Origin: Clostridiales bacterium
GTDB lineage: Bacteria; Bacillota; Clostridia; Christensenellales; Borkfalkiaceae
NCBI GenBank assembly: GCA_015069295.1
Contig: SVIW01000001.1
Span: 1 to 64,000, forward strand
DNA length: 64,000 bases
Direction of reading: 5' to 3'
A model generated the notes under the pieces. That model was not told the DNA's origin, did not search any database, and worked only from the letters and a program-made list of their open reading frames with translations. Shown here piece by piece: positions 1-64,000 of this stretch; within the stretch, counting starts at the first letter, position 1, and every line of letters starts with the position of its first letter. The translations under genes and the position numbers were made by a program.

Positions 1-10
1 AAAACGCTCG

Positions 11-39
11 AAAAAAATCTGGCGTTAATTAACGCCAGA
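11..39 (-). terminator. Perfect palindrome plus T-tract, minus-strand terminator
   Basis: TCTGGCGTTAA (18-28) is followed directly by its reverse complement (29-39). On the minus strand the stem is followed by seven T (complement of 11-17). This is a rho-independent terminator shape; it may be a second, downstream terminator for the mannosidase transcript or belong to the repeat region. Confidence 0.6.
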
Positions 40-135
40 CCGAAAAAGATATTAAATTTCCAAAAACCACAAGATTTATTTGAACTTTTTCTTAAAAAGT
101 GTTGCACTTAGTTTGACAAATCACCCTTATCAGGT

Positions 136-175
136 GGGACTTGAGGGTGGAGAAATTCGCGGGAGCGAATTGTTT
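136..175 (+). repeat. Hairpin repeat, copy 1 (partial)
   Basis: GGGACTTGAGGGTGG (136-150) precedes a hairpin AATTCGC-GGGA-GCGAATT (154-171) and then GTTT. The minus strand at 34935-34980 carries the same layout: GGACTTGAGGGTGG, then CGTTTTGC-GGGA-GCAAAACG, then GTTT. Flanks and loop are conserved while both stem arms differ and still pair, so the two copies look related through a structure rather than by chance. Confidence 0.55.
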
Positions 176-184
176 CTGTATAAT

Positions 185-216
185 AAAAAAGAACGGGAAT
201 TTTCCCGTTCTTTTTT
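185..216 (-). terminator. Terminator of the alpha-mannosidase gene
   Basis: A-tract, GAACGGGAA, two-base centre, TTCCCGTTC, T-tract. The symmetrical A and T tracts let it act in both directions. It lies immediately after the mannosidase stop codon. Confidence 0.85.
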
Positions 217-217
217 A

Positions 218-2626
218 TCAATACCAAATCTTCTTTTCCGTTAAAGAGTTTCCGTCGTATACGTAGGTTTTCGCCTCGTATTTGCCGAAATTCAAAACGA
301 ACTGCTTGCCCTGCAGGGTAACCGTCGCCGTTTGATTTTCCGCGCCGTTATTGACGAAGCGCAGGGTATATTCGTTCTTTTCTTTATAGAACGACACGAG
401 CGAAACGGCTTTGTTGTCTACCGTCAAAACTTCACCGCCCTTTTCGCCGCTGCCGTGCGGGAAATGATTGATGGTATACGGAACAGAAACGAACTCTTGC
501 GCAAGGTTTTCCAATTCGCTCGTCTTATCGTAAGAGATGCGGAAACGGAAATTACGTTTCCCTTGCTCAATATACGGAATAAAAATATTGCGTTTGATAA
601 GCGGTTTCTTTCCAATCGGGTGCGCGCAATAGGCAGCCCCTCTCAGCAAAGTCGCATACAACGCGTCGCCGTCGTGCGAGAACCCGAACGTGCAATCGTT
701 ATACAGCGCAAACGCGTTGTTTCCGTCTTGAATGCCCGCAAAACGCTGCATAGATTTTTCTTTTCCGTCTTTTTCGTATTCGTCCACGCCAAAAGGTACT
801 TGCCCAATGAACTCGCCTTGCAGCGTCGTGGGGATTTTTACCTTTAAGGCTTTTTCTTTTTCATTCCAGAATGCGTTGATGATGACGTCTACGTTGGGGG
901 AATGTTTAAAGATTCGATAAGATACGCGCACGTAACTGCCGCCCGCCTCGAAGAAGCTTTCGACTTCGGTTAATACGTCGCCGTCCTCTACGATTTTGAC
1001 GTTTTCCATACCGCGGAAAACCCCTTTATCGCATTTGGAAAGGGTGAACGGAACGGGATTTTCTCCGATACGTTCTAATTCCCAACCCCAAGGGTCGGCG
1101 TTATCGTCGTACAGAACGGGCTCGAACGCGCCGCCCGAAAGCATTTCCTTTCCGTCTACGATATAGCTTTCCAAAAGCCCCGTCTTACGGCTGATACGGA
1201 CGGTTTTATATTCGTCCTTAAGGAGGATATCTCCATCGGGCTGTACGATTTCAGGCTGCTTGGGAGTAATTTCCACCGTTAAGTCCAAACGGGTAACGTC
1301 AAAAGCGGGCAATACGCAGCTTACCGCAATGCGTTTACGGCGGTCGTAGTTGATATTAGACAATTCCTTAATGCACTGCGAAGGCATCACCTTTCCGTCT
1401 TGCTTTACGGTAACCGTATATTGAATATCGTCTGTATCGATGGATGTGGGCATAAGATATTCCATCTCTACAACCGCTTTTCTATCGTAAGGCTGCTGAT
1501 TGAAAACGAAGAACGGGAACTCCCCTTCGCCCGCCTTTTTTTCGTTGCCGACGAGGGCGAAAAAGGCTTTGTTAAATTCTTTTTGTAACAATTCCAAAGC
1601 GTAATCGCCTTTTCTAAGCGAGCTCTTTTCTCCGTCCGAGGCGCAAGTACCCGAACCGACGTCGTGGAACTGGATACAAGCCAGCGCTTTTTCCGCTTCG
1701 GTAAACGCCGCTTGGTTTTTAACGTACAAGCCGCGCAATTCCGCAAGCGAGCACAGCTTTTCGGTGGCGAAGAGTTTATATTCGAGCTCAATATGCTTTT
1801 GCTTGATACTGCTCATCGAGGTATACGCGCCGACCAAACAAGGGTGCAACGATTTTTCCCAACGCGCAGTAGGGTTGATATCGGCAAAATAGGCTTCGGG
1901 GTTGCTGTGAACGATTTCCAGCGTGCCCTTTTGCTCTTCGATATACGCGGTGATTTCCTGCAAATCCTTTCTGGACGGATTGCCGCCGTGGTTACCTACC
2001 CCCCAAAGCGCAACGCCGATTTCGTCGTTTTCATAGTTTTTCGATTTGCGTTGAATATCGGCAAGCGAAGTACCGAACCCGCTGCAATAAATGGTTACGT
2101 CTTCCACACGGGAAGCCTTAACTTCGCTGCCGTCTTTGCCGACCCAAATAAATTCTTTGTTGGGCAGTTCCAGCATTTCGGGCATCGGACGGCAGAACAT
2201 ATAGCTGTCGTATCCGCATTTTTTCAAAATTTGTACAAGCCCTACCGTATGACCGAAGGAGTCGAAATTGATAGCCGTAGTAGGTCTTGCGTTGAATTTT
2301 TCCGCAAAGTATTCTCTGCCCAATTTTATCTGACGAACAAAAGCTTCGCCGGAGGGAATATTGCAATCGGGTTGAAGATACCATCCCCCCATAATCTTCC
2401 AGTTTCCTTGCGAAACCTGGTTAGAAATTTCTTGAAATAATTGCGGATCGTGTTCTTCGATAAATTCGTACAAAATCGCTTCGTTATGGCAGAAAACGTA
2501 GTCGAATTCTTTGCAAAATTCGGCTGCTTGCCAAAAGGTGGAGACGGAGATCGCCTCTCCTTCTTCCCAATCCCACATCCAAACGGGGTCGATATGAGAA
2601 TTGCAGATTAAATGTAATTTCTTCAT
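218..2626 (-). CDS. Alpha-mannosidase, glycoside hydrolase family 38
   Basis: Hydrolyses alpha-linked mannose with retention, probably from N-glycan fragments. The 802-residue length fits bacterial GH38 enzymes. The N-terminus carries the zinc-binding start H11-I-D13 and the segment INFDSFGHT (about 120-127), whose D122 is the expected catalytic nucleophile; the C-terminal half has the usual beta-sandwich character. No signal peptide is visible, so it should act in the cytosol on imported oligosaccharides. The start is supported by AAGGA upstream. It has its own consensus promoter (2660-2688) and terminator. A sugar-kinase-like gene lies upstream, which fits a catabolic locus for mannose or N-acetylhexosamine. 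The exact linkage cannot be told. Confidence 0.9.
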   Translation of the reverse strand: MKKLHLICNSHIDPVWMWDWEEGEAISVSTFWQAAEFCKEFDYVFCHNEAILYEFIEEHDPQLFQEISNQVSQGNWKIMGGWYLQPDCNIPSGEAFVRQIKLGREYFAEKFNARPTTAINFDSFGHTVGLVQILKKCGYDSYMFCRPMPEMLELPNKEFIWVGKDGSEVKASRVEDVTIYCSGFGTSLADIQRKSKNYENDEIGVALWGVGNHGGNPSRKDLQEITAYIEEQKGTLEIVHSNPEAYFADINPTARWEKSLHPCLVGAYTSMSSIKQKHIELEYKLFATEKLCSLAELRGLYVKNQAAFTEAEKALACIQFHDVGSGTCASDGEKSSLRKGDYALELLQKEFNKAFFALVGNEKKAGEGEFPFFVFNQQPYDRKAVVEMEYLMPTSIDTDDIQYTVTVKQDGKVMPSQCIKELSNINYDRRKRIAVSCVLPAFDVTRLDLTVEITPKQPEIVQPDGDILLKDEYKTVRISRKTGLLESYIVDGKEMLSGGAFEPVLYDDNADPWGWELERIGENPVPFTLSKCDKGVFRGMENVKIVEDGDVLTEVESFFEAGGSYVRVSYRIFKHSPNVDVIINAFWNEKEKALKVKIPTTLQGEFIGQVPFGVDEYEKDGKEKSMQRFAGIQDGNNAFALYNDCTFGFSHDGDALYATLLRGAAYCAHPIGKKPLIKRNIFIPYIEQGKRNFRFRISYDKTSELENLAQEFVSVPYTINHFPHGSGEKGGEVLTVDNKAVSLVSFYKEKNEYTLRFVNNGAENQTATVTLQGKQFVLNFGKYEAKTYVYDGNSLTEKKIWY

Positions 2627-2659
2627 AGCTAAAATCCTTAGAAATCAATCTTAATTTAA

Positions 2660-2688
2660 ATTATAACATAATTGATACTTTCTGTCAA
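2660..2688 (-). promoter_or_regulatory. Promoter of the alpha-mannosidase gene
   Basis: Minus strand TTGACA, 17-base spacer, TATAAT: a full match to the housekeeping sigma consensus, about 35 bases before the start codon. Confidence 0.85.
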
Positions 2689-2730
2689 TCATTCGAAAAG
2701 AAAAAACTGGTACAAGTGGTGACTCCGCTT

Positions 2731-2758
2731 AAAAAATTACCCCGTTTTCACGGGGTAA
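2731..2758 (-). terminator. Terminator of the kinase-like gene
   Basis: TTACCCCGT / ACGGGGTAA stem with a four-base loop, followed on the minus strand by a run of six T. It separates the kinase gene from the mannosidase promoter. Confidence 0.9.
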
Positions 2759-2767
2759 AGGTTAAGT

Positions 2768-3862
<1,095 letters not shown>

Positions 3863-3864
3863 TC

Positions 3865-3892
3865 ATTATACTACTCCTACGATAAAAAACAA
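3865..3892 (-). promoter_or_regulatory. Promoter of the kinase-like gene
   Basis: Minus strand TTGTTT, 16 bases, TATAAT, about 30 bases before the start. It is divergent from the regulator promoter at 3970-3998, with about 80 bases between the two for regulator binding. Confidence 0.6.
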
Positions 3893-3969
3893 TAGAAAAT
3901 ATTTCCTTGTTTTGTGGTATTCTTTCGTAAGATTTTTTATTGAAATATAGCAAAAGTATAAAGAAACGT

Positions 3970-3998
3970 TTTACAAAGACGGTTGGGTTTGTTATAAT
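3970..3998 (+). promoter_or_regulatory. Promoter of the AraC-type regulator gene, leaderless geometry
   Basis: TTTACA (3970-3975), 17 bases, TATAAT (3993-3998). A start seven bases after the -10 box falls on position 4005, the A of the start codon, so the mRNA would have no 5' leader. Confidence 0.75.
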
Positions 3999-4004
3999 AA
4001 AGAT

Positions 4005-4886
4005 ATGACGGAACAATTGAAAAAATTTTATATGCACAAAATCTCCAATCTTTTGAACGTGCAAAAGATAGTTACCATTCATTATCAGGCGTTAGAGAAA
4101 AACTACGTTTTCCCCGAAGAAAAACACGATTTTTGGGAAATCAATTACGCCGACAAGGAAAACGTATTCGTTGGGATAGACGGGAAAAAAGTCGAATTAA
4201 AACAGGGAGAAATTATATTTATCAAACCCAATCAACCGCATTTTGTCGAAAGCGGCGATAAAGAGCCGAATTTGTTTATTATTTCCTTTTCCTGCCGCTC
4301 CGAATCGATGAACTTTTTTGCCGACAAAAAATTTGCCGTACCTGAAAAGTATAGGTATTTACTGCAAAATATTATGTCGGAAGCGGAAAACACCTTTGAT
4401 TTGCCCGACTTTGACCCCCATCTTAGCGGTTTGAAATTATTGGAAAATCCAAACCTTGGCGGCGAGCAAATTATAAAAAACTCTTTGGAAGCTTTTTTGA
4501 TTTATCTTTTGCGGCACGCGCAAAAGCGCCCTTCCTCGCAAGAGTTTTTCGTTTCGAAAATCGCCGACTCGTCCGAACTTGAAGACGAAATCGTACGAAT
4601 TTTAAGTTCGAAGATATACGGGAAATTTAGTTTGGCGGATCTTAGCAACGAATTGCATTACGGGACGACAAGACTTTGTACTTTTTTCAAGAAAAAAACG
4701 GGGAAAAGTATCTATCAAACCTATTTGAAATTAAAAATCGACGAGGCAAAAAAACTGATACGGAAAAACAAATCGTTTGCGGAAATTACCGAGCTTTTGT
4801 GTTTTGATTCTCTTTCCACCTTTACTTTCGTGTTTAGGAAGTATTTGGGTATGACCCCCAGCGAATACAGAAACAGTATAAAATAA
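4005..4886 (+). CDS. AraC-family transcriptional regulator with cupin sensor
   Basis: Residues about 25-130 form an AraC-type cupin sensor (HDFWEINYADKENV, then GEIIFIKPNQPHFV), and the C-terminal ~100 residues contain the double helix-turn-helix ending in FTFVFRKYLGMTPSEYRNS, the AraC signature. It very likely binds a sugar or glycan breakdown product and controls the divergent kinase gene and perhaps the mannosidase. Start: ATG 4005 has no Shine-Dalgarno sequence and sits at the predicted transcription start; the next ATG (4032) also lacks one. The family assignment is firm; the ligand is unknown. Confidence 0.88.
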   Translation: MTEQLKKFYMHKISNLLNVQKIVTIHYQALEKNYVFPEEKHDFWEINYADKENVFVGIDGKKVELKQGEIIFIKPNQPHFVESGDKEPNLFIISFSCRSESMNFFADKKFAVPEKYRYLLQNIMSEAENTFDLPDFDPHLSGLKLLENPNLGGEQIIKNSLEAFLIYLLRHAQKRPSSQEFFVSKIADSSELEDEIVRILSSKIYGKFSLADLSNELHYGTTRLCTFFKKKTGKSIYQTYLKLKIDEAKKLIRKNKSFAEITELLCFDSLSTFTFVFRKYLGMTPSEYRNSIK

Positions 4887-4888
4887 CG

Positions 4889-4917
4889 AAGAAACGAACC
4901 GATTTGGTTCGTTTCTT
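4889..4917. terminator. Bidirectional terminator between convergent genes
   Basis: AAGAAACGAACC, five-base loop, GGTTCGTTTCTT. It lies between the AraC-type gene and the convergent ABC exporter gene and can serve both. Confidence 0.85.
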
Positions 4918-4922
4918 TCTGT

Positions 4923-6587
4923 TTATTCGGATATCGTATTTTGGTTTATCGTTAATACGCGGTTGGAAATTGCCAAAGCCGCGGGGCGGTGCGTTACGAT
5001 AAGGCAAGTTTTGTCTTGTAATTTTTTAATATTTTTCAAAAGATGGGTTTCCGTCTCGCTATCCAGCGCGCTGGTCGCTTCGTCAAGCAGTAAAATAGGA
5101 CGGTTAGACAAAATTGCCCTTGCCACCGCAAGGCGTTGTAGCTGCCCTTCCGACAGTCCGCCTCCTCGTTCCGTAAGCCGTGTATTAAGACCGTTTGGAA
5201 GGTCGAAAACAAAGTCGGCGCAAGCGATTTGCAGGGCGGATTTTATTTTTTCGTCGTCAATCGTTTCTCCGTTTTCGGCAAAGAATGTAAGGTTTTCGTA
5301 AATCGTACCCAAGAAGAGGAAATTGCCTTGGGGGACGTAGGCGAATAAGTTTCTGTGTTTTGCCTGCAACGCTACGCTTTCTTTTTCGTTTTCCAGTAAA
5401 ATTTCGCCGTCGGTAGGAGTATACAAGCCGAGCAGGAGCTTAAATAAAGTGCTCTTCCCCGTGCCCGAAGCGCCTGTAAGAGAAAGGATTTCGCCTTTGT
5501 TTATCGTTAGAGTAGTTTTTGAAAGAACCTCTTCCTCTTCGTAGGCAAAACAAAGATTTTTAAGAGAAATACGCTCAAAATTAAAGGGTTTAGGCGTATC
5601 CGTAAGATTTTCCGTGGGAATATCCTCGATTTCCGCCAACCGTTCGCCGCTGGCAATACGGGCGTAATAGGCGGGAATGACGGCGGAAAATCCCGAAAGC
5701 GGTTGCTGGAATTGCATCAACAACAAAATAACGGACAGCATTGCGCCGTAATCGGCGGCAACGGGGTTGTTTAAAATGGAAACGGCGCACCATACCACGG
5801 CAAGAATCAAACCCGAATTGCTAAGCAAGGCAAAGACGGCGTTGATGCCCGAACGCAAAAAGTTTCTATCCATACGCGCTTTGTAATACTCTTTTGCTAA
5901 TTCTGCCGATTTTTCCGTGCTTTGTTTTTCCGCACCGTAAGCCTTGACGGTCATTGAAGCGGAAATCCCCTCTTGCATAAACGCTCTGTGGATATCGTCA
6001 GCCGCCAAGAACGCCTTTTGGCGTTTTTTGATTTGACGACGGAAGAGCGCTGCCAATACGCCGAACGCGCCGCCGCATACGACGTAGACCGCCGTAAACA
6101 ACGGATTGATGGTCAACAGCAATACGATCGCGCCGATACATTGGATGAGCATAGAAGTCAGTACGGGCAACAGCCCTACCGTGTACGCCGCAATCTCTTG
6201 AACGTCCGAGGTTAAACGGTTGAGCAGTTCACCGCTGTGATAACGAGTAATCGTTGCGTAATCAGAGCGGAGAATTTTATTAAAAATCTTAACGCGGAGA
6301 TTGGTTACGATTTTCGAGCGTAATTTTTCCGTATAGAAACCGTCGAGCGTTTTAAAGAGGATTTTCAGTAAAATCAAAGACAGCAACACGGCGGAAAATA
6401 CCCAAAGCGTATTTGCTTTTCCGTCGGTTGCGCTGTTGATAACGTATTTTACAAGATAGGCAAACGCAAGAGAAAATACCGTCGAAAGGGAGAGAAACAA
6501 GGTCAACAGCAAAATGGCGCCTCGATACGGGCGCATTTCTTTTTTCAACCAAAGTTTTCCGTTTTTCATCGTTGCCGAGCCTTTCAT
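4923..6587 (-). CDS. ABC exporter, fused permease and ATPase
   Basis: A half-transporter of 554 residues: six predicted membrane helices in about 1-310, then an ATPase domain with Walker A GASGTGKST, signature LSEGQLQRLAVARA and Walker B ILLLDEATSALD. It works as a homodimer in the cytoplasmic membrane. There is no N-terminal C39 peptidase domain, so it does not itself trim a leader. Start 6587 has AGGAAG nine bases upstream; a second ATG at 6569 is possible. It is the last gene of a run (peptide, kinase, PqqD-like, peptidase, exporter) with gaps of a few bases, so the likely cargo is a product of that run. Lipid or drug export cannot be excluded. Confidence 0.85.
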   Translation of the reverse strand: MKGSATMKNGKLWLKKEMRPYRGAILLLTLFLSLSTVFSLAFAYLVKYVINSATDGKANTLWVFSAVLLSLILLKILFKTLDGFYTEKLRSKIVTNLRVKIFNKILRSDYATITRYHSGELLNRLTSDVQEIAAYTVGLLPVLTSMLIQCIGAIVLLLTINPLFTAVYVVCGGAFGVLAALFRRQIKKRQKAFLAADDIHRAFMQEGISASMTVKAYGAEKQSTEKSAELAKEYYKARMDRNFLRSGINAVFALLSNSGLILAVVWCAVSILNNPVAADYGAMLSVILLLMQFQQPLSGFSAVIPAYYARIASGERLAEIEDIPTENLTDTPKPFNFERISLKNLCFAYEEEEVLSKTTLTINKGEILSLTGASGTGKSTLFKLLLGLYTPTDGEILLENEKESVALQAKHRNLFAYVPQGNFLFLGTIYENLTFFAENGETIDDEKIKSALQIACADFVFDLPNGLNTRLTERGGGLSEGQLQRLAVARAILSNRPILLLDEATSALDSETETHLLKNIKKLQDKTCLIVTHRPAALAISNRVLTINQNTISE

Positions 6588-6593
6588 CAGTCG

Positions 6594-7052
6594 TTACTTC
6601 CTCTTAAAAAGATATAAAAATTTTTTGACTGCGTTTTTGCATTTGCCTTTTATCCGCACGAAAAAGCGGCGAGGTTTGTACCATTTTAAACGTCTTTTAA
6701 CGTAGCGGAGGTATTTTTTGTCCGTGCAGGTAACGTGCTTCCCTTTGCGGAAAAACTCGGTTAAAACGCCGATTACGCTATCCTCAGGGACGTTTTCGTC
6801 TGCATAGCAGTTATCTCCGCGGATAATATAACCCCTTTCCGTTTGCTTTAATACGCGGTGCAAAATATAAGCGTCCTCGCGTTTATAAAGCGCGACGTCT
6901 AAGGGCTGTAAACGCTCCGTTTTGGGACGGATAATAATGGTGTCCCGACGGTTTTTCAGCATAGGCAACATACTGACCCCGACGGTTGGACCCGCATAAT
7001 ATCCCTTTTCTGCAAGTACGTCCTCTATTTTTAGTCTTTCGTTCTGTTCCAT
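6594..7052 (-). CDS. S24/S26-like peptidase, Ser-His (Sec11/SipW) type, no membrane anchor
   Basis: Residues about 24-31 read VGVSMLPM, the signal-peptidase serine motif (S27). The later LHRV and RGDN segments resemble the ER-type (S26B) signal peptidase layout in which histidine replaces the lysine base. Unlike true signal peptidases there is no N-terminal membrane helix; instead the last ~35 residues are strongly basic and amphipathic (RRFFVRIKGKCKN...), which could bind membranes. I chose ATG 7052, just past the stop of the preceding gene, because the resulting N-terminus aligns with the domain; the few residues upstream look like read-through. In this cassette it is the natural candidate for cutting a leader peptide. 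Proteolytic activity is inferred. Confidence 0.65.
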   Translation of the reverse strand: MEQNERLKIEDVLAEKGYYAGPTVGVSMLPMLKNRRDTIIIRPKTERLQPLDVALYKREDAYILHRVLKQTERGYIIRGDNCYADENVPEDSVIGVLTEFFRKGKHVTCTDKKYLRYVKRRLKWYKPRRFFVRIKGKCKNAVKKFLYLFKRK

Positions 7053-7056
7053 ATAC

Positions 7057-7320
7057 TTATTCTGCAAAACGGTTTGCAAGCAAAACGTCAAAGAAACGCT
7101 GTACGTCTGCGGTTGCGCGCTTAAGTTCTACGTCGTATTCGTTGCACAGTGCCGCCGCGCCCTCTTCAAGAGTATGTTCTTCCGAGAAAAAACGCCATAA
7201 AAACGCGCCCGTTTCGTTTAAGTTTATCATACCGTGGAATTGTTTGCTCATTTCCCCGACGGGAACGACGACGTGTTCGCCGCCAACAACGCGGAGAACG
7301 AAACCTTTTTTGATTTTCAT
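7057..7320 (-). CDS. PqqD-like peptide-binding chaperone
   Basis: 87 residues with the PqqD pattern: FVLRVVGGEHVVVPVGE, then FHGMINLNETGAFLWRFF, then a helical C-terminal half with EYDVELKRATADVQRFFDVLL. PqqD-family proteins are small winged-helix domains (RREs) that hold the leader of a ribosomal peptide for modifying enzymes. Its place between an HprK-like kinase and a leader-peptidase candidate strongly suggests a RiPP-type pathway. A good ribosome site (AAGG) precedes the start. The partner peptide is not proved; the 48-residue peptide encoded at the head of this run is the obvious candidate. Confidence 0.8.
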   Translation of the reverse strand: MKIKKGFVLRVVGGEHVVVPVGEMSKQFHGMINLNETGAFLWRFFSEEHTLEEGAAALCNEYDVELKRATADVQRFFDVLLANRFAE

Positions 7321-7335
7321 ATTAGATTACCTTCT

Positions 7336-8052
7336 TTAATTTTCAGGATAAGGATTGCCCGTCAGAGCTTCGTAAGAGGTTTTGACCGCCTCTTTCGAGA
7401 TATTGCAACGAAGAAGATAAGCGGGCGTGGAAGAAATAAGCTTATCGGCAAGCTCTAACGTTTTTTCCACCGCGTTTTCTTCTTGCGGCAGCAAAATCTG
7501 CATAAACAAGCGAGAAGAAACTTCTGTAGGAGATAATTTTTTGATGGAATTTTCTTTGGCTTGTTCTAAAAAACAAAGTCCGCGCAAAGGCGCGCTCGTA
7601 TTACAGCCCCAACGTTCTTTCCCCTGCCAAGGCGTGCCGTGGACGATAAAGCCCTCTTTTTCGTATTGTAAAATCGGTTTATCGCCGTTGACGACGCGCG
7701 CTGCGGGAAACGCGTTTAACCAAAGTTTGGTATGGGTCGATTTTCCCGTGCCGCTTCTGCCTAAAAATGCGTAACCGTTTCCGTCCAGTTCGAGTACGGA
7801 ACAATGCAAAAGCATACGGTCAAACTCGGGAAGCTGACGACAAAGACTGCGGTATAGACAGATGTTTTCAATATACCCGTCCGAGAACTGCGGCGAAGCG
7901 TTTTTTTCTTCGTCAAATTCTTCTTTCGTAACGGCAGCGGTTACGTTTGCAGGAGAAAACTGGTCTGCCGCAAGATACTCGCGGCAAAACTTCGTCGTGT
8001 ATTCGTATTCGTTTTGTAAAAGAACACGCAGTCCTGCAATTTCGTAAATCAT
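7336..8052 (-). CDS. HprK/PEPCK-fold kinase-like protein of the peptide cassette
   Basis: A P-loop protein of 238 residues with Walker A GRSGTGKSTHT at about 103-113, followed by VVNGDKPIL and GTPWQGKERWGCN, a pattern seen in HPr-kinase-related proteins of RiPP and lasso-peptide clusters. In lasso clusters such kinases phosphorylate a serine of the precursor; that activity here is inference. It is distinct from the bona fide hprK of this window (23892-24815). I chose ATG 8052; a TTG at 8082 would extend it by ten residues into the preceding peptide gene. No strong Shine-Dalgarno sequence precedes either, so translation may be coupled to the peptide gene, whose stop is 11 bases away. Confidence 0.7.
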   Translation of the reverse strand: MIYEIAGLRVLLQNEYEYTTKFCREYLAADQFSPANVTAAVTKEEFDEEKNASPQFSDGYIENICLYRSLCRQLPEFDRMLLHCSVLELDGNGYAFLGRSGTGKSTHTKLWLNAFPAARVVNGDKPILQYEKEGFIVHGTPWQGKERWGCNTSAPLRGLCFLEQAKENSIKKLSPTEVSSRLFMQILLPQEENAVEKTLELADKLISSTPAYLLRCNISKEAVKTSYEALTGNPYPEN

Positions 8053-8063
8053 ATCCGTTGTGC

Positions 8064-8210
8064 TTAATAATTCCCCGTCCAACCATCGCCGCCGATAATT
8101 GAAGAATCTTTTTTATTCGTATCCTCCGCCCCCTCGTCTTTACAAGCGGTAAAACCGATACAAAGCGCAAGAGAAAGCACGCAAAGAGTCAAAGCTAAAA
8201 ATCTTTTCAT
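8064..8210 (-). CDS. 48-residue lipoprotein-like peptide, candidate RiPP precursor
   Basis: A short gene with a strong start: GAGGTG five bases before ATG 8210, ten bases after the cyclophilin stop. The protein begins MKRFLALTLCVLSLALC, continues to FTAC (C23, a lipobox) and ends DSSIIGGDGWTGNY. It can be read in two ways. As a lipoprotein, it would leave a 26-residue acidic mature peptide. As a RiPP precursor, the GG at 40-41 would mark a leader/core border with core DGWTGNY; serines 36-37 would be kinase targets. The genes that follow (HprK-like, PqqD-like, peptidase, exporter) favour the second reading, the signal sequence the first. I recognise no family. Confidence 0.6.
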   Translation of the reverse strand: MKRFLALTLCVLSLALCIGFTACKDEGAEDTNKKDSSIIGGDGWTGNY

Positions 8211-8220
8211 AATCACCTCG

Positions 8221-8739
8221 TTACGCCTTGACGGGTTGGGCGTATTCGACGCCGAACGTTTCCGCCGTTACGCTTTTCATTTTCTTTTCTTCGTAGGGAC
8301 GGTCGTACCAATCGGTTTTCGTGTTTGCGATTTCGTCTACCGTTTCCATACCCTCGATGACTTTGCCAAACGCCGCGTATTGCCCGTCGAGATAATCCGC
8401 GTCGTCGTGCATTACGAAAAATTGCGAGCCCGCAGAGTCAGGGTGCTGTGCACGCGCCATCGAAAGTACGCCGCGGACGTGCGCGATATCGTTTTGCTTA
8501 AATCCGTTAGAGGAAAATTCCCCTTTAATATGATATCCGGGTCCGCCCGTACCCTTTCCTTCGGGATCGCCGCCTTGGATCATAAATCCTGCGATAACGC
8601 GGTGGAAGATGACGCCGTTATAAAATCCCTTGTTTACCAAGGATAAAAAGTTATTGACGGTGTTAGGGGCTTTTTCGGGATAGAGTTCCGCTTTAAAGGT
8701 TTTACCGTCTTCCATTTCAAAAGTTACGATAGGGTTCAT
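8221..8739 (-). CDS. Peptidyl-prolyl cis-trans isomerase, cyclophilin type
   Basis: 172 residues with cyclophilin hallmarks: NTVNNFLSLVNKGFYNGVIFHRVI (catalytic R in FHRV), GFMIQGGDPEGKGTGGPGY, and SAGSQFFVMHDD. It speeds proline isomerisation during folding. No signal peptide, so cytosolic. AAGGAG lies upstream of the start. Its stop is ten bases before the 48-residue peptide gene, so it may be cotranscribed with the peptide cassette, although it is an ordinary housekeeping gene. Confidence 0.95.
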   Translation of the reverse strand: MNPIVTFEMEDGKTFKAELYPEKAPNTVNNFLSLVNKGFYNGVIFHRVIAGFMIQGGDPEGKGTGGPGYHIKGEFSSNGFKQNDIAHVRGVLSMARAQHPDSAGSQFFVMHDDADYLDGQYAAFGKVIEGMETVDEIANTKTDWYDRPYEEKKMKSVTAETFGVEYAQPVKA

Positions 8740-8808
8740 AGTTCTCTCTCCTTTTAAATTTTCCGTTATCCCGCAAATAGAGCAGGTTAAAAATAACGGG
8801 GTTGTCGA

Positions 8809-9264
8809 TTAGTCCTCGAATTTTTCCACTTTTACGTTGGCTTCGTTGAAAAGCTGTAAGGAAAATTCGTCGGGATAGCCGTGCTTATATACGACTCGCG
8901 TAATACCTGCGTTGATGATGATTTTCGCGCAGATCACGCAGGGCTGATGGGTACAATACAAAGTGCTGCCGCTGATATTGATGCCGTGTCTTGCCGCTTG
9001 GATAACGGCGTTTTGTTCGGCGTGAACGGCAAAGCAGAGCTCTTGACGGGTACCGCTGGGGATATTGAGTTTTCTACGCAAGCATTCCCCTTTTTCTTCG
9101 CAGCTTTTTACGCCCGCGGGTGCTCCGTTATAGCCCGTTGCCATCACTCGTTTGTCCTTGACGATTACCGCGCCGACGTGGCGGTTTTGTTGATAACAGC
9201 TAGACCAGCCCGCTACCGTTTCCGTCAATTCCATAAAACGTTTGTCCCATTTGTCCATCGACAT
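8809..9264 (-). CDS. dCMP deaminase (ComEB type)
   Basis: Zinc deaminase of 151 residues: HAEQNAV supplies the zinc histidine and catalytic glutamate, and PCVICAK supplies the zinc cysteines. It converts dCMP to dUMP for thymidylate synthesis. The extra CxxxxxC region (KSCEEKGECLRRK) fits the dCMP deaminase/ComEB branch rather than cytidine or tRNA deaminases. Start ATG 9264 has AAGGAGAA upstream; an ATG two codons later is also possible. Promoter at 9302-9330. Confidence 0.9.
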   Translation of the reverse strand: MSMDKWDKRFMELTETVAGWSSCYQQNRHVGAVIVKDKRVMATGYNGAPAGVKSCEEKGECLRRKLNIPSGTRQELCFAVHAEQNAVIQAARHGINISGSTLYCTHQPCVICAKIIINAGITRVVYKHGYPDEFSLQLFNEANVKVEKFED

Positions 9265-9301
9265 AAAAACAATTCTCCTTATAACACACTATTCTATCGT
9301 A

Positions 9302-9330
9302 ATTATATCATCTTTTTATGGAAAATGCAA
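9302..9330 (-). promoter_or_regulatory. Promoter of the dCMP deaminase gene
   Basis: Minus strand TTGCAT, 17 bases, TATAAT. It probably also drives the cyclophilin gene and perhaps the peptide cassette, since no terminator is visible between them. Confidence 0.7.
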
Positions 9331-9398
9331 TCTTTTATAGAAGATTTTACAAATATGTTTTTCCATAAATTTTTTGGAAGATTTTTCAATTTTTTTGT

Positions 9399-9426
9399 TT
9401 GAGATAGTGATAAAAGCGTTTATAAT
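9399..9426 (+). promoter_or_regulatory. Promoter of groESL
   Basis: TTGAGA, 16 bases, TATAAT. No CIRCE element (TTAGCACTC-N9-GAGTGCTAA) is present around it, so HrcA control is not supported. The leader carries a small GCCC/GGGC hairpin at 9447-9460. Confidence 0.7.
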
Positions 9427-9477
9427 ATATTCGTATAAAAAATATCGCCCGTATTTGGGCAAAATTTGGAGGATAGT

Positions 9478-9765
9478 ATGAATATTAAACCTTTGTTTGA
9501 CAAGGTAGTTGTCGAAAGCGTAACCGTAGAAGAGAAGACGAAAAGCGGTTTTTATCTCCCCTCTTCCGCACAGGAAAAACCCCAGACCTGTCAGGTTGTT
9601 GCCGTAGGTCCCGGCGGGATTATTGACGGGAAAGAAATCGTTATGCAGGTGAAGGTTGGCGATAAAGTGCTTTGCTCGAATTATGCAGGTTCGAATTTTA
9701 AAGTAGACGGGAAAGAATTTACGATTTTGAAACAAAGCGACATTCTTGCCGTTGTGGAAGACTGA
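9478..9765 (+). CDS. groES: Co-chaperonin GroES
   Basis: 95 residues with the GroES fold sequence: IKPLFDKVVVESVTVEEKTKSGFYLP, the mobile loop at about 18-32, and VKVGDKVLCSNYAGSNFKVDGKEFTILKQSDILAVV at the end. It forms the heptameric lid of the GroEL chamber in the cytosol. The start at 9478 is fixed by TTGGAGG five bases upstream; an earlier in-frame start would overlap that site. groEL follows after 24 bases in the same operon. Confidence 0.97.
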   Translation: MNIKPLFDKVVVESVTVEEKTKSGFYLPSSAQEKPQTCQVVAVGPGGIIDGKEIVMQVKVGDKVLCSNYAGSNFKVDGKEFTILKQSDILAVVED

Positions 9766-9768
9766 TAA

Positions 9769-11418
<1,650 letters not shown>

Positions 11419-11439
11419 TTCGCTGCACCTCCAAATAAA

Positions 11440-11472
11440 AAAAGTAGGACTGATTTCAGTCCTACTTTTTTT
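11440..11472. terminator. Bidirectional terminator between groEL and spo0A
   Basis: AGTAGGACTGA / TCAGTCCTACT stem with a two-base centre, flanked by A and T tracts. It serves both convergent genes; the spo0A stop lies within its T tract. Confidence 0.9.
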
Positions 11473-12229
11473 ATCCCATATTTTCCAAAATGAGTTTATC
11501 GGCAACCAGCGCAATAAATTCGCTATTGGTCGGTTTTTCGTTCCCTAAATAAATTCTCGCTCCAAAAATAGCGTTGATGGCGTCGATTCTGCCCCGATTC
11601 CACGCAACCTCAATAGCGTGGCGGATTGCCCGTTCGACTTTGCTTGCCGTGGTTTGGAATTTTTTAGCGATGGACGGATACAGCTCTTTCGTAACGCTAT
11701 TGATGACGTACGGGCGTTCAATGGTCATTTTAATCCCTTCGCGAAGATAGCCGTAGCCCTTGATGTGCGGCGGAATACCGATGGAAATAAAGATTTCGCT
11801 GATTTTCTCTTCTACGGTTACGGGCGCACGTTTTGCAACGGACGGCTCTTTAACGGCGGATTGGGTTTTTACCAATTCGCGAATACGCTCTAACGCCGTT
11901 TGTAAACTGAACGGCTTTACCAAATAATAGACGGCGCCTTCGCCCATCGCGCGTTCGATAAGAGTATCGGACGCAACCCCCGTTGCGACGATTTTTGCCT
12001 CCGCCCACGTCTTTTTCACCGTGCGAATAATACCGCAGCCATCCGTACCTTTTAAGAACATTCCAACGATAACAAGGTCGGGTTTTAATTTTAAAATTTC
12101 CTTTATCCCTTCGTCCCCGTCGTCCCCAGCGTACAACACGTGAAAGTCTTTGCTTTCGTCAAACGCCTCTTTCAATTGCGTAAGTACGGCACTGTTTGAT
12201 TCCAATAAAATAACCGAGTTTGTTTTCAT
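11471..12229 (-). CDS. spo0A: Spo0A sporulation regulator with degenerate receiver domain
   Basis: 252 residues. The DNA-binding half (about 145-250) is clearly Spo0A: TTASKVERAIRHAIEVAWNRGRIDAINAIFG. The receiver half is degenerate. By position with B. subtilis Spo0A, the phosphorylated D56 is G56 here (codon GGA, in LVIVGMFLKG), and the acidic pair D10-D11 is E10-S11; the switch threonine region and the lysine of LVKPF are kept. The protein therefore should not accept phosphate at the usual site. It may act without phosphorylation, bind another signal, or be one of two paralogues. The sporulation role is known for the family; the altered control is inference. Own promoter at 12283-12311. 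Confidence 0.92.
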   Translation of the reverse strand: MKTNSVILLESNSAVLTQLKEAFDESKDFHVLYAGDDGDEGIKEILKLKPDLVIVGMFLKGTDGCGIIRTVKKTWAEAKIVATGVASDTLIERAMGEGAVYYLVKPFSLQTALERIRELVKTQSAVKEPSVAKRAPVTVEEKISEIFISIGIPPHIKGYGYLREGIKMTIERPYVINSVTKELYPSIAKKFQTTASKVERAIRHAIEVAWNRGRIDAINAIFGARIYLGNEKPTNSEFIALVADKLILENMG

Positions 12230-12282
12230 AAAAACACTTCCTTTAAAAAAATTTTTTCTTCTTCGATTGAAGGAGTGCTCCT

Positions 12283-12311
12283 ATTATACTACATATTTTT
12301 ACCTTTGTAAA
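12283..12311 (-). promoter_or_regulatory. Promoter of spo0A
   Basis: Minus strand TTTACA, 17 bases, TATAAT. An AGGAG/CTCCT inverted repeat (12271-12282) overlaps the expected transcription start and could be an operator. Two near-matches to the 0A box (AGTCGAA 12372-12378 and TGTTGAA 12382-12388, plus strand) lie 60-80 bases upstream. Confidence 0.75.
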
Positions 12312-12391
12312 TAATATTGAACAATAAATTCGAATATTTATTGAAGAAAATTTAATTATTTTTCAATATTTAGTCGAAAAATGTTGAAAAT

Positions 12392-12434
12392 GGGAAAAAA
12401 TAAAAGACAACGCCCGTTTTTTGGGGTTGTCTTT
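12392..12434 (-). terminator. Terminator of the ABC-F gene
   Basis: Minus strand AAAGACAAC...GTTGTCTTT stem followed by TTTTATTTTTT. Confidence 0.85.
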
Positions 12435-12451
12435 CGTTCTTTTTCTACAAA

Positions 12452-14029
12452 TTAAACGTGTTTTTCCTCTACGTATTCGTCGTAGGTTACTTGTCTGTCG
12501 TAGGTTTTGCCGCCGTTGATTTCAATAATACGGTTTGCAACCGTGTTCATCAATTCTTGGTCGTGCGAGGTCAACAGCATACAGCCGCGATAGTTGCTAA
12601 GCCCGTTATTTAAAGCGGTAATCGATTCGAGGTCGAGGTGGTTGGTCGGTTCGTCGAAGATGAGGAAGTTGCTGCCCTCTAACATCATTTTTGCGAGCAT
12701 ACAACGAACTTTTTCGCCGCCCGAGAGGACTTTTGCCTGTTTTAAAGCCTCTTCGCCCGAAAAGAGCATTCTGCCGAGCCAGCCGCGGAGATATTCCTCG
12801 TAATGGTCGGAAGAATATTGCGACAGCCATTCGACGAGGTTAAAATCGCAGTTTTGGAAATATTCGTTATTATTTTGCGGAAAATAGGAAACGGAGATAG
12901 TCTTTCCCCATTTTACCGTCCCAGCGTCGGGTTGTTCTTTGCCCATCAAAATATCGTACAGCATCGTAAGCGTGGTGCTCTTGTCCGAAACGATACCGAT
13001 TTTTTCCCCTCTCTGCACGGTAAAGGAAAGGTCGTTGAAGTACCCTTCTTTCGTCAAGCCCTCTACCATCAAAATATCGTTGCCGATTTCTTTTTCAAAT
13101 TTGAAATCGATGTACGGATATTTACGCAAAGACGGTTTAAAGTCGTTGATCGTAAGTTTTTCAAGCTCTTTCTTTCTCGAAGTTGCCTGACGGGATTTGG
13201 AAGCGTTTGCCGCAAATCGAGCGATGAATTCTTGCAATTCTTTTGCGCGCTGCTCGGCTTTTTTGTTTTGTTCCTTTTGCTGACGAGCCAAAAGCTGGCT
13301 GGTTTGATACCAAAAATCGTAGTTGCCGACGTACATATTGATTTTACCAAAGTCAACGTCGCAGATATTGGTACATACTTTATTGAGGAAGTGGCGGTTA
13401 TGGGAAACGATAATAATGGTATTTTCAAAATCCATCAAATAGTTTTCCAGCCATCTTACCGTCTTAATATCCAAGTTGTTCGTAGGCTCGTCCAAAAGCA
13501 AGACGTCGGGGTCGCCGAACAATGCCTGCGCAAGCAGGACGCGGACCTTTTGCTTTGCATCCAAATCTGCCATTAAAGAATAATGCAAATCTTCGTGGAT
13601 ATCCAAAGCGTTTAACAGCTGCGCTGCTTGAAATTCGGCGTCGTAGCCGTTCATTTCCGCAAATTCGCTTTCCAAATCGGCGGCGCGGATACCGTCTTCT
13701 TCGGAAAAGTTGGGATTAGCGTATAACGCGTCTTTTTCGTCCATAACCTCGACAAGGCGTTTATACCCAAGCATAACCGTACGCAAAACGGTTTCGTTAT
13801 CGTACATATTTTGGTTTTGCTGCAAAACGGACATACGCTCGTTTTTATCCATAGAAACGTAGCCTTTTTGCGGTTCGATTTCACCCGAAAGCACCTTTAA
13901 AAAGGTGGATTTTCCCGCGCCGTTTGCGCCGATGATGCCGTAGCAGTTTCCTTTCGTGAATTTCAAATTTACGTCTTCGAACAGTTTTTTGCTGCCGTAT
14001 TGCAGGGAAACTCCGGTAACTTGTAACAT
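12452..14029 (-). CDS. ABC-F family ATPase (YkpA/YbiT type)
   Basis: Two ATPase domains in 525 residues without membrane segments: Walker A GANGAGKST near 38 and a weaker second P-loop region (GEKIGIVSDKSTTL), each followed by a signature (second: LSGGEKVRCMLAKMML) and Walker B (VLLLDEPTNNLD; NFLIFDEPTNHLD). A charged linker rich in K, Q and E sits between. The second P-loop reads SDKSTT instead of the usual GxxGxGKST, which is odd for a nucleotide site. ABC-F proteins bind the ribosomal E site and tune translation. Start 14029 is fixed by GAGGTG upstream. Confidence 0.88.
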   Translation of the reverse strand: MLQVTGVSLQYGSKKLFEDVNLKFTKGNCYGIIGANGAGKSTFLKVLSGEIEPQKGYVSMDKNERMSVLQQNQNMYDNETVLRTVMLGYKRLVEVMDEKDALYANPNFSEEDGIRAADLESEFAEMNGYDAEFQAAQLLNALDIHEDLHYSLMADLDAKQKVRVLLAQALFGDPDVLLLDEPTNNLDIKTVRWLENYLMDFENTIIIVSHNRHFLNKVCTNICDVDFGKINMYVGNYDFWYQTSQLLARQQKEQNKKAEQRAKELQEFIARFAANASKSRQATSRKKELEKLTINDFKPSLRKYPYIDFKFEKEIGNDILMVEGLTKEGYFNDLSFTVQRGEKIGIVSDKSTTLTMLYDILMGKEQPDAGTVKWGKTISVSYFPQNNNEYFQNCDFNLVEWLSQYSSDHYEEYLRGWLGRMLFSGEEALKQAKVLSGGEKVRCMLAKMMLEGSNFLIFDEPTNHLDLESITALNNGLSNYRGCMLLTSHDQELMNTVANRIIEINGGKTYDRQVTYDEYVEEKHV

Positions 14030-14117
14030 TTTACACCTCAAATTGTTTTTTATTTGTAAATTATACCATATAAAATAATTTTAAGCAATCGTTTGCAAGG
14101 ACATTTTGTAAAACGCA

Positions 14118-14146
14118 TAAAAGAAACCCTCCCACATTCGGGAGGG
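14118..14146 (-). terminator. Terminator of acpP
   Basis: Stem CCCTCCC / GGGAGGG with a six-base loop; minus-strand T-rich tail TTTCTTTT. Confidence 0.85.
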
Positions 14147-14157
14147 CTTTAAAAGGC

Positions 14158-14385
14158 TTATTTTACAAGCTTTTCAATTTCCGAAGCAACGTCGCCGACC
14201 GTAACGAGGTTTTCGACTTCTTCATCGGGAATCACTACGCCGAATTCGTCTTCGAGCTGGCTTAACAGTTCGACAACGTCCAAAGAGTCTGCACCGAGAT
14301 CTTCTACGATCTTCGAATCTGCCGTAACCTTTTCTACGGGCAAGTTAAGAGCTTCTGCAAGCAATGCTTGAACTTTTTCTAACAT
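14158..14385 (-). CDS. acpP: Acyl carrier protein
   Basis: 75 residues, acidic, with DLGADSLDVVEL: the serine receives 4'-phosphopantetheine. It carries acyl chains during fatty-acid synthesis. GGAGGAGAT precedes the start and a consensus promoter lies upstream. No fatty-acid enzymes are adjacent, so it is a single-gene unit here. Confidence 0.95.
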   Translation of the reverse strand: MLEKVQALLAEALNLPVEKVTADSKIVEDLGADSLDVVELLSQLEDEFGVVIPDEEVENLVTVGDVASEIEKLVK

Positions 14386-14429
14386 AAAAATCTCCTCCGT
14401 GATTTTATTTTCAAGATTTAAGTAGTTTT

Positions 14430-14458
14430 ATTTTAACCGTTTTTACAAAAAATGTCAA
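14430..14458 (-). promoter_or_regulatory. Promoter of acpP
   Basis: Minus strand TTGACA, 17 bases, TAAAAT. It overlaps the 3' side of the tex gene region, directly after the tex stop. Confidence 0.8.
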
Positions 14459-14473
14459 GTATTTTTATTACAT

Positions 14474-16648
14474 TTATTTTTGTTTCTTTTTCATCGTCAA
14501 GCCGATGCGGTTCTTTTTCACGTCTACGTCTTTTACCCAAACTTGTACGACCTGCCCAACCTTTAAAACTTCGGACGGATGGCGGATATATTTTTCCGTG
14601 ATTTCCGAAATATGCACGAGCCCGTCTTGATGTACGCCGATATCGATAAACGCGCCGAAATCTACAACGTTACGCACGGTACCCGTCAATTCCATACCCA
14701 CTTTCAAATCTTCAATGCCCATAATGTCTTTCCGCAAAATCGGCGCAGGCAAGCCCTCACGGATATCTCTGCCCGGTTTCATAAGTTCGGTAACGATATC
14801 GGAAAGGGTTGCGCGGTCGAGTTCGGTTTCTTTCGCCGCCTTTTCTTCGCCGTAGGCTTTGATTCTTTGGCGTAAATCGGCGATTCTACGCGCTCTTACA
14901 TCCTCTTTCGTGTACGAGAACAACGCAAGTAATTTTTCCGCTTTTGCGTACGATTCGGGGTGTACGGCTGTATTATCTAAGATGTTTTCCCCGCCGTCGA
15001 TACGAAGGAACCCCGCGCATTGCGTATACGCTTTTTCTCCCAATTTCGGAACTTTTAATAATTGTTTTCTCGATTTGAACTTTCCGTGTTCTTCACGATA
15101 GGATACGATATTTTTCGCTACGGACGCGTTCAAGCCCGCCACGAATTTTAACAAAGAAACGCTGGCGGTATTGAGGTCTACCCCTACGCTGTTTACACAG
15201 TCTTCCAATACCCCCGAAAGCGCGCTGTCCAAGCGTTTTTCGTTCATATCGTGTTGATACTGTCCAACCCCGATGGATTTGGGGTCGATTTTAATCAGCT
15301 CTGCAAGCGGGTCTTGCAAGCGGCGTGCAATCGAAACGGCGCTTCTTGCCGTAACGTCATATTCGGGGAACTCTTCCGCGCCCAAAGCGCTTGCCGAATA
15401 TACGGACGCGCCCGCTTCGTTGACGATGACGTATGCTACCTCTCTGCCCGTTTCCGCTTTGATTTCTTTGATAAGGTCGGCAATAAAAATCTCGCTTTCC
15501 TTGCTTGCCGTGCCGTTACCGCAGGAGATAACCTCGACGGCGTGTTTTTCGATTAGTTTTTTCAATACGACTTTGGCTTCGGCGGTTTTATTTTGCGGGG
15601 GCGTGGGGAAAACGACCGTTTTATCCAGCACCTTGCCCGTACCGTCTACTACGCAAATTTTACAGCCCGTACGGAACGCAGGGTCCCAACCCATCGTAAT
15701 TTTGTCCTTGACGGGCGGCTGCATAAGCAAAGGCTTTAAATTGAGCTCGAACATTTTAATCGCTTGTTCGCTGGCTTCGTCAAAGAGCTGCGCGCGGACT
15801 TCCCGTTCTACGGACGGGGCAATCAGACGGTCGTACCCGTCTTCCGCGGCTGCTTTTACGATTGCCGAACATTCTCCCCCGTCGCTACGCAAAAAGCCTG
15901 CGCCTGCGATACGCTTTGCAAAATCGCCGTCTACGACGATAGAAACCTTTAAAAATTCTTCCTTTTCCCCTCTGTTTAAAGCGAGGACTCGATGGCTTTT
16001 GACTTCGCTGACGGGCTCTTTATAATCGGCGTACATACCGTAGGTTTTCGCCTCGTCTTCCGACTCTTTGTTTTTGGCGTAACAAGAGGTGATTTCACCG
16101 TGGTTAAAGAAGAAATTACGCAGTTTCTTTCTCGTTGCCGCGTCGTCGGAGATAATTTCCGCGATAATATCCTGCGCGCCCGCAATCGCCTCTTCTACCG
16201 TTTTTACTTCGTCGGAGAGATATTTTTCCGCTTCCGTTTTTAAAACGACCGTCTTGTCTTGCGACAAAATCGTATCGGCAAAGGGTTGCAAGCCTTTGGC
16301 AATCGCCACGGACGCGCGCGTTTTCCGTTTTTGTTTATAAGGACGGTAAATATCCTCCACCTCGGTAAGCGTCGTCGCTTTTTCCAAGGCGAGAGTGATT
16401 TCTTCCGTCATTTTTCCCTGCTCGGTAATGGCGTTTTTAACTTCTTCTTTCCGCTTTTCAAGGTTGCGGAGATAGTTTAATCTGTCGTTTAATTCTCTAA
16501 GTACCTGATCGTCGCAAGCCCCCGTCATTTCCTTACGGTAACGGGCAATAAAGGGAATGGTGTTCCCCTCGTCGATAAGCTCGACGATGTTTTTTACGTG
16601 AGTGGGGTGCAGAGAAAATTCTTGGGTAATAGTTTGTAAAATGTCCAT
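14474..16648 (-). CDS. tex: Tex-family RNA-binding transcription accessory protein
   Basis: 724 residues with the Tex order: N-terminal helical domain (FIARYRKEMTGACDDQVLREL), YqgF-like nuclease fold (ITMGWDPAFRTGCKICVVDGTGKVLDK), helix-hairpin-helix region (LNTASVSLLKFVAGLNASVAKNIV), and a C-terminal S1 RNA-binding domain (LKVGMELTGTVRNVVDFGAFIDIGVHQDGLVHISEI). It acts on RNA and RNA polymerase in the cytosol. AAAGGAAAAC precedes the start. Last gene of the long run beginning with uvrC. Confidence 0.93.
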   Translation of the reverse strand: MDILQTITQEFSLHPTHVKNIVELIDEGNTIPFIARYRKEMTGACDDQVLRELNDRLNYLRNLEKRKEEVKNAITEQGKMTEEITLALEKATTLTEVEDIYRPYKQKRKTRASVAIAKGLQPFADTILSQDKTVVLKTEAEKYLSDEVKTVEEAIAGAQDIIAEIISDDAATRKKLRNFFFNHGEITSCYAKNKESEDEAKTYGMYADYKEPVSEVKSHRVLALNRGEKEEFLKVSIVVDGDFAKRIAGAGFLRSDGGECSAIVKAAAEDGYDRLIAPSVEREVRAQLFDEASEQAIKMFELNLKPLLMQPPVKDKITMGWDPAFRTGCKICVVDGTGKVLDKTVVFPTPPQNKTAEAKVVLKKLIEKHAVEVISCGNGTASKESEIFIADLIKEIKAETGREVAYVIVNEAGASVYSASALGAEEFPEYDVTARSAVSIARRLQDPLAELIKIDPKSIGVGQYQHDMNEKRLDSALSGVLEDCVNSVGVDLNTASVSLLKFVAGLNASVAKNIVSYREEHGKFKSRKQLLKVPKLGEKAYTQCAGFLRIDGGENILDNTAVHPESYAKAEKLLALFSYTKEDVRARRIADLRQRIKAYGEEKAAKETELDRATLSDIVTELMKPGRDIREGLPAPILRKDIMGIEDLKVGMELTGTVRNVVDFGAFIDIGVHQDGLVHISEITEKYIRHPSEVLKVGQVVQVWVKDVDVKKNRIGLTMKKKQK

Positions 16649-16703
16649 AGTTTTCCTTTCGTTGGTTTTTATTTTTTTAAGGGAGTGCCCTTTTTATTTT
16701 TCG

Positions 16704-17213
16704 TTATTTGGTTGGGAAATAGTTTTTAAAGGGTTTAAATACTTCGGCAAGTTCTTCTCTCCAAACGGCTTCGTCGTATCGCGGGTTTGCGGGGCTGGTG
16801 GACGGCATCTTTACGTACGGCAGGGCTAACCCTGCGTATTTTTGTAAAAACAGTTGATAGGAAAGGCTGCCGTTTAGCAAAATTTTTTCTATCTTCGCTT
16901 TATCGAGGATTTCGTTTAAATCGGCAAGGGCTGCCCCTTTTACGGAAGCGTCGGAAGACCCTTGGATTTCGCAAGACACGACCATATCCCAAAGTGCAAC
17001 TTGGCGGCGAAGAAGGAAGTCTTTTTTTGCCGCCGTCGTATCGGGGATATTCTCGCCGAAAAAACCGCAAAGCATCTTCCAAAAACGGTTTTGCTTGTGT
17101 CCGTAATAAAACGCTGTTTCTCGGCTTTTTACCGACGGAAAACTGCCTAAAATCAGCACTCTGCTGTTGCTATCATAGACGGGCGGAAGCCCCGTTTTTC
17201 TTTCCTCGTCCAT
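16704..17213 (-). CDS. DNA-deoxyinosine glycosylase (UDG family 6 type)
   Basis: 169 residues of the uracil-DNA-glycosylase superfamily. VLILGSFPSVKSRETAFYYGHKQNRFWKML (about 17-46) fits the family 6 (hypoxanthine-DNA glycosylase) motif, and STSPANPRY near 143 corresponds to the second active-site loop. It likely removes deaminated bases from DNA. I chose ATG 17213, two bases after the stop of the preceding peptidase gene; an upstream TTG would overlap that gene. A canonical Ung also occurs in this window (54670-55338). Confidence 0.75.
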   Translation of the reverse strand: MDEERKTGLPPVYDSNSRVLILGSFPSVKSRETAFYYGHKQNRFWKMLCGFFGENIPDTTAAKKDFLLRRQVALWDMVVSCEIQGSSDASVKGAALADLNEILDKAKIEKILLNGSLSYQLFLQKYAGLALPYVKMPSTSPANPRYDEAVWREELAEVFKPFKNYFPTK

Positions 17214-17215
17214 AC

Positions 17216-18454
17216 TTAAAAGCAAAGGGGCTTATCCGTATTGCCGACCAGCGCAATCGCCTTTTTGTCCTCGTCGAACATTTGGGCAAGCACCTCTTTC
17301 GCCCTGTCGTAGGTCATAGCGTTGATACGGGCAAGCTTGTCCTCAAAGTCGAAAATCTTATTAAAATACAGCATATATTTACCGTACAAGAGCATTTGCG
17401 AATTGCTGCTTTCGTTGCTGAAAAACATACCCGCTTTCATTTGCTCGCGGCTGCGCATAAACTCGTCGTTGGTAATGCCGTTTTCCTTTAAGTCCTTGAT
17501 AACTTCGCCGATTGCCTCGTACGCTTCTTCCAATTTGCTGGGATTAACGCCCGCGTAAATGTTTTGCGTTGCGATTTCGGGGAAAGGCGATAAATAGGAA
17601 TAGACGGAGTAGGCAAGCCCGCGTTTTTCCCGTACTTCTTGGAAGAGTCTTGCGCTCATCGAACCGCCTAAAATGGCGTTGATTGCGCTGACGACATCCT
17701 CTCTTTCGTCTCCGCGCGGGAAAGAGGGATAGGCAATGGCAAGATGCATCTGTTCGATAGGCTTGCGCTTTACAAGAGTTTGGTGGCAAGTAAGGATTTT
17801 GGGTTTTCTTTCCTCGTATTCCCCCTTTTCCAAGGCGGAAAACCACGTTTCCACCAAAGCTTGCGCCGTTGTAGGGTCTACCCCGCCCGCAAAGGAAATA
17901 ACGATATTTTCGGGGCAATAACGGGCTTTTTTATAGCGTAAAATATCCGAGAGGGAAAAACTTTTTACGTTTTCCGTCGTGCCCAAAATATTTCTGCCGT
18001 AATTTTCTTTGCCGTAGAACGCACGAGAAAGGAGATCGAGGCACAAATCTTCGGGAGTGTCCTCGTTCATAGAAATTTCTTCGCAAACGACCCCTTTTTC
18101 CCGTTCCATTTCCTCTTCGGGGAAGGTGGAGTTTAAGAAAAGGTCGGCAAGCAAAGCAAAACAATCCGACGTATGGTCGGTCGTGCATTTCGAATAATAA
18201 CAGGTAAGGTCTTTTCCCGTAAAGGCGTTTACCTGCGCGCCCAAACGGTCGAACGCGTCGGAAATTTCAAAGGCGTTGCGCGTTTTCGTGCCTTTAAACT
18301 GCATATGCTCGATAAAATGCGAGATACCGTCCTCCTCGTCCGTTTCCGCGCTTGCGCCCGTTCCGACGAGAATTCCCATCGTTACGGACATCAATCCGGG
18401 TATTTGTTTTACAACGAGCCGCAGCCCGTTTTCATAACGTTTTTCGTATACCAT
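17216..18454 (-). CDS. M16-family zinc peptidase (YmxG/MlpA type)
   Basis: 412 residues. The inverted zinc motif HFIEH (about 46-50) with the downstream glutamate (EREKGVVCEEI) marks the active M16 half; the C-terminal half carries the RGLAYSVYS segment that completes the site. Together with the ylxY gene just upstream this is the conserved Firmicutes ylxY-ymxG pair. AGGAG lies upstream, and the ATG follows the ylxY stop directly, indicating tight coupling. Processing target unknown. Confidence 0.88.
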   Translation of the reverse strand: MVYEKRYENGLRLVVKQIPGLMSVTMGILVGTGASAETDEEDGISHFIEHMQFKGTKTRNAFEISDAFDRLGAQVNAFTGKDLTCYYSKCTTDHTSDCFALLADLFLNSTFPEEEMEREKGVVCEEISMNEDTPEDLCLDLLSRAFYGKENYGRNILGTTENVKSFSLSDILRYKKARYCPENIVISFAGGVDPTTAQALVETWFSALEKGEYEERKPKILTCHQTLVKRKPIEQMHLAIAYPSFPRGDEREDVVSAINAILGGSMSARLFQEVREKRGLAYSVYSYLSPFPEIATQNIYAGVNPSKLEEAYEAIGEVIKDLKENGITNDEFMRSREQMKAGMFFSNESSNSQMLLYGKYMLYFNKIFDFEDKLARINAMTYDRAKEVLAQMFDEDKKAIALVGNTDKPLCF

Positions 18455-19195
18455 CTATACTTTCTCCTGTAAATTCTCGGAAACGGTAACCGTTTTCAAG
18501 GAATTGTTTTCATAATAATTTAAAATAAGTTCCAACGCGTCGGCGGTTTCCGCCATAGGGTGCATCAAAATAAAATCCCCTTTTTTTACGTTTTTCGTCG
18601 CACGGGTATAAATTATTTTTGCGTTTTTATCCCGCCAATCGATAGTGTCTTTTGACCAAAGCACCGTTTTCATACCAAGCGTCTTGCAGGCGGTTAGCAT
18701 AGTATCGCCGTACGAGCCTGAGGGCGGCGCGAAAAGGGTTACTTTTTCTCCAATCGCCAGTTCAATAAAACGGTTGCAGTTGGAGATTTCCTTTTCGTTT
18801 TCCGCAACCGACAGTTTTTTATGGTCTTTATGAAAATAGCCGTGGTTGCCGATTTCGTGTCCCTTTTCGTGGATAGCTTTTAAACAAGCGACGTTATCGT
18901 CCGCCCACGAGCCGCCGATAAAAAAGGTGGCTTTCGCTTCGTGTGCTTGTAAAATTTCTAAAATACGGTACACCTCGTCCGTGCCCCAATACACGTTGAA
19001 CATCAACGAAACTCCCACTGCGTTTTCGCCGGCGGAGCGGTAAATCTGCTGGTCTTCCCCTTTTGTGGAAATCTCTTTGGAGAGCGGGGAAAGACAAAGC
19101 GCCCCGATAGAAACGACGAGGGTGCAAAGCGCAAGATTGGTGGCAATTTTCAGCTTTAAAGATAGGGAAGATTTTTTTCGTTTCTTGTCAAACAA
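18455..19195 (-). CDS. ylxY: YlxY-family polysaccharide deacetylase-like sporulation protein
   Basis: 246 residues: an N-terminal membrane anchor (about 15-37), then a NodB-fold domain. The motif that normally reads TFDDG is LMFNVYWGTD, so the metal and base aspartates are absent, while NHGYFH and FAPPSGSYGD remain. As I recall, this substitution is shared by the YlxY family, which suggests loss or change of deacetylase activity in the family. The start is TTG 19195 with GAGGT seven bases before it. Gene order with ymxG supports the name. Confidence 0.82.
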   Translation of the reverse strand: MFDKKRKKSSLSLKLKIATNLALCTLVVSIGALCLSPLSKEISTKGEDQQIYRSAGENAVGVSLMFNVYWGTDEVYRILEILQAHEAKATFFIGGSWADDNVACLKAIHEKGHEIGNHGYFHKDHKKLSVAENEKEISNCNRFIELAIGEKVTLFAPPSGSYGDTMLTACKTLGMKTVLWSKDTIDWRDKNAKIIYTRATKNVKKGDFILMHPMAETADALELILNYYENNSLKTVTVSENLQEKV

Positions 19196-19256
19196 AACCG
19201 TTACCTCGAAAAAAGATTAGTTTATCCTATTTTTCTTTTTACAAGGTTATGCGTTT

Positions 19257-21659
19257 TTATTTGATTTTTACAATCGTAACCCCCGTTTCCCCCTCGCCGT
19301 ATTTGCCAAGACGGTAATTTTCCACGTTTTTTAAGCCGCGTAAAAACTCGTGAATCCCCGCGCGGAGTTTCCCCGTCCCCATACCGTGTACGATACGCAC
19401 TTCTTCCAAATTGGCGATAACCGCCGCGTCGATAAACGCCTCGACCTCGGGCAGGGCTTCGTGTACCGTGTACCCGATTACGTTGATTTCCAAGGTAGGC
19501 GCAGGTTTTGCGGACAAAGTTTTTTGGACGCGGACGTTAGAAGCATTTCCGTTTTTGTTTCGTTTTTTCTCGTCCTTTTTATTTTGCGCATTCGAAGGAG
19601 AAATCATAAAAGAAAGGTCGGAGAATTTACTTCGGATACGAATATTCCCGCAAAGGATTTCCGCTTCGTTCTTTGCTAAACGAAGGCTTTGTACCACTCC
19701 TTCCTGCCCGATGTTGCCAACGTACACCCTATCCCCGATTTTGAGTTTATCCGCTTGTACGGGAGTATATTGCGGGCGATAATTTTCTTCCGCTTCGCTT
19801 TCATAGGCTTTGTCTGCCAAGCGGTTTTTCAAGGTACGAGCTTTGATTAAATCGGACTCAGAAAGATTTTCTTTGGCGAAAATCTCCTCGATTTCGTGTA
19901 AAATTTCTTCTGCCGCCGCCGTACGGTCGTTAATGATGCGTCGGGATTCCGCTTTTGCGGAAACGTATAATTTTTCTTTTTCTTTTTTTAATCGTTCCCG
20001 CTCTTTTTCTACTTCGTCCAATTTGGCTTGCCATTCGGCTTTTAGACGGTTACTCGTCTTTAACGTTTCCTCGGCAAGAATTCGGCTTTCTTCCGCGCTG
20101 CGGACGATGTTTTCAAACTTTTGCACGTCCTCGGAAAGGGAAGAAAGCGCGTCTTGTAAAATGCTTTCCTTTAAGCCAAATCTTCGCGATATTGCCAAGG
20201 CGTTGCTCGACCCCGGCACTCCGATTTTCATTACGTACAAGGGCTGCAAGGTGTTCGAATCGAATTCCATACACGCGTTTTCAATCCCTTTTTGCGCAAA
20301 AGCAAATTCTTTTAACGCGGTATAATGGGTCGTAACCACGCCTGCGCAGCCGCTTTTAAGCAAATGCGCGACGATGGCTTTTGCCAAGGCTTGCCCCTCG
20401 TCCGGATCCGTTCCGCCGCCCAGCTCGTCGATAAGCACCAAAGAACGGGTGTTTGCGTTGTTGACGATATGAATGACGTTGGTGATATGGGAAGAAAAGG
20501 TCGAGAGACTTTCTTCAATGCTTTGCGAATCGCCCACGTCGCAGTAAATCTCTTCGAAAATCGATAACTTTGCCCGTTTTGCGGGGATAAAAAGCCCGCA
20601 CATCGCCATTAAGCAAAAGAGTCCGACCATCTTCAAAGTAACCGTTTTACCGCCCGTATTCGGACCGCTAATCAATAAAAACCGATACTCGTCCCCCAAA
20701 GCCAAGCTGACGGGCACGACTTTTTTCCGATCGATAAGCGGGTGTCTGCCCTCTTCGATAGATAAAATCCCTTTATCGTTGATTTCAGGCATAACGCAGG
20801 TTTGTTTATAGCCGTATTCGGCGCGGGCAAAGATAACGTCGAGCTCTTCCAACGTTTCGATGTCCTTTTTTAACTCTTCGCCCATAAACCCGACTCGCCG
20901 AGAAAGTTCGCCTAAAATTCTTTCTACCTCTTCTTTTTCGTCCAGCACGAGAGAACGGAGCTCGTTATTCATCTCCAAAACCTCTTCCGGTTCAATGAAG
21001 AAGGTTGCGCCGCTTGCCGAACGGTCGTGGATAAAGCCTTTTACGTTGCGCTTATATTCGGCGCGCACGGGCAAAACGTAGCGGTTATCCCGCATCGTGA
21101 TAATGCCGTCTTGTAAATATTTGCCTTCCGCGCCCGTCAAATACTCGGAAAGGCGGGTGCGGATACGTTCGTTTAAAAGACGGATTTCACGGCGAAGAGA
21201 ATACAGTTTATCGCTGGCGTAATCGCTCACTTCCGTATCGTTTAAAATTTTCGTGCGGATATCCTCTTCTAAACGTTCGTCGAAATACAAACGGTTGGCA
21301 ATTTCCTTTAAAAGAGTAATTTCTTCGTCTGAAATTCCCGAAATACTCTTATACGCAATACGGGTAGAACGAAGCAACCCTTCGGTTTTTAACAGTTCGC
21401 TAGGAGATAACGCCGAGCCTTTTTTCGCCCGTTCCAGCTCGTCGAAAAAGGGCTGGAAATACTCGATTTTTGAAACGCCGTGGGTAAAGAGCAGCTTTAA
21501 CCCCTCTTTCGTGCAGCGTAAACGATACCCTACCTCGTCAAGCGTTGCGGCGGGCTCGGTTCTTTCCAATTTTTCTTTGCCCCCGTCCGTAACCGCGTAG
21601 ACGGCGGCAAGGGAAAGAATTTTATTCAGTTCGGTTTTTTCAATGGCTTTCCGATTCAT
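19257..21659 (-). CDS. mutS2: MutS2 family ATPase/nuclease
   Basis: 800 residues without the MutS mismatch-binding domain. Walker A GPNTGGKTVTLK near 330, Walker B LVLIDELGGGTDP, a long coiled coil (about 500-620) and a C-terminal Smr domain with HGMGTGKLRAGIHEFL. The Smr start is diverged (EINVIGYTVHEA where LDLRG is usual), but the HGxGTG core is intact. MutS2 acts on collided ribosomes and recombination intermediates. ATG 21659 has AGGATAA upstream and lies seven bases past the preceding gene; an earlier in-frame start would lie inside that gene. Confidence 0.93.
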   Translation of the reverse strand: MNRKAIEKTELNKILSLAAVYAVTDGGKEKLERTEPAATLDEVGYRLRCTKEGLKLLFTHGVSKIEYFQPFFDELERAKKGSALSPSELLKTEGLLRSTRIAYKSISGISDEEITLLKEIANRLYFDERLEEDIRTKILNDTEVSDYASDKLYSLRREIRLLNERIRTRLSEYLTGAEGKYLQDGIITMRDNRYVLPVRAEYKRNVKGFIHDRSASGATFFIEPEEVLEMNNELRSLVLDEKEEVERILGELSRRVGFMGEELKKDIETLEELDVIFARAEYGYKQTCVMPEINDKGILSIEEGRHPLIDRKKVVPVSLALGDEYRFLLISGPNTGGKTVTLKMVGLFCLMAMCGLFIPAKRAKLSIFEEIYCDVGDSQSIEESLSTFSSHITNVIHIVNNANTRSLVLIDELGGGTDPDEGQALAKAIVAHLLKSGCAGVVTTHYTALKEFAFAQKGIENACMEFDSNTLQPLYVMKIGVPGSSNALAISRRFGLKESILQDALSSLSEDVQKFENIVRSAEESRILAEETLKTSNRLKAEWQAKLDEVEKERERLKKEKEKLYVSAKAESRRIINDRTAAAEEILHEIEEIFAKENLSESDLIKARTLKNRLADKAYESEAEENYRPQYTPVQADKLKIGDRVYVGNIGQEGVVQSLRLAKNEAEILCGNIRIRSKFSDLSFMISPSNAQNKKDEKKRNKNGNASNVRVQKTLSAKPAPTLEINVIGYTVHEALPEVEAFIDAAVIANLEEVRIVHGMGTGKLRAGIHEFLRGLKNVENYRLGKYGEGETGVTIVKIK

Positions 21660-21666
21660 AGTTATC

Positions 21667-23877
21667 CTATAACACTCCCCGTTTAGAATGCCCTGAGGTG
21701 TGATTTTCATATAGCGTTTTTTGTTTTTCTTCTAAGTCGTTTGCCATAGCGGCTTGCGCTGCGTTGGATTGCAGGGAAAGGTCGAGCAGCCGCCCCGCTC
21801 CGTCAATGCCCGTGCCGATAAGATCGGCGCAATTATAGACTTCGAAACGGCAGCGTCCGTCGGCGGATTGATACCTGCGCACGGGGAAACGGCGCTCGTT
21901 TTCATCCGTCAGCCCGTAGATTTTGCGCTTATCGCAGCGGGCGCAGTCTTTTTCAAACGGACAATAGCAAAGATCCATTATTTTTAGATTGCCTGAGGAA
22001 AGAACGAAGGCTTTTTCTCCGACGAGGAACTTCCCTTCGCCATAAGTACATTCCTTAGAAAGGGTGTAATAAGAAAGCGCGGGTATCTTTAACAGTTCGC
22101 CGACGGAAAGTCTGTTAAAAAGATTAAAACCCGTCCCGGCGAACACTTTTACGCATTGTTCTTGCGCAAAAGCAATTCCGCCGTAGTTTTCCGCGTATAT
22201 TCCGTCGAGAGTTCCAAGCTTTATGTTTGCCGATATACTTTCGAGGTCTTTTTGCGTGGCAAACGCGGGGAAATAAAGATATTTTTCAAAATTTCCGTTT
22301 ACGAAAGCTTCGGGGAGAGGCAGAGAAAAATCGCTTGGTTTATAAATGGCGATATCTGTCTTTACCCCTGAAAAGTCCTCGGCGATTACGGCGAGTTTTT
22401 CGTTTTTACCCTGCGGCTTTTGCAAGGATATCGGCGAGTACGAATACTGCGTATTGTCGCCTTTGATAAGACGCTCGCAAAGAGTTTTATAAAAGTTGCG
22501 GCGCAGGGCGTTTAATTCCGATTTTGGCAGGAAAATATTCCCCTCTAAAAGGATTTGCTCAAAAGAAATATCCGCGGGCAAGCCGTCCGTTTTTAAAAAG
22601 CAGGTTTTCAATTCCTCTTCCGTCAACGGTCGGGTTTGCGCCGTTTGTAAAGGGGTTTCGCCTTGCATTGAAAAACTGCCGCAAGAAAGCGCGGGCAATT
22701 CCCCTTCGCGGAAAGAAAGCGACAAGGAAAGAGAGCCTTTTTTTTGCGCCTGCAACAGACTGGAATTTACCCTTGTATCCGTCGTAATAAAGACGCCGTC
22801 CCCGTTGCGTAAACGGGTTTTGGAGTCGATGATAAAACCTTTTTTGTCTTTTTTCACAAAGTACGCGCCGCCAACCTCTTGCCCGTCGCGTAAAATTTTA
22901 AAAGCGTCGCCCTGAGAAGGCGAGAAAGCCCCCGCTACGTAATAACTGCCGTTTTGCACCTTGACCACGCCGACCTTTTCGCCGATATGCCCTTGTACTG
23001 CCGTGGATAAAAAACGCTTGTCCTGTCCAAAAGCAAGCCCGCGCGTGTAGTTTCCGCGGTTATACGTGCGTTTCAAATCGGATAACGCTTTTTCTCTGCC
23101 CGCTTGCTTATCTAAGATACTGCGATAATATTTTACGGCGGCGGCAACGTATTCGGCGCGGCGCATTCTCCCCTCGATTTTAAAGGAAACCACGCCCGCT
23201 TGAACGAGTTTTTCTATATCCTCCCCGACGGATAAATCGGAAAGAGAAATGGCGTAATTTTTTTTCGTGTTGCCGTTTCGGTCTAAAATATAGCGTTTTC
23301 TGCAAGGCTGTTTACATCTTCCGCGGTTGCCGCTGTTCCCGCCCGCAAAGGAGGAAAAATAGCATTGTCCCGAAAAACAAGTGCAGAGTGCCCCTTGTAC
23401 GAAGACTTCCGTTTCGATATAAGCGGCAATTCGTTCTATTTCCGCAAGCGGTGTTTCGCGGGCGAGTATAACCCGAGAAAATCCGCATTCTTTGGCGAAT
23501 CTTGCGCCGTAGAGATTGCATACTCCCGCTTGCGTGCTTAAATGTAAAACGACGTCGGGGTATTTTTCGTGGATAACTTTGCCTAAAAACGGGTCCTGCA
23601 AAATAATAGCGTCCGCCCCTTCGTTCCAAACGAAGAGTAGGTTTTTGAAAAAATCGTCTAGTTCCTCGTCTTTCACGACGGTATTCATCGCAACGTAGAC
23701 CTTTACGCCGCAAAGACGGGCTTTTTGTAAAACCGCGCGAAAACCCGCCTCGTCAAAGTTTTCTGCGCCTTGACGGGCGGAAAAGGCGGATAAGCCCAAA
23801 TAGATAGCGTTTGCTCCGTTGTCGATGGCGGCAAACGCGCACTCCGCGTTGCCAGCCGGCGCTAAAATTTCCAACAT
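21667..23877 (-). CDS. U32-family protein with DUF3656, RlhA-like
   Basis: 736 residues. The N-terminal U32 domain begins ILAPAGNAECAFAAIDNGANAIYLGL and contains the cysteine cluster CTCFSGQCYFS...GRCKQPCRKRY (about 166-195), likely an iron-sulfur site. A long C-terminal extension fits the DUF3656 type. E. coli relatives hydroxylate RNA (RlhA on 23S rRNA, TrhP on tRNA), so an RNA hydroxylase is more likely than the historic collagenase name. A second cysteine cluster (CYCPFEKDCARCDKRKIYG, about 653-671) adds to this. Substrate inferred. Confidence 0.82.
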   Translation of the reverse strand: MLEILAPAGNAECAFAAIDNGANAIYLGLSAFSARQGAENFDEAGFRAVLQKARLCGVKVYVAMNTVVKDEELDDFFKNLLFVWNEGADAIILQDPFLGKVIHEKYPDVVLHLSTQAGVCNLYGARFAKECGFSRVILARETPLAEIERIAAYIETEVFVQGALCTCFSGQCYFSSFAGGNSGNRGRCKQPCRKRYILDRNGNTKKNYAISLSDLSVGEDIEKLVQAGVVSFKIEGRMRRAEYVAAAVKYYRSILDKQAGREKALSDLKRTYNRGNYTRGLAFGQDKRFLSTAVQGHIGEKVGVVKVQNGSYYVAGAFSPSQGDAFKILRDGQEVGGAYFVKKDKKGFIIDSKTRLRNGDGVFITTDTRVNSSLLQAQKKGSLSLSLSFREGELPALSCGSFSMQGETPLQTAQTRPLTEEELKTCFLKTDGLPADISFEQILLEGNIFLPKSELNALRRNFYKTLCERLIKGDNTQYSYSPISLQKPQGKNEKLAVIAEDFSGVKTDIAIYKPSDFSLPLPEAFVNGNFEKYLYFPAFATQKDLESISANIKLGTLDGIYAENYGGIAFAQEQCVKVFAGTGFNLFNRLSVGELLKIPALSYYTLSKECTYGEGKFLVGEKAFVLSSGNLKIMDLCYCPFEKDCARCDKRKIYGLTDENERRFPVRRYQSADGRCRFEVYNCADLIGTGIDGAGRLLDLSLQSNAAQAAMANDLEEKQKTLYENHTSGHSKRGVL

Positions 23878-23891
23878 TTTATCTTCCTATA

Positions 23892-24815
23892 TTATCTTCC
23901 TATACTGCGGGTAATCAATTCTTCCGAAGCGTCGTAACCCATACTCTTCAAACGGAAGTTACGGGCGGCAACTTCGATGATAATGGCAAGATTTCGTCCG
24001 GGACTGACGGGAATGGTCAGTTTGGGAATTTTGATGCCGAAATAACTCGTGGACGACATTTCGTCGCCGATGCGGTCGTATTCTTTGCCCTGCTGCCAAT
24101 TTTCCAGCTGAATAATAAGCTGTATCTTTTTCTCGTCCAAAACCGAGCCTGAGCCGTACATACTTTTGACGTTGATAATCCCGATCCCGCGAAGTTCCAT
24201 AAAATAGCGGATAATATCGGGCGCGGTGCCGTATAACTCGTTGGCAATTTCTTTGATTATAACGTTGTCGTCGGCAATCAAACGGTGTCCGCGTTTAATC
24301 AGCTCCATTGCCGTTTCGCTTTTTCCTACGCCGCTTTTGCCCGTCAGTAAAATTCCTACGCCGAAAACCTCCATCAATACGCCGTGTTCGGTCATCGACG
24401 GCGCTAAAAGACGGTTGAGATAGATGTATAAATCGCTCATTAAGTCGGTGGTAACGCGCGGAGAACGGAAAAGCGGGCAAGAATAGCTTTTCGCCGTTTC
24501 GACAAGTTCGGGTAAAGCGGGCAAATCGCGGCTTAAAATCAGGCAAGGCAATTCCCCGTGCGAAAATAAAGAACAGAGTTTTTCTTTGCGCTCCGTCGAA
24601 GGGAAGGTGCGCAAATACTCGTATTCGGCAAGTCCGATGACGATGATGCGGTGCGGGTCGAAATAGTTGAAAAACCCGCCTGCAAGCTGTAATCCCGGGC
24701 GTTCGACGCTCATACTCGATAAGGTAACAACCCCTCTGCCCGTGTAGATAATTTCTAAATTGAGGTCGGATGCAAATTTATCCAACATAACGCTTTGAGT
24801 TACTTGCGCGCTCAT
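23892..24815 (-). CDS. hprK: HPr kinase/phosphorylase
   Basis: 307 residues. Walker A TGKSGVGKSETAMELIKRGH near 155 and the signature MELRGIGIINVKSMYGSGSV match true HprK. It phosphorylates Ser46 of HPr in answer to glycolytic state, controlling carbon catabolite repression. The start overlaps the upstream gene stop (ATGA), with GGAGGAAG in front. Genome neighbourhood with uvrC fits Clostridia. Confidence 0.95.
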   Translation of the reverse strand: MSAQVTQSVMLDKFASDLNLEIIYTGRGVVTLSSMSVERPGLQLAGGFFNYFDPHRIIVIGLAEYEYLRTFPSTERKEKLCSLFSHGELPCLILSRDLPALPELVETAKSYSCPLFRSPRVTTDLMSDLYIYLNRLLAPSMTEHGVLMEVFGVGILLTGKSGVGKSETAMELIKRGHRLIADDNVIIKEIANELYGTAPDIIRYFMELRGIGIINVKSMYGSGSVLDEKKIQLIIQLENWQQGKEYDRIGDEMSSTSYFGIKIPKLTIPVSPGRNLAIIIEVAARNFRLKSMGYDASEELITRSIGR

Positions 24816-25645
24816 TTTTCTTCCTCCCCGTATGCGTATTTTTCAATAATTTTCGCGACGGCGTCCTCTTCGTTGGTGTAGTTTGCCACGGTGGCAACAC
24901 TGCGCAACGCGTCGTCTGCGTTTTTTACGGCAATCCCAAGTCCTGCCTTTTTTATCATCGGCAAATCGTTGTACTGATCCCCAATGGCAATCGTCTTTTC
25001 CAAAGGAATTTGAAAACGGTTTGCTAAAAATTCTACCGCCGTACCCTTGGAATAGGACGCGCTGCCCACTTCGATTAAAAATTTACTGCTGCGGGTAACC
25101 GTGCAATTTTCAAAGTTTTCCTTTTCAAGCTCTAAGCGAAACCGTTCGTTGTCCTTTTCTTCCACCATTGCGAGGACTTTATACGGACAAAGCCCGCTTT
25201 CCTTTACAAACTGAGAAATCGGCTTATCTGCCACCACGATACCCTTCGTTTTGACAATGCTTTCGTAAAGCTTTAACGCTTCGTCGTCCATATTCGAATA
25301 ATAGTCCCAAAGGTCGTATACGTGGATATGCAACCCCAAGCTTTCCATTTTCTTACATACCGTTACGGCGACGTCGTTTGGCATACGCCCGTGTAACAGC
25401 ACTTCGTTCGTATCGATTTCCACGATGGCGGTACCTTGTCCGCAGCAAACGAGCCCAGAAAGCCCCAATTCGTGGATACGCGGTAAAATCCCCGCAGGCA
25501 TTCTGCCCGTGGAGACGGCGAATTTTCCGCCGTCGTTTATATAACGGCGTATCGTCTTTTTCGTGTATTCGCTAATCGTACCGTCCTCTTTAACCAGCGT
25601 ACCGTCGAAATCGGAGACGATTAACGGATAGTTTATCTTTTGCAT
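24812..25645 (-). CDS. Cof-type HAD-superfamily phosphatase
   Basis: 277 residues. HAD motif I SDFDGTLVKEDG near 10, motif II STGRMP, motif III lysine in SKFLIEV...SKGTAVEFL, motif IV GDQYNDLPMIKKAGLGIAV. The C2-type cap between motifs II and III marks the Cof subgroup, which dephosphorylates sugar phosphates and cofactors. It lies between uvrC (stop one base away) and hprK. Substrate unknown. Confidence 0.88.
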   Translation of the reverse strand: MQKINYPLIVSDFDGTLVKEDGTISEYTKKTIRRYINDGGKFAVSTGRMPAGILPRIHELGLSGLVCCGQGTAIVEIDTNEVLLHGRMPNDVAVTVCKKMESLGLHIHVYDLWDYYSNMDDEALKLYESIVKTKGIVVADKPISQFVKESGLCPYKVLAMVEEKDNERFRLELEKENFENCTVTRSSKFLIEVGSASYSKGTAVEFLANRFQIPLEKTIAIGDQYNDLPMIKKAGLGIAVKNADDALRSVATVANYTNEEDAVAKIIEKYAYGEEEK

Positions 25646-27454
25646 CTATACTTGTTCCTTAAAATACGAATAGATTTTTTTGGCAAGTTCTTCGCCAATG
25701 CCCTCGACAAGACAAAGTTCTTTTTCGCTAGCCGACATAATTTTGTCAATCGTACCGAATTTGTCCAATAGCGCCAACCGTTTTTTCTTGCCAATCCCCT
25801 CAATCTCTTCCAAAACGGAAGCCAAATTACGTTTTGAATGTAGGTTTCTAAAATAGGTAACGGCAAAACGGTGGGCTTCGTCGCGGAGCCGTTGCAATAC
25901 TTTCAACGCGTAATCGCGCGGATTTAAACGAATAGGCTCGTGGGAATACAAAGTAAAAATTTCCTCTTCCCGTTCTGCTAATGCAATCAGTTCTATGTCT
26001 TTAATGCCAAACTCGTCAAAGACCTCTTTTACGGAAGAAAGTTGTCCTTTCCCGCCGTCGATAACGATAAGCTGCGGGCGGGGAAAGCGTTCTTCTTCGT
26101 CCGTGCCAAGTTTTGCCAAACGCCTCTTCATCATCTCTTGATGGGAAGCGTAATCGTCCGCGCCCTCGACCGTTTTGATTTTAAAGCGGCGGTAACTGTT
26201 TCTATCCGATTCTCCGTCGATAAAGACCACCATCGACCCAACCTTGTCTACCCCGCTGATATTGGAAATATCATAACATTCCATACGCTTTGGATAGTTC
26301 TTTAACCCAAGCAATTCTTGCAATCGAAGACAAGCGTTTTTCGTCATCTCGTTTTTGTGTTTGATTTTATCAATCGATTTGGAAAGGTATTCGCCCGCGT
26401 TTTTTTCCGCCATGTCAAGCAGCTGCTTTTTAACCCCTTGCTTGGCGAGTACGACGTTGACTTTTTTATCGAATTTTTCTTTAAAATACCGCTCAATGAG
26501 TTCCTTTTCGCAAAACTCCTGCACGATGAGCTCGTCGGGAAGTTCGTGGTTGTTGTAATATTGGATAATAAACCCCGTCAGCGCGTCCGCCTCGCAAAAG
26601 GACCCGTCCTCTAAGGCAAACGAGGTGCTGCCCTGCATTATCCCCTTTCTCGTTACCGATACGTTGACCGACGAATAGATAAAGTTCGTTTTTAAGGCGA
26701 TAATATCGGCGTTTAAATCGCGGTTTAACGCTGTGATTCGTTTTAATTTGAGTTTAGAAAGCATCGCCAGCTTTTCCCGATATTCCATCGCCAACTCAAA
26801 TTCCTCGTTTTCCGCAAAAAAGCGCATCTTTTGTTGCAAAATCTCTTCGGCTTCTTCGTAATTGCCGTCCAAAAAAGACAGAGTTGCTTTTATCCGCTTT
26901 GCGTAGTCTTCTTTGCTGCACAAATGCGCACACGGGGCTTGGCAGCGCTTTAAATGATAGGCAAGGCAGGGCTTTTTGGGCTTTGCTCCGATTGCCGTCG
27001 TGCAGGTGCGCACGTTATAAACCGAGCCGATGATATCCAATAGCTCGCCGCAGCGCACACCGCCCATAAAAGGACCGAAATATTTCCCGTCCTTTTTGAT
27101 TTTTCGCGTAACGGAAACGCGAGGGAACTCCTCTTTCGTGTGTACCTTGATATAGGGATAGGTTTTATCGTCTTTTAAGAGGATATTATATTTGGGCTTG
27201 TATTTTTTAATCAGGTTGTTTTCCAGAGCCAACGCGTCGATTTCACTCGCCGTAATGATATAATAAAAATCGGCGATATGTTCAACCATTGCCGCTACTT
27301 TTTCCGATTTTTGGGAAGAATGAAAGTATTGGCGCACGCGATTTTTTAAGACGCGCGCCTTGCCGACGTAGATAACAATCCCGTCTTTATCAAGCATAAT
27401 ATAAACGCCGGGAGAGTCGGGTAAAAGATTTAGTTTTTCTTTCAGTTCGCCCAT
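25646..27454 (-). CDS. uvrC: Excinuclease ABC subunit C
   Basis: 602 residues. GIY-YIG nuclease at the N-terminus (LPDSPGVYIMLDKDGIVIYVGKARVLKNRV), UvrB-contact domain around 190-235, RNase-H-like nuclease with CYDISNISG and VIDGGKGQL, and C-terminal helix-hairpin-helix repeats. It makes both incisions in nucleotide-excision repair. ATG 27454 follows the TATAAT at 27462-27467 by seven bases, so the message should be leaderless or carry one extra base; AAGG lies too near to serve as a normal ribosome site. Confidence 0.95.
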   Translation of the reverse strand: MGELKEKLNLLPDSPGVYIMLDKDGIVIYVGKARVLKNRVRQYFHSSQKSEKVAAMVEHIADFYYIITASEIDALALENNLIKKYKPKYNILLKDDKTYPYIKVHTKEEFPRVSVTRKIKKDGKYFGPFMGGVRCGELLDIIGSVYNVRTCTTAIGAKPKKPCLAYHLKRCQAPCAHLCSKEDYAKRIKATLSFLDGNYEEAEEILQQKMRFFAENEEFELAMEYREKLAMLSKLKLKRITALNRDLNADIIALKTNFIYSSVNVSVTRKGIMQGSTSFALEDGSFCEADALTGFIIQYYNNHELPDELIVQEFCEKELIERYFKEKFDKKVNVVLAKQGVKKQLLDMAEKNAGEYLSKSIDKIKHKNEMTKNACLRLQELLGLKNYPKRMECYDISNISGVDKVGSMVVFIDGESDRNSYRRFKIKTVEGADDYASHQEMMKRRLAKLGTDEEERFPRPQLIVIDGGKGQLSSVKEVFDEFGIKDIELIALAEREEEIFTLYSHEPIRLNPRDYALKVLQRLRDEAHRFAVTYFRNLHSKRNLASVLEEIEGIGKKKRLALLDKFGTIDKIMSASEKELCLVEGIGEELAKKIYSYFKEQV

Positions 27455-27461
27455 ATACCTT

Positions 27462-27490
27462 ATTATATACCAAATTGCAAAATTTTGCAA
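27462..27490 (-). promoter_or_regulatory. Promoter of the uvrC run, leaderless geometry
   Basis: Minus strand TTGCAA, 17 bases, TATAAT, with the ATG beginning eight bases after the last T of the -10 box. It lies between arsR and uvrC and may drive the whole run down to tex. Confidence 0.7.
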
Positions 27491-27514
27491 GGAAATAAAG
27501 GAAAAAATACGCCT

Positions 27515-27853
27515 TTAACAACCCAAAAACTCGATTCCTTTTAAGATTACGTCGTTTATTGATTCGTGGGTGAGGCTGTAAAAAACGATTTTGCCCTGAC
27601 GGCAGCTTTTTACGATGCCTGCGCTCTTTAAAAAGCGCAACTGATGGGAAACCGTCGTTTGGTTGATATCCAAAATCCGAGAAAGATCGGTAACGCAAAG
27701 TTCGCTAATCGCAAGCGCGGAAAGAATTTTTACCCGCGTATAATCGGCGAAAACAGAAAAAAAGCACACAACGCCGTCGAGAATATCCCCTTGCGGAACG
27801 TAATCCTCGATCAGACTTTGCGTGCGTTTATCGAGTAACAACATTTGAGACAT
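27515..27853 (-). CDS. ArsR/SmtB-family repressor
   Basis: 112 residues with a winged-helix core: RVKILSALAISELCVTDLSRILDINQTTVSHQLRFLKSAGIVKSCRQGKIVFYSL. The recognition helix is TTVSHQLRFLKSAG. One cysteine near the metal-binding alpha3N position (ELCVTDL) and H/D residues in the last helix could bind metal, but the ligand set does not match a known type well. The start at 27853 is set by TTGGAGG. It lies downstream of copA on the same strand and probably controls itself through the inverted repeats at 27861-27897. Confidence 0.87.
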   Translation of the reverse strand: MSQMLLLDKRTQSLIEDYVPQGDILDGVVCFFSVFADYTRVKILSALAISELCVTDLSRILDINQTTVSHQLRFLKSAGIVKSCRQGKIVFYSLTHESINDVILKGIEFLGC

Positions 27854-27860
27854 ACTTACC

Positions 27861-27897
27861 TCCAATATATGCTTTATTGGATATATGATAACGTATA
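27861..27897. promoter_or_regulatory. Probable ArsR operators
   Basis: Two inverted repeats lie in the arsR leader. One is TCCAATA-N7-TATTGGA (27861-27881), overlapping the ribosome site. The other is ATATATG-ATAA-CGTATAT (27880-27897), an A/T-rich dyad of the kind ArsR/SmtB proteins bind. Confidence 0.5.
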
Positions 27898-27950
27898 TTC
27901 TGTCCCGTATACTGTACTCTCTCGTCGTTTTTTTATCGATTTTGTCGTTT

Positions 27951-30371
27951 TTAAGAGAGCTTTTTCACCTCGTAGCCCGCTTCAACGATAGCATTGATTA
28001 GTACTTCGTCCTCGACGTTTTCCGCGTGGAAAACAGCCGTTTTCTTCTTTAAATTGACATCCACTTCGCTTACGCCGTCAATTCCTTCCAACGCCTTTTT
28101 TACGTGCGCAACGCAACGGGGGCACATCATTCCTTCAATTTTCATCGTTTTTTGCATACTCGTCTCCTTTTTAAGTGGTTTCTTCGTTTTTTCAAATCGG
28201 GTTAATCGCAGAGCGTTCGTTACGACGAACAACGAGCTTACGCACATCGCCGCCGCACCCATCCACGGCTGTAAGGAAACTCCGAAAACCGCAAACGCGC
28301 CTGCGGCTACGGGGATTGCCATACAGTTGTAGAAAAACGCCCAAAACAGGTTTTGTTTGATATTGCGGACGGTCTTTCGGCTTAATTCTATACTCTTATC
28401 AACGAGGCGCAAATCCCCGCGGGATAATATGACGTCCGCGGCGTCCATCGCAACGTCCGTACCGTTGCCCATCGCAATTCCAAGATCGGCGGCTTTTAAC
28501 GCGGGGCTGTCGTTGATTCCGTCGCCTACCATCGCAACGATACCGCCCACCGTTTGTACGCGTTTTACAGCCTCCGCTTTGTCTTTGGGTAAGGCTTCGG
28601 AAAAATATTCTTCCAAGCCGACTTCGCTTGCGATCGCTTTTGCGACGTTTTCGTTGTCCCCCGTTAGCATCGCCAAACGAAGTCCGCGTTTTTTCAGCGC
28701 GTCTATCCCCGCTTTGCTTTCCGTTTTCAAAGTATCCGCTACGGCAAACACCGCAAGCAAACTCTCTTCGTCTGCTAAAAATACCGCCGTTTTACCCTGT
28801 GCGGCGTAGTCTTTTTCCAAGGAATAAAGCTTTTTATCGGGAAGATGGGCAAGTAACCGCCGATTGCCCAAATAATAGCGCTTGCCCGCATAGTCGCATT
28901 TTGCGCCCTTTCCCGTTTCGTAGGCGTAATTTTCCACTTCAAAATCCAAGACTCCGATTTTTTCTTCGGCGTAGGCGTAAACACATTCCGCAATGGGATG
29001 GTTGGAGTGTTTTTCAATCGCTGCAGAAAGCTGTAAAAGATAGCTTTCCTCCCCGTTAAACGCCGTAAAATCGGTCGTTTTTGGCGCGCCTACCGTCAGA
29101 GTTGCCGTCTTGTCGAGTAGCACGCAATTGACGTCTTTTGCCTTTTGCAGCGCCTCTGCGTCTTTATATAAAATTCCAAGAGCCATTCCCCGTCCCGTCG
29201 CCGCCATAACCGCTACGGGCGTTGCCAAACCAAGCGAGCAAGGACAGGAAATCACCAATACGCAAATCGCGTAGTTTGCCGCTGTGGATATATCGCGCGT
29301 CGTCAACAGCCAAATCACGAAAGTAGCCAAAGAAATCAAGCCGACGACGGGCACGAAAATTGCCGCGATTTTATCGGCTATTTTTTGCAAGGGCGCTTTG
29401 CTTGCTCCCGCCTCTTTTACCATTTTGACGATTTGGGAAAGTGTTGTCTCGCCGCCTACTTTTTTTGCTTCGATTTTGATATAACCGCTCTTGACGATGT
29501 CCGCCCCCGTAACAGTGCCGCCTTTTTCTACTTCAATCGGCATACTTTCGCCCGTGATTGCCGCGCGGTCGACAAAAGCGTGCCCCTCTATAACCGTTCC
29601 GTCAACGGGGATATATTCGCCTTGTTTTACAATAACGGTATCGCCGACGGCAAGATTGGAAAAAGCAATCTTTTCTTCAATCCCTTCCCGTTCTACCGTT
29701 ACGGTATTAGGCATCAGCTTTATCAGTTTTTCAATTTCGTCCCCCGTTTTTCGTTTGGATCTTTCTTCCAGCCATTTCCCAAGCGTTACAAGAGTCAAAA
29801 TCATCGCCGCCGATTCGTAAAACAAATGCACGCCTTTATCCGCTTTGTTGAAATAAATAAACACGCTGAATACAAGGCTGTATAAAAAAGAAACGCCCGA
29901 ACCGAGTGCTACTAAAGTATCCATATTGGGTACACGCTTAAAAAGTGCCGTAAACCCGCTCGTAAAGAATTTAAAGTTAATAATGATTACGATCAGGGTC
30001 AAGGCGACTTGCAAAGCAATCGAAATTTCTGCGCGGGGTTGCGGCAATCCTATCATACCGCCCATTGAAAAATAAAGTAATGGAATTAAAAAGATTAAGG
30101 ATATTAAAAACCGATTTTTTAATTTTTCAGGCTGCGGCTTTTTCTCCGCAAACAGATTTTCGTCAAAAAGGGACGCGCCGTACCCCAAATGAAGGACGGC
30201 GTCGATGATTTCCTTTGCGGAAAGAAGACTTTCGTCATAATCGACGAGCATCGTTTCCCCCATCAGGGATACGGTTACGCTATTTACCCCGTTTAAACGG
30301 GAAACTGTCCGTTCGATCCCCGCAGAGCAAGCGGCGCAAGACATACCCGTTATCGAAAATTTTTCTTGCAT
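27951..30371 (-). CDS. copA: Copper-type P1B ATPase with N- and C-terminal metal domains
   Basis: 806 residues. N-terminal HMA domain with GMSCAACSAG, eight membrane helices, the CPC ion motif in ISCPCSLGLATP, then the phosphorylation site. That site reads DKTATLT rather than the nearly universal DKTGT: a glycine is alanine (codon GCA). GDGINDSPALKAADLGIAMG is normal. A second HMA domain (IEGMMCPRCVAHVKKALE) is fused at the C-terminus, joined by a 20-residue linker starting at about 725, as if a copZ-like gene had been fused. It should export Cu(I). ATG 30371 has AAGGAG upstream; promoter 30393-30421. Confidence 0.9.
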   Translation of the reverse strand: MQEKFSITGMSCAACSAGIERTVSRLNGVNSVTVSLMGETMLVDYDESLLSAKEIIDAVLHLGYGASLFDENLFAEKKPQPEKLKNRFLISLIFLIPLLYFSMGGMIGLPQPRAEISIALQVALTLIVIIINFKFFTSGFTALFKRVPNMDTLVALGSGVSFLYSLVFSVFIYFNKADKGVHLFYESAAMILTLVTLGKWLEERSKRKTGDEIEKLIKLMPNTVTVEREGIEEKIAFSNLAVGDTVIVKQGEYIPVDGTVIEGHAFVDRAAITGESMPIEVEKGGTVTGADIVKSGYIKIEAKKVGGETTLSQIVKMVKEAGASKAPLQKIADKIAAIFVPVVGLISLATFVIWLLTTRDISTAANYAICVLVISCPCSLGLATPVAVMAATGRGMALGILYKDAEALQKAKDVNCVLLDKTATLTVGAPKTTDFTAFNGEESYLLQLSAAIEKHSNHPIAECVYAYAEEKIGVLDFEVENYAYETGKGAKCDYAGKRYYLGNRRLLAHLPDKKLYSLEKDYAAQGKTAVFLADEESLLAVFAVADTLKTESKAGIDALKKRGLRLAMLTGDNENVAKAIASEVGLEEYFSEALPKDKAEAVKRVQTVGGIVAMVGDGINDSPALKAADLGIAMGNGTDVAMDAADVILSRGDLRLVDKSIELSRKTVRNIKQNLFWAFFYNCMAIPVAAGAFAVFGVSLQPWMGAAAMCVSSLFVVTNALRLTRFEKTKKPLKKETSMQKTMKIEGMMCPRCVAHVKKALEGIDGVSEVDVNLKKKTAVFHAENVEDEVLINAIVEAGYEVKKLS

Positions 30372-30392
30372 AGCTATTTTCTCCTTATGAAA

Positions 30393-30421
30393 AGTATAGC
30401 AATTTTCCGTGTTTTTGTCAA
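30393..30421 (-). promoter_or_regulatory. Promoter of copA
   Basis: Minus strand TTGACA, 17 bases, TATACT. No CopY or CsoR-type operator stands out. Confidence 0.8.
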
Positions 30422-30460
30422 GCAAACGAGAGATTTTTACTTGGTTTTAACAGAAAGAGA

Positions 30461-30497
30461 AAAACGCAAAAAGACGGGTGCTGAAAGCCACCCGTCT
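30461..30497 (-). terminator. Terminator of the yceD-rpmF operon
   Basis: Stem AGACGGGTG / CACCCGTCT followed on the minus strand by TTTTGCGTTTT. Confidence 0.85.
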
Positions 30498-30519
30498 GAT
30501 GATGCTGCATTAGACGAAA

Positions 30520-30711
30520 TTAGTCGTTCTTTTCTGCTTTGGGCGCAACTACTTCTACGCCGTTATAATAACCGCAATGCTTGCATACTCTGTGCGCTTC
30601 TGCGTATTCGTGGCAATGAGGGCATTCTACAAGCGTAGCTGCCGTTGCCTTATAGTTTGCAAATCTCTTGTTCGTTCTGCTCTTCGATTGTTTATTCTTG
30701 GGTACTGCCAT
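30520..30711 (-). CDS. rpmF: 50S ribosomal protein L32
   Basis: 63 residues beginning MAVPKNKQSKSRTNKRFANYK, with a CPHCHE...CKHCGYYNG zinc ribbon, the typical bL32 structure. GAGGTG lies before the start. It follows the yceD homologue after 41 bases, the usual arrangement. Confidence 0.97.
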   Translation of the reverse strand: MAVPKNKQSKSRTNKRFANYKATAATLVECPHCHEYAEAHRVCKHCGYYNGVEVVAPKAEKND

Positions 30712-30752
30712 TTTAACACCTCTTCTATATTCTTTTGATTTTAGGGTCGAGT

Positions 30753-31160
30753 TTATCCGTTATACGAAATACCTTCGCAAGCATCCCCGCAGGAAAGCGA
30801 GAAAGGCATACTTGCCATCAACGCGTCTTCCGCTGCTTGGGTTAAATCTACCTTTCCGTTTGCGTATCCGTAATCTTCGTAATCCTTACGGTTTTCAAAG
30901 TACGCTTCCAAATCGCCCTCAACACTTTCGGATGCGCTTTTTAAGCATCTTGAACATTGCCCGATAAGCTTGTACAAGATTTTCCCGCGAATTTCAAGCG
31001 AATCGTCTGCAAACAGTTCGTAGTCGAATACGAGTTTTACAGGACCGTCGAAGGTAACGAACGGAATGGGTATGAAAGTTTCAGGGGCGGAATATTCGAT
31101 TTCCATATGCCCGCGATACTTTTTTTCTGCGTTTAATTTTCTTATATCGATAATCATCAT
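30753..31160 (-). CDS. YceD/DUF177 family protein
   Basis: 135 residues. The central CSRCLKSASESVEGDLEAYF is the DUF177 signature, and position before rpmF fits. The family affects 23S rRNA accumulation. The tail (SLSCGDACEGISYNG) keeps a vestige of the usual CxxLCxxCG end but is cut short, so the C-terminal cysteine motif is incomplete. The start is ATG 31160 (a second ATG follows directly). There is no Shine-Dalgarno sequence, and the promoter predicts a leader of only about nine bases. Confidence 0.82.
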   Translation of the reverse strand: MMIIDIRKLNAEKKYRGHMEIEYSAPETFIPIPFVTFDGPVKLVFDYELFADDSLEIRGKILYKLIGQCSRCLKSASESVEGDLEAYFENRKDYEDYGYANGKVDLTQAAEDALMASMPFSLSCGDACEGISYNG

Positions 31161-31175
31161 AAAACCGACTTTACA

Positions 31176-31204
31176 AGTATAGTATATTTGAAATACTTTG
31201 TCAA
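31176..31204 (-). promoter_or_regulatory. Promoter of yceD-rpmF, very short leader
   Basis: Minus strand TTGACA, 17 bases, TATACT, ending 15 bases before the ATG, so transcription would start about nine bases ahead of it. Confidence 0.8.
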
Positions 31205-31232
31205 CTTTTTTTCGCGTAATTTTTTCGAAATT

Positions 31233-32426
31233 TTATAATAATTCTACGGTTTCTCTCGCGATAACCAATTCTTCGTTGGTTGGAATAATCAAAACTTTCA
31301 CCTTGGAGTTCTTTCCCGTGATATCGCGGATAGAGCCGTTGTTCTTCTCCAAATTCTTTTCTTTGTCAATTTCCAAACCAAGATACTGCATATTTTCGCA
31401 AATCGCTTCGCGTACGCAAGGGGTATTTTCCCCTACGCCTGCGGTAAATACGATACAGTCGACGCCGTTCATCGCCGCCGCATACGCGCCGACGTATTTT
31501 TTACAAGCGTACGAGAACATATCGAGCGCTAGCGCCGCGCGCTTGTTGCCGTTATCGCGCGCCGCCGTTAAATCCCTAAAATCGCTGGATACGCCCGAAA
31601 TCCCGGCAACCCCGCACTTTTTGTTAAGGTAAACGAGCGCCTCGCTTAGATTCATTCCCTCTTTTTTTGCGAGATATTCCGCCGCGGCAGGGTCGATATC
31701 GCCGCTACGCGTACCCATCGGAACGCCTGCAAGCGGGGTAAAGCCCATCGAAGTATCAATACTCTTGCCTTTGTCCACCGCCGTAATCGACGAGCCGTTG
31801 CCCAAATGACAGGTGATAACCTTTATTTCTTCTGGCGATTTATTAAGATATTTCGCCGCTTCTTGCGAAACGAATTTGTGGCTAGTGCCGTGGAAGCCGT
31901 AACGGCGAATGGCGTATTTTTCGTAGTCTTCGTAAGCGATTGGATACATATACGCGTAATCGGGCATCGTAAAATGGAAACTGGTATCGAACACGAACGC
32001 CATAGGCGTTTTAGGCATCGCCGCGCGGCAAGCCTTTACCCCGATAATCGCCGCAGGGTTATGTAACGGCGCAAGGTCGCACAGCTCTTCCATTTTCGCA
32101 ATGCTTTCGTCCGTTACGAGAGTGGGCTTTTTAAAGACTTCGCCAGAAGCTACGGCGCGGTGTCCTACCGCGTCGATATCCTGCATCGAGGAAATAACCC
32201 CCGCTTCTTTGTCGGTGAGTGCAGTTAACACCAAGGAAACGGCTACGGTATGGTCGGGCATAGCCTTTTCCACTACCCATTCTTTGCCGTTTGCTTTGTG
32301 GATAAGTTTCGAGCCTTCGATGCCGATACGTTCGCAGGTGCCTTTCGCCAATACCCCTTCCGTTTCCATATCGATAAGCTGATATTTTAAGGAAGAACTA
32401 CCCGAATTGATAACGAGAACTTTCAT
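31233..32426 (-). CDS. ackA: Acetate kinase
   Basis: 397 residues, full length. VINSGSSSLKYQLIDM at the start, FDTSFHFTMPDYAYMYPI near 147, HLGNGSSITAV near 207, and FTAGVGENTPCVRE near 325 are all ASKHA acetate-kinase motifs. It turns acetyl phosphate and ADP into acetate and ATP. It follows pta after 12 bases, giving the fermentative acetate pathway. GAGGG precedes the start. Confidence 0.97.
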   Translation of the reverse strand: MKVLVINSGSSSLKYQLIDMETEGVLAKGTCERIGIEGSKLIHKANGKEWVVEKAMPDHTVAVSLVLTALTDKEAGVISSMQDIDAVGHRAVASGEVFKKPTLVTDESIAKMEELCDLAPLHNPAAIIGVKACRAAMPKTPMAFVFDTSFHFTMPDYAYMYPIAYEDYEKYAIRRYGFHGTSHKFVSQEAAKYLNKSPEEIKVITCHLGNGSSITAVDKGKSIDTSMGFTPLAGVPMGTRSGDIDPAAAEYLAKKEGMNLSEALVYLNKKCGVAGISGVSSDFRDLTAARDNGNKRAALALDMFSYACKKYVGAYAAAMNGVDCIVFTAGVGENTPCVREAICENMQYLGLEIDKEKNLEKNNGSIRDITGKNSKVKVLIIPTNEELVIARETVELL

Positions 32427-32438
32427 AATTTCCCTCTA

Positions 32439-33437
32439 TTAAAGCTGCGTTTGCAACGCCGTGATTGCAACCGCCGCAACGATATCTTCCGATTTACAGC
32501 CTCTGGACAAGTCGTTTAAGGGTTTAGCAAAGCCCTGACAAATAGGCCCTACCGCCATAAACCCGCCAAGGCGTTCAGCGATTTTATACCCGATGTTGCC
32601 CGCCTGCAAGTCGGGGAAAATAAATACGTTTGCTTGTCCCGCTACGTCCGATTCGGGCGCTTTGAGTGCCGCAACCGAAGGAACGATTGCCGCGTCAAAC
32701 TGCAATTCGCCGTCCAATTTCAAATCAGGCGCTTTTTCTTTTGCGATTTTTACCGCTTCCGCAACCATAGAAACGTTGTCGTGTTTTGCGCTGCCCTTCG
32801 TCGAGAAAGAGAGCATTGCCACTTTCGGGTCGATACCCGTGATGGCTTTTGCGGAGTTTGCCGTCGCAATAGCGCATTCAGCCAAACCTTCGCTGGTATA
32901 GGTAGGATTTAAACCGCAATCGGCGAAAAATACCATACCGTCGGGACAGTATTGATTGCCCTGCGGAGGACAAATCATCAAATTAAAGCTGGAAACGGAG
33001 GAAACTCCTTTCGCCGTTTTGATAATTTGCAAACCGGGACGGAGGGTGTTTGCCGTCGAATGGCAAGCCCCCGAAACCAAACCGTCTACGTCCCCCATTT
33101 TCAGCATCATAGCCCCAAAATAGGTGCCGTCCGTCAATAATTTCGCCGCCTGTTCTTCCGTCATACCCTTGGACGCGCGCAATTCGCAAAGCTTTGCGTT
33201 GTATGCGGGCAACTTTTCTGAAGTCAACGGATCAATAATCGTAACTCCCGTAAGATCAACGTCGGGATTTGCTGCCTTAATTTCCGCTTCGTTACCCAAA
33301 AGTACGATTTTAGCAACCCCTTCTTTGGTAGCGTCAGCCGCCGCTTTTACGACTCTTTTGTCCTCGCCTTCGCAAAGAACGATCGTCTTTTGCAGGGCTT
33401 TTGCTTTCGATTTGATTTCTTCAAGAATATTTCTCAT
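32439..33437 (-). CDS. pta: Phosphate acetyltransferase
   Basis: 332 residues, the short Pta form without the N-terminal regulatory domain. Typical segments are GLVSGACHSTANTLRPGLQIIKT, FADCGLNPTYTSEGLAECAI and NVFIFPDLQAGNIGYKIAERLGG. It converts acetyl-CoA and phosphate into acetyl phosphate for AckA. CAAGGAGC precedes the start. The promoter lies about 95 bases upstream, giving a long leader. Confidence 0.96.
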   Translation of the reverse strand: MRNILEEIKSKAKALQKTIVLCEGEDKRVVKAAADATKEGVAKIVLLGNEAEIKAANPDVDLTGVTIIDPLTSEKLPAYNAKLCELRASKGMTEEQAAKLLTDGTYFGAMMLKMGDVDGLVSGACHSTANTLRPGLQIIKTAKGVSSVSSFNLMICPPQGNQYCPDGMVFFADCGLNPTYTSEGLAECAIATANSAKAITGIDPKVAMLSFSTKGSAKHDNVSMVAEAVKIAKEKAPDLKLDGELQFDAAIVPSVAALKAPESDVAGQANVFIFPDLQAGNIGYKIAERLGGFMAVGPICQGFAKPLNDLSRGCKSEDIVAAVAITALQTQL

Positions 33438-33457
33438 GGTTTAGCTCCTTGAAACGC

Positions 33458-33486
33458 TTTATTTATTTTTTATTTTCGTGTATAAT
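33458..33486 (+). promoter_or_regulatory. Possible promoter of tmcAL
   Basis: TATAAT at 33481-33486 with a weak -35 (TTTATT). If used, its transcript overlaps the pta leader in antisense for about 30 bases. An alternative pair, TTGCTT-N16-TATTAT at 33506-33533, would avoid most of this. Confidence 0.35.
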
Positions 33487-33529
33487 AACGGTTAGAAAGG
33501 TTTGTTTGCTTCTCGTAACCGTCCTTTTT

Positions 33530-33558
33530 ATTATAGCACAACTTTTTCTTATTGTAAA
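33530..33558 (-). promoter_or_regulatory. Promoter of pta-ackA
   Basis: Minus strand TTTACA, 17 bases, TATAAT. The leader contains a CGGTTA/TAACCG pair of arms (33489-33521). Confidence 0.75.
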
Positions 33559-33576
33559 GGAATTAAAAGAAATTAT

Positions 33577-34716
33577 ATGAAAATTTGCGCGATTATTTGT
33601 GAATACAACCCTTTTCATAACGGACATCTTTTTCAACTGCAAGAGGCGAAACGCCTTTCGGGCGCAGACGCTTTGCTGTGCCTTATGAGCGGGAATTTCG
33701 TCCAACGCGGAGAAGCGGCAATTTTAGAAAAGAAACTTCGCGCAAAACACGCTTTGCAGGCGGGCGCGGATATCGTTTTAGAACTCCCCACCCCTTTTGC
33801 GACTTCGAACGCAGAGATTTTTGCCAAAGGCGCTGTGCATATCCTTTCTTCTATCCCCGCCGTAACGCACCTTGCGTTCGGCTGTGAAACCGCCAATAAA
33901 ACGGCGATAAAGCTGGTGGCAAAGTCTTTAAACAGCGAGCCCAAAGAAGTGTCCGAAAGAATCAAACAAGCCGTTGCGCAGGGAAAAAGCTATGCCAAAG
34001 CAAGATCGGACGCGTGGGCGGGATTTATTGACCTTGAGCTGCTCTGCTCGCCGAACAATATCCTTGCCTTAGAGTATACCCGCGCTTTGTATGAAAAAGA
34101 TTCTTCGATAGATATTCTGCCGATTAAGCGGATTGGCGGCGGGTATAACGACAAAAATCTGCAAGGCGAATACTCGTCAGCAACGGCGATTCGGGAAGGG
34201 ATAAAAAGCGGCGCGGACTTTGAAAAAAGTTTGCCTGATTTCGTGAAAAAAGATGTACCGAAAAGTTTAGAAAATAGACTGGAAGTTTTAGAAAAGTACG
34301 CCATTCTTTCAAAAAGCACGGAAGAAATCAAAAAAGTATGCGATTGCACCGAGGGCTTGGAAAACGCCTTTAAAAAAGCGGCGACGCTTTCCAAAAGTTT
34401 TGCCGAAAGTCTGACTTCCGCGAGATATACCTCGTCGAGAATTCGCCGTATTGCTTTGCAAAACCTTTTAAAAATTGAGGAAAATTTAATTCGGGAAAGT
34501 CTTCAATCCCCTCTTTATCTCCGCGTTTTGGGTGTAAAGAAAGAGCGTAGCGAGGTTTTGGCGGCGCTTTCGCAATCTTCTTTCCCTTTGCTTGTACGGG
34601 CGCACGACGAAGACGGGTTGACGGGCGCGGCGAAAAAATGCTATGAGGCGGATATTTTCGCGGAGAAAATTTACGCAATCGTATACGAAAAAAATAACGC
34701 AAATAAATTTATATAA
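33577..34716 (+). CDS. tmcAL: tRNA(Met) cytidine acetate ligase
   Basis: 379 residues of the YlbM/TmcAL family. The nucleotidyltransferase start ICEYNPFHNGHLFQLQEAK holds the HxGH motif; DALLCLMSGNFVQRGEAA and the SATAIREGI segment complete the site. TmcAL joins acetate and ATP-derived AMP to make N4-acetylcytidine at the wobble base of elongator tRNA-Met. The start ATG 33577 has AAAGGAA 12 bases away. It is divergent from pta-ackA, the source of acetate; regulatory linkage is plausible but not shown. Its stop lies inside the terminator stem. Confidence 0.92.
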   Translation: MKICAIICEYNPFHNGHLFQLQEAKRLSGADALLCLMSGNFVQRGEAAILEKKLRAKHALQAGADIVLELPTPFATSNAEIFAKGAVHILSSIPAVTHLAFGCETANKTAIKLVAKSLNSEPKEVSERIKQAVAQGKSYAKARSDAWAGFIDLELLCSPNNILALEYTRALYEKDSSIDILPIKRIGGGYNDKNLQGEYSSATAIREGIKSGADFEKSLPDFVKKDVPKSLENRLEVLEKYAILSKSTEEIKKVCDCTEGLENAFKKAATLSKSFAESLTSARYTSSRIRRIALQNLLKIEENLIRESLQSPLYLRVLGVKKERSEVLAALSQSSFPLLVRAHDEDGLTGAAKKCYEADIFAEKIYAIVYEKNNANKFI

Positions 34717-34750
34717 AACGGGGTCGGCGTTTGCCGACCCCGTTTTATAT
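34711..34750 (+). terminator. Terminator of tmcAL, 18-bp stem
   Basis: A perfect 18-bp stem with a four-base loop (GTTT). The left arm contains the tmcAL stop codon. The sequence AAAACGGGG...CCCCGTTTT is symmetrical and could stop transcription in both directions. Confidence 0.85.
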
Positions 34751-34794
34751 ATCGTGTTTTTAATCAATAAGTTTAGACGGTTCTTTATAACGAT

Positions 34795-34824
34795 AAAAAA
34801 ACAAGGTCGGCAAACGCCAACCTT
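34795..34824 (-). terminator. Repeat-unit terminator 1
   Basis: Minus strand AAGGTTGGC / GCCGACCTT (one G-T pair) followed by seven T; it stands immediately after the first tRNA 3'-end fragment. Confidence 0.7.
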
Positions 34825-34830
34825 ATTTTT

Positions 34831-34851
34831 TGGAGCTACTGGCCGGACTTG
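34831..34851 (-). pseudogene. tRNA-Thr 3'-end fragment 1 (21 nt)
   Basis: Identical to the last 21 bases of the complete tRNA gene at 35189-35264, including CCA. It then breaks off into the palindromic element. It cannot form a tRNA. Confidence 0.8.
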
Positions 34852-34982
34852 CGCCTTTAGCGGCGCGCCCCGGTGGACAATTATCAATTGTCCAGTTTGC
34901 CTTCAAGCAACAATTTTCTATGCTTTCGTAAGGCAAACCGTTTTGCTCCCGCAAAACGCCTCCCACCCTCAAGTCCAGCCAG
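34839..34982. repeat. Structured palindromic element with 13-bp inverted ends
   Basis: The ends CTGGCCGGACTTG and CAAGTCCAGCCAG pair over 13 bp with one mismatch. Inside are four consecutive stems. They are GCGCC/GGCGC (34851-34866), TGGACAATT/AATTGTCCA (34874-34894), GTTTGCCTT/AAGGCAAAC (34895-34938, with inner AAGCA/TGCTT), and CGTTTTGC/GCAAAACG (34939-34958). The stems are packed almost end to end. No open reading frame of note. It could be a MITE-like insertion in a tRNA remnant or a structured RNA. Confidence 0.65.
34939..34980 (-). repeat. Hairpin repeat, copy 2
   Basis: Minus-strand relative of the copy at 136-175: GGACTTGAGGGTGG, GGAGG, hairpin with loop GGGA, then GTTT. It forms one end of the structured element. 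Confidence 0.55.
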
Positions 34983-34997
34983 ACCGCAGAAAAATCA

Positions 34998-35034
34998 AAA
35001 AAAATATAGCCAACTCAATGGTTGGCTATATTTT
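34998..35034 (-). terminator. Repeat-unit terminator 2
   Basis: AAAATATAGCCAAC, six-base loop, GTTGGCTATATTTT (14 bp), T-tract on the minus strand. It is homologous to the terminator at 35152-35188 with compensating changes (TATAG/CTATA against TACAG/CTGTA). Confidence 0.8.
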
Positions 35035-35036
35035 TT

Positions 35037-35068
35037 TGGAGCTACTGGCCGGACTTGAACCGGCGACC
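35037..35068 (-). pseudogene. tRNA-Thr 3'-end fragment 2 (32 nt)
   Basis: Identical to the last 32 bases of the complete tRNA (T arm, acceptor strand and CCA). It then runs into a CCCCAAAAATG/CATTTTTGGGG hairpin (35078-35103) in place of the anticodon arm. Not a functional tRNA. Confidence 0.85.
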
Positions 35069-35151
35069 TTTTGTCTACCCCAAAAATGCTTTCATTTTTG
35101 GGGACCCCGTCTTTTTAATCAGCAGGTCTAGACGGTTCAAAAAGGCAACAA

Positions 35152-35188
35152 AAAAAATACAGCCAACCTGATGGTTGACTGTATTTTT
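35152..35188 (-). terminator. Terminator of tRNA-Thr
   Basis: AATACAGCCAAC / GTTGACTGTATT, a G-T pair on the minus-strand RNA, with flanking A and T tracts, starting right after the tRNA CCA end. Confidence 0.8.
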
Positions 35189-35264
35189 TGGAGCTACTGG
35201 CCGGACTTGAACCGGCGACCTGCTGATTACGAATCAGCTGCTCTACCGACTGAGCCACAGTAGC
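35189..35264 (-). tRNA. tRNA-Thr, anticodon CGT
   Basis: Minus strand, 76 bases with encoded CCA. The acceptor stem is GCTACTG/CAGTAGC. The D arm is GGCTCAGTCGGTAGAGC. The anticodon stem is CTGAT/ATCAG around TCGTA, with anticodon CGT reading ACG. The T arm is CGCCGG-TTCAAGT-CCGGC-like with GGTTCAAGTCC. A promoter (35292-35320) and terminator flank it. Its 3' end is duplicated twice downstream. Confidence 0.95.
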
Positions 35265-35291
35265 ATTCGCTCTCCTCACGACAGCTTTATC

Positions 35292-35320
35292 ATTATACTG
35301 AATAAAAATAAAAAAAGCAA
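35292..35320 (-). promoter_or_regulatory. Promoter of tRNA-Thr
   Basis: Minus strand TTGCTT, 17 bases, TATAAT, ending about 28 bases before the tRNA 5' end. Confidence 0.75.
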
Positions 35321-35374
35321 GCGTTTTTCGCGTACTTTTTTAAAAATTTTGTCCTTTTTGATAAAATTTATCCC

Positions 35375-36061
35375 TTATAAGGAAAACTCTTCCGCAAGGG
35401 TTAGATATTTTTCACTCAATCCGCATAAATAATAGCGCAAATCCTTTACGTATAACGTTTTATTTGTCAACGCAGACAAGGCTTTTCCCGCGTCAAAACA
35501 TACTTTGGAAAAGGACGGATATATATTTTGATAGCGTTTTTGCATATACCCAAATTGCCGCTCGACGGGCGCAAGTACCCGTTTACAACTCTCCTGCGTC
35601 ATTCCCTCTTCTAAACGGCGAATCGTTTGCGATAACAAAGAAATATAACCGTATAAAGTACGCAAAGCCGATTGATACATATCCGCGTTCCGCTTTTCTT
35701 TTCTGCCTTTAAAATGGAGATATTGCACTCCCTTATAAAGCAACGAAGTGGATTTTCCGTCCTTTTTTAAGGCGGTTTGTACGGCTATACCGTCCTCTTC
35801 GTTGAGATATACGGACAAAACGGAGTAATCCTTTCCCTCGTGCGTCAATACGTACCCTGCCCCGCCCGAAAGCTGTATCAAATGGGTGCTTGCTTCCGTA
35901 TACCCCTCGTCGCTTACCAGATAATAAAAACCGACCGAAAAACTTACTTTTTTCACGTTTGAAAACAGGACGGCTGTAATAAAAACGCCCGCAAAAAACA
36001 AAGAAACGACCCCTAACGCAAAAAATTTAAACAGTTTGCGCGAAAAAAACTCCACCTTCAT
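35375..36061 (-). CDS. SPOR-like single-pass membrane protein
   Basis: 228 residues. A basic N-terminus is followed by one membrane helix at about 11-34. The outside part begins FSVGFYYLVSDEGYTEASTHLIQLSGGAGYVL...YSVLSVYLNEEDGIAVQTAL, which resembles a SPOR (peptidoglycan-binding) domain; the rest is helical and unrecognised. A role at the septum or spore wall is therefore a guess. The start ATG 36061 lies inside the 3' arm of a terminator hairpin, and its only ribosome-site candidate (AAGG) is four bases away. No other good start precedes the membrane helix. Confidence 0.6.
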   Translation of the reverse strand: MKVEFFSRKLFKFFALGVVSLFFAGVFITAVLFSNVKKVSFSVGFYYLVSDEGYTEASTHLIQLSGGAGYVLTHEGKDYSVLSVYLNEEDGIAVQTALKKDGKSTSLLYKGVQYLHFKGRKEKRNADMYQSALRTLYGYISLLSQTIRRLEEGMTQESCKRVLAPVERQFGYMQKRYQNIYPSFSKVCFDAGKALSALTNKTLYVKDLRYYLCGLSEKYLTLAEEFSL

Positions 36062-36088
36062 ACCTTATCGTATGCGGCGGAGTTTTTT
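36043..36088 (-). terminator. Terminator after nrdDG overlapping the next start codon
   Basis: Minus strand ACTCCGCC...CATAC / GTATG...GGTGGAGT, one small internal loop, then seven T. The right arm is the start of the SPOR-like gene (ATGAAGGTGGAG), and the T-tract encodes its two phenylalanines. Confidence 0.75.
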
Positions 36089-36090
36089 AT

Positions 36091-36618
36091 TTAGTCCAAA
36101 TATAAAACACATTCCCCTTTTTTTAAGGTTTTTTGCACGTCGATAACTCTTTGGTTGGACGAACCGCGGAATTTCAAACGAATATCCTTTAATTCTTCGA
36201 CGTACGGCCCGTCAACAAGCACGTCGAACGCGGAAATTAAAGACTTTGTAAAGGGAGTATTTTTATGCGTTTCTTTTAAAACGCCCGTGCTTTCGTCCAA
36301 AACGAAACCCGTATAACACCAAATCGTTTTATTGGGGTACAGTTCTTTTACTTTTTTTATAAAAGGCAACAACGCCGCTTGATTTTGCGGCTCTAACGGT
36401 TCGCCGCCAAGCAGCGACAGCCCCGCGATATAGCCCGAGCCCAGCTCGTCTAAGATTTTTTTCTGCACGGTTTCGTCAAAAACTTCGCCGTACGCAAAAT
36501 CCCAAGCGATTTGATTGAAACAGTTTTTACAACGGTGGGTACAACCGGAGACGAACAGGGAAATGCGTACCCCCTCTCCGTTGGCGATATCCGTCCATTT
36601 TATCGTAGCGTAATTCAT
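36091..36618 (-). CDS. nrdG: Anaerobic ribonucleotide reductase activating protein
   Basis: 175 residues, a radical-SAM enzyme. CTHRCKNC at about 26-33 gives the CxxxCxxC iron-sulfur motif, and LLGGEPLEPQN is the SAM-contact GGE motif. It makes the glycyl radical in NrdD. The ATG follows the nrdD stop by three bases without a Shine-Dalgarno sequence, so translation is probably coupled. Confidence 0.95.
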   Translation of the reverse strand: MNYATIKWTDIANGEGVRISLFVSGCTHRCKNCFNQIAWDFAYGEVFDETVQKKILDELGSGYIAGLSLLGGEPLEPQNQAALLPFIKKVKELYPNKTIWCYTGFVLDESTGVLKETHKNTPFTKSLISAFDVLVDGPYVEELKDIRLKFRGSSNQRVIDVQKTLKKGECVLYLD

Positions 36619-36621
36619 CGA

Positions 36622-38796
36622 TTATAAATGCAAAACTCTGTCTTTAATTTCTTGCGTTCTGCCCTGATTCCAATACTGCGTACCGATATACCCGCAGGTA
36701 CGTCTGGCAACGTTCATCTTTGCTTGATCACGGTTTTTGCAATGAGGACATTCCCAAATCAGCTTGCCCGCTTCGTCCGTTTGAATTTGGATTTCGCCGT
36801 CGTACCCGCAGACTTGGCAATAGTCGCTCTTGGTGTTCAATTCGGCGTACATAATGTTCTCGTAGATGAACTTCATTACGGAAAGCACCGCAGGGATATT
36901 ATCCTGCATATTGGGAACTTCTACGTACGAAATAGCGCCGCCGGGCGAAAGCTGCTGGAATTCGCTTTCAAATTTCAATTTCGTGAACGCGTCGATTTCC
37001 TCGGTTACGTGTACGTGATAGCTGTTGGTAATATAGCTCTTGTCTGTAACGCCGGGAATGATCCCAAAGCGTTTTTGCAGGCATTTCGAGAACTTATAGG
37101 TCGTGCTTTCAAGCGGCGTTCCGTACAAGGAGAAGTCGATATTTTCCTTGGCTTTCCATTCTTTACACTTGTCGTTCATACGTTTCATAACCGCAAGAGC
37201 AAAGGGTTTTGCCTCCTCGTCGGTGTGCGATTTGCCCGTCATATGCTTTACACATTCGTACAAGCCTGCATAGCCGAGCGAAATGGTCGAATAGCCGCCG
37301 AACAAAAGCTTGTCGATGGTTTCGCCCTTTTCCAAACGAGCCAGCGCGCCGTATTGCCACAAAATCGGAGCTGCATCGGAAAGAGTCCCCAAGAGACGGT
37401 TATGTCTTTGCATCAACGCGCGATAGCAAAGTTCTAATCTTTCGTCGAAGATTTCCCAGAATTTCGCTTTGTCGCGACCCGAAGAAAGCGCTACGTCCAC
37501 GAGGTTGATGGTTACGACGCCTTGGTTAAATCTGCCGTAATATTTGGGTTTCCCGTTTTCGTCCACGTAGGGAGTCAAGAAACTTCTGCAGCCCATACAG
37601 GTATAACAATGCCCTTCGCCGTTTTTATCCACTTTGAATTCGAGCATTTTCTTTTCGGAAATATAGTCGGGAACCATACGCTTTGCCGTACATCTCGCCG
37701 CCAATTCGGTCAAGTACCAGTAGGGTTGTTCCTCGGAAATATTGTCGGGTTCTAAAACGTAGATAAGTTTGGGGAAAGCGGGCGTAATCCATACGCCGGA
37801 TTCGTTTTTAACCCCTTTAATACGCTGTTTCAAGGTTTCTTCAATGATAAGCGCGAGGTCGGCTTTTTCTTGTTCGTTACGCGCTTCGTTCAAATACATA
37901 AATACGGTAACGAACGGCGCTTGTCCATTGGTCGTTAAAAGGGTTACGACCTGATATTGAATGGTCTGAATCCCCCTTCTGATTTCGTCGAGAAGGCGTT
38001 TTTCCGCCACTTTATTGATATGCGCTTCGTCGGTAACGCCAATTTCTGCCAATTCTTCCGCTACTTCGACACGAATCTTTTTACGGCTGATATCTACGAA
38101 CGGAGCAAGGTGGGTCAAAGAAATACTCTGCCCGCCGTATTGGTTAGAAGCAACCTGCGCGATGATTTGCGTAGCGATATTGCAAGCCGTCGAAAAGCTG
38201 TGCGGTTTTTCAATAAGCGTACCCGAAATAACCGTGCCGTTTTGCAGCATATCTTCCAAATTGACAAGGTCGCAATTGTGCATATGTTGCGCAAAATAGT
38301 CTGCGTCGTGGAAATGGATAAGCCCTTGATCGTGCGCCGCAACGATATCTTCGGGCAACAAAATACGACGGGTAAGGTCTTTGGATACCTCCCCTGCCAT
38401 ATAGTCGCGCTGTACGCTGTTGACCGTCGGGTTTTTATTGGAATTTTCTTGCTTTACCTCTTCGTTGTTACACTCAATCAACGTCAAAATCTGCGCGTCC
38501 GTCGTATTTACCTTTCTAACGAGCGCACGGGTATAACGGTAGGTAATATATTTGCGGGCAAGCGCAAAGCAAAGCGTTGCCATCAAACGGTTTTCCACCA
38601 TATCTTGGATTTCTTCGACGTGCGGAGCTCTGCCTAAGTTTGCGCATTCTTCCGTAACCACGTCAACGATCGCTTGTAACGCGCCCTCTGAAATGCGGTC
38701 GCGTTCGCCTACTTCGCGGTTTGCTTTCCGAAGCGCGTCTGCAATTTTTTCCTTGTCAAACACCACTTCTTGTCCACTTCTTTTGATGATTTTCAT
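36622..38796 (-). CDS. nrdD: Anaerobic ribonucleoside-triphosphate reductase (class III)
   Basis: 724 residues. An N-terminal ATP-cone (IIKRSGQEVVFDKEKIADALRKA) provides allosteric control. YTCMGCRSFL supplies substrate-site cysteines. CQVCGYDG...CPHCKNRD is the zinc site. RRTCGYIGTQYWNQGR near the end bears the radical glycine. It reduces ribonucleoside triphosphates for DNA synthesis without oxygen. I chose ATG 38796 (GGAAGA nine bases before); ATG 38805 is also plausible. Expression should answer to NrdR through four boxes upstream. Confidence 0.95.
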   Translation of the reverse strand: MKIIKRSGQEVVFDKEKIADALRKANREVGERDRISEGALQAIVDVVTEECANLGRAPHVEEIQDMVENRLMATLCFALARKYITYRYTRALVRKVNTTDAQILTLIECNNEEVKQENSNKNPTVNSVQRDYMAGEVSKDLTRRILLPEDIVAAHDQGLIHFHDADYFAQHMHNCDLVNLEDMLQNGTVISGTLIEKPHSFSTACNIATQIIAQVASNQYGGQSISLTHLAPFVDISRKKIRVEVAEELAEIGVTDEAHINKVAEKRLLDEIRRGIQTIQYQVVTLLTTNGQAPFVTVFMYLNEARNEQEKADLALIIEETLKQRIKGVKNESGVWITPAFPKLIYVLEPDNISEEQPYWYLTELAARCTAKRMVPDYISEKKMLEFKVDKNGEGHCYTCMGCRSFLTPYVDENGKPKYYGRFNQGVVTINLVDVALSSGRDKAKFWEIFDERLELCYRALMQRHNRLLGTLSDAAPILWQYGALARLEKGETIDKLLFGGYSTISLGYAGLYECVKHMTGKSHTDEEAKPFALAVMKRMNDKCKEWKAKENIDFSLYGTPLESTTYKFSKCLQKRFGIIPGVTDKSYITNSYHVHVTEEIDAFTKLKFESEFQQLSPGGAISYVEVPNMQDNIPAVLSVMKFIYENIMYAELNTKSDYCQVCGYDGEIQIQTDEAGKLIWECPHCKNRDQAKMNVARRTCGYIGTQYWNQGRTQEIKDRVLHL

Positions 38797-38860
38797 GTCT
38801 TTCATTCTTCCGTACACCCCCGTCTTTATTAGCGTTTCTTTTATCTTTTTCGTATCTTCC

Positions 38861-38909
38861 TGACAATATCTTGTGCCGTTTTATCCTTTTTCAACACAAT
38901 ATCTTGTAT
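38861..38909. promoter_or_regulatory. NrdR box pair in the nrdD leader
   Basis: Two 16-base boxes, 38861-38876 (tgaCAATATCTTGtgc) and 38894-38909 (acaCAATATCTTGtat), start 33 bases apart, about three helical turns, as known for NrdR. They lie downstream of the promoter. Confidence 0.75.
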
Positions 38910-38933
38910 ACGTTTTTTAAATCGTGCCTTATT

Positions 38934-38961
38934 ATTATACCATATATTGTGTTAAAGTCAA
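38934..38961 (-). promoter_or_regulatory. Promoter of nrdDG
   Basis: Minus strand TTGACT, 16 bases, TATAAT. NrdR box 3 covers the spacer and part of the -10 box. Confidence 0.8.
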
Positions 38962-38985
38962 GTCTATAGACACAAAATATGGTAT
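38937..38985. promoter_or_regulatory. NrdR box pair at the nrdD promoter
   Basis: Boxes at 38937-38952 (ataCCATATATTGtgt) and 38970-38985 (acaCAAAATATGGtat), again 33 bases apart. The first overlaps the -10 region, the second lies just upstream of -35. Confidence 0.8.
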
Positions 38986-39018
38986 AGAAAAAACTTATAA
39001 CCCACAAATAAAACAAAC

Positions 39019-39048
39019 GAAAAAAACCCGCCAATTTAGCGGGTTTTT
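39019..39048 (-). terminator. Terminator of the rho operon
   Basis: AACCCGC / GCGGGTT stem, seven-base loop, T-rich on both sides. Confidence 0.85.
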
Positions 39049-39105
39049 CATTTTTTTTAAAATTAGGGATATAGGAAAATAAAATAGTTTGTTTTTACAA
39101 GTTTT

Positions 39106-40605
39106 TTAGCGGTCTTTAATACGCGAACAAAACTCTTTATAGGAAGCCGATTCGTCTAATTTTTTTCGTAAAGCAGCTTCTTCGTAAACGGGTAAAATTT
39201 TATCCCGAAGAAATTTTTCTTTTCCACCGTTTTCGTTGCCTTCGCGTTGGATTGCGAACGGGTCTAACGCAGGGTAGCAGTGTTTAAACGCCATAGTATC
39301 GGAAAGCGCTATTTTTAAATTGGACAGTGCGCTAAGTTCGCTCGCCAAATAATCGTCCGCAGGATTGCCCGTCGAGGTGGATATATCGGCAAGGATTGTC
39401 AACGAGCCGCCCCTCTCCATTCGTCTTCCCGTACCGAAATATTTTTTAATGAAGTGCACGGTTTTACTCTCTAAACCGCAAGAAAGAAGTTTACCGCCCG
39501 AGGAGTCTTCCGTTTCGTTATAGGCACGCGCAAGCGCGTTTAACGAATCGACTACGAGCAAAACGTCTTTTCCGCACTCAGCATAGCGTTTCGCGCGCTC
39601 TAAAAGAAAGTTTGCCGCAAAGACCTGACGATCGGATTCGTCTTCGTAGGTCGTGTATACCAATCTGTCTTTGGGCAAGGCTTTACGGAAAGCGTTTACC
39701 GTTTCGGGGGATTGATCTACCAAAAGCACGAAGACTTTTACGTATTCGTTTAAAGAATGTGCCGCCAAAGCCAATTCTTGCAACAATTTCGTTTTACCGC
39801 TTTTCGGCGCGCCCGTAATCAAAGCGCGTTGTCCTTTGTAAACGGGAGCAATCCAATCGAAGAATTTGTGTTCGGTTTTGGAAAATTTCCCCTCTTCGTA
39901 AAAGGAAATCGGTTCGTTGGGATAGGTTACCGCACCCTCGTCGAAATGAATACGCCGCAAGTCCTCCAACCGAATCCCGTTGATTTTTATCATTCTTACC
40001 GCGATAAGAATCCCTTTCCGCCTGCGAACGTAACAGGAAACGACGTCGCCTTGCCGCAAATCGTATTGTCGTATAAATTCTATAGAAATAATAACTTTTT
40101 CGTCCGAATCGATACAATCTAACGGCAGCAAAAGCGGTACGGAGTTAATCGTTGCTAACTGTCCTACGCGCTCTTCAATAGCTCCGTCAAAACCATTCTC
40201 CGCGTAAGAATCGGAAAAATACCACCCTTTGTTTCTTTCACGGAGCTTTTTAATTTCGTTCGCCAAATCGTACGCGGGCATATCCGCTTTTGGATATTCG
40301 TTTTCTTCCCCCAAAGCCGTCGTGGTTTCCCCTAAATAAGAAGCGCATAAACACTCCATTCCTTTCACGATATCAGGGTTGAGTTTATTATTTTTTACAG
40401 GTTTTCCCCGTTTACTCTTCTCCGCCGCAGGGATTTCCCCCGTCGAAACGGCTAAAATACGTTCGATTAACTCGGGTTTGTTAGTTTCTTTCGTTGGACT
40501 TTTTACGCCGATTTCACGGGCGTAAACACGCAAATCGTTGAGGGAATATTTGACAAGAAAGTTTCTTCCCTCGTTTTTAAACGCATCGATATTTTTTTCG
40601 CTCAT
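39106..40605 (-). CDS. rho: Rho-type termination factor with altered catalytic residues
   Basis: 499 residues. A Rho N-terminal SAP-like domain (LNDLRVYAREIGVKSPTKETNKPELIERIL), a cold-shock-type RNA-binding domain (about 120-215), and a RecA-like ATPase follow. Walker A GAPKSGKT and Walker B LLVVDS are intact. Several catalytic positions differ, by alignment to E. coli Rho. The DERPEE motif is DQSPET (E211 to Q, R212 to S). SITRLARAYN is SLNALARAYN. The arginine finger of KRVFP is KHCYP (R366 to H). TGGVD is SCGLE. Whether it hydrolyses ATP and terminates is doubtful. It is the third gene after a DUF1934 protein and a metallo-hydrolase. Confidence 0.85.
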   Translation of the reverse strand: MSEKNIDAFKNEGRNFLVKYSLNDLRVYAREIGVKSPTKETNKPELIERILAVSTGEIPAAEKSKRGKPVKNNKLNPDIVKGMECLCASYLGETTTALGEENEYPKADMPAYDLANEIKKLRERNKGWYFSDSYAENGFDGAIEERVGQLATINSVPLLLPLDCIDSDEKVIISIEFIRQYDLRQGDVVSCYVRRRKGILIAVRMIKINGIRLEDLRRIHFDEGAVTYPNEPISFYEEGKFSKTEHKFFDWIAPVYKGQRALITGAPKSGKTKLLQELALAAHSLNEYVKVFVLLVDQSPETVNAFRKALPKDRLVYTTYEDESDRQVFAANFLLERAKRYAECGKDVLLVVDSLNALARAYNETEDSSGGKLLSCGLESKTVHFIKKYFGTGRRMERGGSLTILADISTSTGNPADDYLASELSALSNLKIALSDTMAFKHCYPALDPFAIQREGNENGGKEKFLRDKILPVYEEAALRKKLDESASYKEFCSRIKDR

Positions 40606-41252
40606 CTCTTGTTTATCCTTTCCATATAGATTATTTTAGGACTTGTGGAGAAATCTTCTTTCGTAAACTCGAACACGCCGCCTCTAATTTTCAAAATCTC
40701 TTCTTTTTCAAACAGCGAAAGGAAGAGCTGTGCGGTATTGATATCGAGCGTCCCGTCCAACGGTTTATAATGCATTGGAATAACGAACTTTGGAGAAAGT
40801 TTTTCTACGTATGCTTTCGCACCGAGCGCGTCTATCGTGTACGTTCCGCCAACGGGAATTAGCAACACGTCCACTTTGCCGATTTTTGCCGCTAATTCGT
40901 CCGAGCAAGGCTCGCCAACGTCGCCCATATGGCAAATCCGCATTCCGTCCGCCTCGAAAGTAAAGACTATATTTTTACCGCGAATCGCGCCTTGACGGGG
41001 GTCGTGATAACACTCAACGCCCGTTACCGACAAATCGTTTACCTCGTAATTTCCCGCAAAAAGGAAGTGTATCGGGGCGGAGACCGCCGCTACGTTACAA
41101 TGGTCGAAATGCCCGTGGCTGACGGAAAGAACGTCCGCCGTCAAAGTTTTCGGCAGCTCGTACCCTACCCCTTTATACGGGTCGGTAAGAATGGTCGTAC
41201 CCGATTTCGTTGTAATTTTGAAACAAGAATGTCCAAAGTATTGTATTTTCAT
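40602..41252 (-). CDS. MBL-fold metal-dependent hydrolase (UlaG/UPF0173 type)
   Basis: 216 residues. It starts with MKIQYFGHSCFKI, contains the metal motif HGHFDH near 60, and has HMGDVGEP and PMHYKP further on. The family includes lactonases and phosphodiesterases; the substrate here is unknown. AAGGAGGACGG fixes the start at 41252. Its stop overlaps the start of rho by four bases. Confidence 0.85.
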   Translation of the reverse strand: MKIQYFGHSCFKITTKSGTTILTDPYKGVGYELPKTLTADVLSVSHGHFDHCNVAAVSAPIHFLFAGNYEVNDLSVTGVECYHDPRQGAIRGKNIVFTFEADGMRICHMGDVGEPCSDELAAKIGKVDVLLIPVGGTYTIDALGAKAYVEKLSPKFVIPMHYKPLDGTLDINTAQLFLSLFEKEEILKIRGGVFEFTKEDFSTSPKIIYMERINKR

Positions 41253-41262
41253 ACCGTCCTCC

Positions 41263-41661
41263 TTAGCGTTGCGTTTTAGCTTCCTTGCGCGCAAGAATAC
41301 GCAGTTTCATTTTTTGCCGCTCGACGCCGATCAACAAATCGTAATGCAATACGGCAAGAAAGGAATCTTTGCTCTGCGAATAGGCGACTTTGTGCGTATC
41401 CACCTCTATCTCTCCCTCGCTGCCGCCGATCCCAAGCCTTCCTTTCGTTCTCTCTCCGCGCCGTAATTCTAAAAAAAGACTGTAATCGCCAAAGCGTTTT
41501 ATACGAGCAGTTTCGCCTTGCATACAAAGCTCGACAACCGAACCGTCTTGGCAATACCGCACGCAACTTTCTTTTACGGATAAAACGAGTTCGCCTTCCG
41601 TGCTAAATTCCGTTTCCTGCCCGTCCACGGAAGTAATAATCGTCAGCCGACATTTTTTCAC
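41263..41661 (-). CDS. DUF1934 (YwiB-like) small beta-barrel protein
   Basis: 132 residues, almost all beta strand (ITSVDGQETEFSTEGELVLSVKESCVRYCQDG), matching the calycin-like DUF1934 family of unknown function. I chose GTG 41661 because GGAAGAG lies six bases upstream; an in-frame ATG 18 codons earlier lies within the promoter. First gene of the run to rho. Confidence 0.7.
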   Translation of the reverse strand: MKKCRLTIITSVDGQETEFSTEGELVLSVKESCVRYCQDGSVVELCMQGETARIKRFGDYSLFLELRRGERTKGRLGIGGSEGEIEVDTHKVAYSQSKDSFLAVLHYDLLIGVERQKMKLRILARKEAKTQR

Positions 41662-41694
41662 GGCAATCTCTTCCTTTTTTCTTCTTTCAATAGT

Positions 41695-41723
41695 AGTATA
41701 ACAAATATTGAACAAAAAGTAAA
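41695..41723 (-). promoter_or_regulatory. Promoter of the DUF1934-hydrolase-rho operon
   Basis: Minus strand TTTACT, 17 bases, TATACT. Confidence 0.7.
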
Positions 41724-41773
41724 CGTTTCCTTGTCGTTTTTTGTGGAATATTGTAAAAAAATACGGAATATTT

Positions 41774-42598
41774 TTATTTTTTCGTATATTTGATGCGTTG
41801 ACGAATGAGTTTTCCTTCCTTTAAAGCCGCTTTTAATTGCGTTTCGTCCTCTTCTTTGATGGCGTCGCGATAGACGATTAAGCGATTGATAAAACCCTCT
41901 AATTCGCTTAAAATATAGTCTTTATTATTCAAATATAACTGCGACCACATTTCCTCGTCTACGCCCGCAATACGGGTCATATCTTGAAAACTGCCGCCCG
42001 TAAAGCCCTTGCAATCGTTTACCTGCGGGCTTTTTACGTAGGCGTTGGAAACGATATGCGCTAACTGCGAGGTTACGGCTATTTTTTTATCGTGTTCGTC
42101 TGCGCTACATTCTACGATACGCCCAAAGCGCATAGCTTTTGCAAAGTCTTTTATTTCGTCCACCGCGCTTTTTTCGGTGTGGTTCGATAGGGTAATTACC
42201 AGGTTTGCTCCGTTAAAAAGATCGGGCGAAGCCGACGAGAGTCCCGACGTTTCTTTACCCGCCATAGGATGCAAGCCAACGTAGCGGTAGGCGCGTGGTT
42301 TTCTATAAACGACGCGTTCGATTTCCGATTTTACGCCGCAAATATCCGAAACGAGCGCGCCTTCTTTAAAAACGCCGCTATCCAAAATAGCGCAGGTTGC
42401 CTTCGGGGGAACAGCGATAAATACCGTATCGTAACGGGAAAAGTCTTTCGCGGCGTTTTGAATATACCCCTTTTCTTTCGCCAACGACAATACGTTTTCG
42501 TTCAAATCGGCGCCGTCTACGCAATACCCCGCTTTCGTCAGCGCGGCGCAGATAGACCCGCCGATAATTCCCAAACCGATAACCAACGTCTTTTTCAT
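41774..42598 (-). CDS. tyrA: Prephenate dehydrogenase
   Basis: 274 residues. A Rossmann NAD(P) motif GLGIIGGSICAAL opens the protein; GLHPMAGKETSGLSSASPDLF (about 109-129) is the TyrA substrate-site segment and DEHDKKIAVTSQLAHIVSNAY follows. It converts prephenate to 4-hydroxyphenylpyruvate in tyrosine synthesis. Stand-alone, without other aromatic genes. GGAGAG lies before the start. Confidence 0.92.
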   Translation of the reverse strand: MKKTLVIGLGIIGGSICAALTKAGYCVDGADLNENVLSLAKEKGYIQNAAKDFSRYDTVFIAVPPKATCAILDSGVFKEGALVSDICGVKSEIERVVYRKPRAYRYVGLHPMAGKETSGLSSASPDLFNGANLVITLSNHTEKSAVDEIKDFAKAMRFGRIVECSADEHDKKIAVTSQLAHIVSNAYVKSPQVNDCKGFTGGSFQDMTRIAGVDEEMWSQLYLNNKDYILSELEGFINRLIVYRDAIKEEDETQLKAALKEGKLIRQRIKYTKK

Positions 42599-42630
42599 CT
42601 GAGTTTCTCTCCAAATACTTGTTTAACCGT

Positions 42631-42659
42631 ATTGTAACACATTCTTTTAAAAATTTCAA
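42631..42659 (-). promoter_or_regulatory. Promoter of tyrA
   Basis: Minus strand TTGAAA, 17 bases, TACAAT. Confidence 0.65.
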
Positions 42660-42681
42660 CCCTTCCATAAAAAAATACATT

Positions 42682-42712
42682 AAAAAAAGAAAGGATTTTT
42701 TAATCCTTCCTT
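42682..42712 (-). terminator. Terminator of spoIIID
   Basis: AAGGATT / AATCCTT stem with minus-strand T-tract, directly after the stop codon. Confidence 0.75.
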
Positions 42713-42973
42713 TCAAGTTTTTGCGTGCAACGCTTCGTATTTTTCTTTTGTGGCGATTCCCCCGCGAATATGCCGTTCGCTTAAATTGAGATCAAGCACC
42801 TGACGAACCCGTTCGTACAAGTCCTCGTCAATATACGGCAAGCGTTCGGACACGTCTTTATGTACCGTCGATTTACTGATACCAAAATGCGCAGAACACG
42901 CACGGACGGTACAACCCGTTTCCATAATGTATTCTGCGCACTTTAATACTCTTTCTTCAATATAATTCCACAA
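42713..42973 (-). CDS. spoIIID: Sporulation regulator SpoIIID
   Basis: 86 residues. YIEERVLKCAEYIMETGCTVRACSAHFGISKSTVHKDVSERLP is the SpoIIID helix-turn-helix, and RHIRGGIATKEKYEA is the characteristic C-terminal end. It switches mother-cell gene expression between the SigE and SigK stages. The start is TTG 42973, eight bases after GGAGGG; the resulting first residues (M-W-N-Y-I) align with the known protein. Confidence 0.93.
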   Translation of the reverse strand: MWNYIEERVLKCAEYIMETGCTVRACSAHFGISKSTVHKDVSERLPYIDEDLYERVRQVLDLNLSERHIRGGIATKEKYEALHAKT

Positions 42974-43005
42974 AACCCCGACCCTCCGTAACAGATTACG
43001 AAATA

Positions 43006-43035
43006 TATTTATGTCGGTTTTTTGCAGATTATAAC
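43006..43035 (-). promoter_or_regulatory. Possible SigE-type promoter of spoIIID
   Basis: Minus strand GTTATAAT, 14 bases, CATAAATA. The spacing and CATA-type -10 fit sporulation sigma E; the -35 match is partial. It overlaps the region just after the topoisomerase stop. Confidence 0.35.
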
Positions 43036-43047
43036 TCTTTTTATCCG

Positions 43048-45516
43048 TTAATCTTCCGCTTTCTTATAAAACATTGGCAGGACGAGTTTTACCGAATCTT
43101 CCGCATAACGCGCCACTTTCTTTGCCCGCGCGCTTTGTACGCTGATAAAGACGTCTTCGCTAGAAAGCTCGGATACGTTGCCGTTCTTTTCCACAACGGC
43201 AAGCATATACGGTACGGTAACGTAGCACGCGCAAAGCACGCTCGCCCCGTCGCGCAGCCCGACGATAATCGAGCCCTTTCTGTATCGTTTGGACGGTTCG
43301 ATTTGCGAGGAAATAACCCGCTTAAACTTCCCTTCGTCCGTTGCGATAATAATTTCGCCCTCGCCGTTGATTTGGCTCATCAAAATCACTTCGTCGTCCT
43401 CACGGAGCATAATGCCGCGTACGCCGCCTGCAATCCTGCCTTGGGTGGGGATATCCTCTTTCGTGGCGTTCAGGCAAATACCGCCCTTGGTTACCATCAC
43501 GATCGTGTCTTCCTCGTCCGTTTCTTCTTCTACGGCGATAAGCTCGTCGTTTTCGGAAAGCTTAATGGCGGGGAAACTGTCTTTACGCTGCTCGTATTCT
43601 GCCCATTCCGTCTTCTTAATCATACCTTTTTTGGTGAAGAACATCAAATTGCCGTAAGGCATATGTTCGCCAACCTCGAAAAGTGCAACTACGTTTTCGC
43701 CCTCTTCCGCGTCTTTGGAAAGTTCCTTTAACGTAGCGCCCGCGTCGGAAAGTTTGCATTCCAGCTCGGGGTCGGAGATGTCGAGCTTATGACAATTCCC
43801 GTAATTGGTAAAGGCAAAAATCTTCTTATCCGTTACCGTTTTTAATAATTTCAACGCAAGGTTTTGCGGTTTGAATTTCCCCTCGATGGGTTTTTCCAAG
43901 CCGTCAACCTGTTTTCCCGTCAACACCTTAAACGCGTGGTCTGCGGTGTAGGCAAGTACGCATTTTACGCCCGGTTTCTTCTCCGAAGAGGTGGCAAGCA
44001 TTCCGTCCGCTTCCTCTCTCGTGTACACGAGTTTGGATTTTCTCGGCGAGGGATAGGCGTTTTTGATTTCGGTGATTTCTTCTTTAACCACCTGCAATTG
44101 CAGTTCGCCGCTCTTGGAAATCGCTTTCAATTTTTTGATAAGCTGTTTTAATTCTTTCAGTTCTTTTTCCAGTTTATTGATTTCCAGTTTCGTCAAGCGG
44201 GCAAGACGGAGATCCAAAATCGCCTGCGCTTGCACGTCGCTGATTTCAAAACGCTTCATCAAATTGTTTTTCGCGTCCGCAGTGCTTTCCGATTGCTTGA
44301 TAATCGCAATGACCTCGTCGATATTTTGGACGGCGATAATCATACCTTCCAAAATATGGCAACGCTGCTCCGCTTGTTCCAAATCGAACAGCGTTCTGCG
44401 CTTGATAACCTGCTGTTGGTATTTTACGTAATGACGGATAATCTCCATCAACCCAAGCTGTTGGGGTTTGCCGTCGGCAATGACGACCATATTGATACCG
44501 AAAGTAACTTCCAAGTCGGTATATTTATAAAGACATTTTAAAATAGCGTCTACGTCCGCGTCCTTTTTCACGCGAATGACGGCGCGCATACCCGTTCGGT
44601 CCGATTCGTCCGCTACGAAATCCAGTCCCGCCAGCTCTTCTTTTTTCTCTTCCCGCAAGTCTACGACTTTGCGCAAAAGCTGGGCTTTGTTGACCTGATA
44701 CGGAAGCTCGGTAATAATTAAGTTCGTCTTGCCGTTGTCCGTCTTTTCCGCCGTAATTTTCGCGCGAAGAGTGATTTTGCCGCGCCCCGTTTTATAAGCT
44801 TGAATCAATTCGTTGGCGATGATAATCCCGCCCGTAGGGAAATCGGGCGACGGGATATATTCCATCATCTCTTCCAAGGAAATCGCAGGGTTGTCAATGT
44901 ACGCCACAACGCCGTTGATTACTTCTTCTAAGTTGTGGGTAGGGATATTCGTCGCAAGCCCGACGGCAATCCCCGAAGCGCCGTTGACGAGCAGGTTAGG
45001 GAAGCGCCCGGGCAGAACGTCCGGTTCTTTCAAGCTGTCGTCGAAGTTTAAAGAAAAGCTGACCGTTTCTTTATCGATATCTCGCAAGAGCTCTAAGGCA
45101 AGCGGTTCCATTCTCGCTTCGGTATAACGCATCGCCGCCGCAGGGTCGCCGTCCACGCTGCCGAAGTTCCCGTGCCCGTTGACGAGGGTTTTTCCCATAT
45201 TGAAGCCCTGCGCCATTCGCACCATAGCGTCGTAAACGGAGCTGTCGCCGTGGGGGTGATATTTACCCATACAGTCCCCGACGATACGCGCGCTCTTTTT
45301 ATGCGGTTTATCGGGCGTTAAGCCCATTTCTTTCATCGTGTATAAAATACGTCTTTGTACGGGTTTTAAACCGTCCTCAACACGCGGCAGTGCACGGTCG
45401 AGAATAACGAATTCTGCATAAGGCAGCATAGACGAGTGCAATACTTTGTCTAAAGGCTCGATATAGAGCTGCCCGGTAGGTTCGATGATTTCCGGTTCTT
45501 TTTTACTTCTCGCCAT
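43048..45516 (-). CDS. parC: Type IIA topoisomerase subunit A (ParC/GyrA)
   Basis: 822 residues. The cleavage core has [20 protein letters not shown] near 85 and the catalytic tyrosine in [10 protein letters not shown] near 120; a long coiled tower and a C-terminal beta-pinwheel follow. The gyrase-specific GyrA box (QRRGGKG) is not visible in the pinwheel, and [10 protein letters not shown] looks ParC-like, so topoisomerase IV is favoured. Gyrase remains possible. AGGAGG precedes the start, which overlaps the subunit B gene by 14 bases. Confidence 0.8.
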
Positions 45517-47686
45517 TGCCCGCCTCCTGTCTGTCTTTCTTTTCTATCTTGTCGATAAAGCTATCCCGTTTGTTAAAGTTTGCGTATTTCGCCAAAAATT
45601 CCTTTCTGCCGTCTACCTTATCCCCCATCAGGGTCGTAATCATACGCTCCGCTTTCGCCGCGTCCTCAATGGTAACTTGGGTAAGATTTCTCGTAGCAGG
45701 GTTCATCGTCGTTTCCCAAAGCTGTTCCGCGCTCATTTCGCCAAGCCCTTTATAACGCTGTAATTGATAGCCCTTCCCGATTTTTTCAATCTTTTCGTTG
45801 AGTTCGTTGTCGTCGTATGCGTATTCGACCTTGTCCCCTTTGTAGACCTTGTACAAGGGCGGCATACCGATATAGACGTGCCCTGCGTTGACGAGCGGGC
45901 GCATATAGCGGAAGAAGAAAGTCAGCAAAATACAACGGATATGCAAACCGTCTTGGTCGGCATCGGAGAGAATAATGACTTTGTGGTAATTGATTTTATC
46001 TTCCTTAAAATCGGGGTCGATCCCTGCGCCGATTGCGCTGATAATCGTACGGATTTCCTCGTTTTCCAAAATTTGGCTGAGCTTCTTTTTCTCAACGTTG
46101 AGGGGTTTGCCGCGAAGGGGTAAAATCGATTGATACTGTCTTACGCGCGCTTGTTTCGCCGTACCGCCTGCCGAGTCCCCCTCTACGATAAACATTTCGT
46201 TGAGTTCGGGTTTTCTGCCCGAGCAAGCCGCCAATTTACCGATAAGGGTCAAGCCGTCGATGCTGTTTTTCGCGCGGGCGTTGTCCTTTGCCTGCTTTGC
46301 CGCCATACGCGATTTTGCCGCGCCCTGCGCTTTTTTAAGAATTTCTTCCATCGTCTTTTTATAGCCGCGGACGTTTTGGAAGACGCCAAAACCCTCGATA
46401 ACCGTCGCTTCTACGGCAGGACGAGCCTCGGTGTTGCCAAGCTTCGTTTTCGTCTGTCCCTCAAATTGCACCTCTGCCATTTTAATGGACAAAACGACCG
46501 TCAAGCCTTCGCAGAAATCGTCGCCTTGGAAATTGGAATCCTTTTCTTTTAAAATCCCGTTGCTACGCGCGTATTCGTTTAATACTCTCGTCAAGCCCGA
46601 TTTAAAGCCGATTTCGTGATACCCGCCCTCGGGGGTAGGGATATTGTTGACGAACGAGAAAATACGCTGCGAATAATCAGAGGTGTGCTGGATAGAAAAT
46701 TCTACCTGAATGTTGTTTTTTACCGCTTTATAATAAATAGGCTGCGAATAGAGGTTTTTCTTCCCCTCGTTGATATTTTTAACAAAGTCGGAAATACCAC
46801 CGTCGAATTTAAAGACAACGCGATAGGGCTCGCTTTCGAGCGCCATTTCATCGAGCTCGCCGAAAAGGGACTGTTGACCGAAAGAAAAAGGCTCTTCTTG
46901 TTCGGTTTCTGGTTGCGCCGTTTCTTCCCCCTCTTCCGCTTCGTCCGTTTCGTCCTCTGCGCCAAAAAGCATCTTCGAACGCTTTGCGTCCGCCATCGTG
47001 ATACGTTCGTCGATTAAGGTGATTTCCACGCCGCGGTTTAAAAACGCCAATTCTTTCAAGCGTTCTTCTACCGTTTCTAAATCGTAGTTGATTTCAGAAA
47101 AGACCGTTGCGTCCGGCTTAAAGCGCACCGTCGTACCCTTACGGTTGGTTGAAATACCCGTGTCTTCCAAAGGCCCGTCGGGAAGCCCGGAGTCTACCTT
47201 TTTCTTACGGGGATTGTACTTTGAGTGGAAACTCATTTTATAAATGCGTTTATTTTTACAAACTTCTACGGTGAGCCATTCGGAAAGCGCGTTCGTTACC
47301 GAAGCGCCGACGCCGTGCAAACCGCCCGAATATTCGTAATTGCCCTGTCCAAATTTACCGCCTGCGTGCAACTTCGTGAAAACAAGCTGAACACCCGAAA
47401 CTTTTTCTTTCGGGTGTATATCGGTGGGAATCCCTCTACCGTTGTCCTCTACCGAAGCGCTGCCGTCCTCGTGTAAGGTAACCTTAATTTTATCCGCGTG
47501 TCCGTTTGCCGCCTCGTCGATGGCGTTGTCCACGATTTCCCAAAGAATGTGGTGCAAGCCCTTGACGCCGGTCGACCCGATATACATACCGGGGCGCATA
47601 CGCACCGCGTCAAGCCCTTCTAAAACTTCAAGGTTTTTCGCGCTGTATTCGTCCGTTTTTTTCATTTCGTTTTTCTTTACTGCCAT
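45503..47686 (-). CDS. parE: Type IIA topoisomerase subunit B (ParE/GyrB)
   Basis: 727 residues. GHKL ATPase with [16 protein letters not shown] and [10 protein letters not shown]; then the TOPRIM domain with VEGDSAGG and LSDADQDG. An acidic, disordered insert (about 237-290, [17 protein letters not shown]...) interrupts the segment joining the ATPase and transducer domains and is unlike the compact form of relatives. It pairs with the overlapping subunit A gene. GyrB and ParE are hard to separate by eye, so the symbol follows the partner. Confidence 0.8.
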
Positions 47687-47736
47687 TTTTTCCTCAACTG
47701 TTAGTATTTGTAGATATTCTTTTTCCTTTCTCTAAA

Positions 47737-47756
47737 AATATGCCACAATATGCCAT
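47737..47756. repeat. Tandem 10-bp direct repeat in the parE leader
   Basis: AATATGCCAC directly followed by AATATGCCAT. Both copies lie just past the predicted start point, one helical turn apart, suitable for a protein bound as a tandem dimer. Confidence 0.5.
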
Positions 47757-47765
47757 TTTAGGGCT

Positions 47766-47794
47766 ATTATAACACTTTCCGCTTAATTTTTCAA
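47766..47794 (-). promoter_or_regulatory. Promoter of parE-parC
   Basis: Minus strand TTGAAA, 17 bases, TATAAT, giving a leader of about 70 bases. Confidence 0.7.
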
Positions 47795-47841
47795 ACGTTT
47801 TAAGCAATTTCTTTACAGCTTTTTCTATTCTTTTTAAAATT

Positions 47842-50259
47842 TTACGGCTGTTCGCTTCGTTTTTCAATTACCGCCAAATCGTTCAAAGCGCGAGTATAGG
47901 CGATATATTTTTCGCTGTCCGTCAAGCCCTCGTCCACGACGACGACGGAAGAAAATTCCAAACCCTTGCTTTCGTAAACGGTCATAATATTGATTTTTAA
48001 GCGGGAAAGTTTTCCCTTTTCCGACAAATCGTTGTAGGATTTTTTTAAATACTCCGCTTTCTTTTCCGCCGCGCAAATTATCGCCTTTAATCCCGATTTG
48101 TTTTTGAAAAAACCGCTGATTGCGCGCGGGGTTATCGAAAGCACGGGCGGTCCGTCATAGCCAATCGACTGCATATCCAGCCCCAATTTTTCCGCTACGT
48201 ACCCAACGATTTGGGTCGTATTGCGATAATTTTGGTTTAACCCGTATACAGAAAATCCTGAAAATTCTTTTTCCCAATCGGAAATCCCCCGCCACGGAGT
48301 AACGTTTTGCGCGATATCCCCAAAGACGTTAAAAGCGGCTTTTTTATTGATTTTGCGAAGCAATTCGTATTCGCAAGCCGAAATATCCTGCCCTTCGTCC
48401 ACGAATACGTACGAATAAGCGGGCGAAAGCCGCTGACAAAGCCCTGCGCAAATCACGCACAGCGCATACGCGTCCGAGCGGTACATCTTTTTTGAGGTCA
48501 TACCGTATTTCGTCTTATATTTTTTTACCGTTTCCCGATAAAAATACCTGACGATATCCACGAAATCTTCTCCCCCGCCAATGGCGGAAAAGCATTTTTC
48601 CCCTTTCAAATAGGTATAAAATTCGAAAAACGCCGTGTTCGATTCGCCGATCGTCCTGACCTTTTCGCGTATCTTTTCGATTTCTTTGCAAAGCTCTTTC
48701 CGTCTTTCGATACGGTCGGCGTATAAATATACTTCCACGCCCCCTATCTTTTGTTTAAACCGCATCAAATCGCGGATTTCTTTTTCTATCTCTTGATCCA
48801 GCGAAAGCAAGGTTTCCTCTGCTTCCGTTATAATTTTTTCCGTAAAGCGAACGACGTACGAAGCGCTCTTGTAAAAGGATAACAGTTGACGGTAAAAATA
48901 TTCGGGAGAACGGGCGCGTTCGCTTTTTAGCGTGCCGTCCATAAAATCGTCGATATCCAAAATACAATTCATCAAGCCGCGGAACGGCTTTGTATAGTAC
49001 AGTCCGCCCTCTTTGCGTTCTTTGATTTCGCCGAGCACCGCGCGGCGCACTCGCATAGACGCGTTTTTTATCCCCTCATAGGCGTGGATTTGCTTTTTAC
49101 ATTCCTTTACGATATCAAAAATAAAGTCTTGACATTCTTCGCCTGTGAAAAGTCCGTATAGATTATCAAAAACCTTGTTCTGCTTTTTCTGGACGTCCAA
49201 AGTAAATTGCGGGGAATATACGTAGGACAAATAATCTTTATCTTCCGTTTGCGATAAATCGATTTTGTCTTGTAAATAAATTTTTTCGCTCTTTAATACC
49301 AGCAAAAAATATTCGTAGATAGTGGTCGTCTGCACGCGTTCGAGTTCAAGGACTTCGGCAAGCTCGTTGATAAAGGTATTGAACGTATTGCTGGGCGTAA
49401 TAATCAGCACGTCGCGAGGCTTCATACCGTCGTTATTATACAGTAAATAACTCAAACGGTGTAGCATAACCATTGTTTTACCGCTGCCCGCACAGCCTTG
49501 TAAAACGAAGTTTTCTCTTTCGGGGCAGGTTATAATTTCGTACTGCTTTTCCTGTATCGTTTCGATAATGTCTTTGATTGCCGCGTCCTGCTTTCGATTG
49601 CGGATAATGTCTTGCAAAAAGGGATCTAATACGTTTTCTTCGTCCCTATGCGCAATTTCTTCCGCCGTCAAATAATCGCGCAAGGAAAGGTATTCGTTTT
49701 TAAAATCCTCGACCTTGCCGCTTTTCGTGCGGATCGCCCGCCGCAAAACCGTCTTATATTCGTACTCGCCAAAGGTAAAGGACGAACAGCTTTTTTGATA
49801 ATACCGTCTTGCCACGGGAGTACGCCAATCGAGGATTTCCAAACGGATATCCCCTTTTTTACCGATATAATAACTGTTGTAGCCCTCTTGATTGTCAATC
49901 AAATCCATTCGGGCAAAATACGGCTCTTCAAAGAAAGGTCTAAACGCCTGTATTTTTTCGTTTTCAAGTTCTATATCCGCGAGGATATTTTTTATTTTTC
50001 GGTAATTTTCCGCGCTATCGCCTTCCCTTTCAAGAGATTTTATCTCTTCTTTAGCGGCTTTAATCGCTTTTTTGCGCGGACGGATACGGGCGATATGCAG
50101 CATTTGCATTACCGCCTCGATATGCTCGTCTTCATAACGCTTTTGTTCCTCCTCGTCTAAAAGAGAGAGAAACCAAGCGTGATCCCCCGCTTTTTTCGTG
50201 TCCAAAAGCGCAAGCAATTTTTCGTAAGAAAATTTTGTTGACGTACCTTTCTTTTCCAT
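47842..50259 (-). CDS. helD: HelD-type RNA polymerase-recycling helicase
   Basis: 805 residues of helicase superfamily 1. An N-terminal coiled coil (about 20-90), Walker A GCAGSGKTMVMLHR near 230, Walker B YVFVDEGQDIS, and NQNYRNTTQIV and YTRALNDLAVI motifs in the C-terminal part. The HelD family removes stalled RNA polymerase from DNA. ATG 50259 has no Shine-Dalgarno sequence; a TATGAT box 11 bases upstream predicts a four-base leader. Another ATG at 50274 lies inside that box. Confidence 0.85.
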   Translation of the reverse strand: MEKKGTSTKFSYEKLLALLDTKKAGDHAWFLSLLDEEEQKRYEDEHIEAVMQMLHIARIRPRKKAIKAAKEEIKSLEREGDSAENYRKIKNILADIELENEKIQAFRPFFEEPYFARMDLIDNQEGYNSYYIGKKGDIRLEILDWRTPVARRYYQKSCSSFTFGEYEYKTVLRRAIRTKSGKVEDFKNEYLSLRDYLTAEEIAHRDEENVLDPFLQDIIRNRKQDAAIKDIIETIQEKQYEIITCPERENFVLQGCAGSGKTMVMLHRLSYLLYNNDGMKPRDVLIITPSNTFNTFINELAEVLELERVQTTTIYEYFLLVLKSEKIYLQDKIDLSQTEDKDYLSYVYSPQFTLDVQKKQNKVFDNLYGLFTGEECQDFIFDIVKECKKQIHAYEGIKNASMRVRRAVLGEIKERKEGGLYYTKPFRGLMNCILDIDDFMDGTLKSERARSPEYFYRQLLSFYKSASYVVRFTEKIITEAEETLLSLDQEIEKEIRDLMRFKQKIGGVEVYLYADRIERRKELCKEIEKIREKVRTIGESNTAFFEFYTYLKGEKCFSAIGGGEDFVDIVRYFYRETVKKYKTKYGMTSKKMYRSDAYALCVICAGLCQRLSPAYSYVFVDEGQDISACEYELLRKINKKAAFNVFGDIAQNVTPWRGISDWEKEFSGFSVYGLNQNYRNTTQIVGYVAEKLGLDMQSIGYDGPPVLSITPRAISGFFKNKSGLKAIICAAEKKAEYLKKSYNDLSEKGKLSRLKINIMTVYESKGLEFSSVVVVDEGLTDSEKYIAYTRALNDLAVIEKRSEQP

Positions 50260-50269
50260 ACTATTCTTT

Positions 50270-50298
50270 ATCATACCATATCCAAACGAAAAATGGAA
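50270..50298 (-). promoter_or_regulatory. Possible promoter of helD, near-leaderless
   Basis: Minus strand TTCCAT, 17 bases, TATGAT. The -35 match is weak. Confidence 0.4.
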
Positions 50299-50343
50299 GA
50301 GTTTGACCGAAAGTTTTTTAAAAATTTTTTCGCCTTTTTTCGC

Positions 50344-50373
50344 AAAAAAACAGCCGCCCGATATCCGGACGGC
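50344..50373 (-). terminator. Terminator of argS
   Basis: GCCGTCCG / CGGGCGGC stem with one G-T pair, then seven T on the minus strand. Confidence 0.85.
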
Positions 50374-50386
50374 ATACTTTTTATGA

Positions 50387-52090
50387 TTACATTTTTTCGG
50401 GAATCCCGATACCCAAAAGCGCAAACGCGTTTTTCAAAGCCTGCAAGGTTGCGTTCGTCAGCGCCAAACGGAAATTTTTCGTCTTTTCGTCTTCTGCGGC
50501 GAGAATTTTGCGGTTAAAGTAGAATTTGTTAAACTTTTGCGCCACGTCCACGGCAAAACGAGCGATACAGGAAGGCTCGTATTTTTCCGCCGCGGTTTCC
50601 ACCGTTTCAGGGAAGGTTGCAATCGCTTTGACAAGCTCGATTTCCTCTGCGGTCAATTCGGGGATTTCATAGTTCGTTACAATCCCTCCCTTTTGCAAAA
50701 CGGAATTTGCTCTCGCGCAGGTATACTGTACGTACACGCTCGTTTCCCCGTCGAAATTAAGCACTTTGTCGTAAGAGAATACGATATCTTTGATTTTGTT
50801 ATTATAAAGAGCCCCGAAAATTACCGCGCCGACGCCCACTTTTTGCGCTACGTCCGTCTTGTTTTCAAGCTCGGGGTTTTTCTCGTCGATAATCGTATAC
50901 GCCTTTTCGATACACTTATTGATGACGTCCTCTAAAAATACGACGTTGCCCTTTCTCGTGGACATCGTACCCTCTTCCAAAGAAACCATACCGTAAGCTA
51001 CGTGCACGAGGTCCTTCGCCCAATCCTTGCCCATCAACTCTAATACTTTAAAGAACTGTTTAAAGTGTAAGTTTTGCTGATAAGCAACGACGTAAAGGCA
51101 TTTATCGAAATCGTACGTATTTTTACGGTATTGCGCAGCCGCCATATCGCGGGTTGCGTACAAAGAAGTACCGTCCGATTTTAAAATGATGCAAGGCGCC
51201 ATACCGTATTCTTCCAAATCGACGACCTGCGCCCCGCGGCTTTCAATCAGCAGCCCTTTTTCCTTCAATTCGTCTACGATAGGCTGCATTTTATCCGAAT
51301 AAAAACTTTCGCCTGCGTACGAATCGAAACGAATATCTAACATATCGTAGATTTTTTGCACGTCCTTTAAGGTCAATTCTTTAAACCAATGGAAGAGCTG
51401 CAAACATTCCTCGTCGCCCAATTCAATTTTCTTAAAATACGCGCGCGCTTCGTCGTCGTATTCGGGATGCACTTCCGCTTCTTGGTGGAATTTTACGTAC
51501 AATTCGTTTAAAGCGCGGATACCGCCCTCTTCGATAGTCTTTTTATCCCCCCAACGCTTGTAGGCGGAAATCAATTTCCCAAACTGCGTGCCGTAGTCGC
51601 CAAGATGGTTAATCCCTACCGCTTTATAGCCAAGGAAATTAAAAATACGGTACAACGCGCCGCCAAGCACCGTCGTAGACAAATGCCCGATATGGAAGGG
51701 TTTTGCAATGTTAATCGACGAATAATCCAAACATACCGTCTTGCCCTTTCCGATATCCGAAGCGCCGAACCCCTCTTTTTCCGCAAGGATTTTATCAAGC
51801 GTAGCGCGTACGAATCCGTCCTTTTTAATTTTAAAATTCAAATACCCGTTGACGGCGGAAACCTCGCTGATTACTTCGTCAGACATAGGTATTATGTTAG
51901 ACATAATACTGTTTTTTAACTCTTCCGCGATAAGAACGGGGCTTTTGCGCAATACTTTTGCGAATTTGAAGCAAGGCAAGGCATAATCCCCCATTTCGGT
52001 ATTGGGAGGAAGCGCAATCAGTTCGCAGAGTTCGTCCTTGCTTACGCCCTCGATATCAATCTTATCCGCAATATACTTTTTATAATCCAT
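50387..52090 (-). CDS. argS: Arginyl-tRNA synthetase
   Basis: 567 residues, class I. NIAKPFHIGHLSTTVLGG carries the HIGH motif (about 127-144), and GTMSTRKGNVV near 360 is the KMSKS-like loop. The N-terminal Add1 domain and the C-terminal DALR anticodon-binding domain (ending LLGIGIPEKM) are present. It charges tRNA-Arg. AAGGTG precedes the start; divergent from ychF. Confidence 0.96.
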   Translation of the reverse strand: MDYKKYIADKIDIEGVSKDELCELIALPPNTEMGDYALPCFKFAKVLRKSPVLIAEELKNSIMSNIIPMSDEVISEVSAVNGYLNFKIKKDGFVRATLDKILAEKEGFGASDIGKGKTVCLDYSSINIAKPFHIGHLSTTVLGGALYRIFNFLGYKAVGINHLGDYGTQFGKLISAYKRWGDKKTIEEGGIRALNELYVKFHQEAEVHPEYDDEARAYFKKIELGDEECLQLFHWFKELTLKDVQKIYDMLDIRFDSYAGESFYSDKMQPIVDELKEKGLLIESRGAQVVDLEEYGMAPCIILKSDGTSLYATRDMAAAQYRKNTYDFDKCLYVVAYQQNLHFKQFFKVLELMGKDWAKDLVHVAYGMVSLEEGTMSTRKGNVVFLEDVINKCIEKAYTIIDEKNPELENKTDVAQKVGVGAVIFGALYNNKIKDIVFSYDKVLNFDGETSVYVQYTCARANSVLQKGGIVTNYEIPELTAEEIELVKAIATFPETVETAAEKYEPSCIARFAVDVAQKFNKFYFNRKILAAEDEKTKNFRLALTNATLQALKNAFALLGIGIPEKM

Positions 52091-52122
52091 AACACACCTT
52101 CACGTTATCGTTTATCCTATTT

Positions 52123-52151
52123 ACTATAGCATATTTTTTTAATTTGAGCAA
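52123..52151 (-). promoter_or_regulatory. Promoter of argS
   Basis: Minus strand TTGCTC, 17 bases, TATAGT. Confidence 0.65.
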
Positions 52152-52179
52152 GTATTTTTTCAAATTGGGCGCGTTTAAT

Positions 52180-52208
52180 TTGCCAAATTTTAAATTTTAT
52201 ATTATAAT
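52180..52208 (+). promoter_or_regulatory. Promoter of ychF
   Basis: TTGCCA, 17 bases, TATAAT, divergent from the argS promoter. Confidence 0.75.
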
Positions 52209-52242
52209 ATAGCAGAAAAACGATTATAAAGGAAGAAATCTT

Positions 52243-53358
52243 ATGAAACTTGGCGTTGTTGGTCTTCCCAACGTTGGCAAATCCACTCTTTTTAACGCAA
52301 TCACGCACGCGGGCGCAGAATGTGCGAATTATCCTTTCTGCACCATCGAGCCCAACGTAGGCGTCGTTGCCGTTCCCGACGAGCGTTTAGACAAGCTTGC
52401 GGCGCTGTATAACAGCAAAAAGGTAACCCCTGCCGTTATCGAGTTCGTAGACATTGCAGGGCTCGTAAAAGGCGCGTCCAAAGGCGAAGGCTTGGGAAAT
52501 AAGTTCCTTTCGCATATTAGAGAAGTAGACGCTATCGTACACGTAGTACGTTGTTTCGAGGATTCGAACATTACCCACGTAGACGATAAAATCGACCCCC
52601 TTTCCGATATTGAAACGATTAACCTCGAATTGATTATGTCGGATATGGAAGCCGTACAAAACCGTATGAACAAGGTCAAAGTACAAGCGCGCGGCGGCGC
52701 GGATAAAAAGGCTGCGGAAGAATACGCCTTTTTAGAAAGACTGTATGCCCATCTTGAAAACGAAAAGCCCGCAAGAAACTTCGCGCTTGCCGACGGGGAA
52801 GAAGAATTTTTGAAAAACTGTTTCCTTTTGACGGTAAAGCCCGTTATTTATGCAGCGAACATCAAAGAAGACGATATGGGCAAAGACGAGGATTCCCTCC
52901 CCTTCGTCGTTAAAGTAAAAGAGTTCGCGGCAAGCGAAGGCGCGGAAGTTTTGGTAATTTGCGCGAAAACGGAAGAAGAGCTTTCTCAAATGGACGCCGA
53001 AGATAAAGCGATGTTTATGGAAGAGTTCGGCTTGGGCGAAAGCGGACTTGACCGCTTGATTAAAAAGTCCTACGCATTATTAGGCTTGATTTCCTATCTT
53101 ACGGCAGGCGAAAAGGAAACGCGCGCTTGGACGATTGTCAAAGGCACGAAAGCGCCGCAGGCAGCCGGTAAAATTCATACCGATTTTGAAAAGGGCTTTA
53201 TCCGCGCGGACGTCGTAAATTGGGAAATCCTCGTAACCCTTGGCTCTATCCCCGCAGCAAAAGCGGAAGGAAAGGTGCGTAGCGAAGGAAAAGAATACGT
53301 TATGCAGGACGGCGACGTCGTAGAATATTATTTCAACGTTTCGAAAAGCAACAAATAA
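52243..53358 (+). CDS. ychF: Ribosome-binding ATPase YchF (Obg-like)
   Basis: 371 residues. Walker A GLPNVGKSTLFN at 7-18, VDIAGLVKGASKGEGLGNKFLSHIREVD switch region, coiled coil about 130-165, and a C-terminal TGS domain (AWTIVKGTKAPQAAGKIHTDFEKGFIRADV). YchF binds the ribosome and prefers ATP. AAGGAAG precedes the start. Confidence 0.96.
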   Translation: MKLGVVGLPNVGKSTLFNAITHAGAECANYPFCTIEPNVGVVAVPDERLDKLAALYNSKKVTPAVIEFVDIAGLVKGASKGEGLGNKFLSHIREVDAIVHVVRCFEDSNITHVDDKIDPLSDIETINLELIMSDMEAVQNRMNKVKVQARGGADKKAAEEYAFLERLYAHLENEKPARNFALADGEEEFLKNCFLLTVKPVIYAANIKEDDMGKDEDSLPFVVKVKEFAASEGAEVLVICAKTEEELSQMDAEDKAMFMEEFGLGESGLDRLIKKSYALLGLISYLTAGEKETRAWTIVKGTKAPQAAGKIHTDFEKGFIRADVVNWEILVTLGSIPAAKAEGKVRSEGKEYVMQDGDVVEYYFNVSKSNK

Positions 53359-53370
53359 GTTTTGTATCGA

Positions 53371-53408
53371 ATAAAGAAATCCCGCGAAAATTCGCGGGAT
53401 TTCTTTAT
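53371..53408. terminator. Bidirectional terminator after ychF
   Basis: An 18-bp stem ATAAAGAAATCCCGCGAA with its reverse complement and a two-base centre, overlapping the end of the convergent gene. Confidence 0.85.
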
Positions 53409-53860
53409 ATCGAATTTTTTTGTAAATAGTCTTCTAAAATTTCAACGGCAAGCCCTACCATCTCCGCGCAGGAACGCTTTTGATAATATTCCTTCGTTCT
53501 TACCTCCGCTTCGCCTCCCACTTCCACGGGGACTTGCATTTTCGCAAGCAATTCCCCGCAAATCAAGCTACCGCACTTTTCTTTAAACTTTGCGCAAAGC
53601 TCTTGCGTGATTGCGTAGACTTTCTTTTTATTTTCGGGATTGTTTTCCGCAGAAGAAAAGACCGCGCCGACGACGAATGCCATACCGCTGACTGCGCCGC
53701 AGGTAAGGCGCAAGCGCCCCAGTCCGCCTCCAAAAGGCAAGGTTATTTTGATAATAGTCTCTCTATCCAGTCCGATAATATCCTCAAACGCCAACGCCAC
53801 GGCTTGCGAACAAGCGTAGCCTTGTTTAAAATATTCTTTTGCCTTTTCTATCCTTGACAT
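53405..53860 (-). CDS. C_GCAxxG_C_C family cysteine-motif protein
   Basis: 151 residues. YACSQAV, TCGAVSGMAFVVG and the later spaced cysteines (C-GSLICGELL, KRSCAEMV) match the C_GCAxxG_C_C family, thought to be redox-active and found mainly in anaerobes. The classic alanine is valine here (CGAVSG). Function unknown. AAGGAG precedes the start. Confidence 0.85.
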   Translation of the reverse strand: MSRIEKAKEYFKQGYACSQAVALAFEDIIGLDRETIIKITLPFGGGLGRLRLTCGAVSGMAFVVGAVFSSAENNPENKKKVYAITQELCAKFKEKCGSLICGELLAKMQVPVEVGGEAEVRTKEYYQKRSCAEMVGLAVEILEDYLQKNSI

Positions 53861-53885
53861 TTTCCTTTCTCCTTGCTATAATATT

Positions 53886-53950
53886 GTTATTATATGGCAA
53901 TAATAACGAGGCTTTTCCTTATTATACCATAAACCAAACAAAATTAACAA
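53886..53950 (-). promoter_or_regulatory. Promoter and dyad upstream of the cysteine-motif gene
   Basis: Minus strand TTGTTA, 18 bases, TATAAT (53921-53950); just downstream GTTATTAT/ATAATAAC arms (53886-53907) could be an operator. Confidence 0.4.
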
Positions 53951-53956
53951 GCACTT

Positions 53957-53973
53957 TACGGTACTCTACCGTA
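53957..53973. promoter_or_regulatory. Inverted repeat before mtnN
   Basis: TACGGTA-CTC-TACCGTA, ending a few bases before the mtnN ribosome site. Possible operator or leader hairpin. No clear promoter for mtnN was found. Confidence 0.4.
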
Positions 53974-53991
53974 TACATAGGAGAAAATAAT

Positions 53992-54648
53992 ATGATTGGT
54001 GTCGTTATCGCTATGCAAAGCGAGGCGGAAATCCTCCTCGACGAAATGCAAATTATGCGTTCTTTAACGGTTAGCGGAAAGAAAATCCACGTGGGAAAAG
54101 CCTACGGAAAAGACGTTGCCGTTTGCGTTTGCGGCGTTGGAAAGGTAAACGCCGCCCTCGGCGCACAAATTCTAATTAGTAAATTCGACGCGGAAAAACT
54201 GCTCAATTTCGGCGTTGCCGGCGGTTTAAACCAAGGCACGAAGCTTTGCGAAGTTTATCAAATCAACGCGGCGGTGCAATTCGATTTTGACCTTACCCAG
54301 TTAAACGGTACGAAAATCGGCACGCTGGACGAATACAAAGAAAATTATCTGTATTTAAACGTCTTAAATTTGCCCTTGGAAAAGAAAAAACTGGGCACGT
54401 CCGACCGTTTTAACGATTCCCCCGCCGATTACGAGTTATTGACGAAGGAATTATCCGCCGATATCCGCGATATGGAAGGCGCAGCTATCGTACAAGCGGC
54501 TTATGCGGCTCAGTTGCCCGTCTTTTCCGTAAAAGCGATTTCCGACGTAGCGGGAAGCGGCAGCACGACCGAACAGTTTTTAATCAATAAGGACAAAGCG
54601 CTTTGCAATTTAAAAGGGTTTTTACCCCGCATTTTCGAAGGCTTGTAA
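53992..54648 (+). CDS. mtnN: 5'-methylthioadenosine/S-adenosylhomocysteine nucleosidase
   Basis: 218 residues. IGVVIAMQSEAEILLDEM at the start, CGVGKVNAALGAQ, NFGVAGGL and DMEGAAIVQAAY fit the Pfs/MtnN type; the DMEGAA glutamate binds ribose and the following D (SDVAG) is catalytic. It splits MTA and SAH to adenine. AGGAGAA fixes ATG 53992. Confidence 0.9.
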   Translation: MIGVVIAMQSEAEILLDEMQIMRSLTVSGKKIHVGKAYGKDVAVCVCGVGKVNAALGAQILISKFDAEKLLNFGVAGGLNQGTKLCEVYQINAAVQFDFDLTQLNGTKIGTLDEYKENYLYLNVLNLPLEKKKLGTSDRFNDSPADYELLTKELSADIRDMEGAAIVQAAYAAQLPVFSVKAISDVAGSGSTTEQFLINKDKALCNLKGFLPRIFEGL

Positions 54649-54669
54649 GAATACACAAAGGAGAACACT

Positions 54670-55338
54670 ATGGTTGACCTTGGCGATTGGAACGAACGGC
54701 TCGCCCCGTTGTTCGCCGACGAACGATATCAAAAAATACGGAAATTCTTAATTGAAGAATACCGTAATTACGTCGTTTATCCGAATATGTACGATTTGTA
54801 TAACTGTTTTCGTTATACCCCCTTTGAAAACGTAAAAGTCGTACTTTTAGGACAAGACCCCTACCATAACGAAGGACAGGCGCACGGGCTTTGTTTTTCC
54901 GTACAAGACGGGATTCCCAACCCGCCCTCTTTGGAAAATATTTTTAAAGAATTACAATCAGATCTTGGCGTACAAAAACCGAAAAACGGAAATTTGACAA
55001 AGTGGGCGAAGGAAGGCGTTTTGCTGTTAAACACTTCCCTTTCCGTGCGGGAGCATCAGGCAAACTCCCATTCAAAATGCGGTTGGGCGTGGTTTACGGA
55101 CAGCGTTATCAAACTCATTTCCGCACAGAAAGAACACGTCGTTTTCATTCTTTGGGGCGGCAACGCGCGTAGTAAAAAACCGCTGATTGATACGGAAAAA
55201 CATTGTATCTTAGAATGTGCGCACCCCTCGCCTTTATCGGCGTACAACGGATTTTTCGGTTGCAAGCATTTCTCGAAAACGAACGAGTATTTATCAAAGC
55301 ACGGCGTAACCCCCATCGACTGGGATTTGACGAAATAA
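54670..55338 (+). CDS. ung: Uracil-DNA glycosylase, family 1
   Basis: 222 residues. LGQDPYHNEGQAHGLCFSV holds the catalytic aspartate, and HPSPLSAYNGFFGCKHF the DNA-intercalating loop. It removes uracil from DNA. AAAGGAG lies upstream; it follows mtnN after 21 bases and is probably cotranscribed. Confidence 0.96.
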   Translation: MVDLGDWNERLAPLFADERYQKIRKFLIEEYRNYVVYPNMYDLYNCFRYTPFENVKVVLLGQDPYHNEGQAHGLCFSVQDGIPNPPSLENIFKELQSDLGVQKPKNGNLTKWAKEGVLLLNTSLSVREHQANSHSKCGWAWFTDSVIKLISAQKEHVVFILWGGNARSKKPLIDTEKHCILECAHPSPLSAYNGFFGCKHFSKTNEYLSKHGVTPIDWDLTK

Positions 55339-55367
55339 ACGAAAGGAAGGCATTAGCCTTCCTTTTT
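55339..55367. terminator. Bidirectional terminator after ung
   Basis: AAAGGAAGGC / GCCTTCCTTT with a four-base loop; the end of the convergent HTH gene lies inside it. Confidence 0.85.
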
Positions 55368-55991
55368 CTCTTCTTCCGCTTCCCCGTCAAAGGAAAGTTT
55401 GCGTTTACACCAACTTCTTTTCCCGCAGTGCGGACATTTCAAACGTCTCGTATAATTCATATGCAGCGACATTATATACGCCGTTTTCGTAGGAATAAAG
55501 CGTTTTTTACATTGCTTACATTCGAAAACTGCCCGCCGCATTTCCAACGCGCCCGCAATAAAAATTCCGCCAAACAAGAAAACGAGCGCAACAACCTTTA
55601 AGACAATGTTTGCCCAAAGCGGCAACGCGGCGTATTCGGACAGCACAATCAATAGACAGTTGGGCACAATCGCCAACACAGCCACCAAAATAGAAATAAT
55701 CAGCCTAAATTTACTTTCCTCTCTTTCCCGAATAAGAGACATAATATTTTCCTCCGCCTTTTTTTGATATGCAGAGCCGAAAAGACGTTCTCCCGCCAAC
55801 AGTTCGTTTACCGTAATCTCCAAAACCTCGCAAAGCGGCGACATTAAAGCTACTTCAGGCAAACCGTTGCCACATTCCCATTTGGACACGGTTTTGTCGC
55901 TAATAAGCAGCTTTTGAGCAAGCTCGCGCTGGGTAAGCCCCTTTTCTTTGCGAATTTGAGCAATAAACTTTCCTGTTTTTCGTTGATCCAT
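55353..55991 (-). CDS. HTH regulator with membrane helices and zinc-ribbon-like tail
   Basis: 212 residues in three parts. A Cro/CI-type helix-turn-helix at about 8-62 (IAQIRKEKGLTQRELAQKLLISDKTVSKWECGNGLPE). Two membrane helices at about 97-118 and 125-147. A cytosolic tail with CKQCKKRF...CPHCGKRSWC, a four-cysteine metal site. GAGGTG precedes the start. Such proteins may sense an envelope signal while bound to DNA. No target is visible. Confidence 0.8.
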   Translation of the reverse strand: MDQRKTGKFIAQIRKEKGLTQRELAQKLLISDKTVSKWECGNGLPEVALMSPLCEVLEITVNELLAGERLFGSAYQKKAEENIMSLIREREESKFRLIISILVAVLAIVPNCLLIVLSEYAALPLWANIVLKVVALVFLFGGIFIAGALEMRRAVFECKQCKKRFIPTKTAYIMSLHMNYTRRLKCPHCGKRSWCKRKLSFDGEAEEEKKEG

Positions 55992-56086
55992 CTTTCACCT
56001 CGCACAATTATAGTATCACAAAAAGGCGACGAATTGCACCCACGAGGGGTAGAATTTCAAGAAATCCTATCTACTTTACGTAGGAA

Positions 56087-57313
56087 TCACAATAATTTTG
56101 CCAAAATGCGTTTTAAGGCGTATTTACAATGCTCGTAGGTCAAGCCGCCTTGGAAATAGGCGGTGTACGGCTCTTTGACGGGCGCGTCGGCGGAAAGCTC
56201 GATGCTTGCTCCCTCAACGAAACAACCTGCCGCCATAATCACTTTGTTATCGTACCCCGGCATATCCCACGGTTCTAAGGTAACGAAACTGTCCACGGGC
56301 GAGGCTTCCTGTACCGATTGGATAAAATCGCAAAGCTGTTTTGCCGTATTGAAACGGATTGCGCGGGTAATATCCGCAGGCGTTTTGTCGAGCTTTGGAA
56401 AGTTTTCATAGCCAAGCGTTTCCATACACTTTCCGATAAGAAGGCTGCCTTTAATCGCCTGATTGACCGTGTGCGGCGCCATAAACAAGCCCTGATAGAA
56501 AAGCCGCCAACCGTAGGCGTACGAACCGACTTCGTTGCCAATCGAGGGAGCCGTCAAACGTCTGCCGATAAGGTCGACGTATTTTTCTTTGCCTACGATA
56601 TACCCGCCCGTCGGCGCTAAACCGCCGCCGGGATTTTTAATCAGCGAGCCCACCGCCACGTCCGCCCCGACGTCGCAGGGCTCTTGTTTTTCTACGAACT
56701 CGCCGTAACAGTTATCGACGAAAATACACCCGTTGAAACCAAGACTGCGGACAAAATCGCAAATCTCCCCGATTTCGGCAACCGTGAACGCGTCGCGGAG
56801 TTCGTAACCGCGGGAGCGTTGGATATAAATCATCTTTAAAGAGTCGCCCAAACGGCGCACGTCTTTTTCAATTTGCGCCTTGTTAAACTTTCCGTTTTCG
56901 TCCAAATCAACGCAATCGAAGGAAATCCCGAAGTCCTTTAAAGAGCCGTTCCCTTCGCCGTAAATAACTCCGCGAATGGTATCGTACGGCATACCCGAAA
57001 CGGATAAAACCGAATCCCCCGTCCGCAAAACCCCGAACAACGCCACGGTCAAAGCGTGCGTACCGCTAAGGAGCGCAGGCGAAACGATACCCATCTCTGC
57101 GCCCAGCGACTGCGCAAAGACGTCGCCGAGAACAAATCTGCCCTCGTCGCCGTAGCCGTAACCCGTACTGGGATTAAAATGCCGAATGGCAATCGAATGT
57201 TTATTAAACGCTTTTAATACTTTTTCTTGATTATATTCGCTGATTTCGTCCACCAAAGCGAATTGCTTTGAAAGCGCTTCTTCGCTTTGTTTTATACATT
57301 CTTCTACCGTCAT
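56087..57313 (-). CDS. ynbB: PLP-dependent YnbB (methionine gamma-lyase-like) protein
   Basis: 408 residues, fold type I PLP enzyme. GSLIKNPGGGLAPTGGYIVG contains the PLP lysine, and the DNCYGEF segment the PLP aspartate. The YnbB family is annotated from an aluminium-resistance phenotype; its reaction is not established. It directly follows miaA, as in Firmicutes, but no hfq lies between. I chose ATG 57313 (AAGGAAA upstream); ATG 57334 would add seven residues. Confidence 0.85.
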   Translation of the reverse strand: MTVEECIKQSEEALSKQFALVDEISEYNQEKVLKAFNKHSIAIRHFNPSTGYGYGDEGRFVLGDVFAQSLGAEMGIVSPALLSGTHALTVALFGVLRTGDSVLSVSGMPYDTIRGVIYGEGNGSLKDFGISFDCVDLDENGKFNKAQIEKDVRRLGDSLKMIYIQRSRGYELRDAFTVAEIGEICDFVRSLGFNGCIFVDNCYGEFVEKQEPCDVGADVAVGSLIKNPGGGLAPTGGYIVGKEKYVDLIGRRLTAPSIGNEVGSYAYGWRLFYQGLFMAPHTVNQAIKGSLLIGKCMETLGYENFPKLDKTPADITRAIRFNTAKQLCDFIQSVQEASPVDSFVTLEPWDMPGYDNKVIMAAGCFVEGASIELSADAPVKEPYTAYFQGGLTYEHCKYALKRILAKLL

Positions 57314-57337
57314 AGTATTTATTTCCTTTTCCATTGA

Positions 57338-58234
57338 TTATAAAAGGCTTGCCACCGTATCCGCCGTAGCGTTTTGGGGAGAAAGTACCGTATGATTTTG
57401 CATACGTTTGAAAAAGGTCTCCTGCCGTTTTGCATAATTGCGGGTGTTCTTTTTCACGAGCTCTTTCATTTCCTCTTCCGTTGCGCCTATCTTAATCCCC
57501 TCGGCAATCTCTTTATAGCCGATTCCTTGCATACATTGCATACTTTCGTCCACGCCGCCGTTTAACAGAGCTTTTACTTCGTCCACCAAGCCTTGCGCGA
57601 ACATTTCGTCCACGCGCAAATTGATGCGAGTATACAGCTCCTCACGGGGATACCCGATCGAAACCGCCGTAAAATCGAACCGGGGAGTCAGCGTATCCGC
57701 TTGCAAGGATTTCGCCTTGCCCGTTACTTCGTAAATCTCCAACGCGCGTATTACCCGTTTTACGTCGTTAAAATGCAGTTTTTCCGCGCTAATCGGGTCT
57801 TTTTCGCGCAGTAGCGCGTGTACGTATTCTTTGCCCTTTTCCTCGGCTAACGCCTCGTATTTCGCCCGAATTTCCTCGTTTGCGCCCACGTTTCCAAACT
57901 GGCTTTTGTATAACAAAGCATTGATGTAAAATCCCGTGCCACCGCAAATAATGGGAGTTTTCCCTTCTGCAAGCAAACGCTCTACGATGGGCAGGGCAGC
58001 CGCCTCGTATTCGCTGACGGAAAACCCTTTCGTCGGCTCAACGACGTCAATCATATAATGCGGAATACCGCCGCGCTCTTCTTGGCTCGGTTTTGCCGTG
58101 CCGATATCCAAACCGCGGTAAACGAGCATCGAATCAGCGGAGATGATTTCCCCGTTAAAACGCCGCGCGCACGCCAAGGACAAAGCGGTTTTTCCCGAAG
58201 CGGTCGCCCCGCAAATTACCAGTACCTTTGCCAT
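57338..58234 (-). CDS. miaA: tRNA dimethylallyltransferase
   Basis: 298 residues. P-loop GATASGKTALSLACA, DSMLVYRGLDIGTAKP, and HYMIDVVEPTKGFSVSEY are MiaA motifs. It places a dimethylallyl group on A37 of tRNAs reading UNN codons; MiaB then acts on it. The ATG overlaps the mutL stop (TGATG), with GAGGAT upstream. Confidence 0.95.
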   Translation of the reverse strand: MAKVLVICGATASGKTALSLACARRFNGEIISADSMLVYRGLDIGTAKPSQEERGGIPHYMIDVVEPTKGFSVSEYEAAALPIVERLLAEGKTPIICGGTGFYINALLYKSQFGNVGANEEIRAKYEALAEEKGKEYVHALLREKDPISAEKLHFNDVKRVIRALEIYEVTGKAKSLQADTLTPRFDFTAVSIGYPREELYTRINLRVDEMFAQGLVDEVKALLNGGVDESMQCMQGIGYKEIAEGIKIGATEEEMKELVKKNTRNYAKRQETFFKRMQNHTVLSPQNATADTVASLL

Positions 58235-60264
58235 CAAACGATCCTCTTAAACATTTTTTCCAGTTCGACGCGGGAAAGCTTGACAACCACGGGTCTGCCG
58301 TGCGGGCATTTCATACCCATATCCCCGTCCATCATTTCAAACAAGGCGTCAATTTCTTGGCGGGTCAAGTCCATACCCCCCTTTACCGCTGCTTTGCAGG
58401 CGGAAAGCGCCAATTTATCCTTTAAAAGTTCTTCCAGTTTTATCGAACGGAAGCTGCTGACTTGTCCTAAAATATCGTTGAAAAATACGTATAAATCCAA
58501 GCCCAGCAAATCCGTCGGGACAGCCGAAACCCTAAAATGCTTTTCCTCAGGCTCGTCGATATCAAAACCCATTGCGCGGATTTCGTCGTACTGTTCGCGG
58601 ATAAACTCGCTTTCAAAGGCGTTCAGTTCAATCGTATACGGCACGAGCATCGGCTGTTTTACGATTTTTCTGTTTTCCATTTTTTCTTTCAAGCGGTTAT
58701 ATACCAAGCGTTCGTGCGCGGCGTGCTGGTCGATGACAAAAACCTCGTCTTCACGCTCGTACAAAAGATAGGTGTTAAAGAGTTTCCCCGCGTAACGACA
58801 GGTACGGATATCGATACGGTTTTGTTTTTTCTTTTTGTCGATTTCTTCTAAAAACCGCTTGTTTTCCGCAAAGACGTCCTCTTGCTTTGTTTCCTGTGCT
58901 TTGGGCGCTTCCACCCCAAAGGAAGTCTTTTTAAAGAACAAATCGGGGAACTGCTCGTGTAATTTTTCCGCGCCGCGTTTCTCTTGCGTTTCCTTTTTCA
59001 ATTCAGAAACGGGGAAATACCCTTTCACCACCTCTTTAAACGGTACATCGCCGTCTTTTTTACGCGCGGCAAACGCAGGCGAGGTTTGTTCTAATTCTTT
59101 CAATGCCTGTTCGTAGGTAAAGGTCGCAAACCCGAACTTCTTTTCCTCTTGCGGGAAAATCTCCTCTTGTTTTTTCGTTTCTTTCTTTTTTTCAACAGGT
59201 TTTTCAACAGGTTTTTCAACAGGTTTTTGGGTGGGTTCTTCGGCGGGTTTTTCTTCCTGCACGAGATAGTCAAGCGCTTTGGTATGCCCGTCTAAAATGG
59301 CGGAAATAACCGAATAAACGCACCCGTATACGATTTGATTGTTGGCAAAACGCACGTCTGCTTTATTGGGATGCACGTTGACGTCCACAGCCTCCCCTGG
59401 CAAATCGATATGCAATACGTAAAAAGGATATTGCCGTTTCATCAAATAACTCGAATACGCGTTGGTGATCGCCGCCGAAAGGGTCGTGTTGACGATATAT
59501 CTGCCGTTTAAAAACAGGCTTTGATAGCTTTTGTTCGGCTTTGAAAAATTCTGATTGCCAATATATCCGCGAATACGAATCCCGTGCTTTTCTGCGTCGA
59601 TTTTAAAGCATTGTCGAAGCGCCGCCGCGCCGTATACGCAAACGAACGCCTCTTCGTCCCCGCCCCCGAAGGATTGTAATACCCTCTTTCCGTTGACGTA
59701 ATAGGAAAAAGCAATATCCGCACGGTTGAGAATAAATCTTGAAACGAAATTGGTAATTTCCGCTTCTTCCCCCTTTTCCGATTTTAAAAATTTCAAACGG
59801 ACGGGCGCATTAAAAAACAAGGCTTCTACCCGTACGTCCGTGCCTTTTTCTCCCGCCGCTTCGGTAATTAAACCAAGTTTCCCGCCGTCGGAAGTCAGCG
59901 AATAGCATTTTGCGTTTTCACACCTCGAAATAATCGTCATTTTAGAAACGGAAGCAATCGAGGCAACCGCTTCCCCACGAAAACCGAGGGTTAAAACGTT
60001 TTCTAAATCCTCCGCCTTTTTAATTTTACTAGTTGCGTGCGGCGCAAAAGCAGATTGTAAATCTTCCCGTTCGATACCCGAGCCGTTATCCACGACACGA
60101 ATAAGCTGCGTACCGCCGTTTTCGACGTAAATTTCAATCTCCGTCGCGCCTGCGTCGATGGCGTTTTCTACCAACTCTTTTACGACGGAATAGGGTCTTT
60201 CGATAACTTCCCCCGCCGCAATACGGTTGTACACTTGCGCAGGCAATATATTGATTTTTGCCAT
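58234..60264 (-). CDS. mutL: DNA mismatch repair protein MutL
   Basis: 676 residues. GHKL ATPase: ELVENAIDAGA, DNGSGI, LGFRGEAVASIASVS. The C-terminal half carries the nuclease motif DQHAAHE, ACKAAVKGG and CPHGRP, so it should nick DNA as expected in a bacterium without MutH. The linker contains a KPVE tetrapeptide repeated three times, encoded by three copies of a 12-bp unit (about 59188-59226). Confidence 0.95.
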   Translation of the reverse strand: MAKINILPAQVYNRIAAGEVIERPYSVVKELVENAIDAGATEIEIYVENGGTQLIRVVDNGSGIEREDLQSAFAPHATSKIKKAEDLENVLTLGFRGEAVASIASVSKMTIISRCENAKCYSLTSDGGKLGLITEAAGEKGTDVRVEALFFNAPVRLKFLKSEKGEEAEITNFVSRFILNRADIAFSYYVNGKRVLQSFGGGDEEAFVCVYGAAALRQCFKIDAEKHGIRIRGYIGNQNFSKPNKSYQSLFLNGRYIVNTTLSAAITNAYSSYLMKRQYPFYVLHIDLPGEAVDVNVHPNKADVRFANNQIVYGCVYSVISAILDGHTKALDYLVQEEKPAEEPTQKPVEKPVEKPVEKKKETKKQEEIFPQEEKKFGFATFTYEQALKELEQTSPAFAARKKDGDVPFKEVVKGYFPVSELKKETQEKRGAEKLHEQFPDLFFKKTSFGVEAPKAQETKQEDVFAENKRFLEEIDKKKKQNRIDIRTCRYAGKLFNTYLLYEREDEVFVIDQHAAHERLVYNRLKEKMENRKIVKQPMLVPYTIELNAFESEFIREQYDEIRAMGFDIDEPEEKHFRVSAVPTDLLGLDLYVFFNDILGQVSSFRSIKLEELLKDKLALSACKAAVKGGMDLTRQEIDALFEMMDGDMGMKCPHGRPVVVKLSRVELEKMFKRIV
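59188..59226. repeat. 12-bp tandem repeat inside mutL
   Basis: Three consecutive TTTTTCAACAGG units encode KPVE in the linker. Gain or loss of a unit would change the protein by four residues without shifting frame. Confidence 0.7.
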
Positions 60265-60265
60265 C

Positions 60266-62863
60266 TTACTTCTCCTCTTGCAACTGTTCTTTCAAATCGC
60301 TGAGCAACATCAACGCTTGCATAGGCGACAAAGTGTTTAAATCTGTTTGAGACAAAATACGCTCTACTTCCGTCAAACGGCGCTCTTCCTTCTCCTCTTC
60401 CACGGGAATTTCCATTTGAATTTTTCCCCGCGCAATATCGTTTTTCTCTAATGCGCGCAAAATATTTTTCGCACGATAAGTAACTTCTTTGGGTACGCCG
60501 GCGAGCGCCGCAACCTCGATACCAAAGCTACGGTTTGCCCCGCCGCGGGCAATCTTACGCAAGAACACTACCGCGCCGTCGAATTCTTTTACCGTAATTT
60601 TATAATTCTTAACTCCGTCCAACTTGTTTTCCAATTCCGTCAATTCGTGATAATGAGTGGAGAATAAAGTCTTCGCACGGATTTTTTCAGACAAGAATTC
60701 GATAACCGACCACGCAATCGATAAACCGTCGTACGTACTCGTCCCGCGCCCGACCTCGTCTAAAACGAGCAAGCTGTCTTTCGTCGCGTGCAAGAGAATC
60801 GCCGCAACTTCCGTCATTTCTACCATAAAGGTACTTTGGTCGAAAATCAAATTATCGCTTGCGCCCACGCGAGTAAAAATGCGATCCACAAGCGGGATTT
60901 CCGCCTGCTTTGCAGGGACGAACGAGCCGATATGCGCCATCAAGGTAATGAGCGCTACTTGCCGCATATAGGTACTCTTCCCCGCCATATTCGGCCCCGT
61001 AATCACGGCGCAACGGTTTTCCTCGTTGTCCAAAAGAGTATCGTTGGGAACGAAACGCTCCTTTGAGATTGCCTCGACGACGGGGTGTCTACCCTCGCGA
61101 ATGGAAAGCGGCTCGCCGCTTGCCTGCATTTTCGGGCGGACGTAGCGACGTTCTTTCGCCACCGTTGCAAAGGATACGAGCACGTCGAGAAAAGCAAGCG
61201 AATCGGCAATCGTTTTTAAAACCTCGATCTTTGAGAGCAAGACTTCCATCAGTTGCGCGTATAATCTCGCTTCTAATTCGAGCGCCTTTTCCCCGCTCGT
61301 CAATATTTTTTCTTCTAAAACTTTTAATTCTTCCGTGATATACCGTTCGCCCGTCGTCAACGTTTGGCGGCGAATGTAGTCTTCGGGTACTTGGTCTTTA
61401 AAGGAATTGCTAACTTCGATATAATAGCCGAACACGCGGTTATATCCGACTTTTAAGTTTTTAATTTCCGTGCGTTCTCTTTCCCTCGCCTCGATTTCTT
61501 TCGTCAAGCTTACGCCATGATCTTTTAAAGAACGCAGCTCGTCCAATTCCGCGTGGAAGCCCTCGCGGATATACCCGCCGTCTTTCATAAGTGCGGGCGG
61601 TTCGGGCTTGATTGCCGCCGTCAACAAATCGGCGAGCTCTTTTACGTTAGGAAGCCCGTCGACGATATCCAAAACCGCTTTCGAGGAAAGCCCCGTCAGC
61701 TGGAATTTTATCGACGGCAACAACGTCAACGAACGGGCAAGCGCCACACAGTCTTTGGGCATACAGTTTCCGTTGGCAATTTTCCCCGAGAGTCTATAAA
61801 CGTCTTTAATTTCTTTTAACGTTTCGCTTATCCCAACGCGCACGACGGAAGCGTTTAAAAACTCCTCTACGCCGTTTTGTCGGTATTCGATTTCTTCTAC
61901 TTCCTTTAAGGGCGAAAGCAAATAGCTTTGCAATAACCGAGCGCCCATGCCCGTTTTCGTCTTATCCAAAACCCAAAGCAGCGAGCCGTACGTTTTATTT
62001 TCCGCGTTGTTTTTCAAAAGCTCTAAATTGCGGACGGTATTGCTGTCCAAAACCATAAATTTGTCGCGGTTGATAAGCTTTATGTTCGTGATATTCGAAA
62101 GCGCGTGCTTTTGCGTTTCGCGAAGATACTCGATTAAAGCCCCTGCCGCGGCTATTGCTTTTTCCTTACCCGCAATTCCGTACGGCGCAAGCGACGCGCC
62201 GCCAAGCTGCTCAATAAGGGTCTTTTCTGCGCGTTTGACGTTAAACGCCCAGGGCACGTAGCAAGAAAACGCCGGCAACATTCCGTGTTTGATTTCCCGC
62301 AAGCCTTTGCAATCCAACAACATCTCTTCGTTGCAAATCACCTCGGCAACGGAGAGTTTTACCATTTGTCCAACGACGTCTTCCAGCGCGGTTACGCCCG
62401 TAAATTCTTCCACGAAAAATTCGCCCGTGGTGATATCCGCCCAAGCAGCCGCAATCCCGTCGCCGCCTTTAAAAAGACAGGCAATATAGTTGTTTTTCCG
62501 CTCTTCGAGCATTTCGTCTTCGATAAGCGTACCCGCCGAAACGACGCGCACGACGTCTCTTTTTACCAGCTCGCGCCCCGCCGCTTTCGGATCGGAAATC
62601 TGTTCGCAAATAGCGACTTTCTCCCCCAAAGCAACGAGTTTTGCGATATACGTATCCGCCGCGTGGTAGGGAATCCCGCACATCGGCGCGCGCTTTTCTA
62701 AGCCACAATCTCTGCCGGTTAAGGTAAGGTCGAGCAGGTTAGAAACTTTTACCGCGTCCTCGAAAAACATCTCGTAAAAATCGCCGAGACGGTAGAAAAG
62801 CACGCAGTCTTTGTATTTTTCTTTCATTTCGCAATAATGCGTCATCATTGTGGAAAGTCCCAT
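60266..62863 (-). CDS. mutS: DNA mismatch recognition protein MutS
   Basis: 865 residues. The mismatch-reading FYEMF occurs near 29, Walker A TGPNMAGKSTYMRQ near 610, Walker B LLVLDEVGRGTS, and FSTHYHEL at the end. It finds mismatches and recruits MutL, which follows after one base. Confidence 0.97.
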   Translation of the reverse strand: MGLSTMMTHYCEMKEKYKDCVLFYRLGDFYEMFFEDAVKVSNLLDLTLTGRDCGLEKRAPMCGIPYHAADTYIAKLVALGEKVAICEQISDPKAAGRELVKRDVVRVVSAGTLIEDEMLEERKNNYIACLFKGGDGIAAAWADITTGEFFVEEFTGVTALEDVVGQMVKLSVAEVICNEEMLLDCKGLREIKHGMLPAFSCYVPWAFNVKRAEKTLIEQLGGASLAPYGIAGKEKAIAAAGALIEYLRETQKHALSNITNIKLINRDKFMVLDSNTVRNLELLKNNAENKTYGSLLWVLDKTKTGMGARLLQSYLLSPLKEVEEIEYRQNGVEEFLNASVVRVGISETLKEIKDVYRLSGKIANGNCMPKDCVALARSLTLLPSIKFQLTGLSSKAVLDIVDGLPNVKELADLLTAAIKPEPPALMKDGGYIREGFHAELDELRSLKDHGVSLTKEIEARERERTEIKNLKVGYNRVFGYYIEVSNSFKDQVPEDYIRRQTLTTGERYITEELKVLEEKILTSGEKALELEARLYAQLMEVLLSKIEVLKTIADSLAFLDVLVSFATVAKERRYVRPKMQASGEPLSIREGRHPVVEAISKERFVPNDTLLDNEENRCAVITGPNMAGKSTYMRQVALITLMAHIGSFVPAKQAEIPLVDRIFTRVGASDNLIFDQSTFMVEMTEVAAILLHATKDSLLVLDEVGRGTSTYDGLSIAWSVIEFLSEKIRAKTLFSTHYHELTELENKLDGVKNYKITVKEFDGAVVFLRKIARGGANRSFGIEVAALAGVPKEVTYRAKNILRALEKNDIARGKIQMEIPVEEEKEERRLTEVERILSQTDLNTLSPMQALMLLSDLKEQLQEEK

Positions 62864-62878
62864 TATATACCTGCCTTA

Positions 62879-64000
62879 TCAGTCTTCTATTCTTTCTATT
62901 TCTCCAAAAAGCGAAATGCCGTTTGCCTTATTGATTTTCAGCGTAACGAACTTGCCTATAAGATTTTTCTCGCTCTTGAAATACCCCATTCTGCCAAATT
63001 CGTCCCGTCCTAAATACAAACCTTTTTTCTCGTCGTAGTCTTCGCACAAAATCTCCACCGATTTCCCAAGATATTTTTCCGATTTTTTGCGAGTGAGCGA
63101 GTTGACGAGTTCCACAAGCCGCATTATGCGGTCTTTTTGGATATCTTCGGGAATTTGCCCGTCCATTTCCGCCGCTTTCGTACCCTGCCGTTTGGAATAC
63201 ACGAACGTAAACGCCGAAGCGTAATCGACCGTTTTTACAAGGTCTTCCGTTTGCAGATAATCCTCCTCCGTCTCTCCGGGGAATCCGACGATGATATCCG
63301 TCGTTACTTCCGCCTCCGGCAAACGGGATTTTAACATAGCAATCTCGTCAAGATATTTTTCCCGCGTATAACGACGGTTCATCGCCTGTAAAATCGCGTT
63401 CGAGCCCGATTGTACGGGCAGATGCACCAATCGGCAAATCTTACGGTGCTTTTCCATTACCTTTACGACGTCCTCGGTAAAATCCTTGGGGTGGCTGGTC
63501 ATAAACCGAACTCGGAATTTCCCTTCGATGCTTGCCACTTCGTCCAAAAGCTGCGCAAACGAGGTTTTTACTTTCCCATCCGTGCCGTACGAATTGACGT
63601 TTTGCCCCAAAAGCGTGATTTCTTTATACCCTGCCGCCACCAATTTTTTTACTTCGTTTAGAATATGTTCGGGTTTTCTCGAGCGCTCGCGCCCGCGCAC
63701 GTAAGGAACGATGCAATACGAGCAGAAATTATTACAGCCGTACATAATGTTCACCCAAGCGTTGGGATAGCTCGTGCGATAGGCGTCGTCAAACTCGACG
63801 ATTTCCCCTTCTTTTTCACGGATTTCAATCACCTTTTTCTTTTGTGCTTTTTTCCGCGCAATCAAATTGCCAAGCTCTTCTAAATTTAAAGTACCGAACA
63901 TAATATCGATAAACGGGAATTTCTTTTTCAAAATATCCGTTTTTCCTTTTTCTTGGGTCATACAACCGCCGACGGCAATAAGCAAATTAGGCTTTTGTTT
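62879..64000 (-). CDS. miaB: tRNA-2-methylthio-N6-dimethylallyladenosine synthase (5' end missing)
   Basis: 374 codons are visible; the beginning lies beyond the window. MYGCNNFCSYCIVPYVRGRERSR contains the radical-SAM CxxxCxxC motif, the upstream VGGCM cysteine belongs to the second iron-sulfur site, and the TRAM domain ends the protein (GKFVTLKINKANGISLFGEIERI). It adds a methylthio group to i6A37 made by MiaA. Order miaB-mutS-mutL-miaA is conserved. Confidence 0.94.
   Translation of the reverse strand, partial: KQKPNLLIAVGGCMTQEKGKTDILKKKFPFIDIMFGTLNLEELGNLIARKKAQKKKVIEIREKEGEIVEFDDAYRTSYPNAWVNIMYGCNNFCSYCIVPYVRGRERSRKPEHILNEVKKLVAAGYKEITLLGQNVNSYGTDGKVKTSFAQLLDEVASIEGKFRVRFMTSHPKDFTEDVVKVMEKHRKICRLVHLPVQSGSNAILQAMNRRYTREKYLDEIAMLKSRLPEAEVTTDIIVGFPGETEEDYLQTEDLVKTVDYASAFTFVYSKRQGTKAAEMDGQIPEDIQKDRIMRLVELVNSLTRKKSEKYLGKSVEILCEDYDEKKGLYLGRDEFGRMGYFKSEKNLIGKFVTLKINKANGISLFGEIERIED

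Follow-up and report, generated by a model that had tools for sequence, protein, structure and literature searches.

A RiPP-type maturation cassette of five genes may act on a short C-terminal tag, W-[T/S]-x-N-Y-COOH, that ends several exported proteins. We put the probability of this reading at about 0.47. That the tag is linked to the cassette is well supported. As for the chemistry, we infer from lasso-peptide kinases, which act on a C-terminal Ser, that the tail would be phosphorylated at the Thr or Ser in position -4 or at the C-terminal Tyr (-1).

The cassette and its conservation

The original prediction placed a cassette of five nearly touching genes on one strand of the window (the whole stretch of 64,000 nucleotides that was analysed), and this is indeed what is found on the minus strand at 4923-8210 (Table 1). 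The gene identities it proposed also hold: the kinase by its predicted fold, the PqqD-like and ABC proteins by their Pfam matches and the S26-like peptidase by its invariant residues. The peptidyl-prolyl isomerase gene, which stops 10 bases before the start of the 48-residue peptide, flanks the cassette in 10 of 14 genus loci and probably lies outside its function.

Table 1. Features of the cassette and its upstream flank, with the basis of each assignment
Feature	Position	Strand	Basis
Peptide, 48 aa, lipoprotein-type signal peptide, C-terminus GDGWTGNY	8064..8210	-	ORF reading
C-terminal tag W-T-G-N-Y, stop codon directly after	8067..8081	-	pattern match at position
HprK-like P-loop kinase, 238 aa	7336..8052	-	ORF reading; predicted fold
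PqqD-like peptide-binding domain, 87 aa	7057..7320	-	PF05402 E 1.7e-16, cut-off passed
S26B-like peptidase, 152 aa	6594..7052	-	TIGR02228 E 5.6e-7, below cut-off
ABC exporter, membrane + ATPase domains	4923..6587	-	PF00664 E 6.7e-33; PF00005 E 4e-28
Peptidyl-prolyl isomerase gene, immediately upstream of peptide	8221..8739	-	ORF reading

Structure prediction gives the kinase an HPrK/PEPCK fold with the P-loop Lys and the catalytic Asp in place; by this modelled fold it is an HprK-like P-loop kinase, with a putative activity on peptide hydroxyls. It is not the canonical HPr kinase, since a separate one is encoded at 23892-24815 (profile match of 90% over 59 columns). Searches of PDB sequences with the single kinase or the single peptidase sequence gave no match, and the kinase profile reached mostly ABC proteins through the P-loop region.

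In the S26-like peptidase Ser27, His65 and Gly79-Asp80 are invariant across 32 sequences, with Ser27 and His65 as the putative catalytic residues. The Ser and His residues lie in S26 boxes, as in signal peptidase I of the S26B type. The NCBIfam model sigpep_I_arch (TIGR02228) scores 29.6 bits against a cut-off of 51.85, and with the peptidase profile, chains of signal peptidase I and SEC11 come up at E values of 0.014-0.13. No transmembrane segment was seen by eye, and the Pfam matches of the ABC exporter include no peptidase domain.

As predicted, no known cyclase adjoins the cassette. By eye, its neighbourhood holds no lasso cyclase, radical SAM, YcaO or LanM gene, and no asparagine-synthetase-like lasso cyclase occurs among the window ORFs at 218-14041. 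In 80 related loci, too, neither a lasso cyclase nor a recurring radical SAM gene was found beside the kinase. A lasso cyclase motif scan of the 503 ORFs of at least 150 aa in these loci returned one match, a ThiI-like protein; an asparagine-synthetase-like ORF of 140 aa (L309) falls below the size floor of that scan.

A PqqD homologue is present in 33 of 57 genus genomes. All but one of these (G156, a fragment) were examined at the locus, and kinase, PqqD, S26-like and ABC genes are present together in 32 of 32, so that PqqD does not sit with unrelated genes within the genus. The grouping of these gene types is beyond chance. The predicted set is less constant outside the genus: 7 of 12 cassettes in genus g2 lack a PqqD match, although five of six such genomes tested carry PqqD elsewhere. 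In genus g5 no S26 or ABC match was found beside the kinase at three loci; because tags are still there, the peptidase and exporter look accessory.

A C-terminal tag on unrelated proteins

The 48-residue peptide is preceded by GAGGTG upstream of its ATG and opens with what by eye is a signal peptide of lipoprotein type (..GFTAC); a chance ORF was considered and rejected. A homology search with it was uninformative, returning many weak matches that by eye are mainly signal peptides, and relatives were instead traced by the C-terminal pattern. The original prediction asked whether the cassette always has next to it a short, variable gene whose C-terminus is conserved. Such a gene can lie there, but not always does, which by the prediction's own test counts half against it: a tag-ended ORF lies directly upstream of the kinase in 7 of 30 genus cassettes and is absent in the other 23, one of which (G147) has a peptide ending EFPEEWN. 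The seven tag ORFs end 0-16 bases before the kinase start, with two in tandem in one cassette, against an expected number of about 0.004 (a rough estimate that ignores relatedness). Their bodies differ, being of signal-peptide or transmembrane type, and the tail W-[T/S]-x-N-Y-stop is what they have in common. When ten leader-type or tag peptides were compared with known families, no match passed the cut-off.

The tag also occurs away from the cassette. Across the 57 genus genomes WTxNY-stop has 38 matches, compared to 3 for the reversed control; 36 of the 38 end in a true stop, and all 35 that were read close in-frame ORFs of at least 35 aa. The fetched loci contain 52 distinct tag-ended ORFs of at least 30 aa, four with Ser in place of Thr at -4; at least one of the 52, that of L198, is probably a chance match. 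Unrelated and mostly exported proteins end in this tail far from the cassette, some of them longer than 600 aa, which makes the originally proposed single dedicated RiPP precursor too narrow. Only two tag-bearing leader-type peptides, both devoid of a signal peptide, were found (L175 and L166).

Tag and cassette occur together. In a family sample of 151 genomes, 64 of which have the HprK-like kinase, true tags are present in 19 of the 64 kinase-positive against 2 of the 87 kinase-negative genomes (Fisher p 1.3e-6, with counts that are not independent as the genomes are related). In both tag-bearing kinase-negative assemblies GroEL and the isomerase of the flank are missing as well. Nine genus genomes with a tag and no PqqD were considered as counterexamples and set aside: the isomerase is absent in all nine and GroEL is unmatched in seven and partial in two, so the cassette region is probably missing from the assemblies. 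In G071, an assembly of 94% completeness that includes the isomerase, neither kinase nor PqqD is found, and there is no tag.

The reverse association is looser. A true WTxNY site is missing in 18 of the 33 PqqD-positive genus genomes, one of which (G175) has WSDNY. Among 32 kinase-positive genomes of other genera (g4, g6, g8, g14, g15 and g16) there is no convincing tag, the matches being frames of at most 25 residues, one non-stop and one doubtful ORF of 51 aa. Leaving position -4 free gave no excess (25 sites against 40 in the reversed control, 16 genomes). Of the eight plausible tag ORFs that emerged, six were WT tags found before and two, both with Ser, were new. There is thus little to show that a hydroxyl is required, and the lack of excess slightly reduces our confidence both in the main reading and in its wider version described below.

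Proposed mechanism and competing explanations

We propose that substrates would be recognised through the C-terminal tag and not as one dedicated peptide. The 48-residue lipopeptide would then be one of several, next to exported lipoproteins, single-pass proteins and rare leader-type peptides encoded elsewhere. Before export the PqqD protein may present the tail to the kinase; it tells against this that most tagged proteins have signal peptides, so that their tail is cytosolic only up to that stage. Trimming and export of the short or leader-type members would fall to the S26-like peptidase and the ABC exporter.

Of the 80 related loci, 12 encode leader-type peptides (Y..P..E...F...DVITxS), which in 11 of the 12 share the strand of the kinase and lie upstream of it. 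Together with gene types that fit RiPP clusters, this speaks for a dedicated small RiPP, in which the 48-residue or a leader-type peptide is the sole substrate, which after phosphorylation would be cut by the S26-like peptidase and exported, while the tag elsewhere serves another purpose. We consider this unlikely: few genus cassettes have an adjacent tag-ended ORF, the 48-residue peptide carries a lipoprotein-type signal instead of that leader, and large proteins share its tail. It is also rather unlikely that other machinery reads the tag as a signal for sorting, anchoring or turnover and that the cassette only belongs to the same pathway, for instance by supplying this surface system with a ligand or peptide. 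The tagged proteins are mostly lipoprotein-like, so their tails end up outside, whereas kinase and PqqD have no export signal by eye; the cassette genomes without a WT tag point the same way. Against this, tag ORFs adjoin the kinase, and a tag on leader-type peptides fits handling in the cytosol.

At L293 and L300 the last residues of the leader peptide recur on the neighbouring exported protein; at L293 the peptide and the next lipoprotein both end ELPFVPA[E/F]. Adjacent lipoproteins could hence serve in immunity or as decoys, imitating how the exported peptide ends. Given the many different tagged proteins not beside the cassette, and the mere two tagged leader-type peptides, this is quite improbable. 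The same shared tails would fit a wider version of tag recognition, which we regard as possible though doubtful: a C-terminal processing system in which a RiPP-derived kinase and recognition protein mark the C-terminal residues of many exported proteins that are unrelated to each other, the tail differing between lineages (W[T/S]xNY here, ELPFVPA-like elsewhere) and being shared by leader-type peptides and full-size lipoproteins. Two loci outside the genus also speak for the main reading: L293 with its paired tails, and L274, where the gene just ahead of a kinase of 42% identity encodes a lipoprotein with the C-terminus EWSPNY. The tail [D/E]-[L/F]-P-F-[V/I]-P shows no excess (13 sites against 12 in the control, 8 genomes). 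Three ORFs that have it within 5 residues of the end are convincing; two belong to G189 and one to G190, and all three adjoin the kinase. Further matches close to the end were discarded as short frames (L348, L350, L354) or a membrane protein (L344). Genome-wide tags away from the cassette are consequently established for W[T/S]xNY only, and as ELPFVPA tails lack a hydroxyl residue, tail phosphorylation is not a general rule.

HprK-like genes of this kind are spread widely among gut Clostridia, in many cases accompanied by PqqD and S26-like genes but by no recognised cyclase; cultured carriers of the related cassette include Ruminococcus flavefaciens Y1 and Blautia schinkii. In the titles and abstract openings that our searches of the open-access literature brought up, neither the tag nor a cyclase-less HprK/PqqD cassette is described, and no role is assigned to such cassettes. 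If the tag is the target, RiPP-type enzymes act on whole exported proteins, possibly a new way to mark proteins as they leave the cell, and the tag becomes a direct handle for finding and testing substrates.

Relation to known systems

The pairing of an HprK-like kinase with a PqqD-like (B1) partner resembles the tailoring kinases of paeninodin-type lasso peptides. A PqqD-like leader-binding protein is present here (PF05402), with lasso PqqD models matching only below cut-off. Unlike in those clusters no lasso cyclase adjoins, the tails end in Tyr and the candidate substrates include large exported proteins. A cluster with the lasso B2 transglutaminase-like leader protease was not recognised by eye in the 80 loci, and the cassette carries an S26-like peptidase.

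In LPXTG/sortase and PEP-CTERM systems a short tag ends unrelated exported proteins that are served by a dedicated enzyme. The tag here is likewise at the end of unrelated exported proteins, and its link to an enzyme cassette is the one proposed above. It differs in that the motif, which the search pattern itself places immediately ahead of the stop, is not continued by a hydrophobic segment or a basic tail and so is not an LPXTG-type sorting signal, and in the presence of kinase and PqqD in place of a transpeptidase.

SynChlorMet clusters are similar in part: ScmC finds 38 of the 46 kinase homologues at E 0.001, and PqqD has a weak match to ScmD. The window proteins are nonetheless far below cut-off (kinase against ScmC TIGR04249, 30.4 bits with a cut-off of 125), and the cassette has no recurring radical SAM partner. 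The window kinase itself matches neither TIGR04352 nor TIGR04355, the HprK-related kinase A and B families, at E 0.001. These families pair with a PqqD relative, and 7 and 2 of the 46 homologues match them, respectively. The pattern for HprK-like genes hits at least 595 stretches, at least 586 of which encode relatives; 80 loci were examined.

Tag-ended ORFs in the genus and family

A comparison of loci shows that the ORF preceding the cassette kinase varies in its body, while seven genomes have the end W-T-x-N-Y in common. The pattern G-W-T-[G/D/E]-N-Y-stop yields five sites in the 151 genomes of the family sample: three precede the kinase, and the remaining two end an LRR-like protein and a small single-pass protein (named by eye) that are encoded on other contigs. 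W-T-x-N-Y-stop occurs at 38 sites in the 57 genus genomes, against 3 with the reversed pattern as control, and at 34 sites in the family sample, against 10. Two of the genus sites are without a true stop and 35 end in-frame ORFs of at least 35 aa, where the reading covered all sites but G172:C17. Genera g1, g2 and g5 hold 27 of the family sites; the 25 that were read are all true tags, the two left out being in genomes already positive (G059 and G048, one each). The remaining seven were rejected as chance frames or non-stop.

When position -4 was left free in 16 genomes, 25 sites were found against 40 in the reversed control, and hence no excess. Eight of the resulting ORFs are plausible (six already known via the WT pattern), with T or S at this position in every one. 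Conservation of W, N, Y and mostly T in the tag set is a product of the search pattern itself.

Across all fetched loci, 52 distinct ORFs that are 30 residues or longer end in the tag (7 shorter frames were excluded). A crude regex sorts 32 of these as lipoprotein-like and 6 as having a transmembrane segment or signal peptide; the N-terminus is open in 8, and 6 stay unassigned. An InlB-repeat-like look is common by eye. At five loci from five genomes (L232, L233, L237, L241 and L244) the gene before a tag-ended lipoprotein looks by eye like a ZIP transporter.

Co-occurrence of tag and cassette

PqqD is present in 33 of the 57 genus genomes, and at all 32 loci drawn from these the HprK, PqqD, S26 and ABC matches occur together. 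In the family the kinase is found in 64 of 151 genomes and 9 of 18 genera. Thirty genus cassettes have 150 or more bases of upstream sequence, and in 7 of them a tag ORF ends 0-16 bases before the kinase; in G172 two tag ORFs lie upstream of the kinase at one locus. Among kinase-positive genomes true tags are carried by 7/15 in g1, 7/12 in g2, 5/5 in g5 and 0/32 in the other family genera, where a 51-aa ORF of G109 (g6) was treated as chance; for kinase-negative family genomes the figure is 2/87, all tag and cassette counts ignoring the relatedness of genomes.

No true WTxNY site is seen in 18 of the 33 PqqD-positive genus genomes, one of which (G175) carries a WSDNY tag. The peptide before the kinase in G147 (L067) ends EFPEEWN, compared to EFPEDEWTNNY in G159, and is a relative without the full tag.

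Conversely, nine genus genomes carry tags without PqqD. The peptidyl-prolyl isomerase, the usual cassette flank, has no match in any of the nine, and GroEL has none in seven and a partial match in two, so that the cassette region is probably unassembled in these genomes. In G071 (94% complete) the isomerase is present with other genes after it, and there is no kinase, PqqD or tag. All three are also missing from G137, where the contig stops too early to show absence; G164 and G180, without PqqD, tag, isomerase or GroEL match, are uninformative both ways.

The cassette itself varies. G102 has no more than a fragment of the kinase, and in G060 the kinase gene is split across two frames, which could be a sequencing error; this genome nonetheless keeps its tagged LRR-like protein. 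In g2, 7 of 12 loci show no PqqD match within the cassette. Seven g2 genomes carry tags; five of these have PqqD outside the cassette and G107 has it inside, while G087 gave no match. Three g5 loci (L094, L095 and L097) match HprK and PqqD alone.

Coordinates of individual features
Locus	Positions	Strand	Feature
L081 (G060)	4073-4766		cassette kinase in two frames
L293	5434-5940		lipoprotein with leader peptide upstream
Window	23892-24815	-	canonical HPr kinase/phosphorylase gene (by eye), distinct from cassette kinase

Relatives in other Clostridia and possible function

The scan of named genomes gave at least 595 pattern stretches, and 586 of the 595 listed encode relatives; carriers include Blautia schinkii and Ruminococcus flavefaciens Y1, the latter with an NTP_transf_5 nucleotidyltransferase after the cassette. 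Among the 80 best loci, 37 have PqqD-type ORFs, 46 have S26-type ORFs (a cluster into which nucleotidyltransferases also fall) and 27 have ABC ORFs. Motif scans of these loci covered 503 ORFs, each of at least 150 aa. CxxxCxxC has 7 matches, 3 of them radical-SAM-like by eye (two PflA-like, one larger); the single AsnB-type match was rejected as part of a ThiI-like protein (named by eye). Rumen lasso clusters are described in PMC7533575 as carrying HPr kinase, PqqD and nucleotidyltransferase. Neither cassette nor tag is a clear member of the lasso, SynChlorMet or sorting-signal families.

At some of the other-Clostridia loci the kinase is downstream of small lipoproteins with different tails, and in L274 a lipoprotein ending EWSPNY immediately precedes it. 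Leader peptides of the type Y..P..E...F...DVITxS lie near the kinase in 12 of the 80 loci (830 kb); 291 kb of other loci hold one match, itself tagged. The leader peptide of L293 ends GELPFVPAE and its adjoining lipoprotein IELPFVPAF; in L300 the leader peptide and adjoining exported protein end ITMPEI and IELPEI. These common tails (ELPFVPA and PEI) suggest that tails are lineage-specific. Two genus peptides (L175 and L166) have both a leader-like N-terminus and the tag, which is the strongest hint of a meeting of tail and cassette in the cytosol.

By analogy with lasso-peptide kinases, the cassette kinase might act on the tag ahead of export, adding a phosphate to Thr/Ser -4 or Tyr -1. Tails of the ELPFVPA type contain no hydroxyl residues, so either the reaction varies by lineage or the tail serves for recognition alone.

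In L280, L290 and L309 the leader-type peptide close to the kinase is immediately preceded by large secreted-looking proteins, with InlB-type repeats (Pfam) in L290.
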